DNA of 64,000 bases, taken from Thalassotalea sp. PP2-459. Lineage in GTDB: Bacteria > Pseudomonadota > Gammaproteobacteria > Enterobacterales > Alteromonadaceae. The notes beneath the pieces were generated by a model, which saw only the letters and a list, made by a program, of their open reading frames with translations, had not been told where the DNA came from and did no database searches. Position 1 is the first letter of the stretch. Every line of letters starts with the position of its first letter. The stretch lies in NCBI RefSeq assembly GCF_001913705.1, contig NZ_MKQD01000085.1:1-64000 (forward strand), written 5' to 3'. A program made the position numbers and the translations under genes. Shown piece by piece: positions 1 through 64,000 of this stretch.

Positions 1-129
1 TGATGTAGAACAACTATACCTGCACACGTTTCGCTTATTCTCCCACCTCTGACATCGCTCTGAACTGACTTAATCTTTATGCGAATTGGTATTACTATGA
101 ATAATACTTTTAGCTTAGCCAAACTGGCA
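1..129. other. Spacer downstream of nuoN; possible truncated intergenic repeat
   Basis: No gene is visible here. On the nuo (minus) strand the first bases after nuoN contain a short inverted repeat, GTATTA/TAATAC with a 7-nt loop, that could act as a weak transcript end, but no U-tract follows. The remaining sequence reminds me of intergenic repeats common in Alteromonadales genomes, but no second copy lies in this window and this is from memory only. Confidence 0.2.
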
Positions 130-1557
130 TTAAAAATTTAATAAAGGAGTAATAATCACATCAGGCATAATACCTACCCCAATGCTTAACAAGAAGATAA
201 CGCTAAGCCACAGTCGAGTACGCCAAGTTGTAATGTGGCTTATTTTAACAACATCTTGTTTAAACAACTGAAAAATCATTGGTAAATAGTAGCCTAATGC
301 AATACCACTCCCTACAATCAGCGCAATCAATAATGGCCACAATGCATTATTTGCCGCTAATATCATCAGATAAAACTTGCCGATAAAACCACCAGTTAAC
401 GGTATACCTATCAAACTTAACACTGCCACAATAAGCACAAAAGCTTTATAGGGCGAATGCCAAAACATGCCCTTCCAGTGTGCTAACTCAATATTATTAC
501 CAACATTGCGATCTCGCTCAATTAACACTAACATGCCAAATATCGCAATGTTTGCTATTAAATAAGCGAATAAATAAAACAACACCGCTTGTCTTGCTAA
601 CAGTATTGACTGTTGTTGATGTACCAATAAAACAATCATCAAATACCCCATATGAGCAATCGAAGAAAAAGCGAGAATACGCTTAATATTGTTTTGACCT
701 AGCGCTAAACAGTTTCCCACAATCATAGAAATAATAGCTAAAGCACTTAACGCATGATGAATGCTTGGTAATGCAACCAGTGTTTGAAAGCCTTCTACAT
801 AAATACATTTAGCCAATGCAATAAACATCGCGCTTTTAGAAATAGTGGCTAATACAAAGGTCACTGGCGTTGGTGAACCTTGATAAACATCAGGCGTCCA
901 AAAATGAAACGGCACTAATGAGAGTTTAAAGCCAATACCTGCGATAAACAGTAAAAAGCCCATTTGCGCGATCATATTATCGGCATTTTCTGGCTGTATT
1001 TGCACAAAAGATAAACTGCCCGTTTGGCTATACAGAAAGGCAATGCCCAGTAACATAAAGCTTGAAGCACTGGCACTTAGTATTAAATATTTAAAACTAA
1101 CTTCAATAGCATGCCGTTGGTGTCGAAAATACCCCGTTAAACCTACTAATGATATACTTAGTAATTCAAAACCAAGAAATAAACTCGCAAAATGATCACT
1201 AGCAACTAAAACCCCAGCACCAAGCACAGTAAGTAAGAGTAATAAATAAAATTCATCATGAACTTCTAGGTGACTGTGTAAATAAGCTTTACTCATATAA
1301 ACAGCGGCAAATCCCGCCAGTAACACCCACAAAAAGGCGACCAAAGAAAAACTATCAACATATATTAACTCAGTAATATGTACTGCTGTTTGCCCAATTA
1401 ACGATACCGTAGCAACAATCGTTACCAGCATTACCATTAAGGTAAACCAAGCGATAAGTTGTTGGCTACGTTGCCAAGAAATAAGCAACAAGCAACATAC
1501 TACTCCTAGGGCAATGAGTAATTGAGGGGTCAATAAAAGCCAAGTATTTAACGACAT
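130..1557 (-). CDS. nuoN: NADH-quinone oxidoreductase subunit N (NuoN)
   Basis: Membrane subunit of complex I, one of the three Mrp-antiporter-like subunits (L, M, N) that translocate protons in the inner membrane. The protein has 475 residues, close to the usual ~485, and is almost entirely hydrophobic with about 14 predicted membrane segments. The family core is present: a conserved lysine in the stretch ISKSAMFIALAK and the preceding FHFWTPDVYQGSP region, where the quinone-oxidoreductase antiporter signature lies. It is the last gene of the operon; its ATG directly abuts the nuoM stop codon. No truncation is seen. Identification is firm from sequence and from operon position. Confidence 0.97.
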   Translation of the reverse strand: MSLNTWLLLTPQLLIALGVVCCLLLISWQRSQQLIAWFTLMVMLVTIVATVSLIGQTAVHITELIYVDSFSLVAFLWVLLAGFAAVYMSKAYLHSHLEVHDEFYLLLLLTVLGAGVLVASDHFASLFLGFELLSISLVGLTGYFRHQRHAIEVSFKYLILSASASSFMLLGIAFLYSQTGSLSFVQIQPENADNMIAQMGFLLFIAGIGFKLSLVPFHFWTPDVYQGSPTPVTFVLATISKSAMFIALAKCIYVEGFQTLVALPSIHHALSALAIISMIVGNCLALGQNNIKRILAFSSIAHMGYLMIVLLVHQQQSILLARQAVLFYLFAYLIANIAIFGMLVLIERDRNVGNNIELAHWKGMFWHSPYKAFVLIVAVLSLIGIPLTGGFIGKFYLMILAANNALWPLLIALIVGSGIALGYYLPMIFQLFKQDVVKISHITTWRTRLWLSVIFLLSIGVGIMPDVIITPLLNF

Positions 1558-3006
1558 TTAATAACCCCCTTGAAAAGTAAATTGTAATAACGCTTGAGGG
1601 TAAATTCCGATTAACAGAAGCAGTACAGCTAACACCAAGCAGATCGCCCCTTCTCTTATCGATAAGTCTTCTATCTTCGTCGCAGTATTATCAGGTTTTA
1701 CACCATGAAAAGCGGTTTGAAATAAACGTAGGCCATAGATAGCTGAGCCAATCATTCCGAGTGTCGCTAATAATGCATGTAATGGCGAAACCGCAAATAC
1801 GCCAAGTAGACTAAAAAACTCACCGATAAAGTTTGCCAGACCCGGTATGCCAAATGCAGCAGCAACAAACACTAAAGTGACTCCTGCCATCCAAGGCGCA
1901 CTTAACGCTATATTACCCATTCGGGCTAAATCTCTGGTGTGAATACGATGATAGATCATCCCTGCTAAACAAAAGAGAGCGGCACTGCTAATACCGTGGG
2001 CGATAATCGTCACAATAGCGCCATTAAACGCATTATAGTTAAAAGCAAATAATGCCATCATCACAAAACCCATATGGCTTATGCTGCTATAAGCAATTAA
2101 ACGTTTGCAATCCGATTGTGCAAACGCCATTTTCGCGCCATACAAAATACTCACAACCCCCAGGGTCATGGCGATAGGCGCAAACTGCATGCTGGCATTT
2201 GGAAACAGTAAAATAACAAAACGAATCAAACCGTATGCACCTGTTTTCAATAAAACACCTGCCAGCAATACACTGCCAGCTGTTGGAGCTTGAGTGTGAG
2301 CGTCAGGCAACCAAGAATGAAATGGTACAGAAGGTAACTTCACGGCAAATGCGATGAAAAAGCCAATCATAAGGAACGTTGCGGTTTCTGGTGCAAATGC
2401 TAATTGTTGCCAGTCACTATATAGGAAACTGAATTGTCCAACCTGCTGTTGATGCATGAAAGCAAGCATAATAATCGCCACTAACATGCATAAGCTACTC
2501 ACTTGGGTAAAGACAAAAAACTTCACAGCAGCAAAATAACGACTTTCATGCCCCCATATTGCAATCAGCGCTGTTATCGGTAACAGCATCACTTCCCAAA
2601 ACACAAAAAATAAAAAAACATCACTCGCAACAAAGACGCCAATGATCCCAGCAATTGCACAAAGTATATTAAAGTAATAAAACCCCTGCCGTTCGCTCAC
2701 TTCTTGCCATGAAATGGCTATCGCAATACACGCAAGTAATAGCGTTAACGAAATCAATAAAATACTAAGCTGATCAAGTGAAAATTGCAGTTTAATATTG
2801 AAAGCTTCGATCCATGTAGCATCAACAATTACCGTCCATGTTTCAAAACTATGTTCAGCTTGAAACAACTGAAAACAAAATAAAAGACTTACGATAACAA
2901 GAGCTATAAGCGCGATGATTTTAGGTGCTTGAATAAGATATTTTTCAACACTCCACGCGAGTAACGCAAAGACAAGTAGTAACGCAATCATTAACAGGAT
3001 AATCAT
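1558..3006 (-). CDS. nuoM: NADH-quinone oxidoreductase subunit M (NuoM)
   Basis: Antiporter-like proton-pumping membrane subunit of complex I. The open frame extends upstream to 3042, but the ATG at 3004-3006 overlaps the nuoL stop as ATGA, the usual coupling in this operon, and gives 482 residues starting MIILLMIALL; I prefer it. The typical VPFHSWLPDAHTQAP motif and the following LLKTGAYGLIRF lysine segment are present, along with the conserved glutamate in the FWEVMLLP helix. About 14 membrane helices are expected. It sits between nuoL and nuoN as in E. coli. Family length is about 500, so the protein is complete. Confidence 0.96.
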   Translation of the reverse strand: MIILLMIALLLVFALLAWSVEKYLIQAPKIIALIALVIVSLLFCFQLFQAEHSFETWTVIVDATWIEAFNIKLQFSLDQLSILLISLTLLLACIAIAISWQEVSERQGFYYFNILCAIAGIIGVFVASDVFLFFVFWEVMLLPITALIAIWGHESRYFAAVKFFVFTQVSSLCMLVAIIMLAFMHQQQVGQFSFLYSDWQQLAFAPETATFLMIGFFIAFAVKLPSVPFHSWLPDAHTQAPTAGSVLLAGVLLKTGAYGLIRFVILLFPNASMQFAPIAMTLGVVSILYGAKMAFAQSDCKRLIAYSSISHMGFVMMALFAFNYNAFNGAIVTIIAHGISSAALFCLAGMIYHRIHTRDLARMGNIALSAPWMAGVTLVFVAAAFGIPGLANFIGEFFSLLGVFAVSPLHALLATLGMIGSAIYGLRLFQTAFHGVKPDNTATKIEDLSIREGAICLVLAVLLLLIGIYPQALLQFTFQGGY

Positions 3007-4880
3007 ACTAACCACGCTCCTAACCAAAGTATTAACCCACAAGCAAAAGCAGCAGCGTACCAGCGTAATAAGCCATTTTGTAAAGAGGCAGCAACGTCAC
3101 GTAGCAGTTTGGCATACCAAGCACACAACATCACCAATTGATCGATGAGATCCTTACGATTAACCTTAGCAATGAAGGTAAAAGGCACAACAACCAATTG
3201 TGTATATAAGGTGTCAAAACCTAAGCCTGAATAACACCAACGTTTAAACCTATTTATTTCAATACGTTGATAAGACTGGGCAATTTTTGTTGTATGACCC
3301 AAACGGTATTCACGAAAAAACCACCAAGAAAAGGCAATACCAATAAAGGGGGTAGCAACCGCAACACTGTGTAGCCAAGAAGGTTCTTGCTTCATCATTT
3401 GCGTTGTTAATGGTTGAAAGACAGAGGTTAGATCAATATTCAGCCAACCACCGAGCAATGACAGAATCACCAACAAACTCAGCGACCCTTTAATTAGCAC
3501 TCCGTCATTTTTTACTATTGATATATTTTCTCTTGCGCTACCCATAAAGGCTAAAAAGAATAACCGACAACTATAAATTGATGTAATTAGGGCACCTATT
3601 ATCGCTAACCACCAAAAAATAGGGCCTGCCGTAGGAGATTGCCATAAGTGGCCAATAATGGCTTCTTTTGAGAAAAACCCTGAAGTACCTGGTAAGGCAA
3701 CCAAACAAGCTAGACCGACAATAAAAAATGCAGATTCAACCGGTAATCGCTTTAATAAGCCCCCCATTTTAAAAATGTTTTGTTGATGATGTAAGGCATA
3801 TATCACTGCACCAGCAGTCAAAAAAAGCAGTGCCTTAAAAAATGCATGTGTCATTAAATGAAATACACCCGCGCTCCAAGCACCAGCGCCTAGTGCTAAC
3901 ATCATATAGCCTATTTGGCTCATGGTAGAGTAGGCAAGAATTCGCTTAATATCTGACTGCACTAACGCCGTTATGCCAGCAAGTAACAACGTTAATGCAC
4001 CAATCCAAGCGATTAATGTCATCACCTCTGGCGACTGAATAAAAACATTATGCATCCGAGCTATTAAATAAACCCCCGCTGTTACCATAGTAGCTGCGTG
4101 AATTAAGGCACTCACGGGAGTTGGACCAGCCATAGCATCAGGCAACCAGGTTTGTAATGGTAATTGTGCAGATTTACCTACAGCACCACCTAACAAGAGT
4201 AACGTTATCCAGAACGTTCGCTGTTCAGTTAACGGCCATTCTCCTTGTGCTAACGTATTTAAGGTATTTATTTCAAGTGAATTGAGGCTGGTGAAAAGTA
4301 AAAGCAAACCGATAACTAATGCAGTATCACCTATACGTGTCATGATAAACGCTTTTCTTGCCGCGGCAGCATTTTCAGGGACTTCATACCAAAAACCAAT
4401 CAACAAGAAGCTACATAACCCTACTCCTTCCCAACCTAAATAAAGCAAGACTAAATTATCAGCAAGTACTAATAACAACATCGCAACTAGAAACAAATTC
4501 ATGTATGCCATAAAACGATGAAAATGCGGATCTTCTTTCATATATGCAGCCGCGAAACAATGGATAAGAAAACCTACGCCGCTCACTACACAGACCATAA
4601 CCGCTGAAAGTCGATCTAAATAAAATGCAATATTAACGGGGTGTGTTGCCCCTGTATCAAAACTGGTTAAAGTAAACCATTGCCAGAGATTGACAGACAA
4701 GCTAGAAACATCATTAAAGGTGAGCTGCCACATCAAATAACCACTTGATATGGCAGATAAAAACACTGTTGTCACACTAAAAACACTAGCAAGCTGCCAT
4801 GATAACAGCCGTTGAAAAACGATTAACAGTGCAAAACTAATCAACGGATAAAACGGCAACCAAGCTAAAATCATCATCAT
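3003..4880 (-). CDS. nuoL: NADH-quinone oxidoreductase subunit L (NuoL)
   Basis: Largest antiporter-like subunit of complex I (625 residues; E. coli 613). It contains the hallmark segments LLYLGWEGVGLCSFLLIGFW and PLQTWLPDAMAGPTPVSALIHAATMV, and a long C-terminal part corresponding to the lateral helix that braces the membrane arm. Three consecutive ATG codons (4880, 4877, 4874) could start it. The nuoK stop TGA lies within the same repeats, so any of these choices overlaps nuoK by a few bases and translation is probably coupled. No frame damage is visible. Confidence 0.97.
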   Translation of the reverse strand: MMMILAWLPFYPLISFALLIVFQRLLSWQLASVFSVTTVFLSAISSGYLMWQLTFNDVSSLSVNLWQWFTLTSFDTGATHPVNIAFYLDRLSAVMVCVVSGVGFLIHCFAAAYMKEDPHFHRFMAYMNLFLVAMLLLVLADNLVLLYLGWEGVGLCSFLLIGFWYEVPENAAAARKAFIMTRIGDTALVIGLLLLFTSLNSLEINTLNTLAQGEWPLTEQRTFWITLLLLGGAVGKSAQLPLQTWLPDAMAGPTPVSALIHAATMVTAGVYLIARMHNVFIQSPEVMTLIAWIGALTLLLAGITALVQSDIKRILAYSTMSQIGYMMLALGAGAWSAGVFHLMTHAFFKALLFLTAGAVIYALHHQQNIFKMGGLLKRLPVESAFFIVGLACLVALPGTSGFFSKEAIIGHLWQSPTAGPIFWWLAIIGALITSIYSCRLFFLAFMGSARENISIVKNDGVLIKGSLSLLVILSLLGGWLNIDLTSVFQPLTTQMMKQEPSWLHSVAVATPFIGIAFSWWFFREYRLGHTTKIAQSYQRIEINRFKRWCYSGLGFDTLYTQLVVVPFTFIAKVNRKDLIDQLVMLCAWYAKLLRDVAASLQNGLLRWYAAAFACGLILWLGAWLV

Positions 4881-5188
4881 TGCCCTTTCAAATCAGATAA
4901 TACATCGATATCGAGTGAACGATATTGATGTTTCATACGAATTAATAAAGCTAGACCAACCGCCACCTCTGCAGCTGCAAGCGTTAATATCAACATGAAC
5001 ATAACTTGTCCATCAGCTTGCTGCCAAACACTCCCGGCACCAATGAATGCTACACCGGTGGCATTGAGCATCACCTCTAAGCTCATCAAAATAAACAGAG
5101 CATTTTTACGTACGATGACGCCAACAAAGCCAATCAGAAATAAAACACTGGCTAAAATTAAAATATGTTCTAACGGAATCGCCGTCAT
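4877..5188 (-). CDS. nuoK: NADH-quinone oxidoreductase subunit K (NuoK)
   Basis: Small membrane subunit of complex I (103 residues, typical ~100) with three membrane helices. The family's two functional carboxylates are visible: a glutamate in the second helix (MSLEVMLNATGVAFI) and one in the third (LAAAEVAVGLALL), both part of the proton path between subunits J/K and N. It overlaps nuoJ by 4 bp (ATGA) upstream and nuoL downstream. The C-terminal RSLDIDVLSDLKG ending is also typical of the family. Confidence 0.97.
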   Translation of the reverse strand: MTAIPLEHILILASVLFLIGFVGVIVRKNALFILMSLEVMLNATGVAFIGAGSVWQQADGQVMFMLILTLAAAEVAVGLALLIRMKHQYRSLDIDVLSDLKGQ

Positions 5189-5709
5189 TTTTGACCTCCG
5201 TACGTAACATCTTTTGCAAAGTGATAAGCTGCAATTAAGCCTGACAGTAATAGAAATGAAGCAATTTCAACAGCAAGTAAGTAAGGACCATACAACAATA
5301 TCCCAACCTGTTTTGAATCAATTACCGTCGCAGAAAGTTGCTGCTGTATCCCCTGATGATTGATGGTATATAACAATTGAGCTAACAACACTAAGGCTAA
5401 AGCAACAGGTCCTAACCACATTGAAAGGCCTTTATGAGGGGGAGTGTAGTGAGTTTCATCTTCTCGTAAACCAAACAACATTATGGCAAACACAAACAAT
5501 ACTAAGATAGCGCCAGCATAAACAATCACCTCTAACCCTGCAGCAAAAGGGGCTCCCATAAGGTAGAAACAAACAGCAACGGCAATCAGTGATATCACTA
5601 AATACAACAACGCATGTACGGTGTTTTTTCGCGTTACCACCTTGATACTCGCAACGATGGCAATCAGTGCGGCAAGGTAAAACATGGTTACCAACGGAGA
5701 AAAACTCAT
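5185..5709 (-). CDS. nuoJ: NADH-quinone oxidoreductase subunit J (NuoJ)
   Basis: Membrane subunit of complex I with five expected helices (174 residues, E. coli 184). The third-helix motif [20 protein letters not shown] is clear; this helix contains the pi-bulge that couples quinone reduction to proton pumping. The gene is in the standard I-J-K position and overlaps both neighbours by 4 bp. No oddities are seen. Confidence 0.97.
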
Positions 5710-6221
5710 GGCATAAGACCCTTCACATCAATCGGAGGCTTCTCTTGGCTGCCTTGACCTTTGCCTTTGTTTTTTATTGAGATCCCTGATTGCTGATAGA
5801 AACTATAATCTGGATACTTTCCGACACCATCGATTAATAAATGATGTTTTTCATACACTAAACTTTGGCGATCATACTCAGCAAGTTCAACATCGGGGGT
5901 TAATTGAATCGCATATGTCGGGCAGGCTTCTTCACAAAAACCACATAAAATACACCGCGAAAAATTGATCCTAAAAAATTCAGCTCGCATTCTACCGTCA
6001 TCATCAACCGTTTGCTGCAATGCAATACAGTCTACAGGGCAAGCAACCGCACAAAGATTACAAGCAACGCAACGCTCTTGACCGTCAGGCTCTCTTGTTA
6101 ACACAATTCTGCCACGATACCGTGGCGCTAAGTACGGTTTTTTTTCAGGGTACTCAACCGTATCAGCTTTGGTAAACGTATGCTTTAGCACCAACCACAT
6201 CGTTCGCAATTGACTCAACAT
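5706..6221 (-). CDS. nuoI: NADH-quinone oxidoreductase subunit I (NuoI), 2x[4Fe-4S] ferredoxin
   Basis: Peripheral-arm electron-transfer subunit of complex I (171 residues). Two classical ferredoxin motifs are present, [12 protein letters not shown] at about residues 51-62 and [12 protein letters not shown] at about 90-101, ligating clusters N6a and N6b that pass electrons from NuoG to NuoB. The C-terminal tail is lysine- and glycine-rich and variable in the family. It abuts nuoH (TAATG-type junction at 6221) and overlaps nuoJ by 4 bp. Confidence 0.97.
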
Positions 6222-7192
6222 TAAATCACCTCCGTTAACGCCAACACTGCTGTTACCAGCAAATTAACTAACGCGAGTGGCAGCATATATTTCCAGCCAA
6301 ACAGCAGTAATTGATCAAACCTCGGACGCGGCAGTGATGTACGCAATAAAATAAACACCATCACCAACACACTTACTTTTAATAAATACCAAACAAGCGG
6401 CGGAAGCCATGATGCTAAAGGCTCAGGCATTAGCCAGCCACCAAAAAATAACACCACAGACATACAGGAAATTAGCATCACGCCAAGATATTCGCCTAAG
6501 AAAAACAGTGCAAATTTCAGCCCAGAATATTCCGTATGAAAGCCCGCGGTCAACTCAGTTTCTGCTTCAGGTAGATCAAATGGCAAACGATGACTTTCAG
6601 CAATACCCGCGATAAAGAAAACAATAAAACCGACAAATTGCGTTTGAATAAACCAGCCTGATTGTTGGCTTAGCACTATTTCTCGTAAGTTAAAGCTGCT
6701 ACTTAGCAACACCACCCCCATCAGAGATAACCCCATAAACACTTCATAACTCACTGTTTGAGCTGCAGCTCGCATGCCGCCAAGTAAAGCATATTTAGAA
6801 TTTGACGCCCAACCGGCAAGCACAACGGAGTAAACAGCAAGCGAGGCCATTGCTAAAAAGAACAATAAACCAATGTTTAAATCGGCAACGCCAATACTCG
6901 GTGAAAAAGGAATAACAGCAAAGCTCATCAATACACAAACAGCACCGATGACAGGCGCAACAATAAACACTAATTTGTCACTAAAGGGTGGCACCCAATC
7001 TTCTTTGCCAAGAATTTTTATTAAATCAGCGAACGACTGTAAAATGCCAAAAGGGCCTACCCTGTTTGGACCTAATCTATCTTGCCAAAGACCGATTAAG
7101 CGACGTTCCACCCAAACCAGCATTGCTGCAGAGGGAATAAGCAAGCCTAATATGATGGTGATTTCAAGCAGTTTTAACCAGGTATCAAACAT
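6221..7192 (-). CDS. nuoH: NADH-quinone oxidoreductase subunit H (NuoH)
   Basis: Membrane subunit that with NuoB and NuoD forms the quinone-binding site (323 residues, E. coli 325). Family motifs [21 protein letters not shown] near the N terminus and [20 protein letters not shown] around residues 200-220 are intact; the latter holds acidic residues lining the E-channel. About eight membrane helices are expected. The start overlaps the end of nuoG by 8 bp. Identification is unambiguous. Confidence 0.97.
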
Positions 7193-10016
7193 CCTCTAAT
7201 CCTCCAGACACTAACCGGATTGGTATCGTTTGATCTTTTTCTTTCAGTCTTTTTAACGTGTTCTCTTGTTCTAGTTTAGCCAACGTCAAACGCTGCTCAA
7301 CTTGTAACTGCCATTGTTCAAGTGCTTGTTCATCAGCCAAAATAACATTAACTAACTGCCAATGGTTTTCATGCAACTCATCTGCTTGTAAGAAAAGGTG
7401 ATCATCCGGTAAATCCGCATCAATCATTAACTGAGCGAATACATCAACTCTTGTTGAATCTATGCTTTGAGATAACGACACTTTTACCCATTGCTTGGTG
7501 GCTAATTGATGTTGGTCGGCATAGTTTTGTGATGCATATAACACATTAGGTTGCACTAACATGTTAAATTCAGCTTGTTGTCTTGTTAACCAAGCACGAC
7601 GAAGCCATGGGATACTCACCGCTAAACTAATCTCGGTGTTATTAGCGATAGCCTGTTTACCGTTTTCTTCAGTTTGATGTTGGTTAACAGGCTGTTCTGT
7701 GAAAGGTAAAAAAGTCGCAGATTGTCTTTTTATTAAAGGGCCATTAGGCCGCTGTTGATAAAACGTGATTGCTTGATTTGAATTCCAACTTGGCGCCCAC
7801 ACGAAGGGCATTTTATCGCCTGAATCAATCGCTCCCCCTTCCATTGAAAAGTGAAAAGCCTCTTCACTTTGTGTTGTTTTGGCTTCATGAACCGATTGAT
7901 TGGCCATTTTAGCTGTTCTACCACTTGCTCTATGTGGCTCTCTAGCGATTGACAAATCGTTCATTTTTAGCGTTATTGGCCAATGGGGAATATGCTCTTT
8001 AAACCATTGATGTAACGCTGAAAAGCTATTAATAAATGTTATTTCATCGGTTAATTTCTCTAAACCATTTGCCACCAAACATAACCACTGCCAAGCATTT
8101 TGTATCGGTAGTACAGCGGGTGTCACAGCGAAGAAAGGTTGAACTCTTCCTTGATAATTAGCAAAATGTCCCTGAGATTCAGTCACGGGGGTTGCAGGTA
8201 ACACCATATTAGCAGCTTGGGTAAACTTACTGTCACTGTGCTCTATTGCAATACAAAGTTTGTTAGCACCCTTTAAGCATTCAATTTGTCTATCCGATAA
8301 ACTCGATAATTCATGCTCTAGGACAATCAATCCAGCAATGTCTTGATCGTTTATCACTTGCGTGATTATTTGTTCAACGGCTTTTGTATTTTCTTGGGTT
8401 AAATATAGTTGCCCTACCGTATTCGCTTCCGGTGCTGTTAGCAGTGAACGGCTATTAGTATGACACGTTTTAACCGCATCAATTAACCTAATGCTAGACG
8501 AGAATAGACCATAATGTTGATGGCTCCACCCACTGATAATCAAAGGATTTTTCGCCTGATTGATCGCATCAGCAATTTGAAAAATATCAGATGTTACTTC
8601 TTTATTTCGAGCCTTGTTTGTTAATACTTCAATTAATTGTTCAATCGCCAGCTTTGTTTTTTCTGGCGATTGCAAATATCGAGCAGTCGCTACAGAGTCT
8701 AATTTAGTGGCGACACTGGTAAAAATATATAACGGTGATTTTTGTTCCGCGGCTATCGTTCTTACTGCGCTATCTTGCCAGGACGGTATCCCCATACTTT
8801 CGGCCCGTGCAATGCCCTTATTACGTAATGCTTGTCTTACTGATAAGGCAACTCTTGACGCACTTTGCGTAATATCTTCATCAATGATGAGTATAAAATC
8901 TGCTTGTTCTATTTCAGCTAAAGAAACCGGTTGATGTCGTGATAAGTACTCTGCATGCTTTTTAGCAAAAGGCAGCTGTGCTGTTGAAAAACCTGTAGAA
9001 AAATTTCCAGCGCCCACCACTTCTTTTAATAACTGATTGCTTTCAATACTAGCTCGGCCTGATCCTATCGCTAAAAATTGCTTTTTCCGATAAGGCAACA
9101 AGGCACGAATAACATCTTGTTTTTTTAAGCCCATTGGCGACGAATGATTAATACCCTTAGTACTGGATAATCGTTTGCTGCTATTGACATACGTTAACCC
9201 AAAACGCCCGTGATCACAGATAAAATAACCATTTAACTCATGATGATAACGGTTCATGACTCGTCTCACACTACCATATCTTTCACCCACGCTAATATTG
9301 CAACCCACAGAGCAATTTGCACAAATAGAAGGCGCTGATTGTAAATCCCATTTACGCGTATAATGTGCTGAGAAGTGTTTGTTGGTAAACACCCCTGTTG
9401 GACAAACTTCCACTAGGTTTCCGCTAAATTCACTTTCTAGTTGTCCATCTTCTTGTCGACCAAAGTACACTTGGTTTTTAGAGCCAAACACACCAAGATC
9501 TTCTCCGCCTGCATAATCTTTATAAAAACGAACACAACGATAACAAGTAATGCAGCGATTCATTTCGTGACCAACAAATTGCCCTAAATCTTGATTTGTG
9601 AACGTACGCTTTAATCCCTCATAATGACGAGATGTGTGGCCAGTCATCACGGTCATGTCTTGTAAATGGCACTCCCCCCCTTCTGCGCATACAGGGCAAT
9701 CGTGCGGATGGTTTGTCATCATTGCCTCAATCACCTGTTCACGAAATTCCCGCGAAGAATGATCTTTCATACTAATGCGCATACCTTCCGTCACAGGCGT
9801 GGTACAGGCCATTACGATACGACCTTTTTCATCATGCTCGTCTTGATATTGCGTCACAGCACATTGACGGCAAGCACCAACAGAGCCCATAGCAGGATGC
9901 CAACAAAAGTAAGGTAGATTTAACTTATTAGACAGTACACCAGCAAGTAAATTGTCATTACTGTCAACTTGATAAGCTTCGCCGTCGATATAAATAGTCA
10001 GTGATTGGTTATCCAT
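7185..10016 (-). CDS. nuoG: NADH-quinone oxidoreductase subunit G (NuoG)
   Basis: Large iron-sulfur subunit of complex I. The frame is open to 10073, but the ATG at 10016 follows an AAAGGGGG ribosome site and gives 943 residues starting MDNQSLTIYIDGE, as in homologues. In order: a [2Fe-2S] ferredoxin domain with cysteines in CWHPAMGSVGACRQC; the N5 His-Cys3 region HPHDCPVCAEGGECH; the N4 region CITCYRC with CPTG; then CANCSVGC plus a distal cysteine, which provide the N7 cluster typical of bacteria such as E. coli. The rest is a molybdopterin-oxidoreductase-like domain that has lost its cofactor in the family. The C-terminal third is Gln-rich and diverged. It overlaps nuoF by 8 bp. Confidence 0.95.
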   Translation of the reverse strand: MDNQSLTIYIDGEAYQVDSNDNLLAGVLSNKLNLPYFCWHPAMGSVGACRQCAVTQYQDEHDEKGRIVMACTTPVTEGMRISMKDHSSREFREQVIEAMMTNHPHDCPVCAEGGECHLQDMTVMTGHTSRHYEGLKRTFTNQDLGQFVGHEMNRCITCYRCVRFYKDYAGGEDLGVFGSKNQVYFGRQEDGQLESEFSGNLVEVCPTGVFTNKHFSAHYTRKWDLQSAPSICANCSVGCNISVGERYGSVRRVMNRYHHELNGYFICDHGRFGLTYVNSSKRLSSTKGINHSSPMGLKKQDVIRALLPYRKKQFLAIGSGRASIESNQLLKEVVGAGNFSTGFSTAQLPFAKKHAEYLSRHQPVSLAEIEQADFILIIDEDITQSASRVALSVRQALRNKGIARAESMGIPSWQDSAVRTIAAEQKSPLYIFTSVATKLDSVATARYLQSPEKTKLAIEQLIEVLTNKARNKEVTSDIFQIADAINQAKNPLIISGWSHQHYGLFSSSIRLIDAVKTCHTNSRSLLTAPEANTVGQLYLTQENTKAVEQIITQVINDQDIAGLIVLEHELSSLSDRQIECLKGANKLCIAIEHSDSKFTQAANMVLPATPVTESQGHFANYQGRVQPFFAVTPAVLPIQNAWQWLCLVANGLEKLTDEITFINSFSALHQWFKEHIPHWPITLKMNDLSIAREPHRASGRTAKMANQSVHEAKTTQSEEAFHFSMEGGAIDSGDKMPFVWAPSWNSNQAITFYQQRPNGPLIKRQSATFLPFTEQPVNQHQTEENGKQAIANNTEISLAVSIPWLRRAWLTRQQAEFNMLVQPNVLYASQNYADQHQLATKQWVKVSLSQSIDSTRVDVFAQLMIDADLPDDHLFLQADELHENHWQLVNVILADEQALEQWQLQVEQRLTLAKLEQENTLKRLKEKDQTIPIRLVSGGLEDV

Positions 10017-11319
10017 GAAGCCCCCTTTTTTGATATGGGCAACAGTGATGCTCAATATGCTGCAAGAAATCATCAGTAAAGTAGTTTAATGCGCTTCTTA
10101 ATGGCCCTACTGCACCTGGGGCTAACGCACAATGCGTTTTCCCAATCCACATAAAATCACATAATCGATAAAGCTCATCAATATCTGTTGATGTGCCTTT
10201 TCCTTGCTCTATTCTTGTTAAAATTTCCAATGCCCAAGGTGTGCCATCACGACACGGTGTACACCAACCACAAGATTCTTGCGCGAAAAACTGCATAATA
10301 TTTTTAACCATGGCAACAGGGCAATTTTTATCATCTAACACAATAAGCCCACCTGTTCCTAAGCGACTGCCAGCCTTGGCGATCGAATCGTAATCCATCG
10401 CCACATCTAAATGCTCGGGTAACAGAAAGTCTGTTGACGCGCCACCGGGTAATAATCCTTTTAATGTTAAGCCTTCGCACATACCACCCGCGTGATCATT
10501 TAAAAGCTTTCCTATGCTGACTCCCATCGGCAGCTCCCACAGCCCTGGGGTATTGATGCGACCACATGCACCATAAATTTTAGTTCCGGCATCACTTTCT
10601 GACGCGTGCTGTTGATACCACTCAACACCGTGAGCAAAAATATGGGGTAAATTACTTAAGGTTTCTACGTTATTTACGATAGTGGGTTTGCCAAATAAAC
10701 CTGCCACTTGTGGAAAAGGTGGTTTCGCCCGAGGGATTGCTCGCTTGCCTTCTAAAGCATTAATCAGCGCCGTTTCTTCACCGCAAATATAGCGCCCAGC
10801 ACTGGTATGTAAATGTAACTCAAGATTAAAGCCGCTTTGCTGAATATCTTTACCTAACCAGTTTGCTTGATAGGCTTCGTTGATCGCTTGCTGGAGTCGT
10901 TTCGCCGCAAGGTGGTATTCCCCCCTTAAAAATATATAAGCACACGTTGCCCCAATGATATAACCGGCAATAATCATTGATTCAATAAGCTGATGTGGAA
11001 CGCCTTCTAATAACAATCGATCTTTAAACGTACCGGGCTCCATTTCATCAGCGTTACAGATAAGGTATTTAGGTTCCCTTGCTCTTGGATCTCCTTCTTC
11101 AAAGTCAGGTAAAAAGCTCCACTTCATGCCTGTAGGGAAACCCGCACCGCCACGACCTTTTAAACCTGAATTTTTCACAACCTCTAAGGCCTCTGTTGGC
11201 GTATACTCTGAAAGCACTTTTTTCGCAGCTGTATAACCTTTTTGTTGGCAATAGTCCTTGAGACTTAACGGGTTATTGACATTAACCAAGTGCGTTAACG
11301 GATGTGTAAGAGGTGTCAT
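10009..11319 (-). CDS. nuoF: NADH-quinone oxidoreductase subunit F (NuoF), NADH/FMN-binding
   Basis: Entry point for electrons: binds NADH and FMN and carries [4Fe-4S] cluster N3 (436 residues, E. coli 445). The glycine-rich GRGGAGFPTGMKW (about residues 54-66) forms the NADH site, and GRYICGEETALINALEGKR and ICNADEMEPGTFKDR contribute to FMN binding. Cluster N3 ligands are CGWCTPC near residue 350 and the cysteine in THCALAPGAVGP. Start overlaps the nuoE stop as ATGA. Confidence 0.97.
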   Translation of the reverse strand: MTPLTHPLTHLVNVNNPLSLKDYCQQKGYTAAKKVLSEYTPTEALEVVKNSGLKGRGGAGFPTGMKWSFLPDFEEGDPRAREPKYLICNADEMEPGTFKDRLLLEGVPHQLIESMIIAGYIIGATCAYIFLRGEYHLAAKRLQQAINEAYQANWLGKDIQQSGFNLELHLHTSAGRYICGEETALINALEGKRAIPRAKPPFPQVAGLFGKPTIVNNVETLSNLPHIFAHGVEWYQQHASESDAGTKIYGACGRINTPGLWELPMGVSIGKLLNDHAGGMCEGLTLKGLLPGGASTDFLLPEHLDVAMDYDSIAKAGSRLGTGGLIVLDDKNCPVAMVKNIMQFFAQESCGWCTPCRDGTPWALEILTRIEQGKGTSTDIDELYRLCDFMWIGKTHCALAPGAVGPLRSALNYFTDDFLQHIEHHCCPYQKRGLHG

Positions 11320-11846
11320 CTGCTCACCTCTTTATTTTCTGCCGCATGCAAAGTTTCTAAGATATCTACCACCGTTTGTGGCGTGAGATTTTGATAGTGT
11401 TCATTTCCTATCATCATAACAGGTGAACGATCACAGGCCCCTAAACAAGCATTTGACAGTAAGGTGAACATGCCATCAGAAGTAGTTTGGCCATAATCTA
11501 TCGATAAATGACTTTTAATCGCAGACACCACCTCACTATAACCACACAAATGGCAACTGATACTGTTGCATACATGGATCACGTATTTACCGACAGGTTG
11601 GCGGTAAATAAGATTATAAAACGTTGCTACACCTTCTAAGCTTGCTGGCGGTATTCGTAAATAAGCAGCAATAGCATGTAATGAATCATCGCTGATCCAA
11701 CCTCGATGCTGTTGAACAATTTTCAACGCTTCTATACTGCATGCTTCTCGGGTTTCCATGATCTGCAACTCATGATCGATAGCTGCCATCTCTTGGTCAC
11801 TAAGATAGTCTAAAGTTAATAAATTACTGTTAAAATCGGCAGTCAT
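11316..11846 (-). CDS. nuoE: NADH-quinone oxidoreductase subunit E (NuoE), [2Fe-2S]
   Basis: Thioredoxin-like [2Fe-2S] subunit carrying cluster N1a next to the FMN of NuoF. The four ligands are visible as CNSISC and CLGAC. The frame is open to 11864, but the ATG at 11846 is preceded by an AGGTGA ribosome-binding site and yields a 176-residue protein like E. coli NuoE (166). It overlaps or abuts nuoCD and is coupled to nuoF. Confidence 0.96.
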   Translation of the reverse strand: MTADFNSNLLTLDYLSDQEMAAIDHELQIMETREACSIEALKIVQQHRGWISDDSLHAIAAYLRIPPASLEGVATFYNLIYRQPVGKYVIHVCNSISCHLCGYSEVVSAIKSHLSIDYGQTTSDGMFTLLSNACLGACDRSPVMMIGNEHYQNLTPQTVVDILETLHAAENKEVSR

Positions 11847-11850
11847 CACA

Positions 11851-13650
11851 TCACCTGTCAACATCAGCCATCACGTAATCAATACTGCCAAGTGTCGCGA
11901 TTAAATCTGCAACCATTTGGCCTCGAGAAATTACCGGTAGCATTTGCAAATGTGCAAAGCTCGGTGTTCTAATGCGTGTGCGATAACTCATCGTTGAACC
12001 GTCACTGATCAAGTGATAGCCCATAATGCCCTTGGTCGCTTCTACCGCAACAGATACTTCACCAACAGGAATTGTAGGTCCCCAAGATACGTTGATAAAA
12101 TGTGGGATCAACGTATCAATATCTTTCATGGTACGGTTTCTATCAGGTGGTGTTGTTTGTGGATGTTCCGCTTTGTAAGGACCTTCTGGCATGTTATTTA
12201 AGCATTGCTCAATAATACGAATACTTTGCCTCATTTCTTCAATGCGAACACGGCAGCGGTCATAACAATCCCCTTTGCTACCGGTTGGCACATCAAAATC
12301 AAATTGATCATAACCTCCATACGGGCGATGCTTTCGTAAATCCCATGAATAACCTGTAGCACGTAAGCCAGGACCAGTTACGCCCCATTCAAGAGCCTCT
12401 TTAGTTGAATACGCGCCAATGCCTTGGGTACGTTGTTTTAAGATACTGTTTTGCATGACCATCTTGTCATATTCATCTAGCCTAGCTGGCAAGTAATTGA
12501 CGTATTCTCGAACAAGTGTCTGCCAACCTTTTGGTAAATCTGACGCTAAACCACCAATACGAAACCAACTTGGATGCATACGAGCCCCCGAGATAGCTTC
12601 AACAATACCGAACAGCTTTTCGCGATCTACGAACATATAAAAAATGGGTGAAAGTGCGCCAACATCTTGGGCAAACGTACCGTAAAAAAGTAAATGGCTC
12701 AGAATTCGAAACATTTCTGCTGTCATTATGCGTGCAACTTTTGCGCGTTCAGGCACCTGAATGCCGGCAAGTTTTTCGACTGCCATCACATACGGAAAGT
12801 TGTTCATCACACCACCAAGGTAATCAATACGATCGGTGTAGGGAATGTAACTATGCCATGATTGTCTTTCTCCCATTTTTTCTGCGCCGCGATGGTGATA
12901 TCCAATATCGGGGACACAATCGACAATTTCTTCGCCATCCATTTGCAACACGATACGAAAAGCACCATGAACACTCGGATGGTTTGGCCCTAAATTTAAA
13001 AACATGAAATCATTATCTGGACCTTGACGCTTCATCCCCCAAGCTTCTGGGTTGAACTGTAATGCCTTTTGCTCTTCGTCTTGTTTATGCTTTGGTAACG
13101 TAAAAGGATCCATTTCTGTTGCTCTAGCAGGGTGGGTTTTCAACAATGGATGTCCTTGCCATGTTGATGGCATCAAGATTCGCGCAAGATGTGGATGATT
13201 AAGAAAAACTACCCCAAACATATCCCACACTTCACGCTCATACCAATTAGCGTTTGGCCAATACTGGCAGACACTTTCGATTGATTTATCATGTTTAGTG
13301 AGCGCAACTTTTAACCGAATATCTTGGTTTCTTTGCGGAGATGTTAGGTGATAACTTATGGTAAAATCAGCAACATGTTTAGATTTGTGCCGCCTTTCAG
13401 TTTCATCGATAGCGGTAATATCAAAGCAAACAGAAAATGGCTCAATTAATTCATGTCGAACAGCCTGCATCACTCGGCATACGTCTTGTTTCAACAGCCA
13501 AACCGTTGGAATATCATCACAAATATTATCTTGCTTATCTGCAGGTAGTAACGATACGTCTTGAATCAATGCGCGAATTTCTTCAATAATAGGCAATTGA
13601 GCAGTTTGGTGCCAATCTTGACTGAGCGATAAATCCACTTGATTTGTCAT
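11851..13650 (-). CDS. nuoCD: NADH-quinone oxidoreductase fused subunits C and D (NuoCD)
   Basis: Single 599-residue chain joining the NuoC 30-kDa domain (about residues 1-190; motif [25 protein letters not shown]) with the NuoD 49-kDa domain (about 205-599). The fusion is the same as in E. coli (600 residues). NuoD carries the quinone-site region [13 protein letters not shown] with its conserved histidine, the [14 protein letters not shown] segment, and the C-terminal DYVMADVDR. Together with NuoB it forms the quinone-reduction chamber. The ATG overlaps the nuoB stop as ATGA. Confidence 0.97.
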
Positions 13651-14285
13651 ACGGAGTCTGGCTCATCTAAACTTGTGGTTGCGATACGATGTTCGTGCTT
13701 GATGTCGCGTAAAGAAGGTTTAGCAATTTCACTCACACCCGTTTCATCTACCATCCAGCTAACTTGTCTTGGTTGATGAGCTATCTTAGTTTGCAATAAT
13801 AAAATGGCTTCCATTAACGCTTCTGGCCTTGGCGGACAACCCGGTACATAAACATCAACGGGGATAAACTTATCAACGCCTTGTACGACGCTGTAAATAT
13901 CGTACATACCACCAGAGTTAGCACAAGATCCCATTGAAATTATCCACTTAGGCTCTAATAATTGCTCATAAAGATGCTGTATAACTGGCGCCATTTTTCG
14001 AAAGCAAGTACCCGATATCACCATCAAGTCAGCCTGACGCGGCGTTGCTCTAATCACTTCTGCACCAAAACGCGCAATATCATGCCTTGAAGTAAAGCTG
14101 GTTGCCATTTCCACATAACAGCAACTTAAACCGAAATTGAATGGCCAAATCGAATTTTTACGGCCCCAATTTGCGAGATCATCAAGCTTAGAAAACAGTA
14201 CATTGCGCGATAGCTCATCTTCTACTTGTTTTTTTGACTGCGACATCTGTTTGTCAAGTTCAGCTTTCGTTAACGACCACTCCAT
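13647..14285 (-). CDS. nuoB: NADH-quinone oxidoreductase subunit B (NuoB), cluster N2
   Basis: Carries the terminal [4Fe-4S] cluster N2, which reduces quinone. The four cysteine ligands can be seen: the tandem pair in [10 protein letters not shown], one in GSCANSGG, one in [11 protein letters not shown] start at 14291 is possible, but the ATG at 14285 has AAAAGGA six bases upstream and overlaps the nuoA stop as TAATG, so I choose it (212 residues). The C-terminal tail after the cluster region is longer than strictly needed and ends in acidic residues. Confidence 0.96.
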
Positions 14286-14710
14286 TAGCATTCCTTTTCA
14301 CTATGATTGATTTGGGACTGTTTGGCTTTAATCGGTAAATGCCGTTTTGTTAATGACAAAGCGCCAACGCGATACAAATATAATAATGCGGCAAGTAAAA
14401 TAAAAATGAACACAGATGCTTCAATTAACCCAGCCCACCCTGATTCTTTAAAAGCGATGACCCAAGCAAAAAGAAAAATCGTTTCTAAATCAAAAATGAC
14501 AAAAAAGACGGCATAAAGAAAAAAATGCGAGGTAAAGCGGGTTTTATTAGCATTTACTGAAATAACGCCAGATTCATAAGGTAAGTTTTTTGCAGGAAGT
14601 TTCGCTTTAGAACCAAGCAGATGAGAAAGTATCATCATGGCAACTAACATGATAACCAGCGTTAAAAAGTATGCAGCAATCGGCCAAATTTGCGAGACTT
14701 GCTCACCCAT
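14285..14710 (-). CDS. nuoA: NADH-quinone oxidoreductase subunit A (NuoA)
   Basis: First gene of the complex I operon: a small membrane subunit with three helices (141 residues). The signature [42 protein letters not shown] spans the first cytoplasmic loop and second helix and has the conserved acidic residues. A GGGGAG sequence lies about 10 bases before the ATG. The adjacent spacer to the right must contain the operon promoter, but I cannot pick a convincing -35/-10 pair. Confidence 0.96.
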
Positions 14711-14895
14711 CGCACTGAGCTCCCCAAATGTTTAACATTTGATTTATTATCGCGATAGACTACTTACTTACCGGCAGTTTTATGTTGCTCATACCACAAA
14801 ACCCCAGCGATACGAGCTATTTTTTAATTAGCTATTCTAATCATAAGACAAAGATAATATTTTGCAAATATACCGTACATTCAATTAATTAAAAT

Positions 14896-15072
14896 TAAGG
14901 TCTACTGATCTTTCAAGATTAAATGTTGTTCGAACTAAACGCTTTTATTGCCATTTAACCTTCGTTATTGCTCTTTCATGTGGAAAAACCACACATTACT
15001 CGCAATGCTTTGTCTAAAGACTAAGAAAGACGCTAAACTATGAATCACCAGCAGAAAGATTTAATCAATGTG
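14896..15072. repeat. Degenerate intergenic repeat, copy A
   Basis: The left edge TA-AGGTCTACTGATCTTTC matches the left edge of copy B at 58668. The inner 59 bases (14963-15021), read on the minus strand, agree with 58713-58771 at 54 of 59 positions by my manual alignment. The right end is blurred: GAAAGATTTAATC resembles the inverted terminus GAAAGATCAAC. No open frame is present, so it would be a non-autonomous element or structured intergenic repeat. Confidence 0.6.
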
Positions 15073-15221
15073 TTGTGTCCATCGGTTGATCTCACAGCCA
15101 AAAGCGGACCGTGATAAATATCCTTATATAATTCACTTATTCAATCTGCATAATCCACACCTGATGACACCTGTCTATCGTTGCAAAACAGAGTCACACC
15201 TACACCTTCTCAAATGAACAC

Positions 15222-15233
15222 ATTGTCGACAAT
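15222..15233. promoter_or_regulatory. Perfect palindrome ATTGTCGACAAT, distal site
   Basis: A 12-bp perfect palindrome 95 bp upstream of the start of the PQ-loop-like gene. Its centre is 62 bp, about six helical turns, from the centre of an identical core at 15284-15295, so both lie on the same DNA face. Such palindromes are typical of dimeric repressors; the shape resembles GntR/FCD-type operators, which is an inference. Confidence 0.5.
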
Positions 15234-15281
15234 TCAAAAGAGAAACAGCATTTAAATTGACCTAAATTCGTTTAGACCTTA

Positions 15282-15297
15282 TTATTGTCGACAATAA
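15282..15297. promoter_or_regulatory. Perfect palindrome TTATTGTCGACAATAA, proximal site
   Basis: A 16-bp perfect palindrome ending 19 bp before the GTG start of the following gene; contains the same 12-bp core as the site at 15222. The location would let a bound protein block transcription or initiation of that gene. Confidence 0.55.
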
Positions 15298-15316
15298 GAC
15301 GTAGGCGATAAAATAG

Positions 15317-16024
15317 GTGAAGATTAATTTGGATTCATATAATATTTTCGGAACGATCAATACGATTTTTATTATTGTTAGTTTGTATGGCGTGTTTTCT
15401 CAATTGAGAACGATATGGAAGAGAAAAGAGTCTGGTATTGAAAGCGAAAGGCCAACTGCACTTTTATCATTAAACCAATTTACAGTTAGCTACTTGGCAT
15501 ATTTGTCGTTCTTTATATACGGATATTCAATAGAACCGTTTAATCACTATATAGTCTGGCCGAGATTACTTGCTTCGGTATTAGTAGCGTTTATTTTGTT
15601 TGAAATTTGGCAAGACCGAAAATCTAAACACGCTAAGAGCACCTTTAGCTTAGCCTGTGCAACTTTACTATTTGCTATCGCAGGGTTATTTATGGGTGAA
15701 ACAATAATCGATCAAGGAAAATATATTTCTACAACGATAATTGTTTTAGTAACAATCTTGATAGCTCAAGGTTATTACCACCAAATTAAGCTAATTATTA
15801 ATTCAGGTAGTACAGGTGCTGTCGATTTAAAGATGAGTCAATTCATCTTTATGATGGATATTTCGACTATAGCTTTTGCTTTAAGTATGGGACTAAGCAT
15901 AGGATGGCCATTGCTAGTGTTGGCGATTACCAGTGGTATGACTAAAGTCATTATTATGTTTTTATTCAAATGGGTAAAAATCAGTCCAACAGCCCAAAAG
16001 CGTAGAAATATTGTGGTAGCTTAA
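15317..16024 (+). CDS. Putative PQ-loop/SWEET-like membrane protein
   Basis: Integral membrane protein of about 235 residues with roughly seven hydrophobic segments. Two places look like PQ-loop repeats: QLRTIWKRKESGIES (about 28-42) and HQIKLIINSGSTGAVDLKMS (about 154-173), each followed by a membrane helix, which is the pattern of MtN3/SWEET-type carriers. The first proline of the motif is replaced, so the assignment is tentative and no substrate can be named. The start may be GTG at 15317 or, with a better placed AGGTGA, TTG at 15329. It is a single gene with its own double-palindrome control region and is flanked by a convergent protease gene. Confidence 0.5.
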   Translation: MKINLDSYNIFGTINTIFIIVSLYGVFSQLRTIWKRKESGIESERPTALLSLNQFTVSYLAYLSFFIYGYSIEPFNHYIVWPRLLASVLVAFILFEIWQDRKSKHAKSTFSLACATLLFAIAGLFMGETIIDQGKYISTTIIVLVTILIAQGYYHQIKLIINSGSTGAVDLKMSQFIFMMDISTIAFALSMGLSIGWPLLVLAITSGMTKVIIMFLFKWVKISPTAQKRRNIVVA

Positions 16025-16238
16025 AATACGTTGGCCGACGGTTATTATATAATGTGGCGACCGTCTCTTGATCGCTCATAGCTGTCTGTCAGATGAGACA
16101 TGAACCTATTTTCATCAACACTGTAAGATCAGATATGAGCTAATACACTTATAATAACCTGTCGTTCTATTTATTTTAAAGACTTCTACCAATGATACCA
16201 TTTTGATTACTATTGGTAGACTTAATATAACTTTTCTT
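16025..16238. other. Convergent spacer with inverted repeat
   Basis: No gene. An inverted repeat TCTACCAAT (16185-16193) / ATTGGTAGA (16212-16220) with an 18-nt loop is the only structure I find between the convergent ends of the PQ-loop-like gene and the Lon-like protease. It lacks a U-tract, so terminator function is uncertain. Confidence 0.35.
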
Positions 16239-18632
16239 CTATTCTTCTGCGCCGTTTATCAACTCAGTTAACTGACCTAACTTGGCTAATACTTGCGCAT
16301 GAATTGATTTTCTTGGATAGCGCCCCACACTGTTAATTTCTCCAGCGGTTTGACCCATTAATATTTCCATTGATTGATCTACATTATCAACCGCATAAAT
16401 ATGAAATTTCTTAGCTTTAACCGCGGCAATCACTTCAGGAGCTAACATTAAGTTTGTCGTGTTCGTTTTTGGAATAATTACCCCTTGCTGACCCGTTAAG
16501 CCTTTATCTTTGCAAAGACGATAAAACCCTTCTATTTTTTCATTAACCCCACCAATCGATTGCACTTCACCATGTTGGTTCATAGAACCCGTTATCGCTA
16601 TTGCTTGTTCAATTGGAAGTTGAGCAATTGCAGAAATCAATGCACATAATTCAGCCATTGAAGCGCTATCACCATCAATGTGCCCATAAGATTGTTCTAT
16701 CGCAATATTGGCTGAAATTGACACCGGCAGCTCACGCCCATATTTGTGGCCAATATAACCACTGAGTAATAATACACCTTTCGAATGTATCGATTTACCA
16801 AGATCGACTTCTCGTTCAATATCTGTAATGCCGTGACTCCCCGCATAGACGGTTGCTGTGATCCTAGCAGGAGTGCCAAACACGGTATCGCCAATTTCAA
16901 GTACCGTTAAACCATTCACTTTCCCTACTTGTTGGCCACATGTACTGATTAATACTTGTTCTTCTTTAATTTCATCTAGCCAAGCTTCACTGATGCGCCC
17001 GGTTCGTTTCTCTTTCGCTTTCATGGCTTGCAATACATGCTCAGCGGTTAATGGTGTGGTTAATTCTGCCTTGCGCCACAGGTAAGCAGACTCATCAAGT
17101 AGGTCATTCACTTGCACGATATTTGCTGATATTTTGTGTTGGTGTTCTGCACGCCTTAACGCATAGCGAATAAGCTCTAACACTGCACAGTCACTAAGTT
17201 CAGGGTATTTTTGCTGGTAAGCTCGTTGTCTTATAAGTTGAGCATATTCTAATAAACGCTCATCGCTGGTATCTAAATAACGGTCAAAATCTGCGAGTAC
17301 ACGAAAAAGCTCAGTAAATTCTTGATCGTAATCTTGAAGCATATAATAAATATCAGGATCTCCAAGCAGGACAACTTTTACTTGTAACGGTATTTTTTCT
17401 GGCTGAAGGCTTAACGAACCAGGTTGAGCAAATTCAGAATAGGGGTTTTCAATGGTTATTTCTTGGGTTTTTAACGCGAGTTTTAATTTTGCCCAAACTA
17501 AAGGCTGATTTAACAACTTCTCAGCTTCAAGTAATAAGTAACCACCATTCGCACGGTGTAAAGCTCCAGGGCGAATTAGCCGATAACTGGTATAAGTACT
17601 CCCTTGAAAGCTAGCAAAATCAACATGACCAAATAAGCGCTGGAAAGTAGGGTTTTGCTCATATACAACAGGCGCCCCCTCATGTTCATCACGCGCAACT
17701 AACAAGTTAGGCAAAAAGCGCTCAACCATTAATTTACGTGTATCTTTATCGTTTGGTTGTTGTTCTTCGTTTTCAACGACTAACAACTCTAGCACAACAT
17801 CAACCACGTGATGTTTAACACTTGATAAGTACTTTAATACCCCGTCATTATTAGCAAACTCATCTTCTAATTCTTGCAAAAATGGACGAATACTTTGCTC
17901 TGCCGTTTCTTGCTTTAATTTGCGCAATTTATCTGACGAAATGCGTTTCCATTGTGGAAGTTCAATTAATTGTTCAGAAAGAATGTTTTCTAATTTCTCA
18001 AGCACGTCATAAAACGCATTGCGCTTGGCTTCATCTAATTTAGCAAACTCTTGATCGTTTAGTGGTTTACCATCATTTAAAGGGGCAAATGCTATTTCAC
18101 CTGCTTCTTCATAAACCACCACTTCGTTTTCCAAAGCTAATGCTTCAACATGCGCAATCGCCTGATCGTACTTTCGATTAAACTCGCGATCTATTGCTGC
18201 TTTTTGTCGTTGATAGCTTGGGTTATCAAAAATTTCAGGAAATAAATCTAATAATTCATCAATAAAAGTGTTCATTCGTGCTAGTAACTGTTTACCATCA
18301 CCAGGACTGACATATAGCTTATAAGGTGCATGAACATCATCAAAGTTATTGATATAACACCACTCATCAGGTGTATCTTGCTCGCTAGCAAATTTTGTGA
18401 GCATTTGTTTCACTAATGTTTGTCGACCCGTGCCATGCTCGCCCATCGCAAAAACATTAAACCCTCGCGTTTGCATAGATAAGCCAAATGCTAACGCTTC
18501 TTTTGCTCGTTGATGACCAAGAAATATCGATGATTGAGAAGAGTCTTGTGCGATGTTTTTGAAAAGCGATGCATCTAACTTTGCAGTTAATTTTTCCGGC
18601 GCCAATCGATATTGGCTAAGGCTTACGGTCAT
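16239..18632 (-). CDS. Lon-like ATP-dependent protease (LonB/YcbZ type, S16 family)
   Basis: A 797-residue AAA+ protein with a C-terminal S16 protease domain; probably degrades specific or damaged cytoplasmic proteins. The N-terminal part has a Walker A variant GEHGTGRQT (about 63-71); a large helical insertion rich in Glu/Gln follows, and a second ATPase segment GGYLLLEAEKL (Walker B-like) lies near residue 360. The protease dyad is Ser656 in GDSAS and Lys699 in GGVNEKIEGF; the 43-residue spacing equals that of E. coli Lon (Ser679/Lys722). It lacks the Lon N-terminal substrate domain, so it belongs to the Lon-like group of which YcbZ is a shorter member. It is transcribed alone, downstream of the YbeL-like gene on the same strand. 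Confidence 0.88.
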   Translation of the reverse strand: MTVSLSQYRLAPEKLTAKLDASLFKNIAQDSSQSSIFLGHQRAKEALAFGLSMQTRGFNVFAMGEHGTGRQTLVKQMLTKFASEQDTPDEWCYINNFDDVHAPYKLYVSPGDGKQLLARMNTFIDELLDLFPEIFDNPSYQRQKAAIDREFNRKYDQAIAHVEALALENEVVVYEEAGEIAFAPLNDGKPLNDQEFAKLDEAKRNAFYDVLEKLENILSEQLIELPQWKRISSDKLRKLKQETAEQSIRPFLQELEDEFANNDGVLKYLSSVKHHVVDVVLELLVVENEEQQPNDKDTRKLMVERFLPNLLVARDEHEGAPVVYEQNPTFQRLFGHVDFASFQGSTYTSYRLIRPGALHRANGGYLLLEAEKLLNQPLVWAKLKLALKTQEITIENPYSEFAQPGSLSLQPEKIPLQVKVVLLGDPDIYYMLQDYDQEFTELFRVLADFDRYLDTSDERLLEYAQLIRQRAYQQKYPELSDCAVLELIRYALRRAEHQHKISANIVQVNDLLDESAYLWRKAELTTPLTAEHVLQAMKAKEKRTGRISEAWLDEIKEEQVLISTCGQQVGKVNGLTVLEIGDTVFGTPARITATVYAGSHGITDIEREVDLGKSIHSKGVLLLSGYIGHKYGRELPVSISANIAIEQSYGHIDGDSASMAELCALISAIAQLPIEQAIAITGSMNQHGEVQSIGGVNEKIEGFYRLCKDKGLTGQQGVIIPKTNTTNLMLAPEVIAAVKAKKFHIYAVDNVDQSMEILMGQTAGEINSVGRYPRKSIHAQVLAKLGQLTELINGAEE

Positions 18633-18709
18633 ATTGATGATACCTGAGTACAGAAAGTAAATAGTTTACGGGCGGATGGTATTCATTTATACATGGCAAG
18701 GTAAACCAT

Positions 18710-18730
18710 CCTTGATAACATTTATCAAGG
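18710..18730. terminator. Perfect 9-bp hairpin between ybeL-like and lon-like genes
   Basis: CCTTGATAA-CAT-TTATCAAGG forms a perfect 9-bp stem with a 3-nt loop, 46 bp after the stop of the YbeL-like gene on the minus strand. There is no following U-tract, so it may be a weak terminator, an RNA-stability hairpin or a protein site. Confidence 0.4.
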
Positions 18731-18775
18731 CATAGTGTACTCTGAACTAAGGCAAAGTCGCAAAAAATACCTCTA

Positions 18776-19255
18776 CTATGGCGTTAAACTTTTTCTAATA
18801 AAATGATCATGCCCACAATAGATGCATTTTTTTACTTCGGTCATATGCGTAACAGCAGTCGCCTTATGGCATTGTTGACATTCAAGCATTCCAAAGCCAA
18901 TAACATCACCTTCTTGATATACACCGTCATGTTGAAAATCATCAGGAATTTCGGCCCATTCAACTTGTGATTTATCGGTAATATTTGCCATATTCGCCCA
19001 AAAAGATTCCTTCATTAATGATAAATAAATCGAATGCTTCGCCTCTTTTTGGTTCTGGGCATAAAACTCCTGTAGATCATATTTAAAATTTGCGACAAAT
19101 TGTTTAACACGATCTTCCGGCAATTGTTCCATGGCCAACAGAATTGATTTTGCTTGCTCTACCAATTCAACAATTTGGGTGACTTCATGTTTTTTGACAT
19201 CTGTGATCCAATCAGACATATCTTGATAAAAGTCAGAAAATCTATCTTTTTTCAT
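18776..19255 (-). CDS. ybeL: Zinc-ribbon protein, YbeL/DUF1451 family
   Basis: A 159-residue soluble protein (E. coli YbeL 160). The N-terminal two thirds is helical and charged; the C-terminal zinc ribbon has two knuckles, CQQC near residue 123 and CIYC near residue 140. Function is unknown in the family. The frame is open to a TTG at 19270, but the ATG at 19255 has GGAAG five bases upstream, so I use it. It is divergent from leuS, the same arrangement as ybeL-leuS in E. coli, which supports the name. Confidence 0.85.
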   Translation of the reverse strand: MKKDRFSDFYQDMSDWITDVKKHEVTQIVELVEQAKSILLAMEQLPEDRVKQFVANFKYDLQEFYAQNQKEAKHSIYLSLMKESFWANMANITDKSQVEWAEIPDDFQHDGVYQEGDVIGFGMLECQQCHKATAVTHMTEVKKCIYCGHDHFIRKSLTP

Positions 19256-19474
19256 CTTATCTTCCGTCAACGTTTTATTTTCATGAAAGTATAGCAGTTT
19301 TAGGCGTTATTGACCTTTAACTGTAGTAAGAAAAATCAAGTGTTTAACATTACATACGATTAAACATCATAAGCTTATCAATGGGTTTACCGTCGTTAAC
19401 TTATATTCAGAATTTTCGCATAAAATAGCACCATATAAACTTGTCGCCATCACAGTAAATCATGTATTCTATAG

Positions 19475-22131
<2,657 letters not shown>

Positions 22132-22132
<1 letters not shown>

Positions 22133-22644
22133 TGAGTGTAGTAAGTAGTAACTTACCCGTTAACATAAAGGTGTTCAGCATTATGCTGTTCACCTTCATG
22201 CTGACTGCCTGCGGCTTTCAATTGCGAGGAAATTATTTACTTGACCCCGAACTTCAACATTTACATGTAAGTTCGGTAGACAGATACGGTGAACTTACTC
22301 GTCTCACGATTCAACATTTACAGCGCAACCAAGTGATCGTAGCTAAACAGTTTGACAATACATTACCTGAGTTACGTATTTTAAAAGACACATTAGATCG
22401 AAGAACATTATCAGTATTTCCCAACGGACAAGTTGCAGAATACGAACTGATATATACCGTAAAATATCAATTACGATTTAAAGAACAAGACCCCCTTGAT
22501 TTTCGTTTCGAATTAAATCGAGACTACCAAGACGACCCAGATATCGCGCTAGCAAAAAGTCGTGAATTATCCATGATGTTGAAAGAAATGCGTATTGAAG
22601 CAGCAGACAAAATATTACGTAACATGGCTAGTATACAACGCTAA
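22132..22644 (+). CDS. lptE: LPS-assembly lipoprotein LptE
   Basis: Outer-membrane lipoprotein that plugs the LptD barrel and helps insert lipopolysaccharide into the outer leaflet. An N-terminal hydrophobic stretch ends in the lipobox LTAC, so Cys27 should be lipidated if translation starts at 22132; the segment before it is longer than usual. The body (total 170 residues) has the expected alternating strand pattern and the SVFPNGQVAEYEL region resembling E. coli LptE. The ATG overlaps the leuS stop (TAATG), and holA follows after 19 bp, the same order as in E. coli. Confidence 0.92.
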
Positions 22645-22663
22645 ATAAGAAGCAATTAATCAC

Positions 22664-23713
22664 GTGAGAATTTATCATAATCAACTGACAGCGACTCTCA
22701 ACAAACCTGCTGCACCTGTATGGCTGATTTTTGGTGATGAACCATGGCAAAAGTCGAACAGTATTTCAACGATAAAGCAACACTATAAACAGCAAGGCTT
22801 CGATGAAATAATTCAGTTTACCGTTGATGATAAATTTGATTGGTCGCAGTTAGTTCAAGAGTATCAAGCCATGAGTTTATTCGCCAGCTTACGAATCATC
22901 GAACTTGAATTATTGACAAACAAAATTGGTGATACGGGTAGCAAGATACTCACTGACATTGCTCAACAGCTGGTGCCCGATGTTTTATTATTAATACATG
23001 GCAACAAACTTGATGCCCCAACACAAAAGCGTAAATGGGTTAAAGCATTAGAATCAAACGGCTGTTTTCTTCCCTTGTATGATATTGAAGGAAAACACCT
23101 ACAACAGTGGGTGCAAAAACAAGCACGGTTATATCAAGTTAATATGCTACCTGATGTTATGCTATTACTGGCTGAACTGTTCGAGGGCAATTTACATGCG
23201 CTTGATCAAGAACTGCAAAAGCTTGCTATTTTATTTGGACAACAGTTAATTACCACTGAGCAAGCAGAACAGTTGTTGATAAAACAAGCGAAATTCAACC
23301 CGTTTCAACTCATAGATGCCATGCTGATAGGAGATGTATCAAAATGTATAAATATACTCGACCAATTGCAGCATGATGGTACGTCTGCTGGCCAGCTATT
23401 ATGGTTTATCCATAAAGAAATTAAACAATTAAACCATATGCAAGAGCAAATTGCTTCTGGACAAGACATTCAAACTATCTTCAAAGAATATCGCATTTGG
23501 GATAAACGAAAACCACTTTATCAAAAAGCCTTAAACACCATGACATCACAACACTTAGCCATTGCATTAGCAAGGGTAGCAGAGGTTGATCTAACCATGA
23601 AAACAACTAGTGATTTCAATGTATTTATTCTCTTAGCAGATGTAATTACTACGTTATACTACGGTGAAACAACGAAAGGCTTGTCATTGAATTATGAGTA
23701 TGGCGACGCATAA
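22664..23713 (+). CDS. holA: DNA polymerase III subunit delta (HolA)
   Basis: Clamp-loader delta subunit, which opens the sliding clamp ring (349 residues, E. coli 343). The start is GTG with AAGAAG upstream. The N-terminal AAA+-like fold contains WLIFGDEPWQKSNS, and the region PDVLLLIHGNKLD matches the Walker-B-equivalent of a non-hydrolysing subunit. Its end overlaps nadD by 20 bp. Identification rests on sequence resemblance plus conserved synteny. Confidence 0.94.
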   Translation: MRIYHNQLTATLNKPAAPVWLIFGDEPWQKSNSISTIKQHYKQQGFDEIIQFTVDDKFDWSQLVQEYQAMSLFASLRIIELELLTNKIGDTGSKILTDIAQQLVPDVLLLIHGNKLDAPTQKRKWVKALESNGCFLPLYDIEGKHLQQWVQKQARLYQVNMLPDVMLLLAELFEGNLHALDQELQKLAILFGQQLITTEQAEQLLIKQAKFNPFQLIDAMLIGDVSKCINILDQLQHDGTSAGQLLWFIHKEIKQLNHMQEQIASGQDIQTIFKEYRIWDKRKPLYQKALNTMTSQHLAIALARVAEVDLTMKTTSDFNVFILLADVITTLYYGETTKGLSLNYEYGDA

Positions 23714-24356
23714 TTTAACCAAACAACGAATTGGTATTCTAGGTGGCACGTTTGATCCAATCCATAACGGCCATTTATATCCCGCTATCGCTTGTATCGA
23801 TACATTAGCCCTGGATCAGTTATTACTTTTACCCGCGCATATTCCGCCGCATAAAAATACCACCGTTGCCAGCCCAGAACACCGAAAAAACATGGTCGCG
23901 TTAGCAAGCAAAACCCATAAAAAATGTCAGTTAGATGCAAGAGAGCTTTTACGTGATACCCCTTCGTACACAGTTGAAACCCTCAAAGAAATAAGCCAAC
24001 AACAGCCCAATTGGCAACTTTTCTTTATTATTGGCATGGATTCATTGCTTACATTTACCTCATGGTTTCAATGGCGGGACATTTTAAAATATTGTCACTT
24101 AATTGTTACCGTTAGGCCGGGGTATCAACGAGATACTTTAAGTAAGGAAAACCTAAAACTACTCCGTCCGTTTTTTACCCATAACCACCTAAGGCTCACA
24201 ACGACTCACGCAGGTTTAATTGGCTTTGTACAACAAAAATCGTTTGATATTTCTTCTACTAACATTCGACATTCAATTCGTGACGGCGAAATTAATCAAA
24301 ATGATATGCCTAAAGAAGTTGCCAACTATATTTTCCAACACAATTTGTATCGTTAA
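23694..24356 (+). CDS. nadD: Nicotinate-nucleotide adenylyltransferase
   Basis: Joins ATP and nicotinate mononucleotide to give deamido-NAD in NAD biosynthesis (220 residues). The nucleotidyltransferase signature GGTFDPIHNGH is at about residues 17-27, and the C-terminal SSTNIRHSIRDG matches the conserved ISSTxxR ATP-binding motif. It starts inside the end of holA; a second ATG six bases later is also possible. E. coli has cobC after nadD; here the next gene is rsfS. Confidence 0.96.
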   Translation: MSMATHNLTKQRIGILGGTFDPIHNGHLYPAIACIDTLALDQLLLLPAHIPPHKNTTVASPEHRKNMVALASKTHKKCQLDARELLRDTPSYTVETLKEISQQQPNWQLFFIIGMDSLLTFTSWFQWRDILKYCHLIVTVRPGYQRDTLSKENLKLLRPFFTHNHLRLTTTHAGLIGFVQQKSFDISSTNIRHSIRDGEINQNDMPKEVANYIFQHNLYR

Positions 24357-24433
24357 GCCGCTTTTCACCTATTAACCTAGTGTTAGATTAGTGCTATTAT
24401 TCAGATATATTTCACTACTAAAGAGACGAAACG

Positions 24434-24754
24434 TTGCAGATAGACGCAATTGCCACATTTATTGTAGATAAAATTGATGATTTAAAAGGTAGAGATATCA
24501 CGTCAATTAACATTAGCCAAAAATCAGACTTCGCCGATTATATGATTATCGCCTCGGGTAACTCTACTCGACACGTAAAATCAATCGCCCAGCACGTTAT
24601 TATGGAGTGTCGTGCAGAATCCATTGAGCCTTTAGGCATCGAAGGAAATGATACTGGTGAATGGTGTTTAGTTGATTTAGGTGATGTTATTGTTCACATC
24701 ATGACGGATGAAACGCGAGACACTTATCAACTAGAACAGCTTTGGGAAGCCTAA
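24434..24754 (+). CDS. rsfS: Ribosome silencing factor RsfS
   Basis: Small soluble protein (106 residues) that binds ribosomal protein L14 and blocks subunit joining in starved cells. Family hallmarks include KSDFADYMIIASGNSTRHV and the ending GDVIVHIMTDETRDTYQLEQLW. The likely start is TTG at 24434, preceded by AAGAG. It sits 77 bp after nadD and 6 bp before rlmH, the usual pairing. Confidence 0.96.
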   Translation: MQIDAIATFIVDKIDDLKGRDITSINISQKSDFADYMIIASGNSTRHVKSIAQHVIMECRAESIEPLGIEGNDTGEWCLVDLGDVIVHIMTDETRDTYQLEQLWEA

Positions 24755-24760
24755 TTATTT

Positions 24761-25231
24761 ATGCGCATAACGCTGTTTGCTGTTGGTAATAAAATGCCAG
24801 CTTGGATTACCCAAGGTTTTGCTGAATACCAAAGGCGATTTCCTCGTGACTTATCCTTTGAACTGGTAGAAATAACACCAGGAAAACGCGGTAAAAACGC
24901 CGATATTGCGAGGATCCTTGAAAAAGAAGGTCAGCAAATGCTAGCGGCCATCCCTAAAGGTAGTAAGATCGTGACCTTAGAAGTAACGGGTAAGCCGCTG
25001 ACAACGCCACAACTCGCACAGCATTTAGAAAAGTGGCAGCTAGATGGCCGTGATGTTGCACTGCTTGTTGGGGGGCCTGAAGGGCTAGCGCCAGCTTGTA
25101 TTCAAGCTTCAGAACAAAAGTGGTCACTGTCACCATTAACTTTGCCACACCCTATGGTCCGCGTATTAATAGCTGAAAGCTTATACAGAGCTTGGAGCAT
25201 TAACAACAACCATCCTTACCATAGAGAGTAG
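24761..25231 (+). CDS. rlmH: 23S rRNA pseudouridine-1915 N3-methyltransferase RlmH
   Basis: SPOUT-class methyltransferase (156 residues, E. coli 155) modifying pseudouridine 1915 of 23S rRNA. The SAM-binding knot region [13 protein letters not shown] and the C-terminal [26 protein letters not shown] are typical. It lies between rsfS and mrdA, with 2 bp separating it from the latter. Confidence 0.97.
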
Positions 25232-25233
25232 CA

Positions 25234-27186
25234 ATGGTTAAGCAGCCTAGGGTCGCCATTAGAAACCACACTGCAGAAGCAAATTTATTTGCGCGACGTT
25301 CCTTCATCGCATTATTAGGTGTGGCTATCATGTTGTTGGTGTTATTTAGTAAAGCCTACAACTTGCAAATAAGCTCCTTTGAAAATTACCAAACACGTTC
25401 AAACTCTAATCGTATAAAGCTATTACCCGTGGCACCAAACCGTGGCTTAATTTACGATAGAAATGGCGTGTTACTTGCCGAAAATAAACCTGTTTATAGT
25501 ATTGAGTTGATTCCCGAGCAAATAAAAGATCTCAAAAAAACCGTAACCGAAGTCAGTCAATTATTAGGCATTTCAGCCGAAAAACAAGAAAAGCTTTTTA
25601 AATCTCTACGCAGTAAACGCCGATTTAAGCCGATAGAGCTATTATCGCGTTTAAGTGATCAACAAGTTGCTTTATTTTCTGTGAATCAACATAAATTTCC
25701 AGGTGTTTTCATAGAAGCACGGTTAAAGCGCTATTACCCGTTTGCTGATTTAACAACACATTCATTAGGTTACGTTGCACGAATTAATCGTCGAGATGCT
25801 ATTAAACTAGAGGAACAAGGTAAAGAAGAAAATTACAAAGCCACACGCAATATTGGCAAGCTCGGGTTAGAAAAATTTTATCAAGATGAGTTACATGGTG
25901 AAGTGGGTCATCAAGAGGTAGAAATTAATAATCAAGGCCGAGTTATACGTACCCTGAATTTCACCCCCCCTGTGCCAGGAAAAGACTTAACGTTAACCCT
26001 CGATATCGAATTGCAAATGATTGCCAAACGCGCATTATCTGGAAAACGAGGGGCAATCGTAGCTATCGACCCCCGTGATGGTGGTGTGTTAGCTATGTAT
26101 TCCAACCCGAGTTACAACGGGAATTTATTTGTTCATGGTATCAGCACTAAAAATTACGGCAAACTATTAAGTTCAAAAGATCGGCCCTTAATAAATCGTA
26201 CAGTACAAGGTTATCCACCAGCATCAACCATAAAACCATTACTTGCGTTAACAGGCTTAGAAGACGGCGTGATCACCCCTGAAACCGAAATATACGACCC
26301 AGGTTTTTACCAATTAAAAGGGGTTAAAAATAAACGACGTGATTGGAAGAAATGGGGTCACGGCAAAGTCAATTTATCGAAGTCACTCGAACAATCCTGT
26401 AATGTTTATTATTATGATTTAGCCTATAAATTAGGCATTACGAAAATTGCACGCATGATGGAAAAGTTCGGCTTTGGCGAATACACTGGCATTGATATTT
26501 ATGAAGAAAACAGAGCCATTATGCCCAGTGTAGAATGGAAACGTGCGAGATATAATCAACCATGGTATACCGGTGAAACGTTATCAGTAGGCATTGGACA
26601 AAGTTTTTGGACAGTTACCCCATTACAACTTGCTCAAGCTATTTCAATTTTAGCGAATAAAGGGCGAATAAAAGTTCCACATTTAGTCAAAGCAAAAACA
26701 ACCTATGACTCTCAAGATGCTACCGCAACAGAACAAACCAGTCGCATTGAAAATATTCCCGTAGATGAAAAACCTCCTATCGTGCTAAAAGATGATAAAA
26801 ACTGGGACTATGTGCTAGATGGTTTGCACAATACGGTACAAAATAAAGGCGCTACAGGTTACAAAGCTTTTATCGGCCACAAATATGATGCTGCGGGTAA
26901 AACAGGTTCCGCACAAACCGCGAATTTAGCGCAGGACGAAAAATACGACGCTGAATCAACACAAGAAAACCAACGTGATAATGCCATGTTTATTGCTTTT
27001 GCACCCTATGAGAACCCTGAAATTGTTGTAGCCGTTGCGATAGAAAACGTTGCTGAAGGTGGTGGAGCAACAAACGCTGCACCTGTAGCAAGGCAAATAC
27101 TCGATCAATACTTCGGTGATCGTGTGATTGTGAGCAAAAATCCGCATCCACTTCATGATAATACCTACGGTGTCGATGATGATTAA
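25234..27186 (+). CDS. mrdA: Penicillin-binding protein 2 (peptidoglycan DD-transpeptidase)
   Basis: Transpeptidase of the elongasome, anchored in the inner membrane with its catalytic domain in the periplasm (650 residues). A single membrane helix lies around 22-42, followed by the PBP dimerisation domain. The catalytic motifs are STIK with Ser331, SCN at 388-390 and KTGSAQ from Lys556. The C-terminal end is slightly extended. It forms a pair with mrdB (27 bp gap) that makes the side-wall synthase. Confidence 0.97.
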   Translation: MVKQPRVAIRNHTAEANLFARRSFIALLGVAIMLLVLFSKAYNLQISSFENYQTRSNSNRIKLLPVAPNRGLIYDRNGVLLAENKPVYSIELIPEQIKDLKKTVTEVSQLLGISAEKQEKLFKSLRSKRRFKPIELLSRLSDQQVALFSVNQHKFPGVFIEARLKRYYPFADLTTHSLGYVARINRRDAIKLEEQGKEENYKATRNIGKLGLEKFYQDELHGEVGHQEVEINNQGRVIRTLNFTPPVPGKDLTLTLDIELQMIAKRALSGKRGAIVAIDPRDGGVLAMYSNPSYNGNLFVHGISTKNYGKLLSSKDRPLINRTVQGYPPASTIKPLLALTGLEDGVITPETEIYDPGFYQLKGVKNKRRDWKKWGHGKVNLSKSLEQSCNVYYYDLAYKLGITKIARMMEKFGFGEYTGIDIYEENRAIMPSVEWKRARYNQPWYTGETLSVGIGQSFWTVTPLQLAQAISILANKGRIKVPHLVKAKTTYDSQDATATEQTSRIENIPVDEKPPIVLKDDKNWDYVLDGLHNTVQNKGATGYKAFIGHKYDAAGKTGSAQTANLAQDEKYDAESTQENQRDNAMFIAFAPYENPEIVVAVAIENVAEGGGATNAAPVARQILDQYFGDRVIVSKNPHPLHDNTYGVDDD

Positions 27187-27213
27187 CGACTACCTAGCAG
27201 TAAGAGGCTTTTA

Positions 27214-28329
27214 ATGCGTTCTCATAAACACGATCAACAAGCACAGCGTTCGTTTTGGCAAATGTTACATATAGATATGCCATTATTGTTAGGGTTAATG
27301 TGCTTAATTATCTTAGGTGGCTTTATTGTTTACAGCGCAAGTGGTGGTGATAGCGCTACAGTGATCAGGCATATAAAGCGCCTAAGTATCGCCTTTGTTG
27401 CCATGTTTATTATCGCGCAAATCCCTCCATTAGTCTGGCGAAAATGGGCTGTACCAATGTATATTGTAGGTATAGGACTGCTCGTGGCTGTGTTAGCCTT
27501 TGGCCATGTGGGGAAAGGTGCCCAGCGCTGGTTAAATTTAGGCTTTGTAAGTTTTCAGCCCTCTGAAATTATGAAGCTTATTGTCCCTATAACCATTGCT
27601 TGGTTTATTAGTCAATATGACCTACCCACTAAATTTAAGCATATTATCATTGCCTTTATTATGGTGATTGTTCCAACATTGTTAATTGCCAAACAACCTG
27701 ACTTAGGTACATCACTGTTAATAGCAAGTTCTGGGGTATTTGTTATTTTTCTTGCGGGTGCTAGTTGGAAACTTATCGGTGGTTGTGCCGTACTCGGTTC
27801 TGCCTTTGCCCCAATTTTATGGATGTTTTTGATGAAAGATTATCAAAAACAACGCGTATTAACGTTCTTAAACCCTGAACAAGATCCATTAGGTTCAGGT
27901 TACCATATCATTCAATCTAAAATTGCTATTGGTTCTGGTGGTTTAAATGGTAAAGGCTGGATGCAAGGCACGCAATCACAACTTGAGTTTCTACCTGAAC
28001 GACACACTGATTTTATTTTTGCGGTATTTAGTGAAGAATTTGGCTTAGTTGGAGTAACATTATTACTCGTAGTATATTTAGCCATTGTCATGCGAGGACT
28101 TTGGATTGCTGTTAATGCACAACATGCCTTTACTAAACTTTTAGCTGGTAGTATTACCTTAACCTTTTTTGTTTATGTTTTTGTCAATATAGGCATGGTT
28201 TCTGGATTATTACCCGTAGTCGGTGTACCACTACCTTTGGTAAGCTATGGCGGTACATCTATGGTCACATTGATGGCTGGGTTTGGCATTTTAATGGCCA
28301 TTGGTACTCATAGACGATTTATTATGTAA
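27214..28329 (+). CDS. mrdB: Rod-shape SEDS glycosyltransferase RodA
   Basis: SEDS-family peptidoglycan polymerase that works with PBP2 (371 residues, about ten membrane helices). Conserved segments are GKGAQRWLNLGFVSFQPSEIMKL, LEFLPERHTDFIFAVFSEEFG with the catalytic acidic residue area, and PLPLVSYGGTSMV near the C terminus. It is adjacent to mrdA and ends one base before the rlpA start. Confidence 0.97.
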   Translation: MRSHKHDQQAQRSFWQMLHIDMPLLLGLMCLIILGGFIVYSASGGDSATVIRHIKRLSIAFVAMFIIAQIPPLVWRKWAVPMYIVGIGLLVAVLAFGHVGKGAQRWLNLGFVSFQPSEIMKLIVPITIAWFISQYDLPTKFKHIIIAFIMVIVPTLLIAKQPDLGTSLLIASSGVFVIFLAGASWKLIGGCAVLGSAFAPILWMFLMKDYQKQRVLTFLNPEQDPLGSGYHIIQSKIAIGSGGLNGKGWMQGTQSQLEFLPERHTDFIFAVFSEEFGLVGVTLLLVVYLAIVMRGLWIAVNAQHAFTKLLAGSITLTFFVYVFVNIGMVSGLLPVVGVPLPLVSYGGTSMVTLMAGFGILMAIGTHRRFIM

Positions 28330-28330
28330 T

Positions 28331-29101
28331 ATGACTTATACAAACTTTCTTTTCATTATTGTTTTTATTGTATTAATGGGCTGTAGCGCACAACAAGGAC
28401 GCTATCAACACCATCACGATAGCTCACCAACTAGGAAACCTAGTGCTGTAGAGTTACAAGACGCGATACCAAGAGTTGAGAAAAAAAGTAGAGGGGGAAA
28501 TCGAAACTATACCGTTAGAGGTATTCAGTATGAGGTACTTGATAACGCTACCAACTTTAAACAACAAGGTGAAGCGTCTTGGTACGGTAAAAAATTTCAC
28601 GGGCACTTAACCTCAAATGGTGAAATTTATAATATGTACGGTATGAGTGCCGCCCATAAAAACTTACCCCTACCAACGTACGTAAGAGTGACCAACCTCG
28701 CTAATAATAAATCGGTCATTGTTCGAGTAAATGACCGTGGTCCTTTCCATAAAGATCGTGTAATTGACCTTTCATATAGCGCCGCATATAAATTAGATAT
28801 GCTTAAAACAGGTACTGCACAAGTGACTGTCGAAGCGATTAGTAATATCAATCAAGAAGCCACGGTGGTTAATAAAGAAAAAGCGCATTATATCCAAGTA
28901 TTTGCCACTAAAAACGCAACGCAAGCCAATAAAACAGCCACTAAAATCAGCTCATTATTTAATTATCCCACCAAAGCGAAACAAGAAAGTGGCTATTACA
29001 AAGTTCATATTGGCCCTATTAAAGAAAAAACAGTCATTACCATGCTGTTAGAACAGCTAAAGACGCAAGGCTACCCATCTGCTTTTACCGTAAAATATTA
29101 A
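28331..29101 (+). CDS. rlpA: Septal-ring lytic transglycosylase lipoprotein RlpA
   Basis: Outer-membrane lipoprotein with a double-psi beta-barrel domain and a C-terminal SPOR domain, linked to denuded peptidoglycan at the septum. An upstream open frame reaches 28301, but ATG 28331 directly follows the rodA stop and gives a proper signal peptide with lipobox LMGC (Cys18). The barrel domain has GEASWYGKKFHGHLTSNGE and VRVNDRGPFHKDRVIDLS, which include the catalytic-type residues; the SPOR domain covers about residues 185-256. Length is 256, shorter than E. coli RlpA (362). Confidence 0.94.
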   Translation: MTYTNFLFIIVFIVLMGCSAQQGRYQHHHDSSPTRKPSAVELQDAIPRVEKKSRGGNRNYTVRGIQYEVLDNATNFKQQGEASWYGKKFHGHLTSNGEIYNMYGMSAAHKNLPLPTYVRVTNLANNKSVIVRVNDRGPFHKDRVIDLSYSAAYKLDMLKTGTAQVTVEAISNINQEATVVNKEKAHYIQVFATKNATQANKTATKISSLFNYPTKAKQESGYYKVHIGPIKEKTVITMLLEQLKTQGYPSAFTVKY

Positions 29102-29317
29102 TGAGCGGAGTATTATCAAACCACGCTAGTAAGCAGAAAACCTATCGGACGTGTCAGCGATAAAGTAAAACATCAAAAGATACAAATTCCTCGGTGTTAC
29201 AACGTAGTAATCGCCTACAAAACTGGTATACTTTTGAAAACTGGTGTTCGGGTGAATGTTCAATAAACTCGGTTATTCTACTGTATTACATAAATTTCAA
29301 GTTATAAAAGGTTAATT

Positions 29318-30514
29318 ATGCCATCATCTTTGGTAAAAAAAATAACGACAAAGGGTAAAAAGTTACTCACATTTGTTGGTTGTATCGCTTTCTCAATTTC
29401 ATCACTTAGTCATGCTTCAGCAATTATTCCTTCTCCTCCTCAAATTAATGCTAAAGGGCATATTTTAGTTGATTTCACTACGGGTAAAGTTATCGCTGAA
29501 GGAAATGCTGATATTTTACTAGCACCAGCCAGTTTAACTAAAATTATGACAAGCTACATTGTCGGTAAAGAGCTACAATCAGGAAATATCAAAAATAATG
29601 ACCCTGTTAAAATTAGCAAAAATGCTTGGGCAACAGGTAATCCTGTTTTTAAAGGCTCGTCATTAATGTTTTTAGAAGTGGGTAAAGAAGTCCCTATTCA
29701 TGAAATAAACCAAGGGATTATTGTCGCTTCGGGTAATGACGCTTGTGTCGCCATTGCCGAGCATATTGCAGGCAGTGAAGACGCATTCGCCGATATGATG
29801 AACGCTTATGCAGAGCAACTCGGGATGAGCAGTAGTTATTTTGAAAATAGCCATGGTTTAGATAGCACAGAGCATAAAACCACAGCAAGAGATATGGCAA
29901 CGTTAGCTAAAGCATTAATCCGTGATGTTCCAGAAGAGTATGAGCTTTATAAACAAAAGTCTTACACTTATAACGGCATTAAAACAGTAAACCGTAACGG
30001 GCTTTTATGGGATAAAAGCATGAATGTAGATGGTTTAAAAACAGGTCATACCGCTCAGGCTGGCTACAGCTTAGTTAGCTCAGCGACCAAAGGCGACATG
30101 CGTTTAATCAGTGTTGTGATGGGTGCAAATAGTGAACGTTCACGTCTTGTTGAAAGTAGAAAATTATTAAATTACGGATTCCGATTTTTCGAAACTTATA
30201 CGCCCTATAAAGCAGGTGAAACGTTCGCAACAAATCGCGTATGGATGGGTGATAAAAAAGAAGTTGAGTTAGGTATACTTGAAGATACCCCCATTACTAT
30301 TCCTCGCGGCCAACGTAAAAACCTTAAAGCTAATTTTGAGTTAAAAAAACAACTCGTTGCGCCATTAACAAAAGGTGAAGTCGTTGGCACGGTATTCTTA
30401 CAACTTGACGGTGAAGATATCGGCCAATACCCAATGGTTACGTTACAAGAAATCAATGAAGGCGGGATGTTTGATCGTTTAGTTGACTACATAAAGCTTC
30501 AATTTACTAATTAA
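29318..30514 (+). CDS. dacA: D-alanyl-D-alanine carboxypeptidase (PBP5/6 family)
   Basis: Trims the terminal D-Ala from peptidoglycan stem peptides in the periplasm (398 residues). A signal peptide ends around SLSHASA. Active-site motifs are SLTK (in PASLTKIMT), SGN and KTG (GLKTGHT). The C-terminal domain ends in an amphipathic helix, FDRLVDYIKLQFTN, which anchors class A PBP5 to the membrane. It stands after rlpA as in E. coli, with its own 216-bp upstream spacer and followed by a hairpin terminator. Confidence 0.96.
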   Translation: MPSSLVKKITTKGKKLLTFVGCIAFSISSLSHASAIIPSPPQINAKGHILVDFTTGKVIAEGNADILLAPASLTKIMTSYIVGKELQSGNIKNNDPVKISKNAWATGNPVFKGSSLMFLEVGKEVPIHEINQGIIVASGNDACVAIAEHIAGSEDAFADMMNAYAEQLGMSSSYFENSHGLDSTEHKTTARDMATLAKALIRDVPEEYELYKQKSYTYNGIKTVNRNGLLWDKSMNVDGLKTGHTAQAGYSLVSSATKGDMRLISVVMGANSERSRLVESRKLLNYGFRFFETYTPYKAGETFATNRVWMGDKKEVELGILEDTPITIPRGQRKNLKANFELKKQLVAPLTKGEVVGTVFLQLDGEDIGQYPMVTLQEINEGGMFDRLVDYIKLQFTN

Positions 30515-30563
30515 ACGAAGTACAATATAATCTAGGTACATTTGTTGAAAAGTACTACTTAAT

Positions 30564-30587
30564 ATAAAGCACCTTCGGGTGCTTTAT
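30564..30587 (+). terminator. UUCG-tetraloop terminator after dacA
   Basis: ATAAAGCACC-TTCG-GGTGCTTTAT forms a perfect 10-bp stem closed by the very stable TTCG loop, 50 bp after the dacA stop. The following TTGG is only weakly U-rich. Confidence 0.75.
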
Positions 30588-30740
30588 TGGTTCTGTGTGG
30601 TTAATTTTACACCCCTACTTGAAATTCTCTTTAAAAGCACCATTTTGCTCTGCAAGAAACAATGTTAAAATAGCCGAAATTTTGCTTAGCCTGATAATTC
30701 AGCTCTTTGATATTAAGCAAACACTTTAATGAGCACCGTA

Positions 30741-31004
30741 ATGAAAACCAAATTTGATGAACTATTAGAATTTCCGACAGTATTAAACTTCAAAGTCATG
30801 GGCGTTGCTTGCGATGAACTGCCAGACCTTGTTGTTGCGGAACTTCAAAAACATACACCTGGCGACTATTCGCCTACCATCAAGCCAAGCTCTAAAGGAA
30901 ATTATCACTCTGTCTCTGTGGCTGTTACCGTAACAAGTAAAGAACATATCGAACTTATCTATAAAACGCTCAATGATATTGAGCCAGTGCGATACGTACT
31001 GTAG
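30741..31004 (+). CDS. ybeD: YbeD/DUF493 family protein
   Basis: Small soluble ACT-like protein of unknown role encoded just before lipB. Starting at the ATG at 30741 ([12 protein letters not shown]) gives 87 residues, exactly the E. coli YbeD length; the frame is open from 30729. The segment [21 protein letters not shown] is the family signature. It lies 12 bp before lipB. Confidence 0.94.
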
Positions 31005-31016
31005 CGATTGGCATTC

Positions 31017-31685
31017 ATGACGGACATTAATCAACAATTGGTCATTCGGCAATTAGATCAAACTGACTACACCACTGTGTGGCAAGCCATGAAAGACTTT
31101 ACCGATACAAGGGGCGACAGTACCCCTGACGAACTGTGGTTAGTCGAGCATCCTGCAGTATTTACCCAAGGTCAAGCAGGAAAAGAAGAACACTTGCTCA
31201 TGCCAGGTGATATACCTGTGGTAAAAGTCGACCGTGGTGGTCAAGTGACTTATCATGGCCCAGGTCAGCAAGTAATGTACTTTATGATCAACTTGCGTAG
31301 AAAAAAAATGGGGGTACGTGAACTGGTGACATTAATTGAACATGGTATCATTGCAACCATGGCTGATTTTAATGTAAAAGCTTACGCAAAACCTGATGCG
31401 CCTGGCGTTTATGTTGATAATAAAAAAATTGCGTCATTAGGATTACGTGTTCGTAAAGGGTGTTCTTTCCATGGTCTAGCACTCAACATAAATATGGACT
31501 TATCACCCTTTTTACGCATTAACCCTTGTGGTTACGCAGGCTTAGAAATGTTACAAAGTGCAGATATCTGTGCATTAAAAACGGTTGAACAAGCAGGTGA
31601 AACGCTTGTAAAACATATGTCGGCGTTACTTAACGCAAATACACTCAGTTATAAAACCGGTTTGGAGTCATTACATGACCATTAA
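31017..31685 (+). CDS. lipB: Octanoyl-ACP:protein N-octanoyltransferase LipB
   Basis: Transfers octanoate from acyl-carrier protein to lipoyl domains, the first step of lipoate synthesis (222 residues from the ATG at 31017; a TTG at 31008 is also open). Seen: [16 protein letters not shown] substrate loop, the lysine of [12 protein letters not shown], and the catalytic cysteine in [10 protein letters not shown]. Its end overlaps lipA by 11 bp. Confidence 0.97.
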
Positions 31686-32643
31686 ATCTTCACGTATTGA
31701 ACCTGGTACGAAACTACGCGACGCCGATAAAATGGCGCATATTCCCATTAAAGTAATGCCCTCTGAGCGTGAAACCATGCTACGTAAACCAGAATGGTTA
31801 CGCATAAAATTACCCAGAACCACAGAAAAAATTGATCAAGTAAAAGCAGGGTTAAGAAAACACGGTCTTCATTCAGTTTGTGAAGAAGCATCATGCCCTA
31901 ACTTATCAGAGTGCTTTAATCATGGCACAGCAACTTTTATGATCTTAGGTGATATTTGTACCAGACGTTGCCCATTTTGTGATGTCGCTCACGGTAGACC
32001 ATTGAAGCCCGATGCGGAAGAGCCAAAAAAATTAGCGCTCACACTAAAAGACATGGCACTTAAATACGTGGTGATCACTTCAGTAGATCGTGACGATTTA
32101 CGTGATGGTGGCGCGCATCAGTTTACCGAATGTATTCGAGAAATTGCTGAACATGCACCGCATACTAAAGTAGAAATTTTAGTACCTGATTTTCGCGGCC
32201 GTATGGATCGCGCATTAGACGTATTAAATCAACATCCACCGCATGTATTTAATCATAACTTAGAAACGGCACCACGTTTATATACTAAGGCAAGACCTGG
32301 CGCAAACTACCAATGGTCGTTAGATTTACTGAAAAAGTTTGGTGAAGCAAATCCTAACGTACCAACAAAATCTGGTTTAATGGTAGGCTTAGGTGAAACT
32401 AATGAAGAAATTCTTCAAGTAATGCGTGATTTACGCGCCCACGGTGTCACTATGTTAACCATTGGGCAATACTTGCAACCGAGTAAAGATCACCTGCCTG
32501 TTGAACGCTATGTTCACCCTGATGATTTCGATATGTTCCAAAAAGAGGCGATGAAAATGGGCTTTGAACATGCTGCCTGTGGTCCTTTAGTGCGCTCATC
32601 GTATCATGCTGACAAACAAGCTGCTGGTGAAGAAGTTAAATAA
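31675..32643 (+). CDS. lipA: Lipoyl synthase LipA
   Basis: Radical-SAM enzyme that inserts two sulfur atoms into the octanoyl chain (322 residues). The auxiliary cluster ligands are in [12 protein letters not shown] (about 70-81) and the radical-SAM cluster in CTRRCPFC (about 96-103); the conserved RSSYHA near the C terminus supplies the serine ligand of the auxiliary cluster. It forms a unit with ybeD-lipB. Confidence 0.98.
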
Positions 32644-32649
32644 AGATAA

Positions 32650-32683
32650 TGACGTCAATAGTTCACTTGGAACTTTGACGTCA
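32650..32683. terminator. Strong hairpin between lipA and the broken solute-binding gene
   Basis: TGACGTCAA-T-AGTTC-ACTTG-GAACT-TTGACGTCA makes a 9+5-bp stem with one bulged T, beginning 7 bases after the lipA stop. It overlaps the last codons of the convergent pseudogene, so it may serve both strands. The following CGCCTTTTG gives only a short U-run. Confidence 0.6.
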
Positions 32684-33404
32684 CGCCTTTTGATGGTAAG
32701 TAAATATATTGTAAATAGCCTGAAAAAATTTTATCTAAATCGAGTGTTTTGATCACCTCATCTAATTGCTTTTTCAGTTCCGTTCCCTCTTCATCTTTAG
32801 ATACTGCAATACTTGCAGGGATTAGACCAATTGATTGGTAATGAATACCGTAAATATCTTTTTCTGCCAATAAAGTCATCACTGATGATCGTTCAAACAA
32901 GAGCACATCTATACGACCTTTAATAAACATATCAACTAATTGATGCAAAGTCCGTACTTCAACAAATATATCAGGCTCTACACCAAGTTGCTGGGCAAAG
33001 AAGGTGGCGTTGCCTGCTGTAGTCCCTATACGATTTGGCTTGATGTGATCAATATTTAAATATTGTTGATCAAATGAGAAGAGATCTTATGTAGTCTGAA
33101 TTTGCCAATCTAGTTCAAGGGCATATTGGTAGAATGTTGCTGTTTCCAAGCCTTTAGGTGTATGGCCTGCAATATCAATACGTCCGTATTTAAGCTCATG
33201 CTTAGCCCTTGAATAAGTCATCAGTCTCACGTCAAAACGAAATGCTGATTTCTGTTCAATTGCTCTTAGCATATCAACAGTAAGACCTTCTTTACCTTCA
33301 GTAATAAAGGGAGGAAGTGGCTCAAACGCGATAACAATTTTCCTATTGTCACATGTTGCTTTTGTTGTTAATAACAGTAAAATTAAGCATAATAAAACTC
33401 TCAT
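32655..33404 (-). pseudogene. Solute-binding protein family 3-like gene with in-frame stop
   Basis: One reading frame of 250 codons runs from ATG 33404 to a TGA at 32655, interrupted only by TAA at 33087-33089 (codon 106). The first part has a signal peptide (LLCLILLLLTTKATC) and IAFEPLPPFITEGKEGLTVDMLRAI, typical of periplasmic binding proteins of the SBP_bac_3 type; the second part continues the fold with RIGTTAGNATFFAQQLGV and DVLLFERSS. Marine gammaproteobacteria have many such orphan receptors. As read, only a secreted 105-residue fragment would be made. It is a recent nonsense mutation, a sequencing error or readthrough. No transporter genes are next to it. Confidence 0.75.
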
Positions 33405-33562
33405 TTATTCTCACGCTATAAGTCACGTTAATTAATATTATTGCGTAATTCACTGCCAAATAAAATAATTTACTGATTAAATAATTAGCAAGTACATTGT
33501 ACAAAATTGATGTATATAAAACTTAATAAGCGCTAGAATAGAAAACCTTTATACTGATAAGG

Positions 33563-34717
33563 CTAGCTTTTTTGATGTGAAGTCATCATCGAGGCTAAAA
33601 TGCCAGCTATAACGCACGTCACCGCTGCCAACTCAAACGATAACATTGCACCTTTACCGTCTAACCAAAAGATGCCCGATAAAAATGCTCCCAATGCCCC
33701 ACCTATACCGTAAACGCCAGCAATATAAATCGCTTGTGCACGGTTCTGCTCTTGAATTGAGAAGTGTTGCTGTAAATATTGAATGGAAGCCGTGTGATAT
33801 AGTCCAAAACTAGCAGCGTGTAACAGTTGAACAAAAAACAAAATTATCGCGCTATCAGCCCAATGACCTGTGACATACCATCGAAGAGCAGTTAAAAAAA
33901 TACTTATGGCTAACAACACCCTAGGACCAAACAAATAATACAATCGCCCCGCGATAATAAAAATACCAATTTCAGCAACTGCACCAAGGCCAATATAAGC
34001 GCCAATTGCCATACTAGGATACGATAGATCACGAAGGTAAAGCGCAAAGAAACTATAATAAGGGCCGAAACTAATTTGTAATAATAAGCCCGCAGTAAAA
34101 AATAAAATAAAATTACGTTCTATTACTTTAGGGAAAATCGACACACGTTGAGCATTAGGTTTTATGTTTATCTTTGGCTGCTTAAGTAATAGGCTCGAGA
34201 TAAACAGCGCCAATAAAATACCCCAGCCTAAAATAACGAACACATCAGGTTGACTATCCACCAACAGCTCGCCAGCAATAATCACCGAAATAATAAACCC
34301 GATACTGCCCCATAGACGTATACGTGAATAGATATTGGCATTACGTCTAACGCTAACTAAAGTCATCACTTCAAGTTGTGGCTGAATAGCAGTCCAAAAT
34401 AGACTAAAAATTCCTAAGACAAAAGCGATAGGCCAATAATTCTCAACCCAAAATAATAACGAAAATAATACCAGCGATAAGCCAGCTCCTAATTGAATAA
34501 TAAGCCTAAGCTTACCCGTTTTATCTGCGGCATTTGCCCAGAGAGTTGGACCAATAATTTTCGTGGCGGTAAAAATAGCAATGAGCTCGCCAATATCACC
34601 AGAATTAAAGCCTTTACCATCGAGGAATACGCCTAAATATGGCACAACTAACCCTACGATGGCAAAGTATGCAAAGTAACTAAAAGAGAAAGAAAGAAAG
34701 CGTGGTGAAAGTGACAT
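33563..34717 (-). CDS. MFS transporter, HcaT/MFS_1-like
   Basis: Major facilitator protein of 384 residues with 12 expected helices. The N-terminal SYFAYFAIVGLVVPYLGVFL and the loop GPTLWANAADKTGKLRL between helices 2 and 3 resemble the MFS_1-like group that includes phenylpropionate permease HcaT and nucleoside permeases. Substrate cannot be told. It follows aroC by 27 bp on the same strand, probably in a prmB-aroC-MFS unit. Confidence 0.82.
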   Translation of the reverse strand: MSLSPRFLSFSFSYFAYFAIVGLVVPYLGVFLDGKGFNSGDIGELIAIFTATKIIGPTLWANAADKTGKLRLIIQLGAGLSLVLFSLLFWVENYWPIAFVLGIFSLFWTAIQPQLEVMTLVSVRRNANIYSRIRLWGSIGFIISVIIAGELLVDSQPDVFVILGWGILLALFISSLLLKQPKINIKPNAQRVSIFPKVIERNFILFFTAGLLLQISFGPYYSFFALYLRDLSYPSMAIGAYIGLGAVAEIGIFIIAGRLYYLFGPRVLLAISIFLTALRWYVTGHWADSAIILFFVQLLHAASFGLYHTASIQYLQQHFSIQEQNRAQAIYIAGVYGIGGALGAFLSGIFWLDGKGAMLSFELAAVTCVIAGILASMMTSHQKS

Positions 34718-34744
34718 TGCTGTTACTTCACCACGAATTTGCGG

Positions 34745-35842
34745 TTATCGTTCACCTGAAATTTGAGGTGTTGTGCAGATAGCATCTGCGTTTTGGCCAC
34801 GATGGCGTAAAAAATGATCCATTAATGTTAATGCCAACATGGCTTCTGCGATAGGTACGGCACGAATACCTACACAAGGATCATGACGCCCTTTAGTAAT
34901 TATCTCTGCGGCATTTCCATCAACATCGATGGTATTACCACTGACACCAATACTTGATGTTGGTTTTAATGCTAAATGTGCCACAACGGGCTGTCCGGAA
35001 GAAATCCCTCCTAACACACCACCAGCATGATTTGTTGCAAAACCTTCTGGCGTTAATTCATCTCGATGTTCCGAACCTTTTTGATTTACAACAGCAAAGC
35101 CATCACCAACTTCTACGCCTTTAACGGCATTAATTCCCATCATTGCATGCGCAATATCAGCGTCTAAACGGTCAAAAATGGGTTCACCAAGACCAACTGG
35201 TACATGCTTAGCAACAACCGTCACTTTGGCACCTATAGAATCTTTTTGTTTAATAATCGACCTAAGTAACTCATCAAGTTGCGTTAATTTATTTTCATCA
35301 GGAAAGAAAAAAGGGTTATCTTCAACGGTATTCCAATTATATTGCTCAGCGACAACATCACCAATTTGTGTCACACAACCGTTAATTTCAATACCAAACT
35401 TTTGCTTTAAGTATTTCTTAGCAATTGCGCCTGCGGCAACGCGCATTGCTGTTTCTCGAGCGGAAGAACGACCACCGCCTCGATAATCTCGTAAGCCATA
35501 TTTTTGTGAGTAAGTATAATCAGCATGACCAGGACGAAACGATTGGGCAATATTACCGTAGTCTTTAGAACGTTGGTCAGTGTTTTCAATCATTAAACCT
35601 ATAGGTGTACCTGTAGTTTTACCTTCAAAAACACCTGACATTATTTTGACTTCATCGGCTTCACGTCTTGCTGTTGTATAGCGAGATGTACCAGGTCGAC
35701 GGCGATCTAAATCTATCTGCAAGTCTTCTTCAGAGATTTCAAGCCCGGGAGGACAGCCATCAATAATTGCGCCCAAACCTAAACCGTGGCTTTCACCATA
35801 GGTGGTCACTGTAAATAATTTACCAAACGTATTTCCAGACAT
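34745..35842 (-). CDS. aroC: Chorismate synthase
   Basis: Last step of the shikimate pathway: eliminates phosphate from EPSP to form chorismate, using reduced FMN (365 residues, E. coli 361). Conserved signatures [18 protein letters not shown] near the N terminus, [14 protein letters not shown], and [20 protein letters not shown] are present. It starts 2 bp after the prmB stop. Identification is firm. Confidence 0.98.
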
Positions 35843-35844
35843 AC

Positions 35845-36783
35845 TTAACGTTTCACTCGCTGATTAAAAATTTCTTGATGTTGTTGTAATTGTGCTTTGC
35901 TTAAACAGAACACCCCATGACCGCCCCTTTCAAGGGTGAGCCATTGAAAATCAACCTCTGGATAAACAGCTTCCAAATGCACCTGTGAATTACCCACTTC
36001 GCAAACTAATAATCCGTCATCCGTTAAATGTTGCGCCGCTTGAGCAAGTATTACTCGGGTAATGTCTAAACCATCTGGACCGCTTCCTAAGCCCATTTCA
36101 GGCTCGTGCGTAAACTCAGTAGGTAGACTATCAACATCTTGTTGGTCAACATAAGGTGGATTGGTAACAATTAAATCATATTTAAGCGCTTCAACAGAAG
36201 TAAAAATATCAGATTGAATTGGAATAACTTGTTCAGTTAACCCGTGATTTTCAATATTGATTTGAGCAACATTCAACGCATCGACCGATAAATCTAGGGC
36301 GTCAACTTCTGCCTCAGGAAAATAATGAGCACATGCTATTGCAATACAACCACTGCCAGTACACAAATCAAGAATGCGGTGCACTTCTTTATCTTTAGCG
36401 ATTAAAGGAAAAAAACGCTTTTCAATCCACTCGGCAATCGGTGAACGTGGCACTAACGTTCGTTCATCAACGTAAAACGGTAAACCAGCAAAGTAGGCTT
36501 GATTGGTTATATAAGCCGCTGGTACTTGTTGCTCTATTCGCTGTTCAATCAAGGCCAAACAAGCAAGCTTTTCATCCTGTGTTAAGCGACATTGCATAAT
36601 ATGCTCAGTTAAATGCGAGGGTAACTCGACAGCAAACATCATAAGGGTGATTGCTTCATCCCATGCGTTATCGTTGCCATGGCCAAAAAATAAGTCTGCG
36701 CGATTAAATTCGCTTGCTGCAAACCGCACATAGTCACCTAAAGTGAACAACTGCTTTGCTAATTCTTGATGTTGTTGAGTCAC
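35845..36783 (-). CDS. prmB: 50S ribosomal protein L3 N5-glutamine methyltransferase PrmB
   Basis: SAM-dependent methyltransferase acting on a glutamine of ribosomal protein L3 (312 residues, E. coli 310). SAM-binding motif [15 protein letters not shown] and catalytic NPPYVD are visible, plus the PrmB/HemK N-terminal helical domain. The start is GTG preceded by GGGGAG. It is divergent from smrB and upstream of aroC, as in E. coli. Confidence 0.96.
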
Positions 36784-36858
36784 TCAACTCCCCTGTTAAT
36801 TTTCGAATACTATGAGGTTTTACTTGTTATTCATAGCCGATATTTTTAGACTTCACGT

Positions 36859-37407
36859 ATGAAATTTAAAGATGCCCTTTCGCCACAAGAAAAACAATTA
36901 TTTAAAGACGCTATAGGTAAGGTCAAACCTATGGTGCACGACAAGATACACCCACAAAAAAAATCCATCAAGTCCCAGCGTACTATTCTTAAAGAAAAAG
37001 TAGAAAAACAACTCGCTAGCTTTCATTTCTCAGACGAATTTGAACCAAATTTGACCACACAAGGACCAATGAAGTATGTACGTGATGGTGACAGTGCCTA
37101 CGAAGCGAAAAACCTAAGACGAGGCCTGTACCGCCCAGAGCTTATTTTAGATTTACACGGTTTAGCTCAACATCAAGCGAAACAAGAAATTGCCGCACTT
37201 TTGTATGCCAGCCAAAAAGAACATGTTCAATGTGTTTGTATTGTACACGGCCTAGGAGCAAAAATATTGAAAAACAAAGTGCCGCATTGGCTTGTACAAC
37301 ATCCAGATGTCATTGCTTTTCATCAGGCTCCTCTTGAATTTGGCGGTGACGGAGCTTTATTAGTATTACTCGATATTCACGATAAACTGATGCTCAAAGA
37401 AGATTAA
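36859..37407 (+). CDS. smrB: Ribosome rescue factor SmrB (Smr-domain endonuclease)
   Basis: Smr-domain protein of 182 residues (E. coli SmrB/YfcN 183) that cleaves mRNA at collided ribosomes. The N-terminal extension is lysine-rich. The Smr domain has DLHGLAQHQAKQEI (the DLHG motif, about 102-105) and IVHGLGAKILKNKVPHWL. It is divergent from prmB across a 75-bp spacer and convergent with sixA. Confidence 0.95.
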   Translation: MKFKDALSPQEKQLFKDAIGKVKPMVHDKIHPQKKSIKSQRTILKEKVEKQLASFHFSDEFEPNLTTQGPMKYVRDGDSAYEAKNLRRGLYRPELILDLHGLAQHQAKQEIAALLYASQKEHVQCVCIVHGLGAKILKNKVPHWLVQHPDVIAFHQAPLEFGGDGALLVLLDIHDKLMLKED

Positions 37408-37433
37408 TACCACTTTAAAAGATAAATCAAACA

Positions 37434-37910
37434 TTAACAAAGATCATAAGGAGCAACATGTCGGGTTAAATCTCCCTTCATTTTTTGCTTATCATAACTA
37501 ATTTCAGCGATAGCGGCCGTCGAAAATAAGGGGGCGACTGTATCAAAGGTCAACTCATCAACTAAATAGCTTACCAGTGGCATGTGAGAAATGATCAATA
37601 CACTTTCCAGTTTATCAGCTTGGCAGACACCATCAATATAATCATGCACTTCTCTAGCGTCGCCAGAAGGCGTAATAATATCAATTGTTGTAATGGGGGC
37701 GGAATGACTAACAGCTGACATTAATGTACTTGCCGTTTGCTGCGCTCGTTCAAAGGGACTAACAAAAACTTGGTCGAAAACAATATTGTTATCATTAAGC
37801 CATTTGGCCATTAATTTGGCTTCTAAGTGCCCTTGTTCTGTTAATGCCCTTTTGGCATCACTTGTTGCACGTGCACTTGCTTGACCATGGCGCATAACAT
37901 ATAACTGCAT
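37434..37910 (-). CDS. sixA: Phosphohistidine phosphatase SixA
   Basis: Histidine-phosphatase superfamily protein acting on phosphohistidine residues (158 residues, E. coli 161). The catalytic RHGQA motif is at residues 7-11 and the second histidine is in LIISHMPLVSYLVDEL. The frame is open to a TTG at 37922, but ATG 37910 (MQLYVMRHGQ) matches the family. In E. coli this gene lies beside fadJ; here an accessory block separates them. Confidence 0.94.
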   Translation of the reverse strand: MQLYVMRHGQASARATSDAKRALTEQGHLEAKLMAKWLNDNNIVFDQVFVSPFERAQQTASTLMSAVSHSAPITTIDIITPSGDAREVHDYIDGVCQADKLESVLIISHMPLVSYLVDELTFDTVAPLFSTAAIAEISYDKQKMKGDLTRHVAPYDLC

Positions 37911-38101
37911 AACTTCTACCAAGCCGTTAAAAATATAAGAGAAATAATAAATTGGCGCTATAGTAAAGGAATACGAGACATTGTTATAACATCAGTTAAG
38001 AATAAAATGGACTCAACTTATTCCATAGGGTAATTTAGAAGAAAATATTCATGATGTTGTACGTTTAAACTAAGCACTTTTTGGTAAGCTCGGAGCAGGT
38101 T

Positions 38102-40858
38102 TTGAAACAAAGTCCAAATGATCATAAGACATACTCAGCTATCACCTTAGAAAATGGTCTGCGAGTGTTACTTGTTCATCACAAGGAATCTAAAAAAGCC
38201 GCCGCTGCCCTTGCTGTAAACGTAGGGCATTTTAGTGATCCCGACGATCGTCAAGGTATGGCACATTTTCTTGAACATATGCTTTTTCTAGGCACTGAAA
38301 AATACCCTGACGGTAGTGAATATCAAAAGTTTATTAGCCAATACGGTGGTTCTAATAATGCATGGACCGCTACAGAACACACCTGTTTCTTTTTTGATAT
38401 TCATCACACCCATTTTGAACAAGCATTAGATAGATTTAGTCAGTTTTTTATAGCACCACTATTGTCAGAAGAGTTTGTGAATAAAGAACGTAAAAACATT
38501 GACGCAGAATTTAAACTAAAACTAAAAGATGATATTCGTCGTCTTTATGACGTACATAAAGCAACGATTAACCCTGAACATCCTTTTTCAAAATTTTCAG
38601 TTGGTAATACAGAAACGCTTTCTGACAAAGAAAACCGCTCATTACGCGACGAAGTTGACACATTTTTCCAGCAATATTACAACGCAAAAGCGATGACCTT
38701 AGTCTTGGAAGGCCCGCAAACGATTGAGGAGTTACGTTCATTCGCCACACAATATTTCACGGGTATTTCAGCTAATACATTACCGCCTAGTTTACCCGAT
38801 GTTTCCTTGTATTTACCTGCTCATCAAGGCATTAAAATTCAAGTTCAACCGGTAAAAAACGAACGACAGTTAATCATCAGTTTTGCACTACCAAGTATCG
38901 ATCAATACTATCGTCATAAGCCTGAATCATTATTAGCCTACTTATTAGGCCATGAAGGCGAAAACAGCATTTTGTCTTACTTAAAAAATAAACATTGGGC
39001 AATTGGGCTAACTGCAGGTTCAGGTATTAACGGCTATAACTTTAAAGATTTTAATATCAGCATTCGCTTAACGGATATAGGCACCCAGCATATTAATGAT
39101 ATTATCGACGCAGTATTCTTCTATATTTCCTTAATAAAAGAAGCTCCCTTAGCTGATTTTTACTATCAAGAAAAAAAAGCAATCGCAGAACTTTCTTTCC
39201 ATTATCACGAAAAAACCAAACCTATTGACTCTGTCAGTCAGCTAGTCATTAATATGCAGCATTACCCTGAGGAAGACTATATCTATGGCGATTACATGAT
39301 GGAGGGTATAGACAACAACAGTATTGAATACTTACTTGAAAAGCTTTCGCCTAATAACATGCGTGTTATTGTTATTGACCCGAAAGTGCAAGGCAATCAG
39401 GTAACTAATTGGTATCAGGTACCTTATAATGTTGAGCCTATAGCACAAAGTGAACTTGATCATTGGCAACATATTAATAAGGAACTTCCATTAGCCTTAC
39501 CTTCAGTAAATAATTATATTGTCGGCAATCCTGTTGTTTACGAAAACCAACAAGACAAATTCTCACAGCCCCAGCGTATTACCCAGCAAGATGGCTTAAC
39601 ACTTTGGTACAAACAAGACCAAACATTTAAAGTCCCTAAAGGCTATATCTATATTGGCATTGACGCACCAGCAACGTTAGAAAATGCACAAACCATTGCG
39701 ATGACTCGATTATATGTTGAGCTTTATACCGAGTCTGTTATCGAACAGCATTATGATGCAGAGTTAGCAGGCATACAGTACCACTTATATGCACATCAAG
39801 GGGGATTGACACTACAATTATCAGGCTTGAGTGAGAAACAAGAAGTATTACTCGCGCAATTACTAAATGAATTACAAAGCTTTCAATATCAAGAAAATAA
39901 ATTTAATTTAATCAAAAAACAATTGATAAATCACTGGAATAACGCCGAAAACAGTAAATCTATCTCACAATTATTCTCGGCACTTAGCGCGACCATGCAG
40001 CCGAAAAATCCAGATGCTAAATCATTAACTTCGGCTTTAGAACAAACAACGTTTGCTCGCTTTACACAGTTTTGCCAGTCTATCTTTACACGTGTAAATA
40101 TTGAAGTGCTCATTCACGGAAACTGGCAACGTGAACATGCAACATCCATTGAATACATCATCTTACAAGCTTTTAAAAATCAATTATCAAGCGACGCGAA
40201 ACAAGAGGTTCCAGTATTAGACATACAACAGCAAGGCTCTCTCTATTATCCACTAGCGTTACCAAAACACGATCATGCCGCTGTTATTTATTACCCTATG
40301 GTAGACCGAGCAACGACTACCGTTGCATTAACCATGATTATTAGCCAAATACTGTCACCGCAATTTTTTCATCAGATGCGCACTGAAAAACAATATGGCT
40401 ACTTAGTGGGGGTTGGTTATGTGCCAATCAATCGTTACCCTGGTATCGCATTTTACATACAATCACCAAATCATAATGCTGATAGTTTACTTTCAGCGAT
40501 GGATGACTTTATTAACAACAGCGGCGACCTCATAGATCAAATGAGTGAAGATGATTGGCATCATCTACAGAAAGGTCTTGCTAGTCAGCTACAAGAAAAA
40601 GACACCAGCTTACGCATTAAAAGCCAACGGTTTTGGAATGCAATATGTAACCAAGAGTTCGATTTCAATCAAAAACAAACCTTAATTGACACTTTATTGC
40701 GTATTAACAAAGATGATATCAAACAGTTTTTACTAAACAATATTGTCGTTTCAAAACAACCTAAAGATCGCCTATGCCTAGCCTCTTTAGCGCAAACATC
40801 TACTGAACAACTAACAGAGTTAAAAAATAAATTAACAAAGCTATCAATAAAACACTAA
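38102..40858 (+). CDS. Insulinase-family (M16A) zinc metallopeptidase, pitrilysin-like
   Basis: Large zinc peptidase of about 918 residues (4 M16 modules) that degrades short peptides. The inverted zinc motif HFLEH is at about residues 55-59, with the third ligand in RKNIDAEFKLK. There is no ATG; TTG 38081 is the outermost start, but TTG 38102 has CGGAG six bases upstream and I prefer it. Neither start gives a signal peptide, unlike periplasmic E. coli PtrA, so the enzyme is probably cytoplasmic. It stands alone between sixA and the GGDEF-EAL gene. Confidence 0.85.
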   Translation: MKQSPNDHKTYSAITLENGLRVLLVHHKESKKAAAALAVNVGHFSDPDDRQGMAHFLEHMLFLGTEKYPDGSEYQKFISQYGGSNNAWTATEHTCFFFDIHHTHFEQALDRFSQFFIAPLLSEEFVNKERKNIDAEFKLKLKDDIRRLYDVHKATINPEHPFSKFSVGNTETLSDKENRSLRDEVDTFFQQYYNAKAMTLVLEGPQTIEELRSFATQYFTGISANTLPPSLPDVSLYLPAHQGIKIQVQPVKNERQLIISFALPSIDQYYRHKPESLLAYLLGHEGENSILSYLKNKHWAIGLTAGSGINGYNFKDFNISIRLTDIGTQHINDIIDAVFFYISLIKEAPLADFYYQEKKAIAELSFHYHEKTKPIDSVSQLVINMQHYPEEDYIYGDYMMEGIDNNSIEYLLEKLSPNNMRVIVIDPKVQGNQVTNWYQVPYNVEPIAQSELDHWQHINKELPLALPSVNNYIVGNPVVYENQQDKFSQPQRITQQDGLTLWYKQDQTFKVPKGYIYIGIDAPATLENAQTIAMTRLYVELYTESVIEQHYDAELAGIQYHLYAHQGGLTLQLSGLSEKQEVLLAQLLNELQSFQYQENKFNLIKKQLINHWNNAENSKSISQLFSALSATMQPKNPDAKSLTSALEQTTFARFTQFCQSIFTRVNIEVLIHGNWQREHATSIEYIILQAFKNQLSSDAKQEVPVLDIQQQGSLYYPLALPKHDHAAVIYYPMVDRATTTVALTMIISQILSPQFFHQMRTEKQYGYLVGVGYVPINRYPGIAFYIQSPNHNADSLLSAMDDFINNSGDLIDQMSEDDWHHLQKGLASQLQEKDTSLRIKSQRFWNAICNQEFDFNQKQTLIDTLLRINKDDIKQFLLNNIVVSKQPKDRLCLASLAQTSTEQLTELKNKLTKLSIKH

Positions 40859-41002
40859 ACCTGCCGATATAGTTACTTACGTAAATGAATAAAATAAAGA
40901 CATGCAGGGTAATAATTTCGTCAAAAAGTTGACTTAACCATTATTCTGCTTTGTAATGGACTAAATAATAATAATACGTAACGTATTTATAGGTAGTGTT
41001 AA

Positions 41003-44000
41003 GTGCGTCTTTCTATTTCTAAATTTTTGTTCTGTAAAGATAAAAACATATTTTCCACACTCGTATTTCTTGCCGCAATTTTTCCAACTTTTTTACATGC
41101 TTCAACACAAATAAACCAACATGGCACGCCGCTTACCGTTCAGCACTTAAAGCCTGCACAAGGTTTGTCACAAAACTATGTTTTTGACATGGTGCAAGAC
41201 AAAGATGGCTTTATTTGGGTTGGTACTGATGATGGATTAAATAAATACGATGGTAAATCCTTTAAACAATATCGTTTCAATTCACTTGATGCACAATCGC
41301 TCGCCGGCAATAGTATTCGAAACTTACTAATCGATTCAAATAATAACTTATGGATTGGTACTGACAACGGCGTTAGTATTTACAATACTGAATTAGATAA
41401 CTTCACCACATTTCGCGCAGAACAAGGTAATGATAATACGCTTACCGATAATTTTGTTTGGCAAATTTATGAAGATGCCAACCACAATATTTGGGTCGCG
41501 ACCGAAAATGCATTACATCGTTTTAATAAAGAAGAACAATCATTTACTCATATAAAAGTCAGAAAAATTTCAGACAATACCTTATTAAATTTCAATGCGA
41601 TAAGAACTTTCTTCCAAGATGAAAAAGGCAATTATTGGATCAGCAACTACGATGGTGACTTTTATATTTTAACGCCAAACTTAACACCAGATACGGTATT
41701 AACCAACCAAATAGCTGAAACATTAGGCGGTCAAACCTTTAAAATTCGTCAAATTGAATACCACCAGCGTAAAAACCATTATTGGATTGCTGTCGATAAT
41801 AGCATTGTCATACTTGATAGTAATTTTGACCTTTATCGTCAATACGACTTAAACCAAACAAATAGTGCAGTGACTGAAATTAGAAGCTTTGGCAAGCTGA
41901 ACGATGCACTATACTGGGTTGGCACCGACAATGGCCTTTATTCTATTAACCCTTTAGAAGATAAAGCGTTTAAACATCAGTTTTCAAATATTACCCCGCA
42001 TGCCTTCAATACTAATATAATTAAAGTGTTTATCGATAATGAAAAACATATTTGGATTGGCAGTTTTAACGGTTTAATGAAAGCCAATTATTCCTCTTTG
42101 CTAATTTCTCATAGTAAAAACTTAGCAACTCCAATTGTTGAAAACATTGAGAATATCACGGCTCTTGAAGAACACATTTTATTGTCTAAAGATGGTGAAC
42201 TGGCGCTTTTCAATACGCAATCTAACACCCATAAAAACATTCCACTAGCACATCCAGTTGATCAAATATTTCAAACAGCCGAAGACACCTACATTGTTTC
42301 AATGCACAATGAGCTTTTTCGATTTAACAGCAAAACATTGATACCTGAAGAAATTCAACCTTGGACAACTTCAAAACGACATCAACTAGGTATTAACCTC
42401 ATTGGCCTACAAAACAAAATTTGGTACATAGAAGACTCAGGAAATCTCTCTTCTTTTGATTTATTGGATTTTTCCACACAGCCTCATTTAAACAAGAAGA
42501 AGTTTTTAAATTTATCGGCCACTAAAGATGGTAATTTGCTGCTAATTTCTACAAAAAAAGAACTTTTATATTATCAAGTTGATTCAAACTCAGTGAAAGA
42601 GTTTACGCTCAAAAATAAGCATAACTTCATTTTTGAAGACATCATTACTATCAAAGATACGACAAAGTATTTAATTCTTGGCTCAAATTCGCAAGGTGCA
42701 TTAGTGGTGAATAAAGCCAATGGTCATGGCACTTGGTTTAATGAAACATCTGGATTACTCAATAATTATATTAACGCTATAGTACTAGATAGTAATGGAA
42801 ACGCTTGGCTAAGTAGCAACAAAGGGTTTAGTTTTATTGATCTACAAACATTAGATGTAAGAAATTTTTATAAAGATTATAATCTTGAAAATAATGAAAA
42901 TTATGCCCATAGCTCAACGATAGACACCAATGGCAATATTTACTTTGGTGGAAATAACGGCTTCAATTGGTTTACACCAGACAAACTACTCGCTTTTACT
43001 TTTGAAATTTCTCCCCCCGTACTCACTTCATTATTAATCGCAAATAAAGAAGTATCGGTAACTTCAACGCCAACCAAAGATCAATTTACTTTATCCGCTC
43101 AGCTTAATACCCTAAAAGAAATTACCTTAGCGCATGTTCACTCCCCTTTTAGTATTGAATTTATATCACCAAATGCTAGCTTGCCCGAACAACTTGGCTA
43201 TCAATACCGCTTAATAGGTGTTGATGATAATTGGCTAACAGCAACCGCAAATAATTTACGAGCAACCTATACCAATTTAAGTGCTGGCAGTTATGTTTTT
43301 GAAGTTCAGGCTTATGACCGCTATTCGCCAAAAACGTATACGGCTAATAGTTTATCGATAGAAATACTGCCCCCTTGGTGGTTATCTAGTAGTGCAATTC
43401 TTGTTTATAGTCTCGTAGTACTATTGGCACTATCTTATTTATTACAACAATTTAGACATAAAAGAATTTATCACTTACAAATTAAAGAAAGTGAAGAGCG
43501 CCTTAAACTATCACTCTGGGGTAGTGGCGATGAAATGTGGGACTGGAACATTAAAAACGGTAAAATTTATCGCTCTAATATTTGGGGTACGCTTGAATTT
43601 CCACAAGATGGCAAGCGCAACTTAGGTAATAACGATGATAATGAAACCAATGTAAACAAAGGTGATATCACACGGATAACTAAAGCACTACAAGATCACT
43701 TTGACGAAAAAACAGAACATTTCGAAGCTACCTATCGTGTTAAGAACAAACTAGGTAATTGGATTTGGATTTTAGACCGCGGCAAAATAGTTGAACGCGA
43801 TGAGAAAAATAACCCTGTTCGAATGACTGGAACATTAAAAGACATCAGTCAAATAAAGAAAGCTGATGAGCGCTTAAAGTTATTTGCCAAATGCTTTGAA
43901 AACATCTCAGACGCTGTAGTCATTTACGATCGTCAATTTTTTGTTGTGGATATCAATAAAGCTTTCCAACGTATTACCGGTAAAACTAAAAAGCAAATGA

Positions 44001-45547
44001 TTGGCGAACCATTAACCTTCAGGCAATACCCTGACAGTTTCGCTAATACAGTTAAACAACACTTGTTAACCAAAGGTAGTTGGCACGGTGAAATAGAAAG
44101 TAAACGTGATGACGGTATGCTTTATCTTACCGATCTAAACATTGATATAATTCGCGATGAAAATAGCAGCATTTCTCACTTTGTCGGTGTTTTTTCAGAT
44201 ATTACCAAACGTAAAGAAACCGAAGCAGAATTACGAAAACTGGCGAACAGCGATACGTTAACAGGTTTACCAAACCGCTCATATTTCCAAGCAAACCAAA
44301 CCAGATTAGTAAAAAATAAAGTGTCTCATGCATTACTTGTTTTTGATTTAGATAATTTCAAAAAAGTGAACGACTCTATGGGGCATGAAGTTGGCGATGT
44401 TTTATTGTGTAAAGTTGCTGAGCGAATAAGAACGGTTGGTAGATCACAAGATACCGTGTATCGATTAGGGGGGGATGAGTTTAGTATCATCGTTGAAAAC
44501 ACTAACGATATCCATACGATCACAACCATCGCAAAAAATATACTACGCACTATTGCCCAACCATTAAGATTAAAAAATCACGAGATCGTACTTTATTCAA
44601 GTATTGGTATTGTACTTTATCCTGAAGATGGTGCTACTCCGCAAGAATTACTTAAAAATGCTGACACCGCGATGTACCACGCAAAAAATGCTGGTGGCAA
44701 TCGTTATAAGTTCTTTAATAGCTCCATGAATGAACAAGCAGTGAAGCGTTTACAAATAGAAGGACTTATTCGACATGGCTTAAAAGAAGATTTCTTCTCT
44801 GTGTTTTATCAACCCAAAATTGAAATCAAAACAGGTAAAATAGCGGGTATGGAAGCGCTGGTTCGATTTGAAACCCCATCTAAAGGCATTATTAGCCCAT
44901 TGACTTTTATCCCTGTTTCCGAAGAAACCGGCCAAATCATTGACATAGGAGAAGTCGTTTTACGTAAAGCATGTTATGCCACCAAAGTATGGATTGATGC
45001 CGGCTTATTCGACGGCCGTATTGCTGTAAACTTATCTGCAGTACAATTTACCCAACCTAATTTAGTTGGCATGATTGCAGAAATACTTGCTGAAACAGGC
45101 TTACCGGCAAAACACTTAGAGCTTGAAATTACCGAAGGAACGGTGATGGACTCGCCTCAACAAGCCATTGATACCATGTTACAAATTCGTGCAATGGGCA
45201 TACATTTATCACTCGATGATTTTGGTACGGGTTATTCATCATTGGCTTACTTAAAGAAATTCCCGCTGAATACGTTAAAAATTGATAAAGCCTTTGTTGA
45301 TGATATAGAACAGTCAGAGCAAGGTCGAAATATGGTAGCTACTATTGTTACCATCGCACACAACCTAAGCTTACAGGTGGTTGCTGAGGGCGTAGAAACC
45401 AATCAACAATTAAGCTTTCTGTCCGGTTTACGCTGTGAACAGTTACAAGGTTATTTGTACAGTAAACCATTAGCAACAGAAGATTTCCGTCGTTATTTAG
45501 TGTCCCATCAAATTACTGACAAATCTACGTCGTTTAACCGTTCATAA
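41003..45547 (+). CDS. Propeller-sensor GGDEF/EAL protein (bifunctional c-di-GMP enzyme)
   Basis: Membrane sensor of 1514 residues, start GTG. After a signal peptide (ending about HAST), a periplasmic two-component-regulator beta-propeller runs over about residues 45-700, recognisable by repeated blades such as DGFIWVGTDDGLNKYDG and NNLWIGTDNGVSIYN. A Y_Y_Y domain (about 715-787) precedes one membrane helix near 797-816. Inside the cell are two PAS/PAC domains, then GGDEF at 1156-1160 with an intact RSQD inhibitory site five residues before it, and EAL at 1284-1286 with DDFGTGYSSL, EGVE and QGY. Both activities look intact, so output direction depends on the signal. The ligand is unknown; related propellers are often found on polysaccharide-responsive sensors. 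Confidence 0.92.
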   Translation: MRLSISKFLFCKDKNIFSTLVFLAAIFPTFLHASTQINQHGTPLTVQHLKPAQGLSQNYVFDMVQDKDGFIWVGTDDGLNKYDGKSFKQYRFNSLDAQSLAGNSIRNLLIDSNNNLWIGTDNGVSIYNTELDNFTTFRAEQGNDNTLTDNFVWQIYEDANHNIWVATENALHRFNKEEQSFTHIKVRKISDNTLLNFNAIRTFFQDEKGNYWISNYDGDFYILTPNLTPDTVLTNQIAETLGGQTFKIRQIEYHQRKNHYWIAVDNSIVILDSNFDLYRQYDLNQTNSAVTEIRSFGKLNDALYWVGTDNGLYSINPLEDKAFKHQFSNITPHAFNTNIIKVFIDNEKHIWIGSFNGLMKANYSSLLISHSKNLATPIVENIENITALEEHILLSKDGELALFNTQSNTHKNIPLAHPVDQIFQTAEDTYIVSMHNELFRFNSKTLIPEEIQPWTTSKRHQLGINLIGLQNKIWYIEDSGNLSSFDLLDFSTQPHLNKKKFLNLSATKDGNLLLISTKKELLYYQVDSNSVKEFTLKNKHNFIFEDIITIKDTTKYLILGSNSQGALVVNKANGHGTWFNETSGLLNNYINAIVLDSNGNAWLSSNKGFSFIDLQTLDVRNFYKDYNLENNENYAHSSTIDTNGNIYFGGNNGFNWFTPDKLLAFTFEISPPVLTSLLIANKEVSVTSTPTKDQFTLSAQLNTLKEITLAHVHSPFSIEFISPNASLPEQLGYQYRLIGVDDNWLTATANNLRATYTNLSAGSYVFEVQAYDRYSPKTYTANSLSIEILPPWWLSSSAILVYSLVVLLALSYLLQQFRHKRIYHLQIKESEERLKLSLWGSGDEMWDWNIKNGKIYRSNIWGTLEFPQDGKRNLGNNDDNETNVNKGDITRITKALQDHFDEKTEHFEATYRVKNKLGNWIWILDRGKIVERDEKNNPVRMTGTLKDISQIKKADERLKLFAKCFENISDAVVIYDRQFFVVDINKAFQRITGKTKKQMIGEPLTFRQYPDSFANTVKQHLLTKGSWHGEIESKRDDGMLYLTDLNIDIIRDENSSISHFVGVFSDITKRKETEAELRKLANSDTLTGLPNRSYFQANQTRLVKNKVSHALLVFDLDNFKKVNDSMGHEVGDVLLCKVAERIRTVGRSQDTVYRLGGDEFSIIVENTNDIHTITTIAKNILRTIAQPLRLKNHEIVLYSSIGIVLYPEDGATPQELLKNADTAMYHAKNAGGNRYKFFNSSMNEQAVKRLQIEGLIRHGLKEDFFSVFYQPKIEIKTGKIAGMEALVRFETPSKGIISPLTFIPVSEETGQIIDIGEVVLRKACYATKVWIDAGLFDGRIAVNLSAVQFTQPNLVGMIAEILAETGLPAKHLELEITEGTVMDSPQQAIDTMLQIRAMGIHLSLDDFGTGYSSLAYLKKFPLNTLKIDKAFVDDIEQSEQGRNMVATIVTIAHNLSLQVVAEGVETNQQLSFLSGLRCEQLQGYLYSKPLATEDFRRYLVSHQITDKSTSFNRS

Positions 45548-45560
45548 TAATGAACGCCGT

Positions 45561-45594
45561 ATTTTTAGCCGTCAGATTTATGACGGCTAAAAAT
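45561..45594. terminator. Perfect 14-bp hairpin after the GGDEF/EAL gene
   Basis: ATTTTTAGCCGTCA-GATTTA-TGACGGCTAAAAAT, 14 bp after the stop. The T-run is on the 5' side and the A-run on the 3' side of the GC core, opposite to a classical intrinsic terminator, so termination is uncertain even though the stem is strong. Confidence 0.5.
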
Positions 45595-45720
45595 AAACGC
45601 GAGACTCACTGCTCTCTGACCCTCTACTTATACTGATATTACACATATTTTCCACATTGGCACATTAATCGCTTATTCCTAGTTGCGTTTACAATCATAA
45701 CCAATAAAGGAAAATAAAAA

Positions 45721-45999
45721 ATGTTAAGTTCAATCATCTTATCTTTGGTAGTTAATACATCACCGACTCCTGTAGTTGATCAAGATTCATTAACCATTGA
45801 ACAAGTAGGTAGAAAAGTAAGTACAGTGCGTATTAATAATGATTTTGCTGTTGAAAAAACAGGCCGTAAGGTAAGTACTGTTCGTATTAGTAATGACTTT
45901 GCCGTTGAAAAAACGGGTCGTAAGGTAAGTACTGTTCGTATTAATAATGACTTTGCCGTTGAAAAAACGGGCCGTAAAGTAAGTACTGTTAGAATTTAA
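45721..45999 (+). CDS. Small tandem-repeat protein (18-residue units), function unknown
   Basis: A 92-residue protein I cannot assign to a family. Residues 1-19 are mildly hydrophobic without the basic N terminus of a good signal peptide. From Gly30 it consists of three full units, GRKVSTVRINNDFAVEKT with small variation (30-47, 48-65, 66-83), and a final half unit GRKVSTVRI (84-92) forming the C terminus. Units 1 and 3 encode identical residues with eight silent differences, so coding is real. The alternation suggests two short strands per unit (KVSTVRI, FAVEK) with NND and TGR turns, as in a beta-solenoid or amyloid-like repeat; a cleaved repeat precursor is another possibility. AAAGGAAAA precedes the ATG, and a 33-codon gene follows after 9 bp. 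Confidence 0.75.
   Translation: MLSSIILSLVVNTSPTPVVDQDSLTIEQVGRKVSTVRINNDFAVEKTGRKVSTVRISNDFAVEKTGRKVSTVRINNDFAVEKTGRKVSTVRI
45808..45996 (+). repeat. 54-bp in-frame tandem repeat, 3.5 copies
   Basis: Units at 45808-45861, 45862-45915 and 45916-45969, plus a half unit 45970-45996. Units 2 and 3 differ at 2 of 54 bases; units 1 and 3 differ at 8, all silent. Confidence 0.95.
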
Positions 46000-46008
46000 G
46001 GTGTAAAT

Positions 46009-46110
46009 ATGTTGAGATTTATCAAGGATATCTTCGCTATCGCACCAAAAGAAAATGCGATTGCAGCGAAAATTATCATTAAAGAATTACCAGCTGCTAC
46101 GTCATTATAG
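46009..46110 (+). CDS. 33-residue peptide encoded after the repeat protein
   Basis: An open frame of 33 codons (begins MLRFIKDIFAIAPKEN, ends ELPAATSL) with a well placed AAGGTG that overlaps the stop of the upstream repeat gene, implying coupled translation. The N-terminal half is an amphipathic helix candidate with Lys/Arg and bulky hydrophobics. I do not recognise it. Its shortness means coding is supported only by the ribosome site, spacing and lack of other content in the region. Confidence 0.5.
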   Translation: MLRFIKDIFAIAPKENAIAAKIIIKELPAATSL

Positions 46111-46184
46111 TATGCAACAAAACACTATCATAATCGCTACAAGGAAGTTAGCGGCTATAATCCTTCTACGTTAATTAATAAGAC

Positions 46185-46385
46185 TTAAGCACGCAGAATA
46201 AGTGCATTCCAACCAAATAAACTATTCACTTTCATTCGTTTTTTCATACAAAACATTGGCCAAACAAATGGACCAAACACAAAGCCAGCAAATGCCCAAC
46301 GCTTTCGACCCAAGCCACTTGTAAATGCCTGACAGTAAAAGAATAAAGCTGAGAATAACGCTAATACAGGAATTAAAAACAACAT
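46185..46385 (-). CDS. Small hydrophobic membrane protein, unknown function
   Basis: About 66 residues from ATG 46385 (a TTG at 46400 would add five). One clear membrane helix (MLFLIPVLALFSALFFYCQAF) and a second hydrophobic stretch (WAFAGFVFGPFVWPMFCM) are separated by GLGRKR, giving a hairpin topology with basic loop and tail. No family is recognised. It lies downstream of the fadJ terminator on the same strand, so probably has its own promoter. Confidence 0.5.
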   Translation of the reverse strand: MLFLIPVLALFSALFFYCQAFTSGLGRKRWAFAGFVFGPFVWPMFCMKKRMKVNSLFGWNALILRA

Positions 46386-46518
46386 AACAATTAGTTCCAA
46401 TGCGACTTATAAAGATGAATTGGCGCGTATTATAGACAATTAGAGTATTTATTCAACAACTTTAGAGTATTTAAACTAACTTATCATCCATAAATGTTTA
46501 ATGCGTTTATATGTAATA

Positions 46519-46546
46519 AAAAAGAGGCAATAAACTGCCTCTTTTT
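46519..46546. terminator. Intrinsic terminator of fadIJ
   Basis: AAAAAGAGGCA-ATAAAC-TGCCTCTTTTT: an 11-bp perfect stem with A- and T-tracts in the correct order for both strands, 35 bp beyond the fadJ stop. Confidence 0.88.
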
Positions 46547-46581
46547 ATTTACCTTTGATTAACAAGTTGGCAATAATTCAC

Positions 46582-48720
46582 CTAGTCGTTATAAAACGTT
46601 TCACCTTGATTTGCCATATTTACTAATGACTCACTCGGTGCATATCTATCTCCATATAACGCTTTAAATTGATTTAGCTGTGTCACAACTTTCTCAATAC
46701 CTAAAGTGTCCATATAGCGGAAAGGTCCCCCTAAAAATGGCGGAAAGCCAATGCCAAATATAGCCCCAATATCCCCATCTCGCGCGTTTCGGATAATACC
46801 TTCTGCTAAACACTCTACTGCTTCATTTAACATCATATAGATGCATCGCTTTGCGATTTCTTCCGAGGCTAACTTACCTTGCGGTGAAATATTTAATAAC
46901 TGATAGACACTCTGATCAACTTCTTTCTTCTTAACGTCATAACGATAGAAGCCCTTTTTCGCCTTCTTACCTAATCGACCATCATCAATTAACTTATCAA
47001 AGGCTTCGGGTGGCGCAAATCGTTCGCCTAACTCTGCTTGCAAAATAGGACCGATTTTAGCACCAACATCAATACCAACTTCATCAAGTAACTGCATAGG
47101 GCCAACTGGAAACCCTGCATTTACTAACGCACGATCTAATTTATCTATCGGCTCGCCCGCTAATAATAAAATAGCCGCTTCATTCATGTATGGCGCTAAA
47201 ATACGATTAACATAAAATCCTGCTTTATCTTTAACAACAATTGGTGTTTTACCTTGTTTTTTAGCAAGGGCTACTGTTGTTGAAATCACTTGTTCAGAGG
47301 ACCCTTCATGGGGAATGATTTCAGCCAGTGGCATTTTGTCTACGGGTGAAAAATAATGTAAGCCAATAACATTTTCTGCACGCGTTGCTTTTGCGGCAAT
47401 CTGCCCAATAGGTAAGCTTGAAGTATTGCTGGCAAAAATGGTTGAAGAAGCACAGTGTTGTTCAATGTCTTGCACCATGCTTTGCTTTAACGCAAGATCT
47501 TCAAAAACCGCTTCAATAACAACATCCACATCATGAAAACCAGAATAATCCGTCGTACCTGTCATCATTGCCATTTGCTTTTGCATTTCGCTTTTACGCA
47601 TAAAGCGGCGTTTCACTTTTTTATTTAATAAGTCATAACCATATTTGAATGCGTTTTTCAGACCTTGATCACCAATATCTTTAATACGTACCGGCAATTT
47701 AGCTTTCGTTGCAGTGACAAATGCAATCCCGCCGCCCATAAGACCACCACCAAGCACAGCTACTTTTTTTATTGTACTTGGTTCTACTCCTGCGACACCT
47801 TGCTCTTTCTTCATCTCGGTAGTGGCAAAAAATATTTGTCGTAATTGATACGACTCAGGTGTCATCACTAATTCGCCGAACAGGTCAGCCTCTAATTGAA
47901 ACCCTTTCGCCGGAGATTGTTCTACGCCCATTTTTACACATTTTATAATGTTTAATGGTGCGGGATAATTACCTTTTGTTTTTTTATTTACCGTTTTAAT
48001 GGCTTGATCAAATAACACTTTACGGCCAATAGGTGTTTTTTCAAGCGCCTTACCTACAAGGTTTAATTTTACTGGTTTATAATGGTTTTTACCTGCTCTT
48101 ATTTTTCCAGACAGTACCATTTTTTCGGCAACATCAATCAACACTGTATTTGGCACAACATCATCAACTAACCCTGCTTTTAATGCTTGTTTCGCGCGTA
48201 ATTGTTTACCTGTCAGCATCATATCTAACGCTTTTTGAATACCGACTAGCTTAGGCAATCTTTGTGTACCGCCACTTCCTGGTAACAAACCTAATTGTAC
48301 CTCAGGTAAACCAAGTGCTGTTTTAGGATTATCTGAACAAACTCTTGCATGACAGGCCATCGCAAGTTCTAAGCCGCCACCTAAGCAAGCCCCATTAATT
48401 GCTGCTACCACAGGAATATCGAGGGAGGCTAATTGATCAAAAACCATTTGTCCTTGTCTGGATAGCGTTGTCGCTTCTTCTGCTGTTTTACAGCTTGCTA
48501 GCATGTTTATATCAGCGCCAGCAACAAAGGAATCTTTTTTGCCACTGCAAAGCACAACCCCAAGCAACGAGGTATTCGCTTTAATTTCTTGTAAAATTGT
48601 CGCAATTTCGTCTGCAAATGCTGACTTTAATGTGTTCATCGACTCGTCAGGCACATCCATCACTAAATGGGCAACATTATTGTCTTGAATCGATAAAGTA
48701 AACGTTGTTGTATCTGTCAT
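46582..48720 (-). CDS. fadJ: Fatty-acid oxidation complex subunit alpha FadJ
   Basis: Bifunctional enoyl-CoA hydratase / 3-hydroxyacyl-CoA dehydrogenase of beta-oxidation (712 residues, E. coli 714). The N-terminal crotonase domain has the oxyanion segment [18 protein letters not shown] and the glutamate in [19 protein letters not shown]. The dehydrogenase part (from about 310) has the NAD motif [13 protein letters not shown] and catalytic [16 protein letters not shown]. It overlaps the fadI stop (TAATG), and is followed by an intrinsic terminator. The pairing with fadI points to FadJ rather than FadB. Confidence 0.95.
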
Positions 48721-50024
48721 TATTCTGTCTCCAACACCATTGCTGCGCCTAAGCCACCTGCAGCACAGGCGGTTGTCAAACCAACTCCACCACCTCTGCG
48801 ACGTAACTCGTTAAGCACCTGAGTAATTAATCGGGTTCCTGTCGCCGCAAAAGGATGGCCGTATGCCAATGAACCGCCCATGACATTAAAAATGTCCATA
48901 TCAATTTCACCAATTGCTTTGTCACGACCTAAATGCGTTTGTGCGAATGTCTTACTGCCAAACATTTTAACATTCGCTAACGCTTGCGCGGCAAAAGCTT
49001 CATGCATTTCTATCAAGTCTAAGTCTTTTAATTCCATGCCCGCGCGTTTAAGTGCGATAGGTGTTGCAAAACTTGGCCCCATCAGCATATCTTCCCACAC
49101 ATCGATGGCAGCAAAACCAAAGCTACGAATATAACCTAGCGGTTCATACCCTAATTCTTTTGCACGACCTTCTCGCATTAATAAAATAGCTGATGCGCCA
49201 TCAGTCAATGCTGTACTGTTAGCAGCTGTAACCGTGCCATGTTTACGATCAAATACAGGGCGTAATTTTGCATAACTTGCTAGATCTGAATTTTCTCTAA
49301 TGCAATTATCTTTATCTATATAGTGCTTGTAAGGTTCAACATGTGCGGTCATCACCTCATTAGCAAGTTTACCGTCTTTCCAAGATTGAGTAGCTAATTC
49401 ATGCGAGCGATGAGCTAGTGCATCTTGATCTTCACGAGTAATACCGTAAGTTTTTGCCATTTGTTCAGCGGTTTGCCCCATTGAAAGCCCCGTTGAGTAT
49501 TCAGCAACCGCTGGCGGCACTGGCAATAAATCTTTGAAACGAAGGGTTTTCAATAAAGATAATTTCTGGCCCAATGTTTTAGTCTTACTCAAATCAAGTA
49601 ACGTTCTCGCGAATTTTTTTGATACCCCTATCGGCGCTACGGACAATGAATCTGCGCCTCCAGCAACTCCTATGTCCACCACGCCTGAAAGTATCGATTC
49701 AGCGACATTAACCGTTGACTGAAAACTTGTCGCACATGCGCGTGATACACTGTAAGCATCAGTATGAACATTCATACCAGTGCCTAAGACAATTTCACGA
49801 GCAATATTAGGTGCCTCTGGCATTTGAACCACTTGACCAAAAACTAGTTGGTCGATAAGTTTAGGGTCAATTTCAGTTTTATTGATTAATTCATTAACCA
49901 CAATTTTCCCAAGATCTAATGCAGGAATCCCGTGAAAAGCAGTTGCTTGTTTCGCGAAAGGTGTTCTCAAACCAGCAACAACGGCAATACGTTCACCTGA
50001 AGCTGTTTTTAATGATAATGACAT
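48720..50024 (-). CDS. fadI: Acetyl-CoA C-acyltransferase FadI
   Basis: 3-ketoacyl-CoA thiolase that works with FadJ (434 residues, E. coli 436). The nucleophilic cysteine is in [10 protein letters not shown], the histidine in [11 protein letters not shown], and the second cysteine in [23 protein letters not shown] precedes the ATG. A GGTCTGACC palindrome sits immediately upstream and probably puts the operon under a FadR-type fatty-acid repressor. Confidence 0.96.
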
Positions 50025-50040
50025 GATGTTTCCTTATTGC

Positions 50041-50059
50041 AAAGAGGTCTGACCTCTTT
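50041..50059. promoter_or_regulatory. FadR-like operator upstream of fadI
   Basis: AAAGAGGTC-T-GACCTCTTT is a perfect inverted repeat around one central base, 17 bp upstream of the fadI ATG. The core GGTCNGACC equals the core of the E. coli FadR site (consensus roughly AACTGGTCNGACCAGTT, from memory). Flanking bases differ (A instead of T next to the core). Position suggests repression of fadIJ that is relieved by long-chain acyl-CoA. Confidence 0.75.
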
Positions 50060-50098
50060 ATTTTTCAATTCATTCTAACGACATTTACAAGGAATTCA

Positions 50099-50147
50099 AC
50101 TCACTATATAGGCTAGTTAACGCATTTATAATATCAAGCTAGTGAGT
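50099..50147. promoter_or_regulatory. Inverted repeat between fadI and moxR promoters
   Basis: ACTCACTA (50099-50106) and TAGTGAGT (50140-50147) are perfect inverted arms, with a further CTAG on each side internally. It lies in the divergent spacer (50025-50314), which contains no gene; the role is unknown. Confidence 0.35.
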
Positions 50148-50314
50148 GTTCTCCCCACAAGTATATGAAATTCTGACGATTATGCTAAAATGATGTCGAT
50201 AAAAAAACGTTACAATTTAGTAGTAGCTCTTGTTTTTGTATTAGGGAACCATATATCAAAACAAGAGTCTGAAATCTTCAGTAAAAATTCATTAACGAAA
50301 AAAGAACAATTATC

Positions 50315-51271
50315 ATGGCTATTGAGTATTTTTCATCGCTTAAAGAACATTTATCCGCACAAATTGTTGGACAAGAAGCATTAGTTGAAAACCTATTGAT
50401 TGCCTTATTGGCAAACGGACATTTAATCGTTGAAGGGCCTCCTGGGCTAGCAAAAACACGCGCAGTAAATGCTCTAGCGCAAGGCGTAGAAGCAGACTTT
50501 CACCGCATTCAATTTACACCTGATTTGCTACCCGCTGATTTAACAGGCACGGATATTTATCGTCCTGAAGATGGCAGTTTTGTTTTTCAATCGGGCCCCT
50601 TGTTTAGAAACTTAGTACTGGCCGATGAGATTAACCGAGCGCCGGCAAAAGTTCAATCGGCACTATTAGAGGCCATGGCCGAAGGCCAAATTACCGTTGG
50701 TAAAAACACCTATAAACTGCCAGATTTATTTCTCGTTATGGCTACACAAAACCCTATTGAGCAAGAAGGAACGTACCCACTTCCTGAAGCACAGTTAGAT
50801 CGGTTTCTTATGCACTTAGAAATTGACTACCCTGATGCACAAAGTGAGCTTGAGATTTTAAAAATCAATCGTGGTGAAGCGTTAAATAAACCCGTAGAAA
50901 AGATCAGCCAAATTTCACAAGCAGATATTTTTGCTGCAAGAGAACAACTACTGCAAATACATATGTCTCCTGCGATTGAAACATATATCGTCGATTTAAT
51001 TATGGCAACGCGCCAACCGGAAAAGTACGACGATAAATTAAAACAATGGTTAGCCTATGGTGCTAGTCCACGAGCTACCATTGCATTAGATCGTTGCGCC
51101 AGAGCACGCGCTTGGCTACACGGACGAGATTTTGTCGGGCCAGATGACGTTCAAGCTGTTGTTCATAATGTATTACGCCATAGACTTCTACTGACCTATC
51201 AAGCGGAAGCAGAAGGGATTACGACGAATGATCTGCTAGATCATATTCTTACTCAGGTAGCTGTGGGTTAA
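50315..51271 (+). CDS. MoxR-family AAA+ ATPase
   Basis: MoxR-type chaperone ATPase (318 residues) that typically remodels or activates VWA-domain partners. Walker A is GPPGLAKTR (about 43-51), Walker B is LVLADEINRAP, and sensor 1 is in MATQNPIEQEGTYPLPEAQLDRF. It is the first gene of a six-gene unit with DUF58, DUF4381, two VWA proteins and BatD, the classical Bat (aerotolerance) arrangement. Confidence 0.94.
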   Translation: MAIEYFSSLKEHLSAQIVGQEALVENLLIALLANGHLIVEGPPGLAKTRAVNALAQGVEADFHRIQFTPDLLPADLTGTDIYRPEDGSFVFQSGPLFRNLVLADEINRAPAKVQSALLEAMAEGQITVGKNTYKLPDLFLVMATQNPIEQEGTYPLPEAQLDRFLMHLEIDYPDAQSELEILKINRGEALNKPVEKISQISQADIFAAREQLLQIHMSPAIETYIVDLIMATRQPEKYDDKLKQWLAYGASPRATIALDRCARARAWLHGRDFVGPDDVQAVVHNVLRHRLLLTYQAEAEGITTNDLLDHILTQVAVG

Positions 51272-51281
51272 TTATTGTTAC

Positions 51282-52289
51282 ATGTGGTTTAAGTCTAAAA
51301 CACCAACAGCGACCTTTGATCCTAGCCAGCAATTAGCCAGTTTAATGGCTAACGGTGTATCTATTACGATCAATGAGCTGCTTCAATACCAAAATAAAGC
51401 TTCGCTTATTAATCTTACGGCAAATAAAAACTTACACGGACAATTAGCGGGTAACTATTTAGCTCGCACTAAAGGTCGTGGTATGGAATTTGATGAAGTA
51501 AGGCATTATCAAACAGGCGATGATATTCGCACCATAGATTGGCGTGTCACTGCTCGAACGGGTGAAACACATACCAAATTATTTCGTGAAGAAATAGAGC
51601 GCCCTGTGATTGTGGCAACTGATTTAAGCAGTAATATGTTGTTTGGCAGTAAGTTATTGTTCAAATCTGTTCAGGCTGCGCATTTAGCCGCGTTATTGGC
51701 ATGGCATACCAAACAACGCGGTGATCGTTTTGGCGGTATTGTGTTTAACGAATCCTCTCATACCGAATTGAAACCACGAAGCAGACAGCAAGGCGTGTTA
51801 CATTACCTTCATGCCTTAACGACATGTCATCAACAATCAAGCTTGTTATTGGCACAAGATAGTCCAGATGTTGACGAAAAAACACATGCATTCGCGCAAA
51901 ACTGTTTACGATTAAGACAGGTTTCTCGCCCGGGCAGTTTAGTGTATTTTATTACCGATGGTCACCATACATCAGATGAAGCTATACGGCACTTAGCCAA
52001 TATTAACCGCCATTGTGAATTAGTAGTTTGCTTGATCTCAGATCCACTTGAACACCAGTTGCCTTCGGTAAAAACAAAAGTAAATGTCAGTATTACTGAC
52101 GGACAGCATAAACAACAATTAACCCTAGGCGATCAAAACACAGCAGCGGAATATGCAGCGCATGCTCAATCGCTGATCTCTGAAAAAGAAGCCCTACTTG
52201 AGAAAGCAGGTGCTCGTTTGTTGCATTTTTGTGCCGGACAATCATTAGAACAACAAATCAAAAACGGAGTTGCACCATGGATCCGTTAG
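51282..52289 (+). CDS. DUF58 domain protein of the MoxR/Bat operon
   Basis: Soluble 335-residue protein. The DUF58 hallmark GRGMEFDEVRHYQTGDDIRTIDW (about 64-86) is present and is followed by a VWA-like fold (PVIVATDLSSNM). Such proteins are the usual companions of MoxR and are thought to be its substrates or adaptors. Eleven bases separate it from moxR and its end overlaps the next gene. Confidence 0.92.
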   Translation: MWFKSKTPTATFDPSQQLASLMANGVSITINELLQYQNKASLINLTANKNLHGQLAGNYLARTKGRGMEFDEVRHYQTGDDIRTIDWRVTARTGETHTKLFREEIERPVIVATDLSSNMLFGSKLLFKSVQAAHLAALLAWHTKQRGDRFGGIVFNESSHTELKPRSRQQGVLHYLHALTTCHQQSSLLLAQDSPDVDEKTHAFAQNCLRLRQVSRPGSLVYFITDGHHTSDEAIRHLANINRHCELVVCLISDPLEHQLPSVKTKVNVSITDGQHKQQLTLGDQNTAAEYAAHAQSLISEKEALLEKAGARLLHFCAGQSLEQQIKNGVAPWIR

Positions 52290-52765
52290 CCCAATTAAAA
52301 GACATTCATTTACCAGAGCAAGTCCATCAATGGCCTGTTGCAATGGGATGGTGGCTGCTATTAACAGCGCTCGTTATCTTGTTAATTATTGTCATGATTA
52401 AAATCGTGCAAAAAAGAAAACTGCTTGCTGATAAAAAACAAGCGATGACGTTACTCAACTCAACAGACATGAATGCAGAGCAAATTATTGCAACACTAAA
52501 GTGGCTTTCTATGCGTTACTTTCAACGAGGCCATGTTGCGAAGCTTCATGGTAAAGCGTTTGCCAATTTTTTAATTTCAGTTATGCCAGAGAAAAAACAA
52601 GCATTAATTGCTGAAAACTTGCCAGAACTGTTAATAGCGCACTATCGCAACGCAAATGATGAAGAAGCATTAAATGAACTGAAACAACAAGCGATATTAT
52701 GGATAAACTGTGCATTACCGCCCAAAGCAGAATCTAAACCAACGCAACTGGAGCCTGCTCAATGA
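52277..52765 (+). CDS. DUF4381 membrane protein
   Basis: 162-residue protein with one membrane helix (about 19-42, WPVAMGWWLLLTALVILLIIVMI) and a cytoplasmic helical tail, as in DUF4381 members of Bat operons. The ATG at 52277 is within the end of the DUF58 gene; the open frame from 52229 is only upstream readthrough. The next gene overlaps by 4 bp. No enzymatic function is known. Confidence 0.88.
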   Translation: MDPLAQLKDIHLPEQVHQWPVAMGWWLLLTALVILLIIVMIKIVQKRKLLADKKQAMTLLNSTDMNAEQIIATLKWLSMRYFQRGHVAKLHGKAFANFLISVMPEKKQALIAENLPELLIAHYRNANDEEALNELKQQAILWINCALPPKAESKPTQLEPAQ

Positions 52766-53790
52766 TCGAATTAGCATTGCCTTGGGTGTTATTAGCACTG
52801 CCTTTGCCATTAATCGTGTATTTTCTACCCGCAACCGCAAGCAATGAAGCTGCGCCACTGAAAATGCCGGTTTTAGTCTCTTCAAGCACACCTAAAACCT
52901 TATTAGGTAACCAGAAGAAAACACCTATATCATTGCTGGCATTGTTATGGATTTTACTGGTAGTTTCAGCGAGTCAACCACAGTGGTTAGGCGAGCCTGT
53001 AAATATTCCCACTGAAGGACGAGAACTTATGGTTGCCGTCGACCTGTCTGGCAGTATGCAAGTGGAAGACATGAGCTTAAATGGCGCAACCGTTAATCGC
53101 CTTGATATGTTAAAAGTACTATTAGGAGACTTTATTGATCGCAGAGTTGGTGATCGCATCGGTTTGATCTTATTCGGTGATGACGCCTATATGCAAACGC
53201 CCATGACTTTTGATAGAAAAACCGTCAAACAGATGCTCGATGAAACGGTACTAGGTTTGGTTGGTAAGCAAACTGCAATTGGTGATGCTATTGCGCTTTC
53301 CGTTAAACGTTTTGCCGAAAAGAAAGATTCAAACCGCGTTCTCTTGTTATTAACTGACGGTCAAAACACCGCGGGTAAAATATTACCTGAACAAGCACTA
53401 GAATTAGCTGTTGCGAAAAACGTGACGATTTATTCTGTTGGTATTGGTGCTGATGTGATGATCCAACGTTCGTTATTTGGTAAACGCCGCGTAAATCCAT
53501 CAAGTGAGTTAGATGAAGAAACATTAACTAAGCTTGCTGTAGATACCGGTGGTAAATACTTCCGCGCACGAAGCAGTGAAGACATGGAAGAAATCTATCA
53601 ATTACTCGATCAACTAGAGCCTGTTGAGCAAGAACAGCAACAAATGCGACCATTAACCGCCCTGTTTTATTACCCTTTAGCATTTGCTGCTATTATCGTT
53701 TTTAGTTACATTTTATGGTTAAATATTTCAATATATCGACCAATAGGAAAATCAAAAAATACACAAGTAGTAGGTGATAATAATGGCTGA
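52762..53790 (+). CDS. VWA-domain membrane protein, BatA-like
   Basis: 342-residue protein with N-terminal membrane helices (about 5-20 and 58-76), a VWA domain and a C-terminal membrane helix (FYYPLAFAAIIVFSYILWL). The metal-ion-dependent adhesion site is complete in its first part: DLSGSM (about 91-96), with LTDGQN as the later acidic loop. It is likely exposed to the periplasm and pairs with the next VWA protein. Confidence 0.92.
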   Translation: MIELALPWVLLALPLPLIVYFLPATASNEAAPLKMPVLVSSSTPKTLLGNQKKTPISLLALLWILLVVSASQPQWLGEPVNIPTEGRELMVAVDLSGSMQVEDMSLNGATVNRLDMLKVLLGDFIDRRVGDRIGLILFGDDAYMQTPMTFDRKTVKQMLDETVLGLVGKQTAIGDAIALSVKRFAEKKDSNRVLLLLTDGQNTAGKILPEQALELAVAKNVTIYSVGIGADVMIQRSLFGKRRVNPSSELDEETLTKLAVDTGGKYFRARSSEDMEEIYQLLDQLEPVEQEQQQMRPLTALFYYPLAFAAIIVFSYILWLNISIYRPIGKSKNTQVVGDNNG

Positions 53791-55579
53791 TTTTCACTTC
53801 ATTCGACCTTGGTGGTTGTTAGCTACCGTAGGGTTAATTATTACCCTTTATTTACTGAAAAAACATAATGTTAATCAATCGGGTTGGCAAAAATTAATTC
53901 CTAAACATTTAGCAAATGTACTCATCGAAGGCAAACAGAGTGCAAAGGGATTATCGTTAACTATTCCCTTTTTAATAGGATTATTAGCGATCGTGGCACT
54001 TGCTGGCCCAACCTGGAAAAAATTACCCCAGCCTGTATATCAATTGGCACGTGGTTCGGTGTTAATTATGGATATGTCGTATTCAATGTATGCAACTGAT
54101 ATATCCCCTAATAGGTTAACCAGAGCTCGCTACAAAGCCATAGACTTATTAGAAAAATTGAACGAAGGTGAAATAGGCTTAATCGCTTATGCAGGCGATG
54201 CTTTTACCATTAGTCCATTAACAGAAGATATTAACAACATTGAATTACTGTTACCGTCTTTAAGTCCAGATCTTATGCCTGCTCTTGGTAGTAACCCATA
54301 TGCAGCTTTGGCTTTAGCCAGCGATATGTTAAAAAATGCTGGTCATGTTGAAGGCGATGTCTATTGGTTTACTGACGGCATTGATCAAGAAGATGTACAA
54401 GATCTCACGAATTGGGTCAGAGAAAACCCATATCGTTTAAATATAATGGGGATCGGAACCACAGCAGGTGCGCCAATAAAATTACCGAATGGTCAATTAC
54501 TCAAAGATGACAGTGGTGCGATTGTGGTACCCAAGTTATCAGAAAACTTATTATCCACCGTTGCAGCACAAGGCAAAGGACAATATGCTCGCATGGTAAA
54601 CAGTAATCAAGATATTGACACCATTGTATTACCGCCAATAAAGCACGATGCAGAAAGTAACAATGAAAGTTCACAAACCGGCGATCAATGGCAAGAGTTT
54701 GGACCTTACCTAGTGTTATTAATGTTACCTTTAGTTTTGCTATATTTCCGTCGTGGAAAACTACTTACCCTAGTACCTATTTTATTCTTAATGACACCAA
54801 GCAAGCCCGTTTATGCTGACTTCTGGCAGAATTTATGGCAAACGAAAGATCAACAAGGTCAAGCCTTATACAACGCTAAAGATTATGAAAAAGCTGCCAA
54901 TACTTTTGAAGATCCAATGTGGCAAGGCAGTGCACATTACCAGGCGGGTAACTATCAAGCAGCACTTGACGCTTTTTCAAAGGGTCATGACGCCGATGCT
55001 TTATTCAATCAAGGAAACGCACTGGCTAAATTACAACAATTCGACGAGGCACTTGCTGCCTACGATAAAGCGTTAGAGTTAAACCCAGAGCTACAAGACG
55101 CCAAAGAAAATAAAGCGTTGGTAGAACAATTAAAACAGCAACAAGAACAACAACAAAATCAAGATAATCAACAGAATAAAGATCAAAATCAACAAGAAGA
55201 AAATAACGAACAACAAAGCGATCAAAACCAACAACAAGAACAAGAAAAAAATCAGCAGCAAAGTGAAGACCAACAAGAGCAAAATAAAGAACAGCAACAA
55301 CAGGCAGCTCAAGACCAGCAAAAAGAGCAAGAACAAGAGCAAAATCCTGAACAAGAAAATCAAGCCCAAGAAAAGCCTGAGCAGCAACCCGAGCAGCAAC
55401 AGGAACAACAAGCTAAGGCAGCTAAAGCCCAACAAGAACAAGAAATGGAGCAAAAGCATCAGCAACTGTTAAATAAAGTCACTGATGATCCTTACTTATT
55501 ATTGCGTAATAAAATGCAGTTGGAATATCAAAAACGTCGTCAAAATAGAACCAGCGTAGGAGCACAGAAAAAGTGGTAA
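53783..55579 (+). CDS. VWA/TPR membrane protein with Gln-rich tail, BatB-BatC-like
   Basis: 598 residues from ATG 53783 (an in-frame GTG at 53774 is less likely). The first half is BatB-like: membrane helices near both ends and a VWA domain with the DMSYSM metal site (about 97-102). The second half is BatC-like: a predicted membrane helix near 310-330, then TPR repeats (about 350-437). Residues about 449-562 are extremely rich in Gln, Glu and Asn, encoded by a mix of CAA and CAG. The tail closes with a basic segment. The combination equals a BatB-BatC fusion. Confidence 0.9.
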   Translation: MADFHFIRPWWLLATVGLIITLYLLKKHNVNQSGWQKLIPKHLANVLIEGKQSAKGLSLTIPFLIGLLAIVALAGPTWKKLPQPVYQLARGSVLIMDMSYSMYATDISPNRLTRARYKAIDLLEKLNEGEIGLIAYAGDAFTISPLTEDINNIELLLPSLSPDLMPALGSNPYAALALASDMLKNAGHVEGDVYWFTDGIDQEDVQDLTNWVRENPYRLNIMGIGTTAGAPIKLPNGQLLKDDSGAIVVPKLSENLLSTVAAQGKGQYARMVNSNQDIDTIVLPPIKHDAESNNESSQTGDQWQEFGPYLVLLMLPLVLLYFRRGKLLTLVPILFLMTPSKPVYADFWQNLWQTKDQQGQALYNAKDYEKAANTFEDPMWQGSAHYQAGNYQAALDAFSKGHDADALFNQGNALAKLQQFDEALAAYDKALELNPELQDAKENKALVEQLKQQQEQQQNQDNQQNKDQNQQEENNEQQSDQNQQQEQEKNQQQSEDQQEQNKEQQQQAAQDQQKEQEQEQNPEQENQAQEKPEQQPEQQQEQQAKAAKAQQEQEMEQKHQQLLNKVTDDPYLLLRNKMQLEYQKRRQNRTSVGAQKKW

Positions 55580-57219
55580 AAGTTTTAACCGCCCTTTTAA
55601 CGTTATTTATTACAGTAAATGCGTACGCGTTAACTGAAGTTACTGCAACTATCGACAAAAACCCAGTGATTGTTAATGAGTCATTCGTATTAACGGTAGT
55701 CGCAAATGATGATGTTGACACGAACGCTTTAGATACATCAGCGTTGATGCAAGATTTTATCGTAGGCCGTACCTCAGTTAGTTCGCAAACGAGCATGGTA
55801 AACTTTAAAACAACTCGCACCACCCGTTGGACGACAGTATTAATTGCCAGAAAGGCAGGAAATTACACGATTCCACCACTAACAGTGGATGGCGTAACCA
55901 CCAAACCAATAGACGTAAAAGTCATTAACGCAAGCGAAAACAATACCGACACACAGCAAACGTTGTTTATCACAACGGATATTTCTGCAAAAGATGTCTA
56001 TGTTCAACAACAATTAACGTTGACCATTAAGTTACATTTCGCTGCGGAATTAAAAAGAGGCAGCCTAACAGAACCCGAACTTGAAGGCGCAAATATCACT
56101 CAAGTAGGTAAAGACAAGGAAGGTGAAACAATCATCAATGGCATTCGTTATCGAGTTATTGAACGAACCTATGCTATTAGCCCGCAAAAAAGCGGTGAAT
56201 TTACGTTAAAATCACCAGTATTTTCAGGCGAAATCATGGTGCCTTCAACGCGTAGAAATAGCTTTTTAAGCTTTGCAGAAACGAAACCTGTCAGTGTCAT
56301 CGGAGAAGAAATCCCCATTAACGTTAAGGCGATTCCGACAAACTATCAAGGTACATGGTTACCTAGCGAGTTATTATCCATTCACCAAGAATGGCAGCCA
56401 AAAGTTACGGAGTTTAAAGTCGGTGAACCCATTACACGGGTGATCACATTAACCGCTGCGGGGCTATCAGAAGAACAGTTACCAGAATTAGAAATGTCAT
56501 TACCTGCAGGATTGAAGGTATACCCAGATCAAGCTGAACTACACACGGGCATGAATAACAATCGATTAGTCAGTCAAAAAGTACGGAACTTTGCCATCGT
56601 TGCCAATAAACCCGGAAACTACCAATTGCCTGAAATAGTTATCCCTTGGTGGAACACCGTGACCAATGAATATCAAGAAGCAGTCATTCCAGCACAAATT
56701 ATTACCATAGCGGCGAATACTGAACAACCTGAGTTTGTTTTACCACCAAACGAAGCACAAATAACGCCAACACAAACCCCGATTGAAAAAACAGTATACG
56801 TAGAAAAAGCCTCTATACTTCAATGGGTATTTCTCGCATTGTGGCTGTTAACATTATTGGCATGGTTGATTACGTATCAAAAACAAAAAAGTACGCAAAA
56901 AACAGCGGTTGTATCCAAGGTAAATGATCACTACTTAGCACTTTTAGCGGCCTGTAAAAAACATAATAGCGAACAAGTTTTTACCCATTTACTGCCTTGG
57001 TATAACAGTTTAAATCTACAATCAGTTTCTACTATTAGTCAGTTACTAGCATCAACAAATAATCAACCGCTTATCGCTGCCATTGAAGAACTGCAACTTG
57101 CAAAATATGGACAAGCCCCCATTGCATGGCAGGGTGACAATCTAGCGAAAGCAATCCAGCAAGTAAATAAAACCCAAAGTACACAACAACAGAACAATGG
57201 TTTTCAACTTAACCCATAA
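55573..57219 (+). CDS. BatD family protein
   Basis: 548-residue protein with a signal peptide (KVLTALLTLFITVNAYA), a long region of beta-sandwich (oxygen-tolerance/BatD) domains in the periplasm, a membrane helix near 418-440 (WVFLALWLLTLLAWLITY) and a cytoplasmic tail. Start is GTG overlapping the previous stop by 7 bp. BatD proteins are thought to work with the BatA/B VWA proteins at the membrane; the exact role is unknown. Confidence 0.9.
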   Translation: MVKVLTALLTLFITVNAYALTEVTATIDKNPVIVNESFVLTVVANDDVDTNALDTSALMQDFIVGRTSVSSQTSMVNFKTTRTTRWTTVLIARKAGNYTIPPLTVDGVTTKPIDVKVINASENNTDTQQTLFITTDISAKDVYVQQQLTLTIKLHFAAELKRGSLTEPELEGANITQVGKDKEGETIINGIRYRVIERTYAISPQKSGEFTLKSPVFSGEIMVPSTRRNSFLSFAETKPVSVIGEEIPINVKAIPTNYQGTWLPSELLSIHQEWQPKVTEFKVGEPITRVITLTAAGLSEEQLPELEMSLPAGLKVYPDQAELHTGMNNNRLVSQKVRNFAIVANKPGNYQLPEIVIPWWNTVTNEYQEAVIPAQIITIAANTEQPEFVLPPNEAQITPTQTPIEKTVYVEKASILQWVFLALWLLTLLAWLITYQKQKSTQKTAVVSKVNDHYLALLAACKKHNSEQVFTHLLPWYNSLNLQSVSTISQLLASTNNQPLIAAIEELQLAKYGQAPIAWQGDNLAKAIQQVNKTQSTQQQNNGFQLNP

Positions 57220-57253
57220 GCTTAGTTGTGCATTAGCGGTCAATGTTAAAATG

Positions 57254-57289
57254 AGAAAGCAGCGAAGAGATGCCCTCTAACTGCTTTCT
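57254..57289 (+). terminator. Probable terminator of the MoxR-Bat operon
   Basis: AGAAAGCAG (57254-57262) pairs with CTGCTTTCT (57281-57289) and is followed by TTACTT; loop 18 nt with its own weak GAGA/CTCT pairing. It is 35 bp after the BatD stop. Confidence 0.6.
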
Positions 57290-57403
57290 TTACTTCGTAC
57301 ATACAGCCCTCTCCAAATACCCTATAATTAGAGCAACGCAAAACAACGTATAAATTTTTTCTTATTAAGAAATTTAATTCGTTATGCTCAGGTCTATAAC
57401 ACC

Positions 57404-57919
57404 ATGGCGACAAAACAAGTTAGATATGAAGCACTCGTGAAGGCATTACATGGCGATCTTTATCGTTATGCCTTTTGGCTCACACATGACCGTCAAGTGT
57501 CAGAAGATTTAGTGCAAGAAACCTTTTTACGTGCATGGCGAGCATTAGATTCATTAAAAGATGAAAAAGCGGCGAAGTCATGGTTAATTACTATTTTACG
57601 TAGAGAAAACGCAAGACGTTTCGAACGTAAAAGATTTGAGATGAGTGAGTATGAAGAAGCAACAATACAAGATGTAAAATCCACTAACGCTGAACAAGAA
57701 ATTGAAAATCAATGGCTAAGAGATAAAATTGCTAAAATGCCTGAAGAATATAGAGAGCCTCTGGTACTGCAAGTGATCGGCGGCTTTAGCGGTGAAGAAA
57801 TCGCAACCATGTTATCTCTTAATAAAAATACCGTGATGACTCGGCTATTTCGCGCGAGAAATCAATTAAAAGACGCACTAGAAGACGAACCAATTATGCG
57901 AGGTTTCCAAAATGGATGA
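57404..57919 (+). CDS. ECF RNA polymerase sigma factor
   Basis: 171-residue sigma-70 family protein with only regions 2 and 4. Region 2 has LYRYAFWLTHDRQVSEDLVQETFLRAWRALDSL (about 17-49); region 4 has the helix-turn-helix EYREPLVLQVIGGFSGEEIATMLSLNKNTVMTRLFRAR (about 116-153). It overlaps the next gene by 8 bp, the common sigma/anti-sigma layout, and is probably inhibited by that product. A target promoter cannot be deduced here. Confidence 0.94.
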   Translation: MATKQVRYEALVKALHGDLYRYAFWLTHDRQVSEDLVQETFLRAWRALDSLKDEKAAKSWLITILRRENARRFERKRFEMSEYEEATIQDVKSTNAEQEIENQWLRDKIAKMPEEYREPLVLQVIGGFSGEEIATMLSLNKNTVMTRLFRARNQLKDALEDEPIMRGFQNG

Positions 57920-58625
57920 TTTGCAATTTAGACGTGAAATTTATGCAGATCCCAAATCCAATTCGCCTGAAATACTTAAGGCGAAGAATACAGATCCTGC
58001 AAAATTAAAATTTGCACAAGAAGTAGAGGCACTCGATGATAAAATCTCAAATGCGCTTAATATTCCTGTGCCTGATGACCTTTGTCAAACATTGATCTTA
58101 CGTCAATCATTGGCAAGTCATCAGCAACAAAAACGCAAGAAGTATATTAGAGTAGCGCTTGCTGCTTCCATCACCTTGGCAATTGGCCTAACAGTTAATC
58201 AATTGCAGTTTTCTCATGCTTATGACTCGGTTGGTGATTACGCTATTGCTCACGTTAATCATGAAGCAAAATACTTCTCTAACAGTATAGAAGCTAATAT
58301 TCCCTTAGGCGCACTTAACAAAAAAATGGCATCATTTAACGGAAGCTTTACCGATTCAATGGGAGACTTATTAATGGCAGAATTTTGCCGATTTGACGGT
58401 ATAAAAAGCTTACATATGGTATTTCGAGGCAAAAATAGCCCCGTGAATATTTTTGTCGTACCTCAAAGTAAACATTTATCCTATAAAACCGTTTTTGATA
58501 ATCATCAATACAACGGCATAGTTAGCAGCACTAATGATAGCCACATAATTGTTGTTGGGGATAAAGCTGAGCCGTTAAAGCAATGGCAGCTAAAATTACA
58601 AAATCAGTTACGATGGTTTTCATAA
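57912..58625 (+). CDS. DUF3379 protein, likely anti-sigma factor
   Basis: 237 residues. A cytoplasmic N-terminal part (MDDLQFRREIYADPKS, about 1-73) with Asp/Glu-rich helices, one membrane helix (about 77-95, VALAASITLAIGLTVNQL) and a periplasmic domain. This matches DUF3379, a family found next to ECF sigma factors in Shewanella and relatives. Anti-sigma function is inferred from topology and the 8-bp overlap. No zinc-binding HxxxCxxC motif is visible. Confidence 0.82.
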   Translation: MDDLQFRREIYADPKSNSPEILKAKNTDPAKLKFAQEVEALDDKISNALNIPVPDDLCQTLILRQSLASHQQQKRKKYIRVALAASITLAIGLTVNQLQFSHAYDSVGDYAIAHVNHEAKYFSNSIEANIPLGALNKKMASFNGSFTDSMGDLLMAEFCRFDGIKSLHMVFRGKNSPVNIFVVPQSKHLSYKTVFDNHQYNGIVSSTNDSHIIVVGDKAEPLKQWQLKLQNQLRWFS

Positions 58626-58667
58626 TCGAAACACCACAATATTGTTAAGACATCAGAATTAATAAAT

Positions 58668-58815
58668 TAAGGCCTGTTGATCTTTCGCGTTTATTTTTGC
58701 AGCCGTTTATTGGTATTTAGACAAGGCATTGCGATTAATGTGTGGTTATTCCACATGAAAAAGCAATAACGACGTATAAATAACAAAAAACGCTGCCCTT
58801 TGGGTTCAGCTAATT
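58668..58815 (+). repeat. Intergenic repeat copy B (left part)
   Basis: Left terminus TA-AGGCCTGTTGATC followed by TTTC and GTTTATTTTTGCAGC; then a core (58713-58771) with 54 of 59 identities to copy A in the opposite orientation; then GGGTTCAGCTAA, shared with copy C. The right terminus is missing, so the copy is truncated or replaced. Confidence 0.65.
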
Positions 58816-58949
58816 ACCATTGAAACGAGCCAACTTCCACTAAACACTCTGATTCCATTATTAATGCTAGTTAAATGCTTCACTGTCGTTTAACATAACA
58901 ATCATTCCCTCAATATAAATTACGAATAAAACTGCTAACGTAGTTTTAC

Positions 58950-59218
58950 TAGAGCGTGTTGATCTTTCATGTTTACTTTTGCCGCAATTTTTTTGGTATT
59001 TATACAAGGCAACACTTGCGCCATGTAGTTATTCTACTCCAGTCAAGCGTTAACACAGTAGAAATGCCAAACAGATACAGCCCGAAGGGTTCAACTAAAC
59101 GCCTCCTGCTCTTTGTTACTTGAATTAACCATAGAATGACTATGCAATAATCCAAGTGCCGCGATCAGAAGGCGTTTAAATTGAACAAAACTTAAACAGC
59201 AAGGATCAACACGCTCTA
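58950..59218. repeat. Intergenic repeat copy C with TA-flanked 13-bp inverted termini
   Basis: Terminal arms GAGCGTGTTGATC (58952-58964) and GATCAACACGCTC (59204-59216) are perfect inverted repeats, each bordered by TA on the outside, and weaker similarity continues inward for about 18 bases. An inner stem TAAACGCCT/AGGCGTTTA bounds the right half. No ORF. The layout is that of a MITE-like element mobilised by a TA-targeting (IS630/mariner) transposase, or of a structured intergenic repeat. Confidence 0.75.
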
Positions 59219-59322
59219 ATTAAGTACAATATACTTCCCTATTTCATCGAATTAAAATAAAAATGATGAAATTCAACGGTAATTCTCCTATATTCGTAGT
59301 AAATAAGTGTGCAGGAAACTTT

Positions 59323-60543
59323 ATGTATTTTTACGCAGCTCGCCAACCCATCTTAGATAAAGAAAAGCAATTGTTTGCTTACGAGTTACTTTTTCGTGAC
59401 AACATCAACAATGTTTTCCCTGATATCGATGGTGATGAAGCTACCAGCAAGATGATTGATGCTAGTAAATTCAACATGGGGATCAGCGAATTTACAGGCA
59501 AAAAACCTGCGTTTATTAATTTTACATTGGAAACACTCAGCAAAGGCCTTCCGGAAATGCTAACGCCGGAAGAAATCGTTGTTGAAATATTAGAAACCGT
59601 TAAACCAGGGAAAAAACTGTTAGCACTTTGTCAGTCTTTATTTGAAAAAGGTTACACCCTTGCATTAGATGATTATGAGCATCAAAATGTTTGGGCCCAT
59701 TTTTACCCGTTTATAAAGATCATTAAAATTGATTGGCAAACCACAAGTATTGAACAAATTAAGCAGATAAAAGTGGCGATTTCAGCCCATGACCATATCC
59801 AATTACTCGCTGAAAAAGTCGAGACACACGAAGAATATCATCAAGCACAAGAGCTTGGTTTTGAACTCTTCCAAGGTTTTTTCTTTGCTAAGCCAGAGAT
59901 GATAAAAACAAAGTCTTTATCGCCCTCTCAAATGGCAATGGCGGAATTATTATATGAAACATCTAAACCCGAATTAGATCTAGGCGCAATCACCAATGTA
60001 TTTGAACGTGATGTTACCCTATCTTATAAACTATTACGTTATGCGAACTCTGCTATTTTTAAACGACGTAATGAAATCTCAACCATTAAACAAGCGCTGG
60101 TTACGTTAGGGTCTGGCGAACTTAAACGTTTTTTAGGGCTTTTATTTGCCACTAATATCAATCCTGATAAACCTAATGAGTTGATCAACGCAGCCATGAC
60201 GCGGGCAAAATTTTGCGAAACGATATCAAAAGATATAAATGCTCCTATAGACACCTCTATTGCCTTCTTAACGGGCTTATTATCATTAATTGATGCGATA
60301 CTTGATGAAGAGCTTTCAAGCATTATGGACAAGCTACCATTAGCGCAAGAGATAAAAGATGCGCTGATCACCAAAAAAGGTGTACTTGCAGCGTTAGTGA
60401 TCCTTGTTGAGCAAATTGAACACGCCGACTGGGAAAAAACCAATAAAGTCATGGAAAAACTAGGCTTAAAAAAAGAGCCTGTTTTAGAAAGTTATAATGA
60501 TGCTATTGCTTGGGCTGATGAACAATGTCAATTATCGACATAA
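59323..60543 (+). CDS. EAL-HDOD signalling protein (YuxH family)
   Basis: 406 residues from ATG 59323, which has AGGAAA five bases upstream; the frame is open from 59263 without a ribosome site. The N-terminal EAL-like domain has ARQPILDKEKQLFAYELLFRD, with ELL in place of EAL, and lacks the full DDFGTG/EGVE catalytic set (DDYEHQ; EKVE), so it is probably a non-catalytic c-di-GMP or protein-binding module. The C-terminal HDOD domain (about 195-395) starts with LSPSQMAMAELLYE. Members act in motility, biofilm or competence control; this one's partner is unknown. Confidence 0.92.
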   Translation: MYFYAARQPILDKEKQLFAYELLFRDNINNVFPDIDGDEATSKMIDASKFNMGISEFTGKKPAFINFTLETLSKGLPEMLTPEEIVVEILETVKPGKKLLALCQSLFEKGYTLALDDYEHQNVWAHFYPFIKIIKIDWQTTSIEQIKQIKVAISAHDHIQLLAEKVETHEEYHQAQELGFELFQGFFFAKPEMIKTKSLSPSQMAMAELLYETSKPELDLGAITNVFERDVTLSYKLLRYANSAIFKRRNEISTIKQALVTLGSGELKRFLGLLFATNINPDKPNELINAAMTRAKFCETISKDINAPIDTSIAFLTGLLSLIDAILDEELSSIMDKLPLAQEIKDALITKKGVLAALVILVEQIEHADWEKTNKVMEKLGLKKEPVLESYNDAIAWADEQCQLST

Positions 60544-60565
60544 TACATCATTCGCCCATAAAGTT

Positions 60566-60590
60566 AAAAAAGCCGCAAAGCGGCTTTTTT
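60566..60590. terminator. Bidirectional terminator between convergent genes
   Basis: AAAAAAGCCGC-AAA-GCGGCTTTTTT: a perfect 11-bp stem with tracts in the correct order on both strands. It lies between the convergent EAL-HDOD and galE genes and includes two bases of the galE stop codon. Confidence 0.92.
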
Positions 60591-61602
60591 AGTTTGTGTA
60601 CCCTTCAGGGTTCGTAGACTGCCAACGCCAAGTATCTTCTAGCATTTCAGTTAAATTTCGCTCTGCTTTCCAATCTAGCACCTCTTTAGCCAACGCTGCA
60701 TTCGCATATACTGTTGCAATATCCCCTGCACGTCGAGAAGCAACCTTATAAGGGACTTCCTTACCACTAATATGGCTAAACCCATTAACTATTTCTAAAA
60801 CTGAGGTACCGTTACCAGTGCCAAGATTTATTGCTTGGCAACCAGAGTGAGTTGATAACGCTTCCAACGCTTTAATATGCCCTAACGCCAAATCAACCAC
60901 ATGAATATAGTCACGAACACCTGTTCCATCAGGTGTGTCATAATCGTCACCAAACACTTGTAATTGTGCTAAACGACCAATCGCTACCTGAGAAACATAA
61001 GGAAGTAAATTATTGGGAATATCGTTAGGATCTTCGCCAATAAGCCCTGATTGATGTGCACCAATAGGGTTAAAATATCGTAAATTTATAATCGACCAAT
61101 CCGCGTCGCTTTTGGCTAAATCAAATAAAATTTCTTCGATCATTAACTTAGTGCGACCATAAGGGTTTGTCGCTGAAGTAGGCATTGCTTCATCAAGCGG
61201 TGATACATTATTTTCACCATAAACGGTTGCAGAAGAACTAAACACCAACTTTTTAACGTTATGAGCAGCCATCACTTCGAATAACACCACTGAACCTGTT
61301 ACATTATTATGGTAATAACTCAGTGGAATCTCATTAGACTCACCAACGGCTTTTAGCCCAGCAAAATGTACAACTGCTTCAGGTTTATACGTCGAGAAAA
61401 CATCATTTAAGGCATTGCGATCGCATATATCAGCTTTGACAAATTGCGGTACTTTACCGGTAATTTTTTCGATACGAGATAAAACGAGTTCCGAAGAATT
61501 AACTAAATTATCAACAATAACAACATCATGTCCTAAAGATAATAATTCAACAACTGTATGGCTGCCAATATAGCCCGTACCACCTGTAATTAATAACTTC
61601 AT
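60589..61602 (-). CDS. galE: UDP-glucose 4-epimerase
   Basis: Short-chain dehydrogenase-type epimerase interconverting UDP-glucose and UDP-galactose, supplying sugars for LPS or exopolysaccharide (337 residues, E. coli 338). The NAD-binding GGTGYIGSH is at 7-15, the catalytic SSSATVYG serine near 122-124, and YGRTK is the YxxxK pair near 148-152. Ends PEGYTN. It is transcribed after the DHH gene with a 29-bp gap, so may be part of the same transcript. Confidence 0.96.
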   Translation of the reverse strand: MKLLITGGTGYIGSHTVVELLSLGHDVVIVDNLVNSSELVLSRIEKITGKVPQFVKADICDRNALNDVFSTYKPEAVVHFAGLKAVGESNEIPLSYYHNNVTGSVVLFEVMAAHNVKKLVFSSSATVYGENNVSPLDEAMPTSATNPYGRTKLMIEEILFDLAKSDADWSIINLRYFNPIGAHQSGLIGEDPNDIPNNLLPYVSQVAIGRLAQLQVFGDDYDTPDGTGVRDYIHVVDLALGHIKALEALSTHSGCQAINLGTGNGTSVLEIVNGFSHISGKEVPYKVASRRAGDIATVYANAALAKEVLDWKAERNLTEMLEDTWRWQSTNPEGYTN

Positions 61603-61631
61603 TACTTCCCCTTTGTATAAAAGTCTATATT

Positions 61632-62588
61632 TTAACGATAATAATCGCTAATTGCTGTGACAAACGCGTTAACGTTTTCCGCTGCTAACTGATTAATACC
61701 TGCTGCAGCCGCTCTACCGCCACCAGTTGCAAAACGTGCGCAAATATCACCAGCACCTTGTTTGTTAGTTAATGGCGCTCTTAAGCTTACAGTATACGTG
61801 TGATCGAGGTTAAGGGTAAACACAGCATGCGCCTTATTAGGTGTTTTATTCGCAAGTTCATTGCCTAATACACCACTTACACGTCTGGACCAAGGCTCAT
61901 CAGGTAACTCTATAACTTTACAGACGTCATTCTCAGCCAATACTTTTGCCTGTTCAGCATTCGCCATGTCTTGATGATAAGCTTGCTCTAATTGAGAAAA
62001 AACAGAACCTGGTTGGTTAATAATATCGAAAGGGTTTGAATATTTTACCAATTCTCTAAACAGCTGTTCAGGCGTAAAATGCAAATCTTCGAGTGAACTA
62101 CCATAGCCATTATAATTTATATAAATACCGAAACGCTTTAATTGGTCACGTTCATTGGTTGAAAGGTTAAGTTCATCTGACAACGCTTGTGCAGCCTCTA
62201 GCATATTATCACCGTAAGCAGCGGTAATCGCCCACAATGGAAATTGCTGATTCAAATACTGATTAACAATTAACGCCGTACAAGTATTTGCGTCAGTATC
62301 GATATGCGCAGATAAGTTATCGGATGTTGGAATTGAGCTAGGACGATGATGATCAGCATAAAAAACGGTTACATTGTTTGCTAGCAATTCATTCAGAGCT
62401 TCAATGTTTTTTTCCATCGAAATATCTAAAGCCGTTACTGAATGAGCTTTTGCAACATCAACATGTTTTAACAAACTAATATCGCGTTTAACACCTGTGA
62501 TTAAGGTACTTTCTTTAGGATTGGCTAAACGTAGTTGTACTAATGAAATAATACCATCGGCATCGCCATTAAAAATATCGTAATGCAT
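61632..62588 (-). CDS. DHH-family phosphoesterase
   Basis: 318-residue cytoplasmic phosphoesterase. The N-terminal motifs are NGDADG (about 6-11) and DHH (about 76-78 in YADHHRPSS), which bind two metal ions; a C-terminal DHHA1-type region ends with GGGRAAAAGINQL. The frame is open to 62648, but ATG 62588 overlaps the cysC stop as TAATG and gives the correct N terminus. DHH/DHHA1 relatives such as NrnA hydrolyse short oligonucleotides and pAp; coupling to APS kinase makes a pAp-related role attractive but unproved. Confidence 0.8.
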   Translation of the reverse strand: MHYDIFNGDADGIISLVQLRLANPKESTLITGVKRDISLLKHVDVAKAHSVTALDISMEKNIEALNELLANNVTVFYADHHRPSSIPTSDNLSAHIDTDANTCTALIVNQYLNQQFPLWAITAAYGDNMLEAAQALSDELNLSTNERDQLKRFGIYINYNGYGSSLEDLHFTPEQLFRELVKYSNPFDIINQPGSVFSQLEQAYHQDMANAEQAKVLAENDVCKVIELPDEPWSRRVSGVLGNELANKTPNKAHAVFTLNLDHTYTVSLRAPLTNKQGAGDICARFATGGGRAAAAGINQLAAENVNAFVTAISDYYR

Positions 62589-63196
62589 TATGAACCTGTT
62601 GAAATATAATGGTTGTCTTCTAAAAATTGTACAACTTGTTGGGCACATTCAACGATTGTCAATTCTGCCGTTTTAATATGTATTTCTGGTGCCGAAGGGA
62701 TATCATAATCAGAATCAATACCGGTAAAGTCTTTTATTTCTCCGGCACGGGCTTTTTTATACAAGCCTTTTGGATCACGTTGCTCACAGACACTAATCGG
62801 CGTATCAATATACACTTCTAAGAACTCACCCGTTGCTAGTTTTTCACGTGCCATTTTTCTGTCTGACGCAAAAGGTGAAATAAACGCAGTAGAGACAATT
62901 AGCCCCGCATCAACAAACAATTTTGATACTTCACTAATCCGGCGAATATTTTCGATACGATCTTCATCACTAAACGATAAATCACCATTCAAGCCATGTC
63001 GTACATTATCACCATCAAGCAAATACGTATGACATTGACGTTCAAAAAGCAACGCATCCACTGCATTTGCAACCGTAGATTTTCCTGACCCGCTTAAACC
63101 GGTATACCATAATAAACAAGGACGTTGTTTTTTAATATTAGCCCGTTGTACCTTATTAATTTGTTGTTGATGCCAAACGGTATTTTCAGTTTTCAT
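62588..63196 (-). CDS. cysC: Adenylylsulfate kinase
   Basis: Phosphorylates APS to PAPS in sulfate assimilation (202 residues, E. coli 201). The P-loop GLSGSGKST is at about 33-41; DGDNVRHGLNGDLSFSDEDR and the C-terminal FTGIDSDYDIPSAPEI are typical. Downstream it couples to the DHH gene; upstream, 16 bp away, is an SLC13-type permease, so the region looks like a sulfate-assimilation cluster that continues past the window. Confidence 0.96.
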   Translation of the reverse strand: MKTENTVWHQQQINKVQRANIKKQRPCLLWYTGLSGSGKSTVANAVDALLFERQCHTYLLDGDNVRHGLNGDLSFSDEDRIENIRRISEVSKLFVDAGLIVSTAFISPFASDRKMAREKLATGEFLEVYIDTPISVCEQRDPKGLYKKARAGEIKDFTGIDSDYDIPSAPEIHIKTAELTIVECAQQVVQFLEDNHYISTGS

Positions 63197-63212
63197 TTAG
63201 AGGTATCTCACG

Positions 63213-64000
63213 TTAAAAAGGAAAGAAAGTAGGTAACAAAGTTAACACGACAATCGAATAAGCCAATGAAACCGGCACGCCAAATTTCACCACATCAAGC
63301 AACTTATAATTACCCGCATTGTAAACCATAACATTGGTTTGGTAGCCAAAGGGACTAATGAAGCTACCACTTGCGGCAAAAGCAACAGCTAATACGAAGG
63401 GTAATGGACTAACTCCTAAACCTAATGCAATATTATACGCAATAGGAAAAATAAGCGCAGCTGCGGCACTGTTTGTCACTAGCTCTGTAATTAGTAGTGT
63501 AACCACAAAAATCACAATCAACGTGATATAAGCGCTTTGCCCAGCAAGTAAATGCTCAATATAATTTGCTAATAATAACGCCACACCACTTGATTCAAGT
63601 GCTTTAGCTAAAGTAAGCGCCCCTAACACTATCATCCAAATTTCCAGTGGAAAGCGTCGTTTTATTTCATTCACCGTTAAGCAACCCGTAAAAACCAACA
63701 ACGCGATATAAAACATCAATACTTTTAATAAAGATACTTCTGTTAGTACTGACGCCATAACCGCAGCGATAAAACCAAAAACGGTTAACGAATCACGCCA
63801 ACCAGAAAGCATATTATCGGGTTGGTGCCCCGATAAGATGTAAAAGTTCTTACTTAAGTTAGTACGTGTACTAAAGTCATTCCCCACGGCTAATACAAGA
63901 AAGTCGCCAGGTTGAATAATCAATGATCCTAATTTACCTGAAAGCGCCGCACCTTCACGACGAACGGCCACTACAGCAGCATCAAATCTGGCACGAAAGC
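63213..64000 (-). CDS. SLC13-family permease with RCK_C domain (C-terminal part, partial)
   Basis: The frame is open to the window edge, so the N terminus lies beyond 64000; the ATG at 63971 is internal. The visible part begins with the end of a TrkA-C/RCK_C domain (AVRREGAAL, then IIQPGDFLVLAVGNDF), followed by six or seven membrane helices with ITELVTNSAAAALIFPIAYNIA and GSFISPFGYQTNVMVYNAGNY, typical of SLC13 carriers. The cysC neighbour suggests sulfate as substrate. Probably complete at the C terminus. Confidence 0.85.
   Translation of the reverse strand, partial: FRARFDAAVVAVRREGAALSGKLGSLIIQPGDFLVLAVGNDFSTRTNLSKNFYILSGHQPDNMLSGWRDSLTVFGFIAAVMASVLTEVSLLKVLMFYIALLVFTGCLTVNEIKRRFPLEIWMIVLGALTLAKALESSGVALLLANYIEHLLAGQSAYITLIVIFVVTLLITELVTNSAAAALIFPIAYNIALGLGVSPLPFVLAVAFAASGSFISPFGYQTNVMVYNAGNYKLLDVVKFGVPVSLAYSIVVLTLLPTFFPF

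Follow-up and report, generated by a model that had tools for sequence, protein, structure and literature searches.

The window, a 64,000-nucleotide stretch of DNA from Thalassotalea sp. PP2-459, contains a small gene made largely of tandem repeats (ORF1), which lies between the gene for a large membrane receptor and a second small gene (ORF2). The features of this locus, with coordinates in the window, strand, and the basis of each assignment, are:

41003..45547, plus strand: receptor, 1514 aa, GTG start (Pfam; hydropathy and motifs; synteny)
45571..45584, no strand: palindrome GTCA-N6-TGAC, a candidate enhancer at which a sigma54 activator may bind (conservation score)
45657..45673, plus strand: sigma54-type promoter TTGGCACATTAATCGCT (motif scoring)
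45721..45999, plus strand: ORF1, putative repeat peptide precursor, 92 aa (ORF list and unit comparison)
45721..45807, plus strand: ORF1 leader MLSSIILSLVVNTSPTPVVDQDSLTIEQV, with a hydrophobic N terminus (conserved leader profile)
45808..45834, plus strand: core 1, GRKVSTVRI (unit comparison)
45862..45888, plus strand: core 2, GRKVSTVRI (unit comparison)
45916..45942, plus strand: core 3, GRKVSTVRI (unit comparison)
45970..45996, plus strand: core 4, GRKVSTVRI, ending exactly at the C terminus (unit comparison)
46009..46110, plus strand: ORF2, 33 aa, MLRFIKDIFAIAPKENAIAAKIIIKELPAATSL, with WWx as the ending of most relatives (ORF2 profile and relatives)
46185-46400, minus strand: conserved membrane-type protein, 63-75 aa among loci (recurrence at 42 of 58 loci, with ORF2 on one side and fadJ on the other)

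ORF1 comprises 3.5 units of GRKVSTVRINNDFAVEKT, which start at 45808, 45862, 45916, and 45970; Tandem Repeats Finder gives the array a period of 54, 3.2 copies, 91% matches, and a score of 292. A first-pass annotation of this DNA had described a 92-residue protein with three and a half repeat copies, in which units 1 and 3 encode the same residues and differ by eight silent base changes, and both descriptions are accurate: units 1 and 3 have 8 base differences and 0 residue differences, and units 1 and 2 have 10 and 1, respectively. Its further conclusion, that the amino acids rather than the DNA are conserved, holds across 43 repeat-bearing loci (the window's included), in which adjacent units have a dN of 0.100 and a dS of 0.365. 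Given this dN/dS of 0.27, there is selection on the repeats at the protein level. As had also been surmised, the motif belongs to no known family: ORF1, ORF2, and two relatives gave nothing over the curated cut-off in Pfam or NCBIfam, only sub-threshold noise, and six further relatives of the small ORFs likewise gave nothing over the cut-off. The leader of the window ORF1 has neither a basic n-region nor a clear signal peptidase site.

When the full ORF1 protein was searched against genome contigs, as the first-pass annotation had proposed, it found a single locus, in Thalassotalea sp. 1_MG-2023 (L030, 95%); it was profiles of the leader and of ORF2, run over 295 genomes of the family, that then found the diverged relatives, roughly 70 genomes having an ORF2 match at an E value of about 1e-5 or lower. 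(L and G numbers denote loci and genomes, and f and g numbers are working labels for families and genera.) Sixty profile-found loci were read, of which L098 was false and 58 were clustered. The clusters that recur around these 58 are the receptor (52 loci), a small TM protein (42), fadJ (56), fadI, and a MoxR-like protein, single genes being partly annotated. Since fadJ and the receptor recur in this way, the locus is not accessory, contrary to the original placement of ORF1 in an accessory block. A recurrent modifying or processing enzyme, as would mark a RiPP locus, was not found among the ORFs up to about 5 kb on either side of ORF1 at the 58 loci.

Repeat-type ORF1 proteins combine a short hydrophobic leader with species-specific cores, such as GRKGIRI, GTRRGTIRI, ATRRGMIRI, GKNRGEGIRV, GKSHGKVRI, and GSTRIRI. 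Of 56 readable ORF1 sequences, 42 end exactly at R or K followed by I, V, L, or M, and the remainder have short tails or variants, one with an N-run. The unit ranges from 7-10 aa without a spacer up to about 20 aa with one, and the comparison of copy number that had been suggested gives 1 (L096, L120-L122, L142) to 14 (L111) copies of the 7-10 aa core, L120-L122 having a lone C-terminal core (GRGNRGVRI, GRRSVRI, and ARGNRGSVKI). Repeats are therefore optional. In the draft assemblies of L005, L090, L095, and L144, the sequence breaks off within the ORF1 array or next to it, and copy numbers counted in drafts may hence be too low.

Sixty further loci were reached through a FadJ anchor, from genomes without ORF2 by profile; 30 of these have a receptor with a periplasmic domain, and a peptide gene is present in all 30. 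Each of these 30 genes is a small ORF of a second type, located behind a sigma54-type promoter; the leader (MLKAYAVAL...) differs from that of the repeat type, the C terminus varies (WKPGSVRI, AIKVGSVRF, RPGNGIGF), and at three loci there are three tandem copies of KPGGGIGF. Only a single core is found at 28 of 31 second-leader-type loci and at 5 of 56 repeat-type loci, and thus single-core forms occur among the relatives together with separate repeat expansions that have other cores. The C termini of L204, L252, and L257 carry cysteines (RLCRKHCTISF, CRCGIIK, and CECGIITY) and are perhaps disulfide-linked peptides.

ORF2, which is absent from the first-pass annotation, begins 9 nt past the ORF1 stop codon. 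Its relatives have 33-38 aa and end mostly in WWx in several families, and several loci of genus g76 (L102, L104, L105, L107, L109, L110, L111, and L113) have two copies. An ORF2-like gene, recognized by WW plus one residue or by W within the last three residues, is present at 49 of 56 repeat-type loci; the same motif occurs at 2 of 31 second-type loci, where it is taken for a chance match. ORF2 may aid the export, processing, or membrane targeting of ORF1. Beyond it, on the opposite strand, lie the membrane-type protein, here of 71 aa, for which no family was found in Pfam or NCBIfam, and then fadJ/fadI.

The first-pass annotation favored a beta-solenoid or amyloid-like fold for ORF1, with a multi-copy peptide precursor as an alternative. 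A structural protein of the envelope or biofilm would be in keeping with the strand-like V-R-I rhythm of the repeats and with the c-di-GMP neighbor, which often implies biofilm. However, among the relatives one-core forms exist, and unit length, unit sequence, and copy number change to such an extent that neither a conserved unit length nor the fixed register of a solenoid is kept; furthermore, ORF1 pairs with the periplasmic domain of the receptor (see below), and AlphaFold2 returned no solenoid and a mean pLDDT of 38.8, a result that is weak either way, its alignment consisting of the window sequence and one near-identical relative. A structural role is thus scarcely credible, and the precursor alternative appears to be the better supported of the two.

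The repeat-type cores are also small and basic, which raises the question of a cationic antimicrobial or kin-discrimination peptide that the GGDEF-EAL protein senses or from which it protects the producer; such weapons commonly diverge fast. However, other cores, for example KPGGGIGF and GAPNVRWLDTQVA, are hardly basic, no recurrent immunity or export genes lie beside the 58 clustered loci, and the partner is a signaling enzyme. Consequently, this explanation is quite improbable. Binding of c-di-GMP by an RxxxR motif in the cores was considered and dropped, several cores having no RxxxR on inspection.

A sigma54-type promoter scoring at least 8 of 11 was found at all 85 peptide loci with enough upstream DNA (L095 and L192, with short upstream sequences, were left out), compared with 14% of shuffles, and one scoring at least 9 of 11 at 79 of the 85, compared with 2.3%; its distance to the start codon is 36-90 nt. 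The palindrome, which may also serve as a terminator hairpin, scored at least 8 of 10 in 32 of 55 loci against 2.4 expected, and upon rescoring it was found at 34 of 55 repeat-type loci (strong) and 8 of 30 second-type loci (weak), where about 9% would be expected. The window has two matches to GTCA-N6-TGAC against 0.6 expected, the sole other one lying at 40920-40933, about 70 nt 5' of the receptor gene. The exact palindrome-plus-promoter pattern, searched in four genomes, matched only in G010, and the other sigma54-type sites of G000 (17 sites versus 9 in a reversed-pattern control) did not reveal the activator. At L160 (G000:C38:111607), a sigma54-type site has a GTGTCA-N6-TGACAC-like palindrome (11/12) about 150 nt upstream.

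Membership in the PEP-CTERM/PrsR sigma54 regulon was considered and rejected. That regulon shares with the module a sigma54-type promoter with an enhancer motif upstream, there in front of genes for small exported proteins (PMC1569441), and 11 of 12 genomes have a PrsR-type protein that passes the cut-off, including G012 and G139, which have the other peptide type. However, PrsR motif 1, compared as its published text gives it, has the 3' end TTTACA (PMC1569441), whereas the module has TGTCA-N6-TGACA, and ORF1 lacks a PEP-CTERM tail.

The receptor gene upstream of ORF1 bears out the earlier remark that a c-di-GMP protein adjoins the repeats. Its product has a signal-peptide-like N terminus, periplasmic Reg_prop repeats, a Y_Y_Y domain, one clear TM near residues 791-815 (by hydropathy), PAS domains, GGDEF, and EAL, and the GGDEF (1156), EAL (1284), and RxxD I-site motifs are intact. 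We know of no ligand for most membrane GGDEF-EAL proteins. In long alignments with the window's proteins, repeat-type receptors have 28-40% identity in the periplasmic part and 65-90% in the output (PAS-GGDEF-EAL), and FadJ of the same loci has 63-81%. A small control, confined to one genome pair, compared G128 with G097: two further Reg_prop proteins have periplasmic/rest identities of 74/70% and 47/64%, while this receptor in the same pair has 45/93.5%. A receptor search at E<=1e-150 was too strict, matching 9 of 295 genomes.

As would be expected of a pheromone system, the small precursor gene adjoins the gene for a membrane receptor, and the two also occur together. In the family sample, all 110 loci scored have either both a receptor with a periplasmic domain and a peptide gene (82) or neither of them (28). 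These 110 were taken from 120; left out were L090, L098, L106, and L143, whose stretches lack fadJ; L190, whose fadJ piece was too short (with receptor and peptide both present); L192 and L202, which are uninformative; and L095, L113, and L144, whose contigs stop short of the receptor. The receptor was scored by hand as present for L088 and L140, from one found elsewhere in the genome, and L177 was scored as having neither, though G182 has both elsewhere. On the FadJ tree of the 110 loci, receptor and peptide each require 7 parsimonious changes, which are concordant. On its well-supported branches, five of five independent pairs are concordant; with only five such pairs, the sign test (p 0.0625) falls short of 0.05.

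Among the 60 ORF2-lacking loci, a peptide gene (either profile, in the stretch) was found at 0 of 16 loci with a GGDEF-EAL protein without the periplasmic domain and at 0 of 12 without a receptor, L192, where the peptide lies at the end of the stretch, and L202, where the contig ends, being uninformative; for the 16 short-form loci, the whole-genome receptor search covers G071, G109, G020, and G089, with one match each. Repeat cassettes without an adjacent receptor in G304, G315, and G145 have a full receptor elsewhere in the genome. For the 12 genomes that lack a receptor at fadJ, the entire genome was searched with the receptor output half: no receptor was found anywhere in G008, G059, G230, G294, G270, G245, G282, G159, and G104; G024 and G023 have a short GGDEF-EAL form without a peptide; and in G182 a full receptor and an ORF1/ORF2 cassette lie together at another place than fadJ. 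This real cassette scored only E 0.18 in the profile search, and thus unlinked peptide genes may be missed in the 28 loci with neither. These findings bear on the idea that the receptor and ORF1 are chance neighbors, sharing only an inherited place and each evolving fast independently. Synteny is conserved with few changes, and ancestry is not fully removed from the correlation tests given below, both of which would suit that idea; however, joint losses, joint retention when unlinked, joint relocation, and the absence of the peptide where only the periplasmic domain is absent make it very improbable.

Co-divergence was examined in the 77 loci in which the core could be read and the periplasmic part had 650 residues or more. 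The partial rank correlation of core with periplasmic part, given the output, is 0.24 overall, 0.31 for 47 repeat-type loci, and 0.41 for 30 second-type loci, with a permutation p of 0.0005, which is the smallest reachable and from which shared ancestry is not fully removed; the reverse partial, of core with output given the periplasmic part, is 0.13, 0.09, and 0.31, respectively. For the 48 pairs whose outputs share 93% identity or more, rho between core and periplasmic part is 0.73 and between core and output 0.51. Mean core similarity is 0.38 in the 12 of these pairs in which periplasmic identity is below 60% (output 94.7%) and 0.74 in the other 36 (output 96.7%). For example, L101 and L103 have 94% identity in the output, 48% in the periplasmic part, and the cores GRTKVRI and AKGRGIKV. 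Fast periplasmic divergence alone would yield part of the correlation. Nevertheless, core and sensor are hypervariable and co-diverge while the output is conserved, as in a pheromone system, ancestry being partly corrected for. A peptide gene that tracks the periplasmic domain, joint fast change, and a constant output form the pattern that would be expected of a ligand and its receptor.

Taken together, these sequence comparisons suggest that ORF1 is probably a secreted precursor whose short peptide serves as the ligand of the adjacent receptor and controls c-di-GMP; in this model, the ligand in the window would probably be GRKVSTVRI, in four copies. The sigma54 RNA polymerase, with an activator, would transcribe ORF1-ORF2, and ORF1 would reach the periplasm by means of its hydrophobic leader. 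The array would then be cut, or kept as a multivalent chain, presenting the core to the periplasmic beta-propeller/Y_Y_Y domain, and binding would send a signal through the membrane that alters c-di-GMP synthesis or breakdown. Repeats would provide more ligand per precursor and be easily gained and lost. In this model, export, cleavage, and binding are inferred, as are the direction of the c-di-GMP change and any action between cells. True pheromone action of the peptide from cell to cell falls, in our judgment, a little short of an even chance. Because core and sensor diverge together and the output is conserved, as in peptide pheromones, species-restricted (self) recognition is probable.

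Another hypothesis retains the pairing and dispenses with processing. Here, ORF1 would be neither cut nor shared and would act as a periplasmic partner chain of the receptor of the same cell, its repeated cores binding or clustering several receptors, either as a cis-acting regulatory subunit or as a ligand that reports stress. Co-occurrence, co-divergence, and variable copy number could all be explained in this way without a protease, and no processing enzyme recurs nearby. However, many species have a single core, so that multivalency would be optional, and two hypervariable partners point more typically to self/non-self signaling. This hypothesis deserves to be taken seriously but is unlikely, and the secreted ligand is preferred.

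Agr, ComX/ComP, and ComC/ComD are peptide pheromone systems of Gram-positive bacteria. Like the module, they have a hypervariable ribosomal peptide encoded beside a membrane receptor with a hypervariable sensor and a conserved output. Unlike them, the module has a Gram-negative receptor in which a periplasmic propeller is joined to PAS-GGDEF-EAL; its precursor gene has a sigma54-type promoter and in many cases encodes a tandem array, and a recurrent processing or export gene was not found nearby. Multi-copy precursors such as yeast alpha-factor resemble the module in having a leader, repeated short cores, acidic spacers, and a variable copy number; the module is bacterial, has another leader, and would be processed only by presumption. 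The hybrid two-component systems of Bacteroides use Reg_prop/Y_Y_Y sensors in glycan sensing and thus share the module's type of periplasmic sensor, with histidine kinase and DNA-binding modules as outputs. BDSF is a fatty-acid-type small molecule, and the RpfR/BDSF system therefore differs from the module in that its ligand is no ribosomal peptide; its sensing part is also another one. RpfR/BDSF of Burkholderia is, however, a case in which a cell-cell signal feeds directly into a PAS-GGDEF-EAL protein (PMC13220807), as is proposed here. Ribosomal peptide signaling is treated there as mainly Gram-positive (PMC13220807). A description of the module was not found, by title or abstract opening, in the literature searched, which included few subscription papers and no preprints. 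The module would work like a peptide pheromone system, and, as no described family matched, it is not filed under any described one.

Similar modules are also present in other families of the order. The receptor output half matches 109 of 394 genomes of the order. Among the 30 order-wide loci returned, some of them already known, the peptide gene is present with 23 of 25 full-length receptors and with 0 of 5 shorter ones; L262 and L264, from one genus, have a full receptor and no adjacent peptide gene within 1.4 kb downstream. Twenty further stretches were read, three of which are repeat loci already known. No adjacent peptide gene was found for the f6 second copies (L281, L282) or the f7 and f4 receptors (L290-L293), whose ligands may be encoded elsewhere or differ. 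Nine loci in f6, f16, and f20 have new precursors, mostly tandem arrays with unrelated cores (AGFPHVKFKPMEV, GAPNVRWLDTQVA, HIPIRF, RIQIRI), and in f6 and f16 precursors (L276, L278, L280, L288, L289) signal peptides are recognizable by eye. ORF2-like genes that end in WW plus one residue also lie 3' of ORF1 in members of f6, f15, and f20, and none was found in L278, L288, and L289; at two f15 loci, a small ORF is followed by an ORF2-like gene.

It is possible, although we place it slightly on the doubtful side, that these loci represent an order-wide Gram-negative pheromone system, in which hypervariable, often tandem-repeat peptides, made behind a sigma54 promoter and with a WW-ending partner in many lineages, would be read by periplasmic propeller receptors that diverge along with them and set c-di-GMP directly, for species-specific communication about surface life. 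If true, this would be a type of peptide signaling for which we know of no Gram-negative example. The module offers a candidate ligand, a receptor, and specificity data for many species together, and it makes testable both a wide use of peptide pheromones by Gram-negative bacteria and what such periplasmic Reg_prop sensors bind. It would also account for small, species-specific repeat ORFs, a class absent from Pfam and NCBIfam. Elsewhere in the window, at 55142-55338, there are low-identity tandem repeats, rich in CAA/GAA, which are probably a Q/E/K-rich protein segment.
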